A stretch of 34,417 bases of DNA from Pseudomonadota bacterium (lineage in GTDB: Bacteria > Pseudomonadota > Gammaproteobacteria > Steroidobacterales > Woeseiaceae): assembly GCA_022572185.1 (NCBI GenBank), contig JACZWL010000034.1, forward strand, positions 1-34,417, given 5' to 3'. A program made the translations under genes and the position numbers. This document shows positions 1 through 34,417 of this stretch, piece after piece; positions within the stretch are counted from its first letter, which is position 1; every line of letters starts with the position of its first letter. Under the pieces are notes generated by a model. That model had not been told where the DNA came from. It worked only from the letters and a program-made list of their open reading frames with translations, and made no database searches.

Positions 1-1756
1 CCAGGCACCTGGTCAGCCTGGCCGCGAGCTTCTCGGCAACTTCAGGCGTCACATTCCAAACCATAGCAACGAACTCGTCACCACCGGGACGGCCGATGAT
101 GTCGTGGGTCCGGAGGCTCGTTTGCAGGCGTTCTGCAGCGATCGTCAATATCTGGTCGCCTACCTCGTGGCCGCACTTGTCGTTTATCTGTTTGAAATCG
201 TTCAGATCGATGAATAACAACGCACCGGTCGCATTATCATCGCTATTCGACAGCCTCTTGGTCGCATCCCGTTCAAACCCGCGCCGATTCAATACGCCGG
301 TCAGTGGATCCAGCCAGGCGATGGACTCCATATGTATTTCTCTTGCTTTTCGAGCCGTCATGTCGAACAGGGAAACCGCGACATCGTCGCCCACCGGCTC
401 ACCGATAAGACGCAGCCACTCCTGACTCGAATCGGTACCAACCCTGACCTCCGTGTCTATTACCTCCCCGCTCTCCGCCGCCGCCAGGAATCGCTCGAAC
501 AAGTCCGCAGAATCGCGCGAGTCCATCCCGCTGGAAGCGAGATTCATTATTCCGCCGGCTGTCAGTCCAAGCATGTCCTCCCGGCTAGTCTTCAGGTATC
601 GCGCCGCCGCAGCGTTCGAAAAAATGCAGCGGAGTGACCTTTCTGCGCCCTCGCCAAACCAGCGCATCCGAATGCTGCCATTGACCGAATGATTTACCAG
701 CGTACGCTGCAGCATTTCCCTGCCGTCAACTTCTTTTCGCGCTTTCTCAACATCGCTAATGTCGTGAAACATCAAGACATGCCCCGGTCGGGCGGCCGCT
801 TTAGTCGATATCGGCGATACCTGCACGTGCAAGAAACGCCCCGTATCCGTCAGCATTTTCTGCGACTTACCGGTATCGAGCGCCTTGTGAATCTCCGGGA
901 TCTCTTTTCCGAACACGGAATCAAGCGATTCGCGCAGCGCCTCGGATTCCGAAACGTTGAGCATTAACTCGGCGCCACGATTCAAGCCGATGATGCGTTC
1001 CTTGTCGTCGACGATGACAACCGGGTCCTGCATGTTTTGAAAAACCGTCTCGTACGCCAGCGGCGAGAATCCGATAATCTGCTCACCGATTACGAGCCAG
1101 GCATAGATCGGCAACATTGCCGCGAAAACAATCGGCACTGTGGAAATTGTATTGGAGCCTAATCCGAAGTCGTAAGCAGCGACTGCAATCGCTGGAGCAA
1201 ACACGGCACCGGCCAATATAAACAGCCCGCGACGGTGTGCCGGTGCGACGGCGGTACTGTGCATGACCAGCGTCAGAATACCAATGCCGACAATTGCGTA
1301 GCCGTATGGTGCGTGTAGCAACAGAAACCACGGTCCCCATTCGACCGGACGGGTAAGGAATTCACCGACCTCGTTCGTCGCCGGCAAATACCACATGAAT
1401 TCGTGCATGACATTTGTTGCGGCAACCAGGACCGACAGAATCGGCACAATCAAAAGTGCGGCGATGGTCCTCCTGGATGTCTCGGCACCAGTGTATTCAC
1501 GGAAACAGACAAGGAGCGCGACAGGTACCAGGGCGGTGCCGAGGAAATGGCCCATCCGACCGATGGAGAATACAACATAGGTCGTTGCCATTAACTCGAT
1601 AGCGCCGCCCAGAACCCAGATACCGATGATGATGAACGTTGTGCCGACCAGAATATTGCCGACCTCATGCTTGCCGCCAATGAAGCGCATTCCCAGCAGC
1701 GCATAACAGACGGAGCTGATACAAAGCAGAACTGACAGAACAATTTCCAGGTTCAT
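1..1756 (-). CDS. Membrane diguanylate cyclase (7TM sensor, PAS, GGDEF), 3' end outside window
   Basis: The reading frame is open from an ATG at 1756 to the window edge, giving 585 residues of an incomplete protein. Residues 1 to about 230 are hydrophobic with several membrane segments, like the 7TM histidine-kinase-type N-terminal sensor domain. One PAS-like domain follows (about 240-350), with the typical phrase DPVVIVDDKERIIGLNRGAE, and a second PAS-like region lies at about 360-480. A GGDEF domain begins near residue 490 (DPLTGVLNRRGFE). The active-site GGDEF is intact at residues 558-562. An RTHD sequence lies exactly five residues upstream, matching the RxxD inhibitory site, so product inhibition by cyclic-di-GMP is likely. 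Expected role: synthesis of cyclic-di-GMP at the inner membrane in response to an unknown signal. Whether an EAL domain follows cannot be seen. Confidence 0.9.
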   Translation of the reverse strand, partial: MNLEIVLSVLLCISSVCYALLGMRFIGGKHEVGNILVGTTFIIIGIWVLGGAIELMATTYVVFSIGRMGHFLGTALVPVALLVCFREYTGAETSRRTIAALLIVPILSVLVAATNVMHEFMWYLPATNEVGEFLTRPVEWGPWFLLLHAPYGYAIVGIGILTLVMHSTAVAPAHRRGLFILAGAVFAPAIAVAAYDFGLGSNTISTVPIVFAAMLPIYAWLVIGEQIIGFSPLAYETVFQNMQDPVVIVDDKERIIGLNRGAELMLNVSESEALRESLDSVFGKEIPEIHKALDTGKSQKMLTDTGRFLHVQVSPISTKAAARPGHVLMFHDISDVEKARKEVDGREMLQRTLVNHSVNGSIRMRWFGEGAERSLRCIFSNAAAARYLKTSREDMLGLTAGGIMNLASSGMDSRDSADLFERFLAAAESGEVIDTEVRVGTDSSQEWLRLIGEPVGDDVAVSLFDMTARKAREIHMESIAWLDPLTGVLNRRGFERDATKRLSNSDDNATGALLFIDLNDFKQINDKCGHEVGDQILTIAAERLQTSLRTHDIIGRPGGDEFVAMVWNVTPEVAEKLAARLTRCL

Positions 1757-2022
1757 CGTAGCAATCGCGCGTGTTTTCGGGGCCCAGACGCAGGAATATG
1801 TGTCATTGTACTGAGCGCAAGCCTTTGATTCCGGGAACTGTTCCACAGCTTTTCGCCACTTCAACAGCCGTGGTGGTCGATTTTTCTCAGACATTCGCTG
1901 GAACGCCCACCGCATGCCCCGTACGGCAGGCTAAGTCACTGTTTTTACATGAATTCACGGTATTGTGTGACGCATTCACTGGCAACCCGGAAGTCCCTGC
2001 CGGACAATTTCCTTAACCAGCC

Positions 2023-2523
2023 GTGATATTACTTGCAGGACATGCCTTGTCGGACGAACTCAAAGCAACGGTCAGAATCCGGCGGCCAGCCAATAAGCAG
2101 GCGGATGGCAGGGGCCAGCCCAGCTGTGCCCAAGCGGCTGAAGCTATCGATTTTGAGCTGTTTTCCACCATCGCAGTCAAAAACATCCTCGCGTCGAAGG
2201 ACCAAGCAGCAATAAAGGCGATTGAGGACGCGGCGGAATCCGGTGATGAAGGTGTTCTCGCCAGGAATGTTGCCACGGGTCTTTTCGAGATGGTCGACGA
2301 TGCAGCCGTGCAAGCGGCCCTTGACAACGACTTCAGCCTGCCGGAGCAAGTAGGCAACGCCGACGTTACCTACGAGCCTGCTCATGACAGCGAAAAATCA
2401 ATTGACGGTTTGTCCCTGGTCGGCACGCTGGCGCTTCGAAGAATCCTCGGAAAAGAAGAAAAGGAAGAGCCTGTTGTCGCCGACACCGTCGAATCCAGCT
2501 GCGATCCCTACAACAGCTCCTAG
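2023..2523 (+). CDS. Hypothetical acidic protein, doubtful
   Basis: This is a 166-residue frame starting with GTG, just after an in-frame TAA at 2014-2016. I recognise no family. From about residue 45 the composition looks protein-like: acidic, alanine-rich and probably helical (for example KAIEDAAESGDEGVLARN), with a charged tail rich in KEE. No Shine-Dalgarno sequence precedes the GTG. The first 40 residues look unlike a normal N-terminus, so the frame may be a remnant or may start differently. Overlapping minus-strand frames (2013-2385) look like shadows. No signal peptide or membrane segment is evident. Confidence 0.35.
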   Translation: MILLAGHALSDELKATVRIRRPANKQADGRGQPSCAQAAEAIDFELFSTIAVKNILASKDQAAIKAIEDAAESGDEGVLARNVATGLFEMVDDAAVQAALDNDFSLPEQVGNADVTYEPAHDSEKSIDGLSLVGTLALRRILGKEEKEEPVVADTVESSCDPYNSS

Positions 2524-2571
2524 CCGCCGCGCAGGAGTCCGTCCTGAAGGATGATGTCTCATACAGACAGC

Positions 2572-3828
2572 TTATTCTCTGGTCAGGTCCGCCTCAAACA
2601 ACGCCCAGTCCGGAACGTGATCCTTGTCGAGCCTGGGCAACTCCGCCTGAATCAACTTCGGATACTTCCTTGCGCCACCGCAATTAAACAAGACCACGCG
2701 TTCGTCTGGCGTGAGCCAGCCCGAACTCAGGAGACTTTCGGCTGCACCGATACAGGCGGCTGATTCGGGGCCGATAGAGATACCCTCGGCCTCGGTGCCA
2801 AGCCGCATCCACTCCGTAATTCGCTGTTCAGATACCGCGACCGCGCAACCGTCGCTTGCCCTGATAGCATCGAGAATCATAAAGTCACCAACGGCAGCCG
2901 GTACCCGCAGACCCAAAGCAATCGTGGTCGCGTTTTCGAACGGCTCCGCAAATTTTTCTCCACGATCGAAAGCCCTGACAATCGGGCAACAGCCGTCCGA
3001 CTGAACTGCGACCATTCGCGGCATGCGCTCGCCGTCCAGCCAACCGAGCTCATCCAGTTCCTGGAAAGCCTTCCACATGCCGATCAGGCCGGTGCCACCA
3101 CCGGTCGGATAGAGAATCACATCGGGAAGCGACCAGTCGAGCTGTTCGGCCAGTTCGAGACCCATTGTTTTCTTGCCTTCGATGCGATACGGCTCTTTCA
3201 AGGTAGAGAAGTCGAACCAGCCCATTGTCTCGCGGCCATCGAGAACAATCTTCGCGCAGTCGTTGATCAGACCGTTGACGAGATAGGCGTGCGCGCCGGC
3301 CTGGACGGCCTCGTATTGATTGATCTCCGGCGTGTCCTCCGGCATGAATACAAATGCTTCCATGCCGGCCCTGGCCGCATACGCCGCCATCGACCCGCCG
3401 GCATTGCCGGCGGTCGGAATCGCCACTCTCTTAACGCCAAACCACTTCGCCATCGTGATAGCAACAGTCTGGCCGCGGTCTTTGAACGAACCCGTGGGCA
3501 TTTGCGATTCGTCCTTGATGAACAGATTACTGAGACCGAGCGAGCCACCGAGCCGGTCACAACGCAACAACGGCGACATGCCTTCGCCGAGTGACACGAT
3601 GACACTTTCGTCCTCTGCCGGCAGAAGTTCACGGTATCGCCAGATCGTGGGCGGACGTTTTTGCAGGACCTCCTTGTCCATCGCCCTGGAGACAGCACCC
3701 AGGTCATATCGAACCCAGATCGGCCTCCCCTCATGCAGCGTGTGCTGCTCGCGGGCTGGCAAGCGAGTGCCATCTATCGCGGCTTCGAGGTGGCTAACGT
3801 ATGATGGCATGCCCGCACTGTAACGCAT
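2572..3828 (-). CDS. thrC: Threonine synthase
   Basis: This 418-residue fold-type II PLP enzyme is expected to convert O-phosphohomoserine to threonine and phosphate in the cytoplasm. The PLP lysine is K116 in GSFKDRG. PTAGNAGGS (about 138-146) and the glycine-rich phosphate loop YPTGGGTG (about 240) are both present, and the C-terminal FNCGGARKYP fits the family. The length suits the shorter threonine synthases that lack the long N-terminal domain of the E. coli enzyme. An alternative start is the ATG at 3810 (MPSYVSHLE), which is arguably better because the first six residues carry no conserved feature. No hom or thrB gene is adjacent, so it stands outside a thr operon. A related PLP lyase is possible but less likely. 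Confidence 0.85.
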   Translation of the reverse strand: MRYSAGMPSYVSHLEAAIDGTRLPAREQHTLHEGRPIWVRYDLGAVSRAMDKEVLQKRPPTIWRYRELLPAEDESVIVSLGEGMSPLLRCDRLGGSLGLSNLFIKDESQMPTGSFKDRGQTVAITMAKWFGVKRVAIPTAGNAGGSMAAYAARAGMEAFVFMPEDTPEINQYEAVQAGAHAYLVNGLINDCAKIVLDGRETMGWFDFSTLKEPYRIEGKKTMGLELAEQLDWSLPDVILYPTGGGTGLIGMWKAFQELDELGWLDGERMPRMVAVQSDGCCPIVRAFDRGEKFAEPFENATTIALGLRVPAAVGDFMILDAIRASDGCAVAVSEQRITEWMRLGTEAEGISIGPESAACIGAAESLLSSGWLTPDERVVLFNCGGARKYPKLIQAELPRLDKDHVPDWALFEADLTRE

Positions 3829-3858
3829 TCATTAACTTGAAATCTCGCTTGTATACTG

Positions 3859-3952
3859 CCGGGCCCCGGGCCCCCGGGTTGCCGGCCAAGCATGGCTGAT
3901 TCCAGTGGAATCTACATAGCCGAGCGACGCGGTTCCGGTTACAATCCGGACA
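3859..3952. repeat. Cluster of small palindromes between thrC and the YkvA gene
   Basis: Three short self-complementary stretches lie close together in this divergent intergenic region. They are a G/C-only palindromic run at 3859-3878 (GGGCCCCGGGCCC core), a 7-bp perfect stem with a one-base loop at 3898-3912 (GATTCCA, then TGGAATC), and CCGG TTACAAT CCGG at about 3936-3950. They could be regulatory hairpins or repeat remnants. No function is assigned. Confidence 0.4.
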
Positions 3953-4033
3953 GTGCAAACGCCCTGGACGAATGAAAACAGCAAAGAATCAGGGCACAAT
4001 GAGCATTGTTCTCCAAAATTTTAATAAGCAAAG

Positions 4034-4038
4034 AAGGA
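4034..4038 (+). promoter_or_regulatory. Ribosome binding site deciding the start of the YkvA gene
   Basis: AAGGA with a nine-base spacer to the ATG at 4048 supports that start over the upstream in-frame TTG at 4006. Confidence 0.6.
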
Positions 4039-4047
4039 CGGTTAGAC

Positions 4048-4617
4048 ATGCCTCTCGACATTACATTTACGCTTAGCGATTCCGATCTCGATCACTTTCA
4101 GGCTATTGTCGATAAATCGAAATCGGCAGTGGCAAGCGATGAAAACACCGCCAGTATCGAGGCTGCTGCCCGCCAGCTGATCGCAGACGCCAAATCGACA
4201 GATTTGCCGAGCTTTATCGCTGATCGTCTCTCGAAACTTGAAGTCGTTATCGACATGGTCGCTGACGCAGAATGGCAGTTGAGCGACGAGGAACGTCGCC
4301 GGGTTCTCGGCGCGCTGGTTTATTTCTGCGACCCGGAAGACCTGATTCCCGACCATATCCCCGGCCTTGGCTTCCTGGACGATGCCATCTACGTCGAACT
4401 CGTTATCCGCGAACTCAAGGCAGAAATCGATTCCTACGAAGAGTTCGTCGAGTTCCGGACCGCGGAAGAAAAGCGGCGCGCCGACCAGGGCCTGGATACC
4501 AAAGTCGCACGTGAAGAATGGCTCGCCGACAAGCGTGCAACCCTGCATACAAGAATGCGTAAGCGGCGTCGTTCCGCCATATCCGGCAGCGGAGGCGGCT
4601 GGCGTATGCGCTGGTAG
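4048..4617 (+). CDS. YkvA/DUF1232 family protein
   Basis: This is a 189-residue protein. Residues 85-125 carry the DUF1232 (YkvA) signature, with YFCDPEDLIPDHIPGLGFLD followed by a DDAIYVELVIREL helix. In this family the motif usually lies in a short membrane-associated helical hairpin; its biochemical role is unknown. The N-terminal half is soluble and helical. The C-terminus is strongly basic (RMRKRRRS) and ends in a glycine/arginine tail. The ATG at 4048 is chosen because AAGGA at 4034-4038 sits nine bases upstream; an in-frame TTG at 4006 lacks such a site. The gene is monocistronic, diverging from thrC. Confidence 0.8.
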   Translation: MPLDITFTLSDSDLDHFQAIVDKSKSAVASDENTASIEAAARQLIADAKSTDLPSFIADRLSKLEVVIDMVADAEWQLSDEERRRVLGALVYFCDPEDLIPDHIPGLGFLDDAIYVELVIRELKAEIDSYEEFVEFRTAEEKRRADQGLDTKVAREEWLADKRATLHTRMRKRRRSAISGSGGGWRMRW

Positions 4618-4944
4618 GACACTCGCCCCCAGCGGCCTGAAGACTCTTTAATATCCCATAAAACCGACGGCCTTGGCTGCGGATGGCCGGCCTGTGTTGT
4701 CAGGTGTCAGCTATCCGGGCTCTGTCATGCCTGCGTGCTGCACACCCGGCGCAGTAAGCCCTCAATTGCCAGAATTGTAGGTCGGTTTCGATCTTGTTGA
4801 ACATAATCGTTCAAAATTTAGGGTCAAATGGCCAATCTTGCAAAAATCGCTCGCTTCAGTTCAGGATGTGCAAGATCGTTCTCGAGCGGCAGATCAAGAA
4901 TTGAATAGTCTGCCCCCGGAAGCAAGATCGTCCTCTGTCTTCAT
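4618..4944. other. Gene-free gap between convergent genes
   Basis: This 327-bp gap separates the YkvA gene from the stop of the minus-strand phosphoribosyltransferase. I see no convincing gene. It contains a 6-bp inverted repeat, TTGAAC-ataatc-GTTCAA, at 4797-4814, and an A/T-richer patch at about 4795-4830. No strong hairpin with a T-run was found, so terminators are not obvious. Confidence 0.5.
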
Positions 4945-5514
4945 TCATGAAGCTGCCGATTTCAATACTGAGCTGATGATCTTATACAGCTCCGGACGCG
5001 TGGCCTGCATTTCCTCCGGCGTCAACGCGTCAAGTTCGTGGGGAAATACCAGCCACTCTGCCGTTTCCCTGATGCAGTAATCCGGCACGAGATCTGTCTC
5101 GTTCCTCGTAGGCTTGTACCATGGCACTGCGACACGAATGTCCTCGGGCGTGTTACCACGAGCACGCTTTGTTAACTCATCAATCACAGCTTTGATCGTA
5201 TGGCCGGTATCAAATACGTCATCGACGATCAGAACACGATCGTCGTAACAGACTTTCTTGATAATGTAGTTCAGGCCATGTACGGCAACCGCACCGCGTT
5301 CATCGACGCCTACATACGACGATGTGCGAATCGCAATATGATCGGATTCAATTCCGCAGTAAGCCAGTATTTCCTGAACCGCCATGCCGACCGGCGTCCC
5401 GCCACGCCATATCGCAATAATCAGCGTTGGCCGAAATCCGCTTTCCAGAATTCTGACACCCAGCTCGAAAGAATCTGTGAGAAGGTCCTGCGCCGTTAAG
5501 ACGGTCTTGTCCAT
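4945..5514 (-). CDS. Purine-type phosphoribosyltransferase (hypoxanthine PRTase-like), copy 1
   Basis: This is a 189-residue type I PRTase. The PRPP-binding loop VLIVDDVFDTGHT is at residues 94-106, preceded by the strand and loop LIIAIWRGGTPVG (31-43). The family transfers ribose-5-phosphate from PRPP to a purine or related base in the cytoplasm. Purine salvage fits the neighbouring catabolic genes, but base specificity cannot be read from sequence. The ATG at 5514 (MDKTVLTAQDLL) is preferred because it aligns with the N-terminus of the paralogue encoded divergently at 5578. The in-frame ATG at 5556 has GGAG touching the start codon, which is too close. The two genes start 63 bp apart and probably share a control region. 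Confidence 0.8.
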   Translation of the reverse strand: MDKTVLTAQDLLTDSFELGVRILESGFRPTLIIAIWRGGTPVGMAVQEILAYCGIESDHIAIRTSSYVGVDERGAVAVHGLNYIIKKVCYDDRVLIVDDVFDTGHTIKAVIDELTKRARGNTPEDIRVAVPWYKPTRNETDLVPDYCIRETAEWLVFPHELDALTPEEMQATRPELYKIISSVLKSAAS

Positions 5515-5577
5515 GCCGATTCTCGTGCTTAACGTTATACTCATACTACAGTACATCTCCCGTGACCGAGAGAAGAA

Positions 5578-6183
5578 ATGAACAAGAGATTCATCGCGGC
5601 GAATGACCTTTTGCTCGACTCATTCCAACTCGCGACCAACATATGCGAGGCGGGCTTCCGGCCCGACTTTCTCGTCGGCCTCTGGCGGGGTGGTAGCGCA
5701 GTCGGCATTGCAGTTCAGGAAGGCCTTGATTATTTCGGGATCAAAACCGATCACATTGCAATTCGCACTTCCTACACCGGCTTGCCAAAGTATTCGCAAA
5801 TGGTCGATGGAAGCAACGCTATTCGCGTCCATGGTCTCCAGTATTTGCTTGAAAACCTGTGCAACGAGCATTCCATGCTTATCGTCGACGACGTCTACAG
5901 CACGGGCTCCAGCGTCAACGCCGTTATCGAAACTTTGTCCAGCAAGACCAGGCGCAACCTGCCACATGATATTCGTATCGCGACGGTCTGGTACCGGCCA
6001 ACGGAGCGGACGATTCGCCCGCCGGATTATTTTGTGCACGAGAGTAGCGACTGGCTGATCCTGCCTTACGAGCTATCCGGCCTGTCGATCGACGAGCTGC
6101 ATGCCCACAAGCCGGAACTCGCCGGTATCGTCGACAGGTTGAAGCCGTTCATCAACGCCCGCGACAGCAAGCCCGCGGCCTAA
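5578..6183 (+). CDS. Purine-type phosphoribosyltransferase, copy 2
   Basis: This is a 201-residue type I PRTase, clearly paralogous to the divergent neighbour. Both share the DLLxDSFxL N-terminus, a WRGG loop (here at 36-39), an identical DHIAIRTS stretch, a VHGLxY segment, the PRPP loop LIVDDVYSTGSS (101-112) and a WxPxE(x)SxWLxxPxEL-like C-terminal region. Copy 2 carries a longer insertion (about 68-82) in the region where copy 1 has VGVDERG; this could alter base specificity. The start ATG follows an AG-rich Shine-Dalgarno-like stretch (GAGAGAAGAA). Its stop codon directly abuts the start of the glycerate kinase, so the two genes are translationally linked. Whether either copy acts on hypoxanthine, guanine or xanthine is not determinable here. 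Confidence 0.8.
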   Translation: MNKRFIAANDLLLDSFQLATNICEAGFRPDFLVGLWRGGSAVGIAVQEGLDYFGIKTDHIAIRTSYTGLPKYSQMVDGSNAIRVHGLQYLLENLCNEHSMLIVDDVYSTGSSVNAVIETLSSKTRRNLPHDIRIATVWYRPTERTIRPPDYFVHESSDWLILPYELSGLSIDELHAHKPELAGIVDRLKPFINARDSKPAA

Positions 6184-7446
6184 ATGACGGATAACAGGAA
6201 GTTTCTAAGAACTCTGTTTGATACGGCCGTCGCCGCCGCTCAAGCTGCGATCCTGATGCCTGAGAAATTACCTCCCTGTCCCAGGGGAAGAACCCTCGTC
6301 ATTGGCGCCGGTAAAGCAGCTGCGTCTATGGCGCGTGCCGTCGAGGACAACTGGCCGGCAGCACTGTCAGGCCTTGTCATCACCCCGTACGGACATTCGC
6401 TTGTCTGCGAACGGATCGAGGTCGTGGAAGCGGCCCACCCGGTTCCGGATTCGTCCGGACTCGACGCCGCGAAACGCATTCTGGCAATGGTCGGAGACCT
6501 TTCTGACGCGGACCTCGTTCTCTGCCTTCTGTCGGGCGGCGGCTCTGCCCTGCTGTCGATACCCGCCGAAGGTGTCAGCCTGCAAGACAAGCAATCGCTC
6601 ACCGCCGACCTGCTCAGGTCCGGCGCCAATATTGCCGAGATTAATTGTGTTCGCAAACACCTGTCAGCCATCAAAGGCGGCAGACTTGCCGTCGCTTGCT
6701 CTCCTGCACAGCTTGTGACCCTCGCGATCTCGGACGTGCCGGGCAATGACATATCGGTGATTGCGTCCGGACCGACGGTCCCTGACGAGACCAGCAGCAG
6801 AATGGCGCTCGACATCCTTCAGGCATACGGCGTTGACGCTCCGGAAAATGTACGCGCACACTTAAGAAGCGCTGCCGCGGAAACGCCCAAACCCGGCGAC
6901 TCGGTATTCGCAGGATCAGAGACCGTAATTCTCGCCACCGCCGACGATGCGATGAATGCGGCAGCCCGGGCCGCACGCCAAAACGACATCAAGCCGCTGA
7001 TTCTCGGCGACCTGACCGGGGACGCTACCGAACTCGCACAGAGCCAGGCCGCGCTGGCCAAAGAGGTCGCCGCAGGCAGCGGGCCTGTGCAGCCCCCCTG
7101 CGTCCTGATATCCGGCGGTGAAACCACGGTCAGGGTACGCGGCAAAGGCAAGGGTGGCCGCAATTGCGAATATGCGCTGGCGCTTGCATTGGCGTTAGAC
7201 CGTGCGCCGGAAATCTATGCGATAGCCTGTGACACGGATGGAATCGATGGCACAGAAGACAACGCGGGATGCTATGTCACGCCGGATTCGCTGCATCGCG
7301 CAGAAAAACGATCACTCGACGCCAGGAGCCTCCTGAATGAAAACGACAGTTATCGTTTTTTCTCTGAGATCGGAGATCTTGTCGTAACCGGACCTACCCG
7401 AACAAACGTTAACGACTTTCGGGCGCTTCTGATCACGAATCATTGA
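6184..7446 (+). CDS. Glycerate 2-kinase, MOFRL family
   Basis: This 420-residue protein has the two-domain architecture of GckA/TtuD-type kinases, which phosphorylate D-glycerate with ATP to give 2-phosphoglycerate. Visible signatures are VIGAGKAA (39-46), LSGGGSALLS (about 115-124), SDVPGND, and the C-terminal MOFRL region with LISGGETTVRVRGKGKGGRN followed by ACDTDGIDGTEDNAG. The ATG begins immediately after the TAA of the upstream PRTase gene. Next to a purine pathway ending in glyoxylate, it plausibly completes glyoxylate, tartronate semialdehyde, glycerate and 2-phosphoglycerate. The carboligase and reductase needed for the first steps are not in this window. Hydroxypyruvate-linked roles in serine metabolism are an alternative. 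Confidence 0.9.
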   Translation: MTDNRKFLRTLFDTAVAAAQAAILMPEKLPPCPRGRTLVIGAGKAAASMARAVEDNWPAALSGLVITPYGHSLVCERIEVVEAAHPVPDSSGLDAAKRILAMVGDLSDADLVLCLLSGGGSALLSIPAEGVSLQDKQSLTADLLRSGANIAEINCVRKHLSAIKGGRLAVACSPAQLVTLAISDVPGNDISVIASGPTVPDETSSRMALDILQAYGVDAPENVRAHLRSAAAETPKPGDSVFAGSETVILATADDAMNAAARAARQNDIKPLILGDLTGDATELAQSQAALAKEVAAGSGPVQPPCVLISGGETTVRVRGKGKGGRNCEYALALALALDRAPEIYAIACDTDGIDGTEDNAGCYVTPDSLHRAEKRSLDARSLLNENDSYRFFSEIGDLVVTGPTRTNVNDFRALLITNH

Positions 7447-7492
7447 TCGGCGAAGCCGACTCATTGATCGATGCAGCATGAAGCGTCGATCA
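7441..7492. terminator. Hairpins between the convergent glycerate kinase and guaD genes
   Basis: A short CGGC-gaa-GCCG stem lies at 7448-7458. A longer inverted repeat pairs TGATCGATGC (7465-7474) with GCGTCGATCA (7483-7492), matching at nine of ten positions. CATTGATCG occurs twice (7441-7449 and 7463-7471). There is no T-run, so an intrinsic terminator is only a possibility. The position between two converging stop codons suggests a shared transcript end. Confidence 0.4.
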
Positions 7493-8803
7493 CCCCACGC
7501 TATGCGCCAGTTCACCCATCAGATAGGTCGCCGCGACGGAGCGATCGTCGCCCAGCATTATCAGGGCGAATAGTTTCTCAGCCACGTCATCTGATCTGCT
7601 GAGCCTGCGGGATGTGATCGATATGGCTTTGGCATCAAGCACGACGAAGTCGGCTTCTTTCCCTGGCTCGAAGTTGCCGATTCTGTCCTCGAGATAAAGT
7701 GCTCTGGCGGCCCCGAGTGTTGCCAGGTACAACGCATCGAAAGGCGGTAAGCCTTGACCCAGCAGATGCAGCACCTTATACGCCTCACTCACCGTCCGCA
7801 GCATACTCAAACTCGTGCCGCCGCCAATGTCTGTGCCAAGACCGACACGGATGCCTTTGTCATGCGCCGACCGCAGATCGAACAGGCCACTGCCAAGGAA
7901 CATATTTGAACTCGGGCAGAAAGCGATAGCGCCCCCGTGGTCAGCCATCGACTTTTGGTCACGGTCATCGAGGTGCAGACAGTGCGCGAATACGGATCGT
8001 TCCCGTAGCAGTCCAAAATGTTCATAGACATCAAGGTAACTTCGGCTCCAGGAAAATTGCTTCGCGATCAGTTCGACCTCGTCCTTGTTTTCCGCCAGGT
8101 GCGTGTGAACATATACGTCAGGATGTTCACTCGCGAGACGTCCAGCCTCGGCAAGCTGGCCCTCGCTGGATGTTACGGCAAACCGCGGCGTGATCGCGTA
8201 GCTCAGGCGGCCCTTTCCGTGCCACTTGTTGATCAGTTCCAGACTGTCTGTGTAGCCGGACTGGGCGTCGTCCCTGAGTTCTTCCGGGCAGTTCTTGTCC
8301 ATTAGAACTTTGCCCGCCAACAGGCGCATGTTTTGTCTTAACGCTTTGTCGAAGATTGCGTCGACCGACTGCGGGTGAACTGTTGCAAACACCAGCGCCG
8401 TCGTCGTGCCGTTCCGCAGAAGTTCGTCGACAAAGAAATCGGCGACCTCTGCCGCATGTGCCGCATCTGCAAATTTCTGCTCCACCGGGTAGGCATATCT
8501 GTTGAGCCAGTCGAGCAGCTGTTCGCCATAGGATGCGATGATGTCGACTTGCGGGAAATGCACATGGCAATCGATCATGCCGGGAATGATCAGCTTGTCG
8601 CGATGCTCGACGACCTCTACGTCCTCGGACAGGCCGGGAAGCAGAGCCTCTGCTTCACCGGTCTCACGCACATAGCCGTTCTCGACGATCAGGAGCCCGT
8701 CGTCGATGTATTCGACAGCTGAAGACTTGTTGTGATCTGTCGCGCCGCGCGGATCGGCAAGGCAGTGCAGGATCGAAGCTCTGAATGCGGTAGTGGTCGC
8801 CAT
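7490..8803 (-). CDS. guaD: Guanine deaminase
   Basis: This 437-residue amidohydrolase-superfamily enzyme is expected to convert guanine to xanthine and ammonia in the cytoplasm. Zinc-site signatures are PGMIDCHVHFPQ with H80 and H82, then HTHLAENKDEVE, then HCLHLDD, then LGTDIGGGTSLSM with the catalytic aspartate. The combination GTDIGGGTSLSM and a C-terminal region with DDRSVAATYLMGE-like composition is typical of GuaD rather than other deaminases. The ATG at 8803 lies five bases past the allA stop. The 18 upstream in-frame residues are basic, unlike the family, and overlap allA, so they are rejected. It is the last gene of uraD-alc-allA-guaD. It feeds xanthine to the XDH encoded by the second operon. 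Confidence 0.92.
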   Translation of the reverse strand: MATTTAFRASILHCLADPRGATDHNKSSAVEYIDDGLLIVENGYVRETGEAEALLPGLSEDVEVVEHRDKLIIPGMIDCHVHFPQVDIIASYGEQLLDWLNRYAYPVEQKFADAAHAAEVADFFVDELLRNGTTTALVFATVHPQSVDAIFDKALRQNMRLLAGKVLMDKNCPEELRDDAQSGYTDSLELINKWHGKGRLSYAITPRFAVTSSEGQLAEAGRLASEHPDVYVHTHLAENKDEVELIAKQFSWSRSYLDVYEHFGLLRERSVFAHCLHLDDRDQKSMADHGGAIAFCPSSNMFLGSGLFDLRSAHDKGIRVGLGTDIGGGTSLSMLRTVSEAYKVLHLLGQGLPPFDALYLATLGAARALYLEDRIGNFEPGKEADFVVLDAKAISITSRRLSRSDDVAEKLFALIMLGDDRSVAATYLMGELAHSVG

Positions 8804-8808
8804 CGTGA

Positions 8809-9315
8809 CTATTCGGCAAGCAAGACGACAGGGTCGCCGAAGGTGTGCTCCTCGCAATTCTCGCCGTTACCGCCACGATCGACAATGAGAAACTCCTGCC
8901 CCTCTTCGAACGCGATCATTGGCATGTGCCAGACGCCTTTGTGGTAATTCACGCCCTGCTTCCCGTTAGTGACGAATGCACGAAGATCCTCGCGCTCGAC
9001 GGACTCGCCAGGCGGGGCGACGACAACGAAAAAGCTGAAGCGTGACAAGGGCACGAATGCCTGGCTACCGAGCGGGTGCCGCTCAACAAGATCGAAGCGA
9101 TACGGCAAAGTCATCGGTGCTTTGCAGCGTGCAATGCTTATGGAGGGAACGCCTCCCGATTCGGTATCGACGTCAATGTCTGCCAAGCGACTGAAGTGCT
9201 CGAAGCGAGCATCGTTCATGGCGTTCCTGCTGTCTGATGATGCATAGATGACATCACCGTATGGCGCGAAGCGCTCCCGCGTAATTGGCACCGCTCTGAG
9301 TGTCAGTTCGCTCAT
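8809..9315 (-). CDS. allA: Ureidoglycolate lyase
   Basis: This 168-residue AllA-family protein is a small cupin-like enzyme that splits ureidoglycolate into glyoxylate and urea. Family features include the N-terminal ITRERFAPYGDVI, the middle RHPLGSQAFVPL, and GVNYHKGVWHMPM with the conserved histidines, followed by a FLIVDRGG strand. Its start overlaps the end of alc by four bases (ATGA), showing translational coupling. Allantoicase produces its substrate, so gene order follows the pathway. The length matches the usual 160-170 residues. Confidence 0.92.
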   Translation of the reverse strand: MSELTLRAVPITRERFAPYGDVIYASSDSRNAMNDARFEHFSRLADIDVDTESGGVPSISIARCKAPMTLPYRFDLVERHPLGSQAFVPLSRFSFFVVVAPPGESVEREDLRAFVTNGKQGVNYHKGVWHMPMIAFEEGQEFLIVDRGGNGENCEEHTFGDPVVLLAE

Positions 9316-10325
9316 TCTCTGTTGCTGTCACCGGCGACCCGGCCATAGAGGCGCAAGCGGCTGACACCGCCGTCCGGAAAGATAGACAGGCGAACGTGTG
9401 ATACCACGCCGGTATCCTGCAATTTGTCGGTAAAGGTGTGCTGTTGATCCATGCTCAGCTTGCTTTCGGGCAACAGTATCGGCCAGTTTTCGCTCGCAGC
9501 TTCCATGTCTTCGAGATCCGCGTCAGTTAGCCGCGCTGCCTGGATGGCAGCTCGGTCCGGAAAATTGCCCTTGAAGTGCGCGGTGTCGATCTCGACTTTT
9601 TCGATGATGCCGGGAAAACCGAGCGCCAGTATGACCCAGTCGTTGCCGGGCTCGCGCCGGCGTGCCGTTTCCCAGCCATCGCCCATATTGATGCCCTGCC
9701 CCGGGGCATTGAGATTGTGCATGCTGCCGAAGTGTTCATCATTGCACAGCAGTGCTCTACCCCCATTCTCGATCGCAAGTAAATCGATTATTTCGTCGCC
9801 GTCTGTTTCACTGCGATCCGGCCGGACTTCGCCATAGACGCGCAATCGCGCTATGCCGCCGTCCGGGAATATATTCAGGCGCAGATGCGTAAATGCATGG
9901 CTATTATCAATCGGCAACAGATGATGCGAGTCGCCCCTCAGCTCGACCTTTGGCAACAACTCCTGCCAGTGCGCATCGTCACCAGGAATTTCTCCCTGGC
10001 TTACGCAGGCATCGATCGAAGCATGCGGCGGAAAGTTGCCGGTGAAGTGGCTCGTGTCGATATCGAATCCGTGGATCACACCCGGGGTGCCCAGCCTAAG
10101 GATGATGTAGTCATGTCCCGGTTCACGTTTCCTCCGGCTCTCCCAACCATCCATCCATTTGCCGTTATCGTCGTATTTGTCGGCAATGAAAACCGGATCG
10201 GCTGGATCGATGAGCCTGGATTTGTCCGCAAAAAAATCGTCGGTCGCAAAAACGACGCGTGTGCCGAGCCTGGGTTGTTCAAGCCGCGCCCACTGATGAA
10301 ACGGATTGTCTTCTTTAGCGCTCAA
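9312..10325 (-). CDS. alc: Allantoicase
   Basis: This is a 337-residue enzyme that hydrolyses allantoate to ureidoglycolate and urea. The protein is an internal duplication, as usual for the family. Each half contains a DGWExxRRREPGxDxxIxxLGxPG stretch, a FDIDTSHFTGNFP or VEIDTAHFKGNFP motif, and a closing HxRLxIFPDGGxxRLRxYG strand. Start and stop both overlap neighbours by four bases: the upstream uraD stop and the downstream allA start. This marks a coupled operon. Allantoicase rather than an allantoate amidohydrolase means urea, not ammonia, is the released nitrogen product at this step. Confidence 0.95.
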   Translation of the reverse strand: MSAKEDNPFHQWARLEQPRLGTRVVFATDDFFADKSRLIDPADPVFIADKYDDNGKWMDGWESRRKREPGHDYIILRLGTPGVIHGFDIDTSHFTGNFPPHASIDACVSQGEIPGDDAHWQELLPKVELRGDSHHLLPIDNSHAFTHLRLNIFPDGGIARLRVYGEVRPDRSETDGDEIIDLLAIENGGRALLCNDEHFGSMHNLNAPGQGINMGDGWETARRREPGNDWVILALGFPGIIEKVEIDTAHFKGNFPDRAAIQAARLTDADLEDMEAASENWPILLPESKLSMDQQHTFTDKLQDTGVVSHVRLSIFPDGGVSRLRLYGRVAGDSNRE

Positions 10326-10831
10326 GTGCCTGATTCCTGTAAACGCATTCGCGCAATCTTGTGTATTTCATTAATGGCTGCTTCGAACTCGGTCTGTTTG
10401 TCATTGTTTAGCCTGCTCGCAAAAGCGGCAAGTATGTCCTGTCGGCTGCTGCCGCGGACGGCCATGACAAACGGAAAACCGAATTTGTCTTTGTACTGCG
10501 CGTTCAGCTCCTGAAACTGCTCGTATTCCGCTTTTGTGCACTGATCGATGCCGGCGCTGGCTTGTTCTGCGCCCGATTCCTCTGTCAGCTCACCGCTCAT
10601 TGCAGCTTTGCCCGCAAGATCCGGATGGGCACGAATGAGCGCCAGCTTTCGTTCATGACCCGCCCGGCCTACACAATTGGCAAAGATCGTCGCCAACTCG
10701 TGAATGTCCTCAACGCTCGCGGCAGCGACAAAACAATCCTCCGCAACCCACGGCGAGTGTTCATAGATTCCGCCGTAGCGGCTTACAAACTCGTCCAGGT
10801 TCGGCTCTTTTCGGTATTTTTCAGAAGACAT
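10322..10831 (-). CDS. uraD: 2-oxo-4-hydroxy-4-carboxy-5-ureidoimidazoline decarboxylase
   Basis: This 169-residue protein is an all-helical OHCU decarboxylase that yields S-allantoin after UraH. Signatures are YEHSPWVAE near the N-terminus, IRAHPDLAGK with the catalytic histidine, then ELTEESGAEQASAGID and the segment LNAQYKDKFGFPFVMAVRG. The ATG at 10831 gives the usual family length. The frame is open to 10945, but the extra residues are not family-like. No clear Shine-Dalgarno sequence precedes 10831, so a start at 10900 cannot be excluded. It is the first gene of the four-gene operon and diverges from the ParA-type gene. Confidence 0.92.
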   Translation of the reverse strand: MSSEKYRKEPNLDEFVSRYGGIYEHSPWVAEDCFVAAASVEDIHELATIFANCVGRAGHERKLALIRAHPDLAGKAAMSGELTEESGAEQASAGIDQCTKAEYEQFQELNAQYKDKFGFPFVMAVRGSSRQDILAAFASRLNNDKQTEFEAAINEIHKIARMRLQESGT

Positions 10832-11029
10832 GAAATTACAATTGTTGGCCCAGGTCCGATCATACAGACACTGTCCGATTAGTTCGGGTCTGAACGACAT
10901 CATTTCCCAAAAGCGGCCGGTCCGGCGAGGGAAACGCTCACACAAGCAAAGACAGAGAACGGCCGGAAGTAATTTTTTAAACGCAGATGATCACATTGCT
11001 CTGGATGTACGCACCATTGAAGGAGTATC

Positions 11030-11059
11030 ATCTTGCGCGCGGAGATCTTGCGCGCGGAG
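11030..11059. repeat. Two-copy 15-bp tandem repeat
   Basis: ATCTTGCGCGCGGAG occurs twice in immediate succession, at 11030-11044 and 11045-11059. The unit contains the palindromic GCGCGC. It lies about 70 bp upstream of the ParA-type start, in the uraD-parA divergent region. It may be a binding site or a simple slippage duplication. Confidence 0.8.
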
Positions 11060-11126
11060 AAATATCCGGTGCTGTCGACCATCCGAAAAATTTGTCGCCA
11101 CAAAGAAGGGCACGCTCCGGGGGCAC

Positions 11127-11843
11127 ATGATCATTGCTCCATATCGAGACGATCTGAACAAGATCGTCATTCTGAATCCAAAAGGCGGTTGCGGTAAGAC
11201 CACACTGGCAACCAATCTGGCGAGCTACTTCGCGCTGCGCGGACCGCCGCCCGCGCTGATCGATAACGATCCCAAGGGCTACACCGTGCGCTGGCTGGAG
11301 AAGCGGCCGCGGAACAGTTGCGAGATCCATGGCGTCGCCAACTACAACTTATCAAACCATGCCACACGCACCTGGCAGTTGCGCATTCCGAACGAGACCA
11401 GCACGGTCATCATCGACACGCCGGCCGCCCTCGGTCGGCAAGAGATTAACGAGTTGACCTACGATGCCGACTGCATTTTGATTCCTGTCCTGCCTTCGGC
11501 GATTGATATCCGTTATGCAACCAATTTCATCGCCGATCTCTTGCTCCTCACGCAGTTTGACCGGCCAGTCGCCGTTGTCGCAAACCGCACGCGACAAAAC
11601 ACCAACAGCCTCACCAAGCTCCTGGGGATCCTGACGAACCTCGATACCCCAATCATCGGCGTACTGCGCGACAGCCAGAATTACCTGCACGCCGCCGATC
11701 TCGGCCTGGGCATCTATGAAATGCCGCACCACAGGGTGAGAAAAGACGTTGAACAGATGGACCTGATTATCGACTGGCTCGATCAACTGCTGACGAGAAC
11801 ACCGGTAGAAAGCCTGGGAATGCGGAATGAAGCATTCGGCTGA
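11127..11843 (+). CDS. Orphan ParA/MinD-type ATPase
   Basis: This is a 238-residue protein. The deviant Walker A motif KGGCGKTT spans residues 19-26, with the signature lysine K19 of the ParA/MinD family. DNDPKG (46-51) replaces the usual DxDPQG, and VIIDTPA (about 93-99) is the switch II region. Such ATPases dimerise on ATP and position DNA, proteins or compartments. No ParB, parS-like repeat or plasmid gene is visible nearby, so it is not a standard partition locus. The ATG at 11127 is chosen because GGGGG lies just upstream and the protein begins shortly before the P-loop. The longer upstream frame (to 10830) looks non-coding. It lies alone on the plus strand between two purine operons. 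Confidence 0.8.
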   Translation: MIIAPYRDDLNKIVILNPKGGCGKTTLATNLASYFALRGPPPALIDNDPKGYTVRWLEKRPRNSCEIHGVANYNLSNHATRTWQLRIPNETSTVIIDTPAALGRQEINELTYDADCILIPVLPSAIDIRYATNFIADLLLLTQFDRPVAVVANRTRQNTNSLTKLLGILTNLDTPIIGVLRDSQNYLHAADLGLGIYEMPHHRVRKDVEQMDLIIDWLDQLLTRTPVESLGMRNEAFG

Positions 11844-11986
11844 CAGGTCGATATGAACCTCCGCTTCGGGCCGTTTTCTGCCTGTCGCCATATGCGATGA
11901 CCTGACCGACCGCTCCCAGGCGGTACCGCGCATCGGTCCTGATCAAATCGGCAGCGTCTGCCTGATCGAGCGGCGACTAATACGAA

Positions 11987-12895
11987 TTACCCTTGGGCCG
12001 GGTGCTCATTCTGCCAGTGCCGTGCAATATCGATGCGCCTGGCCACCCAGACGTCATCGTGATCCTGCACGTAGTCGAGGAACTTCTGCACAGCGGCAGC
12101 GCGGCCGGGCCTGCCGGCCAGGCGGCAATGCAGGCCGACCGACATCATCTTCGGGCTCTCTGCACCCTCCGCGTACAGGACGTCGAATGAGTCCTTCAGG
12201 TAGTCGAAAAACTGCTGGCCGGAATTGAATCCCTGCGGCGTTGCAAAGCGCATGTCATTGGCATCCAGGGTATAGGGAACCATGAGTTGTGGTTTCGCGA
12301 AATTGTAGTCCCAGTACGGCAGATCATCCGCGTAGGTATCCGCGTTATAGACGAAACCGCCTTCCTCGGCCACCAGGCGGTGTGTGACCGGGCTGCAGCG
12401 GCCAAGATACCAGCCGAGCGGACGCTCGCCGGTTACCGCCCGGTGAATTTCGATCGCTTTTTTAAGATGCTCGCGCTCGGTTTTCTCGTCGACAAACTGG
12501 TAGTCGATCCAACGGTAACCATGACTGGCAATTTCCCATTCCGCGGCCCACACCGCGTCGACAACTTCGGGATTGCGCTCGAGCGCCATCGCAACACCAA
12601 ATACTGTGACAGGCATTTTTCGTTTCATGAACATGTTGTGCAGTCGCCAGAATCCGGCACGGGCGCCGTACTCATATATCGACTCCATGTTCATATGGCG
12701 CTGACCCTCGTACGCTTGCGCAGCAACGATTTCAGACAGGAAAGCTTCCGACGCATTATCGCCGTGCAATATGCAATTCTCGGCGCCTTCCTCGTAGTTG
12801 ATGACGAACTGCACGGCAATGCGTGCACCGCCAGGCCAGTTCGCCGCCGGCGGCTTGCCACTGTATCCCTTCAGGTCTCTTGGATAGTCAGCCAT
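11987..12895 (-). CDS. puuE: Allantoinase, PuuE type
   Basis: This 302-residue protein of the polysaccharide deacetylase (NodB-like) fold hydrolyses allantoin to allantoate; PuuE enzymes are unrelated to the amidohydrolase-type AllB. Family signatures are the start YPRDLKGYSGKPPAANWPGG, INYEEGAE, SIYEYGARAGFWRL, then IASHGYRWIDY and GWYLGRCSPVTHRLV. The C-terminus has SVGLHCRLAGRPGR. It follows puuD after four bases. It is the last gene of uraH-xdhA-xdhB-xdhC-puuD-puuE, and its product supplies allantoate for the allantoicase of the other operon. Confidence 0.94.
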   Translation of the reverse strand: MADYPRDLKGYSGKPPAANWPGGARIAVQFVINYEEGAENCILHGDNASEAFLSEIVAAQAYEGQRHMNMESIYEYGARAGFWRLHNMFMKRKMPVTVFGVAMALERNPEVVDAVWAAEWEIASHGYRWIDYQFVDEKTEREHLKKAIEIHRAVTGERPLGWYLGRCSPVTHRLVAEEGGFVYNADTYADDLPYWDYNFAKPQLMVPYTLDANDMRFATPQGFNSGQQFFDYLKDSFDVLYAEGAESPKMMSVGLHCRLAGRPGRAAAVQKFLDYVQDHDDVWVARRIDIARHWQNEHPAQG

Positions 12896-12899
12896 TTTC

Positions 12900-14093
12900 T
12901 TATTCTGTCGCAGCGCTACTCTGGTACCACTGAGCGATAATTGCCCTTTCCTCCTCCGTGATCTGCGTTAGATTTCCGATCGGCATCGCTCGCACCACGA
13001 CCGTCTGCTGATGTATGCGCGATGCCTCTGCGAGGATCTGCTGGTCATTGTCGAGTACAACGCCGCCCGGTGCAGCTGGAAACGCCGGGTGCGTCGGATT
13101 TGCCGAATGACAAACGGTACAGCGTTCATGAATGACGGTCCGCAGCTGGCTGAAGTCAACCTTGTTGGCTCCGGTCACCGCCCTGCGTCCGGGCGCGATT
13201 GCGGCCGCGACAGCGAGCAGAATCAAGATAGCTGCGATGACAGGCACCGGAGACGCATGGCCCTTGTGACGGGCGACGAAGTAGATACGAATAAGGGCGC
13301 CGGCCAGCGAAATTGCAATCAGGATCAGCCAGTTGTATGCGTGGCCATAAGTCATCGCGTAATGATTGCTGATCATCACGAACAAGACCGGTAGCGTGAA
13401 GTAGGTGTTATGTACCGAGCGCTGTTTTGCCCGAATGCCCGGGCCCGGATCCGGAGCTTCTCCCCGGCTCGCGGCATCTACCATCTTGCGTTGGCCCGGA
13501 ATGATCACGAAAAAGACATTGGCAACCATGATGGTGCCGAGCACCGCGCCAAAATGAATGTAGGCACCGCGACCACTGTAAAGCTGGCACAGGCCCCAGG
13601 CGAGTATCCCGACAAGAACAAAAAGAACACCGCCGAGTGCGGCCTCGTCTTTGCCCAAAGGGGATTTACAAAGAAGATCGTAGACAATCCAGCCGCCGGC
13701 GAGGACGGCGATCGCGATACCGACGGCTGCGGGGGAGGACAGCTCCGCGACAGTTCGATCGATCAAATAGATCTCGGCGCCGTACCAGTAAATCAATGCC
13801 AGCAGGAATACCCCGGACAGCCAGGTCGCGTAGGCCTCCCATTTGAACCAGTGCAATGTCGCAGGTAAACGCGCCGGCGCGACCTTGTATTTCTGTGCAT
13901 GATAGAAACCACCGCCATGTACCGACCACAGCTCGCCGCCGACACCCTTGGCGTCGTCGGCGGGATCTTTGGCGGGCTGCAGATGATCATCGAGCCAGAC
14001 GAAATAGAAAGATGAGCCAATCCAGGCGATTCCCGCAATGAAATGCAACCATCGTGCAAGAATGTTCAGCCAGTCGAGAATATACGCTTCCAT
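12900..14093 (-). CDS. puuD: Urate hydroxylase/oxidase PuuD with C-terminal cytochrome c domain
   Basis: This 397-residue integral membrane protein oxidises urate to 5-hydroxyisourate. About eight hydrophobic segments span residues 10-305, beginning with the conserved WLHFIAGIAWIGSSFYFVWLD. A C-terminal domain carries one c-type haem site, CTVCH at residues 325-329, with a later methionine in VRAMPIGNLT as a likely haem ligand. In this family electrons are thought to pass to the respiratory chain through the cytochrome domain, unlike soluble uricase, which makes hydrogen peroxide. The ATG lies nine bases after the xdhC stop with no strong Shine-Dalgarno sequence, suggesting coupling. The next gene starts four bases beyond its stop. 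Confidence 0.94.
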   Translation of the reverse strand: MEAYILDWLNILARWLHFIAGIAWIGSSFYFVWLDDHLQPAKDPADDAKGVGGELWSVHGGGFYHAQKYKVAPARLPATLHWFKWEAYATWLSGVFLLALIYWYGAEIYLIDRTVAELSSPAAVGIAIAVLAGGWIVYDLLCKSPLGKDEAALGGVLFVLVGILAWGLCQLYSGRGAYIHFGAVLGTIMVANVFFVIIPGQRKMVDAASRGEAPDPGPGIRAKQRSVHNTYFTLPVLFVMISNHYAMTYGHAYNWLILIAISLAGALIRIYFVARHKGHASPVPVIAAILILLAVAAAIAPGRRAVTGANKVDFSQLRTVIHERCTVCHSANPTHPAFPAAPGGVVLDNDQQILAEASRIHQQTVVVRAMPIGNLTQITEEERAIIAQWYQSSAATE

Positions 14094-14102
14094 TACAGCT
14101 AT

Positions 14103-15203
14103 TTATGCTCGTCGGTGCAGAAAACGCACGTTGTCGGGCATATCGTCGCCGGCTGATTCTTTGCTGCATCTCGCCTCACTTATTTGCAGCAGCTCGGCTG
14201 CAACCGCAATCGCGATTTCCGCGGGCTTCTTGCCGTCGATACCATCGATACCGATGGGACAGGTCAGTTTGTCGATGCGGGACTGTGCCATGCCGAGCTC
14301 AAGCAAGCGCTTTTCGAAACGATGGCGCTTTGAACGTGAGCCAATCAGCCCGCAATAGATGAAGTCATCCCGCTCCAGGATTTGCCGGATGATGTCCATG
14401 TCCAACGGGTGACTGTGGGTCATCACCAGATAACAGGCGCCGGCCGGCATTGCGGCTACTTCCAGCTCCGGATGGTCACTTTCGATTATCTGAACGTTCC
14501 CGGGCAGGCGCTCTGGAAAAATATTTCTTCTGCTGTCGATCCAGCGAATATTCCCGTCAAGCGATGACAGTGCGCTCACTGTCGCGGCGCCGACATGCCC
14601 TGCGCCGAAGACCGCGATATTCAGATCACTGGATACGACCGGTTCGAAAAGTATGTCCTGTTCAATATCGTCGTTCACCGTGATTCTCACACGTTGTGCA
14701 CGCCCCGATCGCGCCAGAATTCGCATGGCTTCGCTTAGCAGCTTGTCATCGACAGTCAATTCTGCCGGGAAGACGCAGTTGCCATCTGCGGTAATTACAT
14801 ACTTGCCGGTCGCATCCGAGCGGCCGGCAACTGTCGCAATGATGGCTGGCTCTCTGCGATGATAAACGTCCAGCAACTCACCGAGCCATGCGGGTTTTGT
14901 CGCACAAAAGGACTCGAACAACACTTCGACGACACCGCCACAGCACTGCCCGCAGTTGGCGCCGAGCGTGAATTTCCGCAGGTGGCTGCCGTCTTCATTG
15001 TTTCGTATCGTATTAACGGCAATTTGCGTGCACTTGTATTCAAGCTGGCCGCCGCCGATCGTGCCGATTGTCTCGCGTTCGGTAACGAGCATTTTTGCGC
15101 CGACTTCCCGAGGCGCGGAACCCCGCACACCCGCGACGGTGACGAGCGTGCAAGCATTGCCTGCAGCCACTTGTTCGCTCAGATCATCGATCCACTCGTT
15201 CAT
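14103..15203 (-). CDS. xdhC: Xanthine dehydrogenase accessory protein XdhC
   Basis: This 366-residue protein helps insert or sulfurate the molybdenum cofactor in xanthine dehydrogenase. The N-terminal XdhC/CoxI domain shows GSAPREVGAKMLV, GTIGGGQLEY and the cysteine-rich LGANCGQCCGGVVEV. The C-terminal Rossmann domain shows AVFGAGHVGAATV, then MTHSHPLDMDII and CGLIGSRSKRHRF. The ATG at 15203 overlaps the xdhB stop by four bases; the open frame further upstream is rejected as overlap. The order xdhA-xdhB-xdhC is standard. Confidence 0.93.
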   Translation of the reverse strand: MNEWIDDLSEQVAAGNACTLVTVAGVRGSAPREVGAKMLVTERETIGTIGGGQLEYKCTQIAVNTIRNNEDGSHLRKFTLGANCGQCCGGVVEVLFESFCATKPAWLGELLDVYHRREPAIIATVAGRSDATGKYVITADGNCVFPAELTVDDKLLSEAMRILARSGRAQRVRITVNDDIEQDILFEPVVSSDLNIAVFGAGHVGAATVSALSSLDGNIRWIDSRRNIFPERLPGNVQIIESDHPELEVAAMPAGACYLVMTHSHPLDMDIIRQILERDDFIYCGLIGSRSKRHRFEKRLLELGMAQSRIDKLTCPIGIDGIDGKKPAEIAIAVAAELLQISEARCSKESAGDDMPDNVRFLHRRA

Positions 15204-17554
15204 GACGATCCTCCTTCCGCTTGCATTGCTGTCACCGCCTTTAATACAGACTCGGGGGTTGCCGGTGCGTCCAGCTGAGGCCGGCACCTGTCACCGCCGA
15301 CGCTGGCCACAGCATCCCGAAGCGCATGAAATACCGACAGGCTCAGCATGAGCGGCGGCTCGCCCACGGCCTTGGAGCGGTAGATCGTTGGCTCGCGATT
15401 CCGCCCCGCTTCGAACATCTTCGCCCTGAAATCCACCGGCAGGTCCGAGCAGGTCGGAATCTTGTAAGTTGACGGCGCATGGGTCGTGAGCTCCCCATCG
15501 CTATTCCAGCAGAGCTCCTCCGAGGTCAGCCAGCCTGCTCCCTGGCTAAACCCTCCCTCGATCTGGCCCATGTCGATCGCGGGATTCAGCGATTCGCCGC
15601 AGTCGTGCAGGATATCGACCCGGAGAATCCGGTTCTCGCCGGTGAGGGTATCGATGATGACCTCCGAAACCGCTGCACCATAAGCGTAGTAGAAGAAGGG
15701 CCGCCCGCTGAATGTCGAGCGGTCGTAGTTGATTTTGGGCGTGCGATAGAAGCCCGTCGCCGACAGCGATATGCGTGCGAACCAGGCACGCTTTATCAGA
15801 TCTTCAAAACTGATGCTCTCCGCGCCAATCCGCACCCGGTTGTTAATGAACTCGATGTCGTCCTTCGGGACAGCGAAGTGCTTCGCAGCAAACCTGATCA
15901 GCCGCCTCTTGATCTTCGCAGCGGCAGCCTGCGCTGCCTTGCCGTTAATGTCGGATCCGCTCGAAGCCGCCGTGGCAGAAGCGTTCGGTACTTTGCTCGT
16001 GTCCGACGCCATTATTTTGATGCGGTCAATGTCAATCTGCAGTTCTTCAGCAACGACCTGCGCCACTTTGGTAAACAGTCCCTGCCCCATCTCGGTACCG
16101 CCGTGGTTCAGGTGAACAGTGCCGTCGGTGTAGACATGTACCAATGCACCTGCCTGATTCAGGTGGGTCGCCGTAAATGAGATACCAAACTTGACGGGCG
16201 TGAGTGCGATGCCGCGCCTGAGGATCTCGCTCTCCTTGTTAAAGGCACGTATTTCCTTGCGGCGTTCCTGATAATCGGCGCTCTTCTCGACGGCCGATAC
16301 TATTTCCTCGATGATGTTGTCCCTGATTTTCTGCTGGTACGGCGTTATGTCTCTCTCGCCGACGCCATAGAAATTTTTCTTGCGAACTTCCAGCGGGTCC
16401 TTGCCGAGATAACGCGCTATTTCGTCAACCACGTACTCGATACCGAACATGCCCTGCGGCCCGCCGAATCCACGAAACGCCGTGTTGGAAACCGTATGCG
16501 TCTTGCAGCGATGCGAAACGATGCTTACGTTTTCGAGGTAATAAGCATTGTCGCAGTGAAACATCGTGCGATCGTTTATCGCGCCCGACAAATCGGCAGA
16601 CATGCCGCAGCGCGACGCGAACATGAATTCGATACCCTCGATCCGGCCAGTAGCGTCGAAACCGACGTCGTAATCAATGACGAAGTCATGCCGCTTGCCC
16701 GTCATGATCATGTCGTCATCGCGGTCGAGGCGCAACTTGCAGGCCCGTCCCGTTTTGTCCGCCATCAGTCCGGCAATACAGGCAATCAGCGCCGGTTGGC
16801 TTTCTTTGCCGCCAAAGGCGCCACCCATGCGGCGGCATTCAACGACGACATCTTTCGACAGTTTACCGATCGCCGCAGCCACCAGGTGCTGCACCTCACC
16901 CGGATGCTGCGTGGAGCTGTACAGGTAGAGATCGCCGTCCTCGGCGGGAAGAGCTGTCGCGATTTGCCCCTCGAGATAAAACTGGTCCTGCCCGCCAACA
17001 TTGAGGCTGCCTTGCAAGCGGTGTTTTGCATCAGCCAGCGCCGCCTGACTGTCGCCTCGCGTGATCGTCTCGCTCGGCAAAACAAAGGACCCGGCCGCGA
17101 GCGCGGCGCGCGGATCGAGAATTGCTTCCAGGTCTTCGTATTCTATTGTTGCCAGCTTTGCTGCCTTGCGTGCCTGATCGACCGTTTCCGCGGCAACGGC
17201 GAACACGGATTGCCCCACATACTGAACGAGTCCGGGTGCGAAAATCGGATCGTCGGCTATGACCGGCCCGCAGTTGTTTTCACCCGGAATATCGGCCGCG
17301 GTCATGACGGCCACCACGCCGGGCGCCCGTCGAACAGCGCTGAGGTCCATTTTCCTGATTTTGGCGTGTGGCCTCGCACTCATGCCGACGGCAAGATGCA
17401 GCAAATCCTGCCGCTCGGGTATGTCATCGACATATATGGCCTCGCCACTGACATGCAAGTGAGCGCTGTCATGCGGTATCGGACTGCCGACCGCGCCGGC
17501 AATCGTCTGGCCTGCGTCTTGCCGACCTGGCGAGGTCTTAGCGTCCATAGTCAT
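15200..17554 (-). CDS. xdhB: Xanthine dehydrogenase, molybdopterin-binding large subunit
   Basis: This subunit is 784 residues from the ATG at 17554. It binds the molybdenum cofactor and hydroxylates hypoxanthine and xanthine to urate. Visible signatures are the N-terminal GEAIYVDDIPE, GQDQFYLEGQIATA, then GGAFGGKESQ, GFGGPQGMFG, EMGQGLFTKVAQVVAEEL and, near the C-terminus, the conserved glutamate in KAVGEPPLMLSLSVFHAL. Its 5' end overlaps the end of xdhA. Three in-frame ATGs (17572, 17554, 17548) are possible and none has a strong ribosome site. It is part of the uraH-to-puuE operon. The context of uric acid genes argues against a carbon monoxide or aldehyde oxidoreductase. Confidence 0.93.
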   Translation of the reverse strand: MTMDAKTSPGRQDAGQTIAGAVGSPIPHDSAHLHVSGEAIYVDDIPERQDLLHLAVGMSARPHAKIRKMDLSAVRRAPGVVAVMTAADIPGENNCGPVIADDPIFAPGLVQYVGQSVFAVAAETVDQARKAAKLATIEYEDLEAILDPRAALAAGSFVLPSETITRGDSQAALADAKHRLQGSLNVGGQDQFYLEGQIATALPAEDGDLYLYSSTQHPGEVQHLVAAAIGKLSKDVVVECRRMGGAFGGKESQPALIACIAGLMADKTGRACKLRLDRDDDMIMTGKRHDFVIDYDVGFDATGRIEGIEFMFASRCGMSADLSGAINDRTMFHCDNAYYLENVSIVSHRCKTHTVSNTAFRGFGGPQGMFGIEYVVDEIARYLGKDPLEVRKKNFYGVGERDITPYQQKIRDNIIEEIVSAVEKSADYQERRKEIRAFNKESEILRRGIALTPVKFGISFTATHLNQAGALVHVYTDGTVHLNHGGTEMGQGLFTKVAQVVAEELQIDIDRIKIMASDTSKVPNASATAASSGSDINGKAAQAAAAKIKRRLIRFAAKHFAVPKDDIEFINNRVRIGAESISFEDLIKRAWFARISLSATGFYRTPKINYDRSTFSGRPFFYYAYGAAVSEVIIDTLTGENRILRVDILHDCGESLNPAIDMGQIEGGFSQGAGWLTSEELCWNSDGELTTHAPSTYKIPTCSDLPVDFRAKMFEAGRNREPTIYRSKAVGEPPLMLSLSVFHALRDAVASVGGDRCRPQLDAPATPESVLKAVTAMQAEGGSS

Positions 17555-19079
17555 ATACGCGGGACGATGCATTGCCGCTGGAATCGAGATAAAAGCGCTG
17601 CAGGAGATTGCCGCAAATTGTGCGGCGGTATTCAGCCGTTGATCGCATGTCCGTTATCGGGCTGAAGTCCCGATCGAGCGCCTCGATTCCGGCGCGCACC
17701 GTATCCTCGTTCCACTCCCGGCCTGTTAGCGCGGCTTCGCAATGAACCGCTCGCTTCGGCACGGTTGCGAGACCGCCGTAAGCAATTCGAATGTCGGTGA
17801 TTCCAGCACCATTGCGCCTCAATGAGTAAGCACCGCAGACTGCAGATATGTCCTGGTCGAATCGCTTCGACACCTTGTAACACTGCACTTGCGTGTCGCT
17901 TGGGCGCAGTGGCACAAGAATGCGCTCGAGGAATTCCCCGGGTTCGAGCACCGTCTTTTGATAGTCGAGATAAAAGTCGCTGAGCGAAACCTCTCTCGCC
18001 TGATCACCACGTCGCAATACCAAAGTGGTGTCGACAACCATCAGCGCCGGCATCGAATCCCCGATCGGCGAGCCATTGGCGATGTTGCCGCCAAGCGTGC
18101 CGGCGTTTCGGATCGGAGGCGATGCGAATCGCAGAAACAGTTCTTCGAACTCAGGATAGTGTTCGATAATCGGCAGCATCGCATCGCTGAGCGATACTGC
18201 AGCGCCGATGTCGATATGTGTCTTGGTTACGCTGAGCTCTCTGAGCTGTTCGACGTTACCGGTATAGACAACCGTACTCAGTTCCCTGTGTTGTTTGGTC
18301 ACCCACAGACCGACATCCGTTCCTCCTGCGAGGATGACTGCATCCGGACAGGTTTCGACGAGACTTGCCAATTCGTCCACGCTGCGTGGCGAAAAAAACC
18401 TGCGCTTGCCATCGTCAACTGAAAGCATTGCCGACCGTGTGGCAGATTTCAGGACCTCGACTTTTTTCTTTTCATCGGCTCCGCATTTTCCGTTCGCCGC
18501 AAACGGTTCCTCCAGCCAGGAATCCTTGACCACCCGGTACCCGTACATTTCCTGGGCCGCTTCGATAATCGGCCGGTAGCCCGTGCAACGGCACAGGTTA
18601 CCGGCAAGTGCGTCATCGATCTCGCGCCGGCCAGGCTCTGCGTTGTTCTTGTACAAAGCGAACAAGGACATGATGAAGCCCGGCGTGCAAAAACCGCACT
18701 GGGAACCGTGGTAATCGACCATCGCCTCTTGCACGGGATGGAGTGAGCCGTCATCGCGCCGCAGGTTCTCGACAGTGATCAGCTCTTTGCCGTCGAGGGT
18801 CGGCAGAAACTGAATGCAGGAGTTGATCGCCCGCACCCGGAGACGGCTATCGGATTGATCGAGTTCCGCAATCGCGACAGTGCAGGCACCGCAATCGCCT
18901 TCCGCGCAGCCTTCCTTGGTGCCGATCTTTCGCAGATCCTCCCGGAGATACTGTAAAACAGTGCGCGTCGGGTCCGGGTTCCGGATCTCGACCAGTTCCC
19001 CATCAAGCACAAACCGAATGGTGTCCGGTGGACAAATGGTGTCCGGCAGCGCTCCCTGAGAATGTCGGTCAGCGTTCAT
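17538..19079 (-). CDS. xdhA: Xanthine dehydrogenase, 2Fe-2S and FAD small subunit
   Basis: This is a 513-residue subunit. The plant-type 2Fe-2S domain has cysteines at 58, 63 and 66 (EGCAEGDCGACTVA) plus one near 88. The all-helical second 2Fe-2S domain has SQCGFCTPGF and NLCRCTGYRP. The FAD domain (about 225-400) shows AVILAGGTDVGLWVT and GTLGGNIANGSPIGDSMPAL, followed by a CO-dehydrogenase-flavoprotein-like C-terminal domain. It carries electrons from the molybdenum site on XdhB to the FAD and on to NAD. The start lies five bases after the uraH stop. Confidence 0.94.
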   Translation of the reverse strand: MNADRHSQGALPDTICPPDTIRFVLDGELVEIRNPDPTRTVLQYLREDLRKIGTKEGCAEGDCGACTVAIAELDQSDSRLRVRAINSCIQFLPTLDGKELITVENLRRDDGSLHPVQEAMVDYHGSQCGFCTPGFIMSLFALYKNNAEPGRREIDDALAGNLCRCTGYRPIIEAAQEMYGYRVVKDSWLEEPFAANGKCGADEKKKVEVLKSATRSAMLSVDDGKRRFFSPRSVDELASLVETCPDAVILAGGTDVGLWVTKQHRELSTVVYTGNVEQLRELSVTKTHIDIGAAVSLSDAMLPIIEHYPEFEELFLRFASPPIRNAGTLGGNIANGSPIGDSMPALMVVDTTLVLRRGDQAREVSLSDFYLDYQKTVLEPGEFLERILVPLRPSDTQVQCYKVSKRFDQDISAVCGAYSLRRNGAGITDIRIAYGGLATVPKRAVHCEAALTGREWNEDTVRAGIEALDRDFSPITDMRSTAEYRRTICGNLLQRFYLDSSGNASSRVYDYGR

Positions 19080-19084
19080 TCGTT

Positions 19085-19429
19085 CTAGCTGCCCCGGTAA
19101 GTTGAGTAACTCCAGGGCGATACGAGCAAAGGCACGTGATAGTGCTGATCGTTGGCGAGCGAGAAACGAATAACGACATCGTCGAGGAACGGCGGATCGT
19201 CGGCAAGCGCCGCGCCCGCAAAATAGGGTCCAACCGCAAATTCGAGCTCATAGCTGCCTGGCCGATAGGTATCACCTTCGAGAAGGGGCTGATCTGTGCG
19301 TCCGTCATCGTTGGTGACCGAAGTCGCGACGAGATGCCTGCCATTCTCCAGCGAGAAAAGTTTGACTGAGATACCGGCGCCGGGCCTGCCGTGAGCAGTA
19401 TCCAGTACGTGTGTTGTCAATTGCCCCAT
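19085..19429 (-). CDS. uraH: 5-hydroxyisourate hydrolase
   Basis: This 114-residue transthyretin-like protein hydrolyses the PuuD product 5-hydroxyisourate to OHCU. The N-terminal [16 protein letters not shown], the central arginine-containing strand, the [19 protein letters not shown] end and the C-terminal YRGS tetrapeptide are diagnostic of the hydrolase rather than vertebrate transthyretin. The ATG at 19429 gives the standard length and has AAAAGG just upstream; the 24 upstream in-frame residues are rejected. There is no signal peptide, so it is cytoplasmic. It is the first gene of the six-gene xdh operon. Confidence 0.95.
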
Positions 19430-20018
19430 GAGCCTTTTCGTGCGTGCCTGATAGCACTCAATAGTAGGCGATCTACCTTTGCTCGGGTAGTCAATACACA
19501 CCCGTGAGTCGCATACGGGCTAAGGGCGTCTCAGGATTTTCTATCTGGAGGTGAGGTCGCCGCCTTGAATGTTTGCCTTAACCATACGGCCACTTACCGG
19601 CGGAAAGGGGCTCGTTTTCTGGTAGCATTTGCGTCACGGCGAACCGCTCCTGTATTCATCGCTAATTACCTTGAATTATATAGAAAATTACAGGTTTGCC
19701 GTTCTTATTGGTGATTTATGCAGGTCAGGCAGAAACCGTTGGGGGGACTACTACGGGGTCGCTGCCGATCCAGATGACCGCATTGTCTTGATGTATGCGC
19801 CGTTCATGAGGGCAGAAGATATATTGAGCACCCACGCCGGTTCGTCACAGTTCTGAGTACGCTCTGTTCGGTTGCGTTTGCTCATAAACCGCTGAATGTA
19901 AACCCTGGTTGATGGCGCTAACGAATTAAATGCTGCCAAGCGACAATCGTGGTGAAGGGGGTATCGAAATGGCACAAGCATCGAAAGGCAAGAATTCAAC
20001 CGCCAAGGCGGTGCCCTC
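19430..20018. other. Divergent control region between uraH and the PLD-RidA gene
   Basis: This is 589 bp without a supported gene. A TTGACT hexamer on the minus strand (19494-19489) lies upstream of uraH, but the nearest -10-like TACTAT (19466-19461) is 22 bases away, too far for a normal promoter. An A/T-rich patch at about 19670-19692 could belong to a plus-strand promoter. A 75-residue plus frame at 19629-19856 shows no family or start-site support. No regulator gene is present. Confidence 0.4.
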
Positions 20019-21788
20019 ATGAAGTCGGCGACATTTTGGCTGGGCGTGATTGTACTTGCCGCATTCGAGTCGACCGCGGCCCTTGGCGCCGAGCCTTTCG
20101 CGCAAGGCAAAGCGCTCAACGATCTGCGCTGGGAGCTGCGCTTCAACTTTCCGAAGTGCCGCCACGAGGGTCACGCCAGGGACGCGTGGTGCCAGAAAGA
20201 AGACATTCGCAGCGCTGCGAACGACGCTGGCATCGAGGAGAAGCTAATAGCGTGGGCATCTCACGAGAAGACGAGGTCGATTCAGATGGCGTATTTTTCC
20301 TTCTCGAATCAGCCCGTGCGCGAGGCGCTCTGTGAGGCCGCGGAACGAGGTGTGGCAGTCACGCTTTACATCGACCAGAGCAACGAGAAGCACCGGAACG
20401 TCCAGGCCCTCGACGATTGCGAGGGGTTCGTCGGTGCCGCCGAGAACACGACGATCGTACCGAAGGGCAAAGGACCGTTCGGCTCACGCGGTGCCTATCT
20501 GCTGCACATAAAGATCTTCCTTGCCAGTGAGTCGCGATCGCCGGTTCCCCTCTCCTCCATCGACAACGAGGAAGACTACGCGTTCGCGCTCGCAGGCCGC
20601 ACGCGCTTCACCTCGAGCAGCGCCAATCTCTCGACGTACGGGACCAGCCTGCACTTCGAGAACTGGATCTTCTTCAACGCGCCCACGAATGACTATCTTG
20701 CCCAGGCGAATCTGTGCATCTTCTCGGCTCTCGCTGCAACCGGCCGTGACGCCCGGTCCCGGTTCGCCGCGAAGTATGCAGCCTGTCGGACCCAGATCGA
20801 ATCTCCGCCGAGAGACGACATCGAGCTGTTCGTGACCCCTCACGACTCACTGAGCCCGAAGATGAGCGATGGGCTCTCACGGATCCTCGCGGAAGCTGAA
20901 GACGAGCTGCTGGTCGCGGCTCACCGACTCACCACTGGCAAGATCTACAACCCGCTGATCGAACGCATCTCAAGCGGGGTCGACGTGTCCGTCGTATTCG
21001 ACGATGACATACTCCGGACGGGCGTCGTGGACGGAGGCCCCGTGCTTTCTGTCGGCGTGTGGGACGTAAAGGCCGACCGGGCGCTCCGCGATGCCGGCGC
21101 CAAGCTATCCTACATGGAGACCCGCCCCAACCAGCTCCACCACAACAAGTTCATCGTCGCGGACCGCAAACTGGTCCTTCAGGGCGCCCCTAACTTCACG
21201 GCGGCCGCGTTCAATCTCTACGGTCTGGGGCACTACGAGAATCTGTACCTCATCGAAGACAAGAAGATTATCCGCGCCTACCGGACAGCCTGGCGACGCT
21301 TGCACAAGCTGGCCACCTCACGCCCCGACCATCCGGTTGGAGATCATGCAGATCGCCCCTTGCGCGACTTCTCACGGAGCGGGGGCAAAGCGGGCTCGGC
21401 TCCGTCAGACGCGAATGTTGCCTATCTCAACATGCCGGGAATGGAAGACCTCGGACTGCCGTTTTCCGCTGCCGTGCGTGTGGACAACACACTCTATGTT
21501 TCAGGCAATGTCGGCAACATACCCGGCACGCTCGATCTGGCGCCGGGTGGCATTCAGGGTGAGACGAAGCAGACTCTCGACAACATCAAGGCGGTGCTGG
21601 AGCAATTCGGTTCCTCGATGGACAAGGTCGTGAAATGCACCATTTTCCTGGCCGATATCGGCGAGTGGGGCGCGATGAATGAGGTGTACAGGACCTACTT
21701 CAAGAACCCGCCGGCCCGCAGTGCCCTGGGGGCCAGCGGCCTTGCCCTGGGTGCGCGCGTCGAGATCGAGTGTATTGCGACGATGTAA
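20019..21788 (+). CDS. Secreted phospholipase-D-like protein fused to a C-terminal RidA domain
   Basis: This is a 589-residue protein. Residues 1-24 form a Sec signal peptide (LGVIVLAAFESTAALGA). Residues about 60-450 form a two-lobed PLD-like nuclease/phospholipase region. The first lobe has LLHIKIFLAS (H163, K165) and SSSANLS. The second has a clear HxKx4D motif (H375, K377, D382), followed by QGAPNFTAAAFN. Residues about 465-589 form a complete RidA/YjgF domain with VDNTLYVSGNVG, FGSSMDKVVKCTIFLADI, the key arginine R567 in PPARSALG and E584 in EIECIA. RidA proteins normally act in the cytoplasm as enamine/imine deaminases, so export of one fused to a PLD module is unusual. The substrate is unknown. 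The first HKD lobe looks degenerate because the downstream aspartate is absent. Confidence 0.8.
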   Translation: MKSATFWLGVIVLAAFESTAALGAEPFAQGKALNDLRWELRFNFPKCRHEGHARDAWCQKEDIRSAANDAGIEEKLIAWASHEKTRSIQMAYFSFSNQPVREALCEAAERGVAVTLYIDQSNEKHRNVQALDDCEGFVGAAENTTIVPKGKGPFGSRGAYLLHIKIFLASESRSPVPLSSIDNEEDYAFALAGRTRFTSSSANLSTYGTSLHFENWIFFNAPTNDYLAQANLCIFSALAATGRDARSRFAAKYAACRTQIESPPRDDIELFVTPHDSLSPKMSDGLSRILAEAEDELLVAAHRLTTGKIYNPLIERISSGVDVSVVFDDDILRTGVVDGGPVLSVGVWDVKADRALRDAGAKLSYMETRPNQLHHNKFIVADRKLVLQGAPNFTAAAFNLYGLGHYENLYLIEDKKIIRAYRTAWRRLHKLATSRPDHPVGDHADRPLRDFSRSGGKAGSAPSDANVAYLNMPGMEDLGLPFSAAVRVDNTLYVSGNVGNIPGTLDLAPGGIQGETKQTLDNIKAVLEQFGSSMDKVVKCTIFLADIGEWGAMNEVYRTYFKNPPARSALGASGLALGARVEIECIATM

Positions 21789-21806
21789 TTGTGAATGGTG
21801 CCGGAC

Positions 21807-22032
21807 CACTGCTGTCCCATAAACCGGGTACGACGATCAAGGACATGGGTTGCCAGCCTTCAGTCTGAGACCGTGGCCCGCAGGGATGCGGGCCCCGAGC
21901 CTACATGGACGTACTTGCGGCGTGTCTCAGACTGAAGGCTGGCAATTCATGTCCGTAGTGATTCGCCCTGTCGGAACCCCTCGCAACTACTGTGATCCAG
22001 TCAATGATGCAATCTTTTATGGGACAGCAGTG
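21807..22032. mobile_element. MITE-like non-autonomous element with 17-bp terminal inverted repeats and 9-bp target duplication
   Basis: The left end CACTGCTGTCCCATAAA (21807-21823) is the exact reverse complement of the right end TTTATGGGACAGCAGTG (22016-22032). Each end is flanked outside by the same nine bases GTGCCGGAC in direct orientation (21798-21806 and 22033-22041), as expected from a target-site duplication. The 226-bp interior has no transposase. It contains a second nested inverted repeat and a hairpin. It sits between the convergent stops of the PLD-RidA gene and the phosphatase gene. The parental transposon family is not identified. Confidence 0.85.
21841..21954. repeat. Nested inverted repeat with central hairpin inside the MITE-like element
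   Basis: The 31-base arms at 21841-21871 and 21924-21954 are reverse complements apart from two adjacent mismatches. Between them lies GGCCCGCA-ggga-TGCGGGCC at 21875-21894, a perfect 8-bp stem. In RNA this would fold into a long branched hairpin and may act as a terminator for the two converging genes. It resembles REP-type dispersed repeats, possibly captured by the outer element. Confidence 0.75.
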
Positions 22033-22046
22033 GTGCCGGACTTATT

Positions 22047-23900
22047 TTACCGCTCCAAGAGATTATCGCGGCGCCTGGCCAGAGCCTTGATGCGGCCTTT
22101 GTCGAGCACATCCCCCAACTCCTCGTTCAGGTAGTCACCGGTCAGCGCCGACAGCGCTTTTTGCCAGCCGCCGCCGAGATGCAGTTTATTGCCGCTTCGT
22201 ACCTCCACGTTCTCGACGTATGTCGGCAGCCCCCGTTTTTTCGAAAACGCGTTTTGGTGTCCCGTGAGTATCAGCTGCCAGTTGTCAATGCTGTAAAGCA
22301 TGTTGTCCTGCTGCCGGTCCGGGTTGTAGATCAGGGAATCGAATATATACATCGCCTGCCATTGTTCGTCCAGCGGGCACCACGCTGAACTCCCTCTTCT
22401 ATTCGCGGCCCGTTCCTCGTCGTTCTGCATGCTGCGCGGTATAAATTGTAACGAGCCATTTTTGCCGCGAACCTCCCTCCCGACCGTAACGGGTACCATG
22501 CCGAGGCCGAGCAAAAGGTCGAGACGATAGGCGGCGAGTTCCGGAAAAACACCCTTGGCTCGCGGGCTCGCGGAGAATACTGCCGAAATACTCTCGCCGA
22601 AGTAAGTGACGTTGACGATCCTCCGTCCCGACTCCGGGGTGGTTATCGGTGTTATCTCTCCATTGGCCAGAATCTGCTGCAGCTCATCGGCGCCCAAGTC
22701 TCCCGACCGGTACCCCACCCTGCGCGGGTGAGGCACCGGTATGTAAGCTGCTGACCCTTTTTCATTGACAACAGTCAGTATCTCGCCTTCGATGACCAGC
22801 GCATTGCCGCTGCCCTTGTAAGCAGCACTCAACATGCCGGTGTCGATTTCGATGACGCGGCCATCCATGCGCTCGAGCACGCGACGCGTGAGGGTAGGCG
22901 TATGGCCGATAACGACGCGATCAGCCTCGATGGCCGCCAGGGCCCCGGCAAGCTTGTCTTCCTCGATCAGGGGCCCGCAGCCGACATTGCCGCGGTACCA
23001 CGTCGGGCTGCTCTTGCCGTGAATGCTTGCATCATTGAGTTTTAGCACCGTCTTAATTGCATCTATGATGTAGTTCGCGCGTCCCCCTTTATCACGCCCG
23101 GACTCGAGTATTTCCGCCTGCCGGTAAAAGCTGTCGGTAGGGCTGAGAATGCCTTTGTCAATCAGCACTTCCGTTTGAGTAACGTAGTCGCGCACTTGAG
23201 ACTTAAGCTCGCGATTGACGCCTTCCAGTCCGAGTTCGGCAACCAGCGGCGATAGTCCGCCGTGTACGAATGCCGTGCCATTGATCACGATCAGCAACGG
23301 CTTCGACATCAGCCAGGGCCCGTACGCTCCATTCGAGCCAAAGGCGCGGCGATGCCCGAAAAACCCTGGCGGGTATTTTCCCTGGTATTCATCACGCAAC
23401 CAGTCTTCGTTCGAATTTTTCGGCCTGGTCCTCCGATACGCCTGAAACCCTCGCTCGCGGTCTTCCGCAGATTCCTCGTCGGCAAACGCAGCGTATTCCT
23501 CTTTCGAGACATACCTGAGATCGCCGACCAGATTCATGACTTCGTGATTCCCGAGCAGCAGGTGCACGCGTCCGCCGGCATCCGGCGCTTCTTCTTCAAG
23601 GCGCATGATCAGGTCCATTACCTTTCGGGACTCGGGTCCGCGATCGAGAATGTCGCCCGTAAACACGAGATGCGTCGCGCCGCCGTTCCAACCGAGCGCT
23701 TCGTCAAGTACGCCGGCATTTATCAGTGTCGCTTTCAACGCGCCAAAGGCACCATGCACATCGCCGACCGCAACGACCCGTTCGATGCCCGACCAGCGCC
23801 ATTCTTCGGCCAGCGCCTGTGCCTGGCATAAGGCCGCCGACAGTACAACCGCGGCAGACGCCGCGGTGATCAGTGCCCGGAATTGCCGATTTACTTTCAA
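22047..23900 (-). CDS. Exported calcineurin-like phosphatase with C-terminal kinase-like domain
   Basis: This is a 617-residue protein with an N-terminal Sec signal peptide (residues 1-31). The metallophosphatase domain has VVAVGDVHG (46-50 for the motif), GDILDRG (82-88), GNHE (117-120), later FVHGGLSP and VVIGHTP. It resembles the Shewanella-like (Shelph) phosphatases. Residues about 400-617 are an additional region. NPDRQQDN (526-533) and LILTGHQNAF (543-552) recall the catalytic and metal-binding segments of HipA/FAM20-like kinases, but the expected IDH aspartate is replaced by TGH. There is no ATG at a suitable place. A TTG at 23900 is preceded by GGAG with a six-base spacer and opens directly into the signal peptide; a GTG at 23927 is the alternative. 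It diverges from the CotH-like gene. Confidence 0.75.
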   Translation of the reverse strand: MKVNRQFRALITAASAAVVLSAALCQAQALAEEWRWSGIERVVAVGDVHGAFGALKATLINAGVLDEALGWNGGATHLVFTGDILDRGPESRKVMDLIMRLEEEAPDAGGRVHLLLGNHEVMNLVGDLRYVSKEEYAAFADEESAEDRERGFQAYRRTRPKNSNEDWLRDEYQGKYPPGFFGHRRAFGSNGAYGPWLMSKPLLIVINGTAFVHGGLSPLVAELGLEGVNRELKSQVRDYVTQTEVLIDKGILSPTDSFYRQAEILESGRDKGGRANYIIDAIKTVLKLNDASIHGKSSPTWYRGNVGCGPLIEEDKLAGALAAIEADRVVIGHTPTLTRRVLERMDGRVIEIDTGMLSAAYKGSGNALVIEGEILTVVNEKGSAAYIPVPHPRRVGYRSGDLGADELQQILANGEITPITTPESGRRIVNVTYFGESISAVFSASPRAKGVFPELAAYRLDLLLGLGMVPVTVGREVRGKNGSLQFIPRSMQNDEERAANRRGSSAWCPLDEQWQAMYIFDSLIYNPDRQQDNMLYSIDNWQLILTGHQNAFSKKRGLPTYVENVEVRSGNKLHLGGGWQKALSALTGDYLNEELGDVLDKGRIKALARRRDNLLER

Positions 23901-23906
23901 AGTTGG

Positions 23907-23910
23907 CTCC
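23907..23910 (-). promoter_or_regulatory. Ribosome binding site supporting a TTG start
   Basis: GGAG on the minus strand with a six-base spacer precedes the TTG at 23900. It places the start right before the positively charged signal peptide n-region (KVNRQFR). Confidence 0.5.
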
Positions 23911-23970
23911 AACGATCTGCTTTCCACATGCTAAACTCCATTAAACAATAAATAATAGGCCGAGTTAACC

Positions 23971-25047
23971 ATGAATAAGATCACCTGGTATTCCAGTTGG
24001 ACATGTTGTGTCGTCATGTTGTTCCTCTCTGTCGGCCAGAAGGCAACCGCAGAATCCGCTACCTCAGGCCCGGTCGCCCGACCACTTTTCACCAGTGATT
24101 CGACACTCGCGATCACGATAGAGGGCCCGATTTCTACGGTTATGCGCAATCGCGATGAAACGGAAGAGTATCCTGCAACGCTGAAATTTACGGGCGCCGA
24201 CGGGACCGAACACCAATTGGACATAAAGCTTCGGGTCCGTGGCAAGTTCAGACGCAAGCGCGAAACCTGCAACTTCGCACCGTTACGGGTGAATTTTCAG
24301 AAAAAGCAGGTCGCGGGTACGGTGTTCGCCGGTCAGGACAAAATCAAACTGGTTACGGATTGTAAGAAGGGAAGCAGCAAGTTTCAGCAAGTGCTGCTGA
24401 AGGAATACCTGACGTACAAAATACTCAATTTGATGAGCGACCAGAGCTTCGGTGCACGATTGCTCCGGGTTACCTATGTCGATACCGACAAGAAAGGCAA
24501 GGCTCGTGACAGCTACGCGTTTTTCATCGAGGAGAAAAAACATATCGCCGAAAGGTTGGGCATGGAGCTCATCAAGATTGAAAGAACAAAATACAGTGCT
24601 CTGAACCGTGCCCGATCGAATTTCGTCAACATATATCAGTATCTTATCGGTAACACTGACTTCTCGTTGATCGCCGGACCTGACGAGACCGACTGCTGCC
24701 ACAATGCAGTCATTTACCAAAAAGACAGCGACCCCTACATATCGATTCCATATGATTTCGATCATGCCGGAATCGTCGATGCGCCATACGCCGAACCCAA
24801 TCCGAAGTTCAAGATTAGCAGCGTAAAAAAGCGAGTGTACCGTGGTCGTTGCGCCAATAATGGGCATCTCGATTCGACCTTGCAGCAGTTTCTCGCCAAG
24901 CGCGACGAGATCACGCAGCTGATCGAGGGGCTGGAGGGATTTGACGCCAGATCTATCAAGACGACACTGGCATACGTCGACGGCTTCTACCGGGATATAT
25001 CCGACCCGAAGTCAGTCCAGAAAAAGTTTATCAAGAAGTGCTCGTAG
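23971..25047 (+). CDS. Exported CotH-like kinase-fold protein
   Basis: This 358-residue protein has an N-terminal signal peptide (cleavage near residue 27, QKATA-ES). Residues about 70-110 hold a basic beta-rich stretch (LRVRGKFRRKRETCNFAPLR), as in CotH-type proteins. The kinase-like core has a conserved lysine in LLKEYLTYKIL, GNTDFS (227-232), CCHNAVIY, and YDFDHAG (261-267), which supply the Asn and Asp residues expected to bind metal and ATP. Known CotH proteins phosphorylate spore-coat serines; here the target is unknown. The cysteines at N-terminal C83-like and CC positions fit an oxidising periplasm. The gene diverges from the phosphatase gene. The start ATG has no strong Shine-Dalgarno sequence. 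The family assignment rests on motif reading only. Confidence 0.6.
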   Translation: MNKITWYSSWTCCVVMLFLSVGQKATAESATSGPVARPLFTSDSTLAITIEGPISTVMRNRDETEEYPATLKFTGADGTEHQLDIKLRVRGKFRRKRETCNFAPLRVNFQKKQVAGTVFAGQDKIKLVTDCKKGSSKFQQVLLKEYLTYKILNLMSDQSFGARLLRVTYVDTDKKGKARDSYAFFIEEKKHIAERLGMELIKIERTKYSALNRARSNFVNIYQYLIGNTDFSLIAGPDETDCCHNAVIYQKDSDPYISIPYDFDHAGIVDAPYAEPNPKFKISSVKKRVYRGRCANNGHLDSTLQQFLAKRDEITQLIEGLEGFDARSIKTTLAYVDGFYRDISDPKSVQKKFIKKCS

Positions 25048-25095
25048 CCTGGACCGGGCAGCCTGTTGCGGAGCCCCGGCCTGATCCACCGAGCC

Positions 25096-26055
25096 TTAGG
25101 TCAACCAGTCCGCAATGATTTGTGCCACCCGCGGATGTATGTAGTATCCGGCTGAGCTGTGAGGATTGGATTTTCCATAGCGAACCGTCAAATTGTAAAT
25201 CTGATAGTCCCGGATGCTGCTGACCAGTTTTTCCTTCAGCATTGTCTTGAAATCATCCGCCAGCGTGTTGTCGTGGCAAGCATAATCATCTTCTGCAGAT
25301 ATGTTGTGCCATGACAAGATGATTCGTGGATATCGTTTTGCCACTTTTTCCTTTGCGCCGAGCAATTTTTTCCGAACGGCAGAATCACCGAGTGGGGCTC
25401 CAAGGGTCAGCCAGACGTCAATCTTCCGCTCCGAATACTGCGCCGATATTTCCGGGTCGTGTGACAGTTCCCAGATGACGTCGTAAGCAACGATGCAGCC
25501 CGTGCCGTGCGAAATCAGCATGACCTGATCGCCCCTGTCCATCGCCGCACACAAAGTCGTTCTGACTCGCTGTCGTACCTGCGCAGCAAAATCACTCTTG
25601 GGGTTCCAGTACACACCGAGATCTTTGGCAACTTTGGCAATCAGCGGGCTGGCGAGCCCGACCGCACCCAATACAGGAGCAGCGATGTCCGCAGCAAACT
25701 CGGCGATAGCAGATTTGCCGGGAAGTTTATCGTAACGCTGGATGCTGAATTTCTTTCTCTTGTCGATTTGCCGCAGCATATGCAAAGCATTGCGCCGATC
25801 GCCAATATCAAGCTGCTCGTCGTAGTGCCCACCTTGTTCGATTAGAAGGGCGTTTGTGAGGTCGCCGTAATAGGCGAGCTCCTTGTTCAAGCTACGATAG
25901 TCATCAAGCAACTCCGGATAATCTCTTTCCATTCCGGCCGCAAGCGCGGTATCGGCCAGATCCAGCAGATCCTTGCCCGACGGCTTGAAATCGCGGCCAT
26001 GGACGATGACCAGACTACGACCGGATGTTCCGCTCGTGTAGGTGTGACTACTCAT
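25096..26055 (-). CDS. Alpha/beta-hydrolase-fold protein lacking the usual nucleophile serine
   Basis: This 319-residue protein starts at ATG 26055 (MSSHTYTSG). The N-terminal strand LVIVHGRDF and the nucleophile-elbow region VMLISHGTGCIVAYDVIWEL identify an alpha/beta hydrolase. In the elbow the pattern is S-H-G-T-G, with G184 at the position of the serine in GHSxG enzymes; GGC would arise from AGC by one base. A C-terminal histidine (H299 in NPHSSAGYY) is retained. There is no signal peptide, and a hydrophobic alanine-rich stretch occurs at about 120-145. It overlaps the end of the upstream SdiA-regulated-type gene by eight bases, so the two are co-transcribed. It converges on the CotH-like gene. 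The substrate is unknown and it may be non-catalytic. Confidence 0.65.
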   Translation of the reverse strand: MSSHTYTSGTSGRSLVIVHGRDFKPSGKDLLDLADTALAAGMERDYPELLDDYRSLNKELAYYGDLTNALLIEQGGHYDEQLDIGDRRNALHMLRQIDKRKKFSIQRYDKLPGKSAIAEFAADIAAPVLGAVGLASPLIAKVAKDLGVYWNPKSDFAAQVRQRVRTTLCAAMDRGDQVMLISHGTGCIVAYDVIWELSHDPEISAQYSERKIDVWLTLGAPLGDSAVRKKLLGAKEKVAKRYPRIILSWHNISAEDDYACHDNTLADDFKTMLKEKLVSSIRDYQIYNLTVRYGKSNPHSSAGYYIHPRVAQIIADWLT

Positions 26056-26947
26056 CTTTGTTGGTCCGTGGATTATTATGACCCGGCGCATAGACGCTGA
26101 GCCTTGCTTTCTTTTTTCCACCCTCGTCGGCGATCAGCAATCTGCCGTCCCGGGTTATTTCGATCCCCTCTGCCTGCCGGTGACGGTCCGCCAACGGCAG
26201 AATTATAGCGTTAATCAGCTCACCATTCGGTTTCATTTCGATAATCGCACGTTGCCGCGCCGCGACCACAACTAAATTTGCCGTTCCCGGGTCGACTGCG
26301 ATACCAGAGGGACTGATGTGCTTCTTGCCCAGCTTACCCGCGATATCGTCTTCAGGAATCATGATTTCGCGTTCGCGGAGAACCTTGCCGGTCAACGGCG
26401 ACCAGACGAAGACAGATAATTTACCGCCTTTGCCCTTCACCCTGCTTTTCTTGCAGGCCAGGAGAAGTGTGCCCGACTGCCTGTCCTGTGCGAGCCCCTC
26501 GATCTCACAGAGCTTGCCGAGGCCTGTTTTGTAGGTCTTGAACCGCATTTTGTCGCCGTCATCGCCTTCGGCGGTCGCGTATAACCGGCCCTTGCTGGTC
26601 ACCAGATAGAACACATCGTTCAGAATGGCGATGCCCTCGAAGTCACCGTGCACTGTCGGGTCCCCCAGGGCGAATGCCTTGACGATTTTGCCTTGCTGGT
26701 AGTCAAGCTCGTAAACGATTGCCTTTTCGTCAGTGACTGCGAATAAACGGCCATCCGGTGTCAGCGCCAGGCCGGAAATTTCTTTGAGTTTCTTGGGCAG
26801 CTTCCATTGCTGCAGCGATTCGGAATCGAGGGGAAATCTGTCCAGCCCCTTGCCATTGGTCGAGTCGGACGCCTGCGAACAGGCAGTCATCAAGCTCAGC
26901 AAAGCTATTACAAAGGGGCGTGCGAGCTCTGCCCCTCGAGAAACCAC
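26048..26947 (-). CDS. SdiA-regulated-domain lipoprotein (beta-propeller)
   Basis: This is a 299-residue protein. An N-terminal signal ends in LMTAC, a lipobox with C23 as the predicted lipidated residue. Residues about 50-290 match the SdiA-regulated / YjiK-like beta-propeller family: LKEISGLALTPDGRLFAVTDEKAIVYELD, GDFEGIAILNDVFYLVTSKGRLY, CEIEGLAQDRQSGTLLLACK, SPSGIAVDPGTANLVVVAARQRAI and AEGIEITRDGRLLIADEGG. These repeated blades include conserved acidic residues. The start codon is a GTG at 26947. Its molecular function is not known. It precedes the hydrolase gene with an eight-base overlap. Confidence 0.8.
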   Translation of the reverse strand: MVSRGAELARPFVIALLSLMTACSQASDSTNGKGLDRFPLDSESLQQWKLPKKLKEISGLALTPDGRLFAVTDEKAIVYELDYQQGKIVKAFALGDPTVHGDFEGIAILNDVFYLVTSKGRLYATAEGDDGDKMRFKTYKTGLGKLCEIEGLAQDRQSGTLLLACKKSRVKGKGGKLSVFVWSPLTGKVLREREIMIPEDDIAGKLGKKHISPSGIAVDPGTANLVVVAARQRAIIEMKPNGELINAIILPLADRHRQAEGIEITRDGRLLIADEGGKKKARLSVYAPGHNNPRTNKDE

Positions 26948-27025
26948 TAAGTCTGCATCCCGGTGGGCTGTCCGGGTAATCTTAGCGTAGCGAAAAGGCG
27001 GGAGAGAGATTGCCCGGCCTGAGTC

Positions 27026-27673
27026 CTAATAATCATCCTCAGCGCGGTCTCGCCGGGTCAGCATGGAGAAGAATGTGCCGGACAGTGTTTTTCCATATTC
27101 CAGCTTCCAGATGATCATGTTCGCGTAGACGAATGCCATCGAAATGACCATCGCAACGCCCAACGCACCGATCCCGGAACCGAGACCGATACTGATCGCC
27201 GCAAATATGTACATTGCCTGCGATGGCTGGTCGAGTGTAAACCGGAATCGTACCGCCGCAACGATACCGGCGAGACTGAACGCAAGAGCCAGGCTGTTCA
27301 TGACGATCATCGATATGCCCGTTACCACGATCGGCATGATGATGATCGTCTGCACGAAAGACTGACTGACTTCCTTGCTGCGGCTTGTGATGAAGTACAC
27401 CCACGATACGGGAATGATCAGTATCCCTGCGCCCAGGCTGGCGAACGCCAGCCGGAACGCTGCGTCCGGCCCGCGGATGATTTCCTCTGCACTTGAATAT
27501 ATGGCCTCGAATTCGCCGCCTCCCGCGCTGGCCAGGTCGCCAATACCGCCGATCGGAAAGAAGTCCTGGATTGCCGGAAATTTCCTGAGGAGGAACATCA
27601 TCAGTCCTGCCCAGAACGCGTAGTACATCGTGATCAGCGTCATCGGTATCAGGAAACTAGCTGATCTTCTCAT
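27026..27673 (-). CDS. DUF4956 integral membrane protein
   Basis: This is a 215-residue membrane protein. There are about four to five hydrophobic segments (near 10-30, 75-100, 108-130, 133-170). The DUF4956 core LAGIVAAVRFRFTLDQPSQAMYIFAAISIGLGSGIGALGVAM is visible at about 125-170, with conserved arginines in VRFR. The ATG at 27673 is preferred to a TTG at 27718, because the added residues are only basic and a GGTGG lies shortly upstream. DUF4956 proteins are often found near VTC-type polyphosphate polymerase and CotH genes in other bacteria. A CotH-like gene is three genes away here, but no VTC gene is visible. Confidence 0.75.
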   Translation of the reverse strand: MRRSASFLIPMTLITMYYAFWAGLMMFLLRKFPAIQDFFPIGGIGDLASAGGGEFEAIYSSAEEIIRGPDAAFRLAFASLGAGILIIPVSWVYFITSRSKEVSQSFVQTIIIMPIVVTGISMIVMNSLALAFSLAGIVAAVRFRFTLDQPSQAMYIFAAISIGLGSGIGALGVAMVISMAFVYANMIIWKLEYGKTLSGTFFSMLTRRDRAEDDY

Positions 27674-27806
27674 CACACCACCCCGCGTGAGTACGCGTCT
27701 CGTCGCATTCAACCGCAAGATACCCCTGTGCCGTCAATATCGCCACATTCCCTGGCGAAATGTCCGGTGTTAGGCTATGCACCGCAACATCGGCAGCAGG
27801 ACTTTT

Positions 27807-28784
27807 ATGACCCAATCAGTACAACTACTCGGTATCAGCAACGCGATTGTCGACGTACTCGCGCATGTCGACGAAAATTTCCTCAAGAGGATCGGCGCAC
27901 CTCGAGGCTCGATGACCTTGATAGACGAGGCGCGCGCGCATGAGATTTACGACATGATGGGCCCCGCCACGGAAATGTCAGGCGGCTCAGTCGCGAACAC
28001 CATTGCGGGGTTTGCGATTCTGGGCGGATCGGCCTCCTATATCGGCCGTGTCCAAAACGATCAGCTCGGCGAAATTTTCGTTCATGACATGCGCTCGCTG
28101 GGTGTCGATGTCAGGACTGCGCCCGTTGCGGACGGCGCGCCGACAGCACGAAGCCATATTCTGATCGACCCTGACGGCCAGCGAACTATGCAGACCTATC
28201 TCGGCGCATGCACCGAACTCGGTGTAGCCGATGTCACGGAGGAAACAGTCGGCACGCCAAAGGTCATCCTGCTCGAGGGTTACGTCTGGGACATACCCGA
28301 AGGCCCCGCTTTGGCCGCTGAAGCCATACGGATCGCGAAACAGAACGGTTCGGCGGTCGCACTGTCTTTATCTGATTCGTATTGTGTCAAACGACATCGT
28401 GATGTATTCGCAAAAGTCGTCCGGGACGACGTCAATATGGTTTTCGCTGATGACGACGAGGTGATGGCGCTCTATGAGGTAAGCAAATTCGAGGATGTAT
28501 TATCGGCGATCGACGGGTCGGACAAGCTCTTCGTCATGACGCGTTCCGAAAAAGGCTCCGTAATCGTCGAAGGTGCTACGAAAATTATCCAGGAAGCAAA
28601 CGCCATCGAACAGCTCATTGACACCACTGGCGCGGGTGATGCCTACGCAGCGGCTTTTCTCTATGGCTGGACATCCGGCAAGGATCTCGATGAATGCGCA
28701 CGACTCGGCACGCACGTTGCCACGAGTGTCATTCAACAGCTTGGTGCTCGCATTGAAACAAATGTACTCGAATCTTTTGCATAA
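27807..28784 (+). CDS. PfkB-family carbohydrate/nucleoside kinase, adenosine-kinase-like
   Basis: This is a 325-residue kinase. The PfkB N-terminal signature region GGSVANTIAGFAILGGSASYIGRVQNDQLG and the C-terminal DTTGAGDAYAAAFLYG (with the catalytic aspartate) are intact. The protein resembles those annotated as adenosine kinase, which make AMP from adenosine and ATP in the cytoplasm. Ribokinase-type substrates cannot be excluded. The ATG at 27807 has AGGA seven bases upstream; the in-frame ATG at 27777 is rejected. Its 3' end overlaps the start of the next gene by 23 bases. Neighbouring deoD and deoC support a nucleoside role. Confidence 0.82.
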   Translation: MTQSVQLLGISNAIVDVLAHVDENFLKRIGAPRGSMTLIDEARAHEIYDMMGPATEMSGGSVANTIAGFAILGGSASYIGRVQNDQLGEIFVHDMRSLGVDVRTAPVADGAPTARSHILIDPDGQRTMQTYLGACTELGVADVTEETVGTPKVILLEGYVWDIPEGPALAAEAIRIAKQNGSAVALSLSDSYCVKRHRDVFAKVVRDDVNMVFADDDEVMALYEVSKFEDVLSAIDGSDKLFVMTRSEKGSVIVEGATKIIQEANAIEQLIDTTGAGDAYAAAFLYGWTSGKDLDECARLGTHVATSVIQQLGARIETNVLESFA

Positions 28785-30081
28785 GCCTGGCTTTGTCGCA
28801 ATCTGCTCGTTGGCACTAATTGCCATGGTGGCGCATGCCGCCGACCCATCTACAGCAAGCGCCAGCGCCGAGCGCATGCAGCAACGAATTCACGCATTGT
28901 CGAAATTCGGCGCCAATCCGCAGGGCGGCGTCAGCCGTGTCGCGTTCAGCAAAGCCGATATCGAAGGCCGCGAGTACATCAAGGATTTGATGGAACAAGC
29001 CGGCCTCGAAGTGCGCCTCGACACAGCCGGCAATATCATCGGCAAACGGGAGGGAAGCGATCCGGACCTGCCGGTCATCATGTTCGGCTCACACATCGAT
29101 TCCGTGCCCGGCGGTGGTAATTACGACGGCGATGTCGGGGTCATCGCTGCCATCGAAGTCGCCCAGTTGCTGCACGAAAACGGCGTAAAGACGCGACATC
29201 CTTTGGAAGTTGTCAGCTTTACCGATGAGGAAGGCGGCCTGATCGGCAGCCGGGCCATGACGACAGGCCTGGGCCCGAGCGCGCTCAGTGTCGTCAGCCA
29301 CAGCGGCATGACCATTGCTGAAGGCATTCGAGTCGTTGGTGGCGACCCGGACCGATTGGAACTTGCCCTTCGCAGTGCCGATGAATTTACCGCTTTCATC
29401 GAGCTGCATATCGAACAAGGCGCGTTCCTGCACGAGGAAGGCATCGACATCGGCGTGGTCGAGGGAATTGTCGGTATTCGCTGGTGGGATGTGGTGATCG
29501 AAGGTGTCGCCAATCACGCCGGCACGACACCGATGAACAGGCGTCAGGATGCAATGCTGTCGGCGGCCGAACTAACGCTCGCAGTAAACAGCGTCGCCAC
29601 TTCTTTGCAGGGTCGCCAGGTCGCAACCGTCGGCAGAATCCGCGCCGAACCCGGCGCGCCGAATGTCATACCGGGTCGTGTCGTGATGAGTCTGGAAATC
29701 CGCGACCTCGATGCGGACAAGATACAGCAGGTTTTCGATGCAATCATGATCGAGGCAGACAGCATTGCAGAGGCGCGACAGACGCCGATAAGATTCGAGG
29801 AAATCGACGTCGCATCCCCGCCGGCACCCACCGACTTACGCGTGCGCAGGATAATCGCGCAATCCGCCGACGACCTGGGCCTGAGTTTCAGGTATATGCC
29901 GAGTGGCGCAGGCCACGATGCCCAGGACATGACCCACGTCGCGCCGACCGGCATGATTTTCGTGCCAAGCGTCGGCGGCATCAGCCACTCGCCCAAGGAA
30001 TTCACGTCAGCAGAAGACATGGCGAACGGGGCAAATGTCTTGCTCAGAACGGTACTTGCCATAGACGGTGGCGCACTTTAA
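28762..30081 (+). CDS. M20-family amidohydrolase (allantoate / N-carbamoyl-amino-acid hydrolase type) with signal peptide
   Basis: This 439-residue protein belongs to the hydantoinase/carbamoylase group of M20 metallopeptidases. Metal-binding signatures are FGSHIDSVPGGGNYDGDVG (H111, D122), FTDEEGGLIGSR (E156/E157), FIELHIEQG, GAGHDAQDM and the final SVGGISHSPKE histidine. It probably hydrolyses an amide or ureido bond, releasing ammonia. Residues 1-26 form a Sec signal peptide (ICSLALIAMVAHA-AD), which is unusual for allantoate amidohydrolases and implies a periplasmic enzyme. The ATG at 28762 is chosen because it opens this signal peptide; the longer frame back to 28573 overlaps the kinase gene. 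With allantoicase already present in the window, allantoate may not be its substrate. Confidence 0.82.
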   Translation: MYSNLLHKPGFVAICSLALIAMVAHAADPSTASASAERMQQRIHALSKFGANPQGGVSRVAFSKADIEGREYIKDLMEQAGLEVRLDTAGNIIGKREGSDPDLPVIMFGSHIDSVPGGGNYDGDVGVIAAIEVAQLLHENGVKTRHPLEVVSFTDEEGGLIGSRAMTTGLGPSALSVVSHSGMTIAEGIRVVGGDPDRLELALRSADEFTAFIELHIEQGAFLHEEGIDIGVVEGIVGIRWWDVVIEGVANHAGTTPMNRRQDAMLSAAELTLAVNSVATSLQGRQVATVGRIRAEPGAPNVIPGRVVMSLEIRDLDADKIQQVFDAIMIEADSIAEARQTPIRFEEIDVASPPAPTDLRVRRIIAQSADDLGLSFRYMPSGAGHDAQDMTHVAPTGMIFVPSVGGISHSPKEFTSAEDMANGANVLLRTVLAIDGGAL

Positions 30082-30104
30082 AAAAGGGCTACGCCCCCTT
30101 ATTT
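30080..30104 (-). terminator. Intrinsic terminator of the deo operon, possibly bidirectional
   Basis: On the minus strand, GGGC-GTA-GCCC (30096-30086) is followed by six T residues (30085-30080). It lies directly after the stop of the ALDH-like gene. The plus strand has the same stem followed by TTATTTT, so it may also end the M20 transcript. Confidence 0.75.
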
Positions 30105-30977
30105 TCAACTGCCGATCGGATGCCAGGTTGTCTTGGTTTCCTGAGTGTCTTTGATCAGGTAGGGGTTCTGCGCCGCGTCTTCCGACCACTTTGTGTCAAC
30201 TCTCGAAATAACTCTCTTGATGTTGTCCGCTGCCAGGACCTGAATGTCCCTGCTGACATCAGTATCACCATCACAAAAAATCACGGCGTTGACATCCATG
30301 TGTGACGCGAATTGTTCCGTCAGTTCGTCGCGGAAGCCTGTCAGTATGTTGACGACACCTGCAGGCACGTCCGATGCGTGCACAACCTCGGCAAAACTCA
30401 CCGCACACAAGGGCAGCAACTCCGATGCAAGCACCACGCAAGTGTTTCCGCCAACAATTGCCGGCGCTATATTGGAGACGAGTCCGAGCAGTCCACTGTC
30501 GTTCGGGGCGATGACGGCAACCACGCCGGTAGGTTCCAGGACCGAAAAGTTGAAGTGTGATGAAGCGACGGGATTCACTGCGCTGAATACCTGTTGATAC
30601 TTGTCTGACCAGCCCGCGTAATATATGAGACGGTCGATGGTCGCATCGACTTCAGCCCGGGCACGGCGCTTTGAAACCCCTTGCAAGACAAGTTCCGCGA
30701 CGAATTGTTCGGCCCTGCCTTCGAGCATCTCGGCGATGCGATACAGAATCTGACCCCGAAGATACGCGCTTGCCGCCGACCAGGCGGCGAAAGCGTTTCT
30801 CGCGGCAACAACCGAATTGCGAAAATCCTTGCGGCTGCCCCGACATATGCTGGCGATGACATTGCCCTCGTCATCTTTCAACGGGAAGTAACGTCCGGAC
30901 TCCGTCCGTGGAAACTTGCCGTCGATGTAAATCTTGTACGTCTTCGCAACGGGGACGCGTGATGTCGCAGCAACCAT
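30105..30977 (-). CDS. Truncated aldehyde-dehydrogenase-like protein lacking a catalytic domain
   Basis: This 290-residue protein corresponds to roughly the N-terminal NAD-binding half of an ALDH (normally about 490 residues). YKIYIDGKFPRTESG, the helix block ILYRIAEMLEGRAEQFV, YYAGWSDK and VAVIAPNDSGLLGLVSNIAPAIVGGN can be matched. There is no catalytic cysteine motif, and the usual PWN is altered to APND. The downstream ALDH strand elements are replaced by a short unique tail. The ATG at 30977 has an excellent GGAGG site, and the gene begins two bases after the full-length ALDH stop. Together the pair has the size and order of the two halves of ALDH16, whose second domain is non-catalytic. 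It probably acts as a structural partner of the upstream ALDH. Confidence 0.75.
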   Translation of the reverse strand: MVAATSRVPVAKTYKIYIDGKFPRTESGRYFPLKDDEGNVIASICRGSRKDFRNSVVAARNAFAAWSAASAYLRGQILYRIAEMLEGRAEQFVAELVLQGVSKRRARAEVDATIDRLIYYAGWSDKYQQVFSAVNPVASSHFNFSVLEPTGVVAVIAPNDSGLLGLVSNIAPAIVGGNTCVVLASELLPLCAVSFAEVVHASDVPAGVVNILTGFRDELTEQFASHMDVNAVIFCDGDTDVSRDIQVLAADNIKRVISRVDTKWSEDAAQNPYLIKDTQETKTTWHPIGS

Positions 30978-30979
30978 GA

Positions 30980-32452
30980 TTACGCCTCCAGCCTCACATA
31001 GGCACCGAGGCCGTGCAGGCCGCCTTCCCTGCCGAAACCGCTTTCCTTGTAGCCGCCGAAAGGTGACGTCGGATCGAATTTGTTGAACGTGTTTGCCCAG
31101 ATAACGCCGGCCCGGATGCCCTGTGTCATCTTGAAGATCTTTGCGCCTTTGTCGGTCCAGATACCGCCCGAAAGCCCGTATGGCGTGTTGTTGGCTTTCG
31201 ACAAGCCCTCTTCCAGAGTGCGGAAAGTCTGGATCGCCAGTACGGGGCCGAAAATCTCCTCCTGAACGATCCGGTTCGACTGAGACACGCCGGTAAATAT
31301 CGTCGGCCGGCACCAGTAACCGCGGTCGGGAACCGCACAGGAGCTCTGGTACATCTGCGCACCCTCTTCCTGCCCGAGTTTCAGATAGGATTCGATCGTC
31401 TCGAGCTGCGAGGCAGAGTTGATTGCGCCGATATCCGTGTTCTTGTCGAGTGGATCACCGACGATGAGGGTTTCCATCCGGTCCCTGAGCTTTCGAATGA
31501 CTTCATCCGCGACTGACTCCTGCACGAACAGCCGGGAGCCGGCACAGCAGACATGCCCCTGGTTAAAGAAGATGCCGTTGACGATGCCCTCGACGGCCTC
31601 ATCGATCGCCGCGTCCGCGAAGATAATATTGGCCGCTTTGCCGCCCAGTTCCAGGGTGTATCTCTTGCCGGTGCCGGCGATTGCCTTTTGAATGATCCGG
31701 CCGACTTCCGTCGATCCGGTGAACGCGATCTTGTCGATATCCGGATGATTGACGATCGCCGCGCCTGTCTCGCCGGCGCCGGTGACAATATTGACGACGC
31801 CCGGTGGCAAGCCGGCATCACGAATGACCTCGGCGAGCTTCATTGCCGTCAAGGGTGTCGTTTCCGCCGGTTTCAATACGACGGTATTGCCACAGGCCAG
31901 GGCGGGGGCAATTTTCCACGCACACATCAGCAGCGGGAAATTCCAGGGAATGATCTGTCCGGCAACACCGAGGGGCACGGCATGTCTTCCGGGGAACGCA
32001 TACTCGAGCTTGTCGGCCCAGCCTGCGTAATAGAAGAAGTGTGCGGCGGCCAGCGGTATGTCGATATCGCGCGATTCGCGGATTGGCTTGCCGCCGTCGA
32101 GGGATTCGATGACTGCAAACTCGCGCGCCCGCTCCTGCAGTATGCGGGCGATTCTGTAGATATATTTGCTGCGTTCCGACGCCGGCATCTTTGACCAGAC
32201 GCCGTTGTATGCCTTGCGCGCCGCTTTGACGGCGCGATCGACATCGGCTTCGCCTGCCAGCGCCACGCTACTCAGCTGCTCTTCGGTGGCAGGATTGATG
32301 GTCTCGAAATGCCGGCCTGCTTCCGGCGCAACGAATTCGCCACCGATAAACAGCTTGTACCGCTGGTCGATCGTAACGTGGTCCGTACTCTCCGGTGCCG
32401 GTGCGTACTGCCAGCCATCGTTAAACGCCAGCTTGTTCGGTTCAGTGCTCAC
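30980..32452 (-). CDS. Aldehyde dehydrogenase, ALDH16-like catalytic unit
   Basis: This is a 490-residue NAD(P)-dependent aldehyde dehydrogenase from the GTG at 32452. Present are IPWNFPLLMCAWKIAPALACGNTVVLKP, FTGSTEVGR, the general-base glutamate in LELGGKAA and the catalytic cysteine in GHVCCAGSR. Late signatures EEIFGPVLAIQTF and SPFGGYKESGFGREGG are also intact. An N-terminal YAPAPEST motif resembles the YGPAPES found in ALDH16. DeoC, encoded upstream, releases acetaldehyde, so acetaldehyde oxidation is a likely role. A second GTG at 32503 would overlap deoC by 38 bases. It is the third gene of deoD-deoC-aldh-aldh-like. Confidence 0.88.
   Translation of the reverse strand: MSTEPNKLAFNDGWQYAPAPESTDHVTIDQRYKLFIGGEFVAPEAGRHFETINPATEEQLSSVALAGEADVDRAVKAARKAYNGVWSKMPASERSKYIYRIARILQERAREFAVIESLDGGKPIRESRDIDIPLAAAHFFYYAGWADKLEYAFPGRHAVPLGVAGQIIPWNFPLLMCAWKIAPALACGNTVVLKPAETTPLTAMKLAEVIRDAGLPPGVVNIVTGAGETGAAIVNHPDIDKIAFTGSTEVGRIIQKAIAGTGKRYTLELGGKAANIIFADAAIDEAVEGIVNGIFFNQGHVCCAGSRLFVQESVADEVIRKLRDRMETLIVGDPLDKNTDIGAINSASQLETIESYLKLGQEEGAQMYQSSCAVPDRGYWCRPTIFTGVSQSNRIVQEEIFGPVLAIQTFRTLEEGLSKANNTPYGLSGGIWTDKGAKIFKMTQGIRAGVIWANTFNKFDPTSPFGGYKESGFGREGGLHGLGAYVRLEA
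30985..30989 (-). promoter_or_regulatory. Strong ribosome binding site for the ALDH-like gene
   Basis: GGAGG on the minus strand, seven bases before the ATG at 30977, lies within the last codons of the ALDH gene. It argues that the short ALDH-like protein is a real separate gene rather than a product of a frameshift. Confidence 0.7.
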
Positions 32453-32465
32453 AAAATTACCGCTA

Positions 32466-33392
32466 TTAGTCTTTGGAAAAATAATCGGCCGATTGATAGA
32501 CACCGGTCGCCTGTTTTTGCAATTGCATCAGTACATCATTCGCCAGCGAACTGGCGCCGAAGCGAAACCATTCTTTCGTCATCCAGGCCTGGCCCAGCGT
32601 CTCGCGCAGCATGACGAGATAGTGCACGGCAAGCTTGGCTTTCGATATCCCGCCCGCCGGCTTCATGCCGACCATGCGGCCTGTCTCATAATAATAGTCC
32701 CTAATGGCCTGCAGCATAACGAGCGTGACGGGCATCGTGGCCGCAGGCTGGATCTTGCCGGTCGACGTCTTGATGAAGTCCGCCCCGGCATGCATCGCCA
32801 GCACGCTGGCCCGGCGTATCCTGTCCAGCGTTCCGAGCTCGCCAGTCTCCAGTATTACCTTGAGATGCGCCTTTCCGCAGGCCTCCTTGATCGCCGCGAT
32901 TTCATCGAATACGAAGCCGTATTCCCCTTGCAGAAAAGCGCCGCGGGATATCACCATGTCAATTTCGTCGGCGCCATCATCGACGGCAATCCTGGTTTCC
33001 TCGAGCTTGATCTGTCGCGGCGTCATACCACTGGGGAATGCCGTGGCCACCGACGCGACCTTGATGTCATTGTCACCCAGCGCCTGCTTTGCGACCCCGA
33101 CCATGGTCGGATACACACACACGGCAGCGACATGCGGCAAGCCGGGCATCGAATCGTGAAGGTGAAGGGCTTTCTGACAGAGCTGCCGCACTTTGCCCGG
33201 CGTATCCTGGCCCTCGAGCGTCGTCAGGTCGATCATGCTCAGGACCATTTTCAAAGCCTCGACCTTCGATTCCTTCTTGATGCTGCGGCTCTGGAACCTG
33301 GCGACACGTTCCTTCACGCCAACTTCATCGACGCGCGTCACCTGCCCGAGGTCAGGCATCTGCGTCGAAACCGGTACTGCCGCCAAACTCAT
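32466..33392 (-). CDS. deoC: Deoxyribose-phosphate aldolase
   Basis: This 308-residue class I aldolase cleaves 2-deoxyribose-5-phosphate to acetaldehyde and glyceraldehyde-3-phosphate. Signatures are MIDLTTLEGQDT, VAAVCVYPTMV, KVILETGEL, the Schiff-base lysine K208 in DFIKTSTGK and the second active-site lysine K244 in GMKPAGGI. It belongs to the longer DeoC type (about 300-330 residues) rather than the 259-residue E. coli type. The ATG at 33392 lies four bases after the deoD stop with GGGTGA upstream; upstream in-frame residues overlap deoD and are rejected. Confidence 0.94.
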   Translation of the reverse strand: MSLAAVPVSTQMPDLGQVTRVDEVGVKERVARFQSRSIKKESKVEALKMVLSMIDLTTLEGQDTPGKVRQLCQKALHLHDSMPGLPHVAAVCVYPTMVGVAKQALGDNDIKVASVATAFPSGMTPRQIKLEETRIAVDDGADEIDMVISRGAFLQGEYGFVFDEIAAIKEACGKAHLKVILETGELGTLDRIRRASVLAMHAGADFIKTSTGKIQPAATMPVTLVMLQAIRDYYYETGRMVGMKPAGGISKAKLAVHYLVMLRETLGQAWMTKEWFRFGASSLANDVLMQLQKQATGVYQSADYFSKD

Positions 33393-33396
33393 ATCG

Positions 33397-34110
33397 TCAC
33401 CCGCTCTTATGCGCCGTTTCGAGCGCAAGCAGAATCATTTCGTCAAACGTCGTCTGCCTTTCGTCGGTAGACAGGTGCTCGCCCGTTCTGATGTCGTCGC
33501 TGACCGTGCAAATAGCCAGCGCCTCTGCGCCGTGTTCGGCAGCAATCGGATAGATCCCGGCAGCTTCCATCTCGATACCGAGCACATCGTATTTCGCCAT
33601 CGTCTCGAACATGTCGGTGTCGGGTGTATAAAAAAGATCGCTCGAAAAAATATTGCCGACGTGATACCTGACCTTCTGCTCTTTCGCAGCCTCAACCGCC
33701 AGATTGACCAGAGAGTAGCTGGCGAGTGCCGCAAAATCATAGCCGCCGAAACGAATTCGATTAACCGCCGAGTCCGTCGATGCCCCCATGGCAATGATGA
33801 TGTCGCGCAGTTTCACCCTGGGGTGTGTCGTCCCGCAGCTGCCAACCCGGATGACGCGCTTGACCCCGTATTCCGTGATCAACTCGGTGCAATAGATGGA
33901 CACCGACGGTATCCCCATGCCATGGGCCATAACGGAGATCGGCTTGCCTTTGTACTCGCCGGTAAATCCCCACATGTTGCGCACATCGGTTACCCGCCGC
34001 GCACCGTCGATATACGTATCGGCTATGTACTGCGCCCGCAGCGGATCGCCGGGCATCAAAACGGTCTCGGCGAAGTCCCCGGGGGCCGCGTTTATGTGTT
34101 TGGTTGCCAA
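33397..34110 (-). CDS. deoD: Purine nucleoside phosphorylase, DeoD type
   Basis: This 237-residue hexameric-type phosphorylase splits purine (deoxy)ribonucleosides with phosphate into base and (deoxy)ribose-1-phosphate. Signatures are [27 protein letters not shown], the substrate-binding EMEAAGIY and the catalytic-aspartate segment [10 protein letters not shown]. Length matches E. coli DeoD. It is the first gene of the minus-strand operon. A phosphopentomutase is needed to link it to deoC and is not in the window. Bases released could be salvaged by the PRTases or enter the catabolic operons. Confidence 0.95.
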
Positions 34111-34319
34111 AGGTTTATTCCTGATCTCATGGAACTAACCGGAAATGTTACCGCAGACAGAAGGTGATTGGTGGTCCCCGTGAAAAAGATGACGAATTCG
34201 TTTCCAGGCCACCGTTGCAAAGGCGCCGGATCCGGACTCCGGTGCTATACTTCCGCGACAAGGACCAAGAACAAAGTCCACGACGAGTAGAACCAATCTA
34301 AATCCATTGGGGGATTATC

Positions 34320-34417
34320 ATGACCAGTTCAATCAATTCGCTTTGGCGTCTCTCTCTCGTATCCCTGATCGCAGCAACCGGGCCCATGCTCACAGGCACG
34401 ACTCTGGCTCAGGATAC
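34320..34417 (+). CDS. Exported protein, N-terminal fragment only
   Basis: The ATG at 34320 follows GGGGGAT, a good ribosome site. The 32 visible residues form a typical Sec signal peptide (SLWRLSLVSLIAATGPML, then TTLAQ-DT as likely cleavage). The family cannot be recognised from this fragment. It diverges from deoD; a TATACT at about 34245-34250 may be its -10 element, without a convincing -35. Confidence 0.65.
   Translation, partial: MTSSINSLWRLSLVSLIAATGPMLTGTTLAQD

Follow-up and report, generated by a model that had tools for sequence, protein, structure and literature searches.

CsrA/RsmA-binding RNAs of the CsrB and RsmZ kind carry GGA in hairpin loops. Folded single-strand hairpins also serve as substrates in IS200/IS605, in REP/RAYT systems and at attC sites, and in the integron attC one strand folds on a stem of variable sequence, the ends being conserved and the centre variable. 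For the protein side, the accessible text of PMC7705225 gives CANGGAYG as the RsmA consensus and RUACARGGAUGU as the CsrA consensus, with AUGGAUG also quoted. REPs are put at 20-40 bp (accessible text of PMC3733652 and PMC3116915), and GTAG or CGTC tags are the REP feature named in the title of PMC3733652. The IS4Sa subgroup of insertion sequences is described as having ends of the form CA------T, 8-10-bp duplications and a length between 1150 and 1750 bp (PMC2266710, partial text), and ISRm22, of the IS4 family, is on record as targeting REPs (PMC1525189, partial text).

The window analysed here is the whole stretch of 34,417 nucleotides, and the genome that holds it (G000) measures 3.14 Mb in 99 contigs and is 96% complete. 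A MITE of 226 bp without a transposase, assigned to neither strand, occupies 21807..22032; it was delimited by direct reading and by genome matches, and its ends are common to IS4-family transposons. The left terminal inverted repeat is the 17-bp CACTGCTGTCCCATAAA (21807..21823, + strand), and the right one (22016..22032, - strand) is its exact reverse complement, 17/17, with the same 9-bp target duplication GTGCCGGAC in the same orientation on both sides (21798..21806 and 22033..22041, both +; direct read and flank scoring), just as the first-pass annotation had described. The pre-insertion site, GGTGCCGGACTTATTTT, consists of the right GTGCCGGAC and the TTATTTT that follows it. The placement between converging genes was also borne out: a plus-strand gene with L-PSP and PLD domains ends at its stop at 21788, 18 bp before the MITE start, and the 3' end of a minus-strand gene with a metallophosphoesterase domain lies at 22047, 14 bp past the MITE. 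The insertion was said to be recent, and relative to older copies this is supported, with an intact duplication and 98% identity to the copy on contig C78; the 59 relatives searched for a match to the window included none of its genus.

The MITE of the window gave 41 match rows in its own genome, at about 25 places by hand count, partial copies and one lone inner repeat included, and this copy number excludes a chance origin of the structure. The 17-bp end, with up to two mismatches, was found at 45 sites, compared with one for the backwards control. Direct repeats flank 15 of the 17 scored two-ended copies (9/9 positions in seven, 8/9 in six and 7/9 in two), at a duplication length of 9 bp that falls within the 8-10 bp of IS4Sa, and the flanks of two scored copies, on contigs C64 and C12, are inverted instead. 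Both ends are present in L009 and L014 as well, whose flanks agree at just 4/9 and 5/9 positions; these two lie outside the 17. A search for other copies with different 9-bp duplications had been proposed as a check, and these places and flanks answer it in the affirmative; the reading as a 226-bp MITE-like element is upheld by the same-genome copies, mostly with their own 9-bp duplication, together with full-length transposons that share its ends. The feature is thus confirmed as real. The C12 element (L058, 1501-1739) is 239 bp long and has exact 17-bp ends around a different interior, a facing pair of REP-like sequences of the GTGGGAGCGGCTTCAGCCGCGATTGTCG type; its flanks, gaaaaaggtgtcagat and atctgacaccttttttc, are inverted rather than direct repeats, and L018 on C64 is similar.

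Reconstructed sites show a preference for the target 9-mer RNTYNRANY, and in the 15 copies with direct repeats the target begins with a purine and ends with a pyrimidine without exception. A/T tracts or terminator-like hairpins are frequent in the reconstructed sites, for example at L002 (cgggGGACGGACCccgtttttt) and also at L020. 'REP-like target' is a loose description, because neither GGGTCNGACCC nor GGTGTCAGACACC occurred, at up to one mismatch, in 112 kb of unique sequence from this genome; GGTGTCAGGTTTATTT, at up to two mismatches, occurred there five times against none expected, and at least two of these occurrences are MITE flanks themselves. Insertion into palindromic extragenic sequence is what the element has in common with REP-targeting insertion sequences of the ISRm22 type (PMC1525189, partial text), from which it differs in being a MITE and in having sites that loosely mix the GGTGYCRG type with terminator-like sequence. 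Based on approximate gene calls beyond the window, made with a home-made codon-usage finder, the copies lie between convergent genes in 11 cases, tandem genes in nine and divergent genes in two (n = 22, from 24 examined, two being at contig ends; counted in are L030, which is the inner repeat standing alone, one decayed copy and the C12 element), and in 20 of the 22 a gene 3' end lies on at least one side.

Public genomes searched for the exact 17-mer yielded at least 95 stretches, and the pairing of ends in these loci led to more small elements and, among the matches listed, to six long transposons of 1264-1276 bp with the same ends, all in other genomes. A full-length transposon with the ends of the MITE, the second thing that was to be looked for, therefore exists. 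The duplications of the six agree at 9/9 positions in five and at 8/9 in one (L190), and the longest open stretch of every one carries the YREK motif, Y(2)R(3)E(6)K. In L179, the one tested for domains, the protein matches DUF4372 and DDE_Tnp_1. L179 has the identical 17 bases at both ends, and L134, L149, L190, L198 and L200 have them at one end, their other ends differing by at least one base. The MITE resembles these six transposons over the terminal 17-18 bases and nothing further. With IS4Sa (PMC2266710, partial text) it shares ends that fit CA------T, a 9-bp duplication, within the 8-10 bp of that subgroup, and, in the 1264-1276-bp transposons with its 17-bp end, the YREK motif; it differs in having no transposase and only the ends in common, and is an ordinary IS4Sa-type MITE. 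We suggest that it was moved in trans by an IS4-family transposase of IS4Sa type that recognised the 17-bp ends, and such an enzyme would cut with a 9-bp stagger and prefer RNTYNRANY, mostly near gene ends. No match to the DUF4372 transposase was found in the host genome, which at 96% completeness in 99 contigs is weak evidence of absence, and the MITE family is therefore probably stranded there at present.

Two further elements were seen beside these. L180 is a MITE within a MITE, one pair of ends with a 9-bp duplication (7323-7580) lying inside another (7221-7648). At L132 (1853-2065 of OX638378, uncultured Pseudohongiella sp.) stands a MITE of 213 bp whose ends are the same but for two mismatches in one of them; it has a 9-bp duplication, the same inner tip and different arm middles.

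The inner palindromic repeat is more interesting than the MITE that carries it. It spans 21841..21954 (+; covariance-model match 21843-21951, +) and occurs in either orientation in other MITE copies. Both interior structures reported by the first-pass annotation, a 31-base inverted repeat and an 8-bp GC hairpin, were located, at 21841-21954 and 21875-21894. The 31-nt left arm (21841..21871, +), whose sequence varies between copies, is complementary to the 31-nt right arm (21924..21954, +; inverted-repeat search and alignment), and in the window copy the arms are 94% complementary and 52 nt apart. The tip between them holds two hairpins. Hairpin 1, GGCCCGCA-GGGA-TGCGGGCC (21875..21894, +; direct read, fold and alignment), is the one with the 8-bp GC stem, and its loop with the closing pair, CAGGGATG (21881-21888, +), matches CANGGAYG by loop scoring. 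Hairpin 2 (21899..21921, +), which pairs GCC/GGC and TAC/GTA, comes from the alignment consensus, and its loop with the closing pair, CATGGACG (21904-21911, +), matches CANGGAYG by the same scoring. The MFE fold of the window copy differs from the consensus here: folded alone, the copy forms the stem and hairpin 1, and the hairpin 2 stretch pairs otherwise. Hairpin 2 does form when L041 and L050 are folded alone.

The locus had been called a palindrome inside a palindrome; the nesting stands, but its meaning is different, since the inner palindrome is one copy of a distinct family, dispersed through genomes, that also occurs free of the MITE. In the host genome the inner unit is found outside the MITE at L030 and on C10, and the repeat core alone matches other genomes, inside different arms and surroundings. 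A covariance model recovered the repeat in 51 of 274 genomes across Gammaproteobacteria, the host included, in 8 of 101 genomes of a family-level draw and in 27 of 398 genomes drawn phylum-wide, every one of the 27 belonging to Gammaproteobacteria; G147 alone has 37 copies. The inner palindrome is a member of a separate dispersed repeat family of Gammaproteobacteria, present in about one in five sampled genomes of the class, with tens of copies in some. Searched against Rfam 15, the window matched no family and the inner-repeat loci gave nothing at or above the gathering score; they had nine sub-threshold matches in six loci (best E 7.7e-5), five of the nine to microRNA hairpin families. Its core sequences had no match in plasmid and phage records. 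In the open-access literature we found no description of the family, no related paper for 15-base strings from the tip, and nothing on CsrA sites in repetitive or MITE elements, on spacer inversion by template switching between inverted repeats, on Woeseia insertion sequences or on IS4-family MITEs targeting REPs. As a dispersed intergenic palindrome the inner repeat is like REPs, REPINs and BIMEs, from which its length of about 110 bp, branched tip and variable arms set it apart (partial text of PMC3733652 and PMC3116915), so it is not the 20-40-bp palindrome of a REP. AGGGATG, TGGATG and CsrA do not appear in the accessible text of the REP paper PMC3733652.

Within the MITE, the inner unit has flipped repeatedly. 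The central 114 bp is matched in the opposite orientation too in several copies in the host genome, and relative to the outer part the inner unit is in plus orientation in 14 and in minus orientation in seven of the 21 scored copies (C22 was set by eye against the script label, and the decayed copy at C52:71845 was omitted). On a tree of the outer part from 19 copies, from which L010, L024 and L025 had been dropped as truncated or decayed, orientation required five Fitch changes (4-6 over 60 bootstraps), compared with 5.3 on average when the labels were shuffled on the same tree. Orientation is as good as random on the tree, and the inner unit therefore inverts often. Tip and arms may invert via their own inverted repeats, by recombination or by template switching between the arms. 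Very probably, the locus combines two nested mobile repeats, a trans-mobilised IS4Sa-type MITE and a dispersed gammaproteobacterial palindrome that inverts inside it.

The consensus structure was derived from an alignment of 39 copies (A1), collected by BLAST matches and by a pattern that demanded both GGA motifs, so that loop conservation in this set is by choice. RNAalifold gave 43 consensus pairs, 32 with double changes, and 97.5% of cells were paired, as against 72.9% in shuffles and 29-45% after the partners had been shifted by 1-3 columns. The structure consists of a long basal stem, a three-way junction and two hairpins with ANGGAY hexaloops. In the arms, read on the GGA strand, G.T pairs numbered 203 and A.C mismatches 42, with 148 other mismatches (196 distinct sequences under 57 genome labels; 49 stems were purely Watson-Crick). 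With each combination of genome, position and pair counted a single time, the numbers were 136 and 41, and 34 genomes leaned to G.T, five to A.C and 18 were tied. The covariance model scores G-U above A-C; the model-free A1 set shows the same lean (51 to 9), as do 115 copies under a scoring that mildly favours G.T (126 to 22). Equal numbers would be expected if double-stranded DNA alone mattered, and it is thus the GGA strand that folds, whether in RNA or in single-stranded DNA.

The loops on this strand were scored in sets A2-A5 (193 rows with 189 distinct ids, 182 scored, seven reverse-strand rows being omitted), which include some copies used in building the model and some that stand under two locus ids. 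GGA was present in both loops in 175 of the 182 rows, and the full ANGGAY was seen in 164 rows for loop 1 and in 167 for loop 2. Loop 1 was mostly CAGGGATG, CATGGATG or CATGGACG, and loop 2 mostly CAGGGATG, CAGGGACG, CATGGATG, CATGGACG or CACGGACG. The hairpin loops of the inner repeat present CANGGAYG, a feature of CsrA/RsmA-binding elements, and their free N and final pyrimidine vary as they do in the RsmA consensus.

We tentatively favour, at somewhat less than even chances, the reading in which the GGA strand acts as RNA: each tip would be a putative double CsrA/RsmA site, and the copies, spread by the MITE, would be scattered regulator sites or a distributed sponge. It is suggested by the match of both loops to CANGGAYG, free N and Y included (consensus in the accessible text of PMC7705225), by the wobble asymmetry on the same GGA strand and by the presence of CsrA in the host genome. 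The GGA hairpin loops with CANGGAYG are shared with RNAs of the CsrB and RsmZ kind (consensus again from the partial text of PMC7705225); the differences are the many dispersed genomic copies and the lack of an Rfam family at threshold. The surroundings of the copies argue the other way. Among 96 copies from eight genomes (99 less three that shared over 40 bp with their called neighbours, on approximate gene calls), the GGA strand was antisense to both neighbours in 43 and sense to both in 17, with 19 convergent and 17 divergent placements. The lean to antisense was 11 to 1 in G141, 7 to 0 in G235, 4 to 0 in G243 and 6 to 1 in G002, weaker in G296 (7 to 4), and in G147 (7 to 9) and G262 (1 to 2) the counts were opposite and showed no lean. 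In most scored genomes these orientations are evidence against read-through from the neighbours. A placement in 5'-UTRs before start codons, suggested by the first 13 copies from G147, failed in the larger set.

Moreover, repeat genomes did not clearly have CsrA more often (46 of 51) than the other genomes (189 of 223), and no association of the two was found across genomes. The repeat genomes with no listed CsrA match were G067, G127, G158, G244 and G253 (75, 88, 67, 86 and 98% complete, respectively; G244 and G253 were counted here as CsrA was absent among the matches listed), and G253 has nine and G127 has 13 inner-repeat copies. Gene orientation and CsrA presence do not support a simple role as an mRNA site. 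The most likely function of the tip's GGA strand is still that of a binding site for a CsrA/RsmA-type protein, a proposal we hold tentatively, and it would make the repeat a mobile regulatory RNA motif. A wider version is doubtful: undescribed, class-wide mobile repeats with twin GGA loops would be CsrA/RsmA sites that spread alone and as MITE passengers and are switched by inversion, with transposition distributing and re-orienting regulator sites.

Read as single-stranded DNA, the GGA strand would be a folded hairpin substrate for a putative transposase or recombinase, and its structure would be kept because only foldable copies move. By analogy with the systems named at the outset this is possible, if on the unlikely side. 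Strand-specific folding, the dispersed multi-copy distribution, the frequent antisense placement downstream of genes and the inversions of the inner unit are all consistent with it; against it, no target duplication of a consistent kind was made out at the inner repeat, and the fit of both loops to CANGGAYG would have to be chance. As in attC, one strand folds and the stem is variable, but the layout is the reverse, attC having conserved ends and a variable centre and the inner repeat a conserved tip and variable arms. Were the inner repeat such a DNA substrate, an undiscovered mobility system would be implied, and either way the copies are a natural data set on the persistence and flipping of long bacterial palindromes.

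A third explanation, which we consider distinctly unlikely, gives the arms no selected function: their complementarity would be self-kept by template switching and conversion, the centre would flip, and the repeat would be MITE-borne junk. It draws on the divergence of the arms, which within genomes is far greater than that of the core, with complementarity kept. Mean core and arm identities were 0.83 and 0.42 in G147 (36 copies), 0.88 and 0.41 in G296 (17), 0.86 and 0.48 in G235 (10), 0.92 and 0.61 in G002 (14) and 0.92 and 0.59 in G141 (12), that is 83-92% for cores and 41-61% for arms in five other genomes, and 0.98 and 0.79 in G000 (18); the five sets that came from A4 were restricted to rows of 107-112 nt. 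Three G147 copies, L248, L249 and L251, have an identical core inside perfect arms of 29-33 bp that are unrelated, agreeing pairwise at 10-12 of 28 positions, and at L018 (G000 contig C64) a matching 2-nt insertion stands in both inner arms, as expected if one arm was copied from the other. The flips also look random on the tree. Against this, conversion alone predicts neither the excess of G.T over A.C nor the near-invariant loops, and some pairs with an identical core in G147 have related arms (nine pairs, arm identity 0.27-0.79, mean 0.60). Whichever process is at work, the arms stay complementary as their sequence drifts, the tip remaining near-constant.

No move of the inner unit alone was seen. 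One empty site was found, a G012 locus that lacks 209 bp, both arms included, relative to the orthologous site in G002; the difference is longer than the palindrome and may be a deletion in G012. The idea that arms are made from the flank at insertion was rejected, as the G012 empty site contains neither arm; there at least, unless G012 carries a deletion, the arms arrived with the insert.

That the MITE, set between converging genes, would terminate transcription in both directions wherever it lands, as had been proposed from its layout, is highly improbable and was rejected: a strong hairpin is predicted on either strand and a gene 3' end adjoins nearly all scored copies (20/22, as above), but a simple scan of 21600-22250 gave no terminator-like site, the flanking T-tracts belong to the target (TTATTTT here), some copies lie in sites that were already terminator-like, and the placement near gene ends is due to the target preference.

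Several individual loci stood out among the repeat genomes. L222 (G250) and L225 (G114) are single copies in two genomes of one genus, with the same arms and extra wobble pairs, and are perhaps one old conserved copy. On contig C1 of G575, five inner-repeat copies form a tandem array on the same strand (94416-95435) at a spacing of 227-229 bp. At L331 (G002 contig C61, about 1-40) lies a REP-like palindrome, GTAGGAGCGTCTCCTGAGGCGCGA, which occurs many times in G002 and G012, often in facing pairs.
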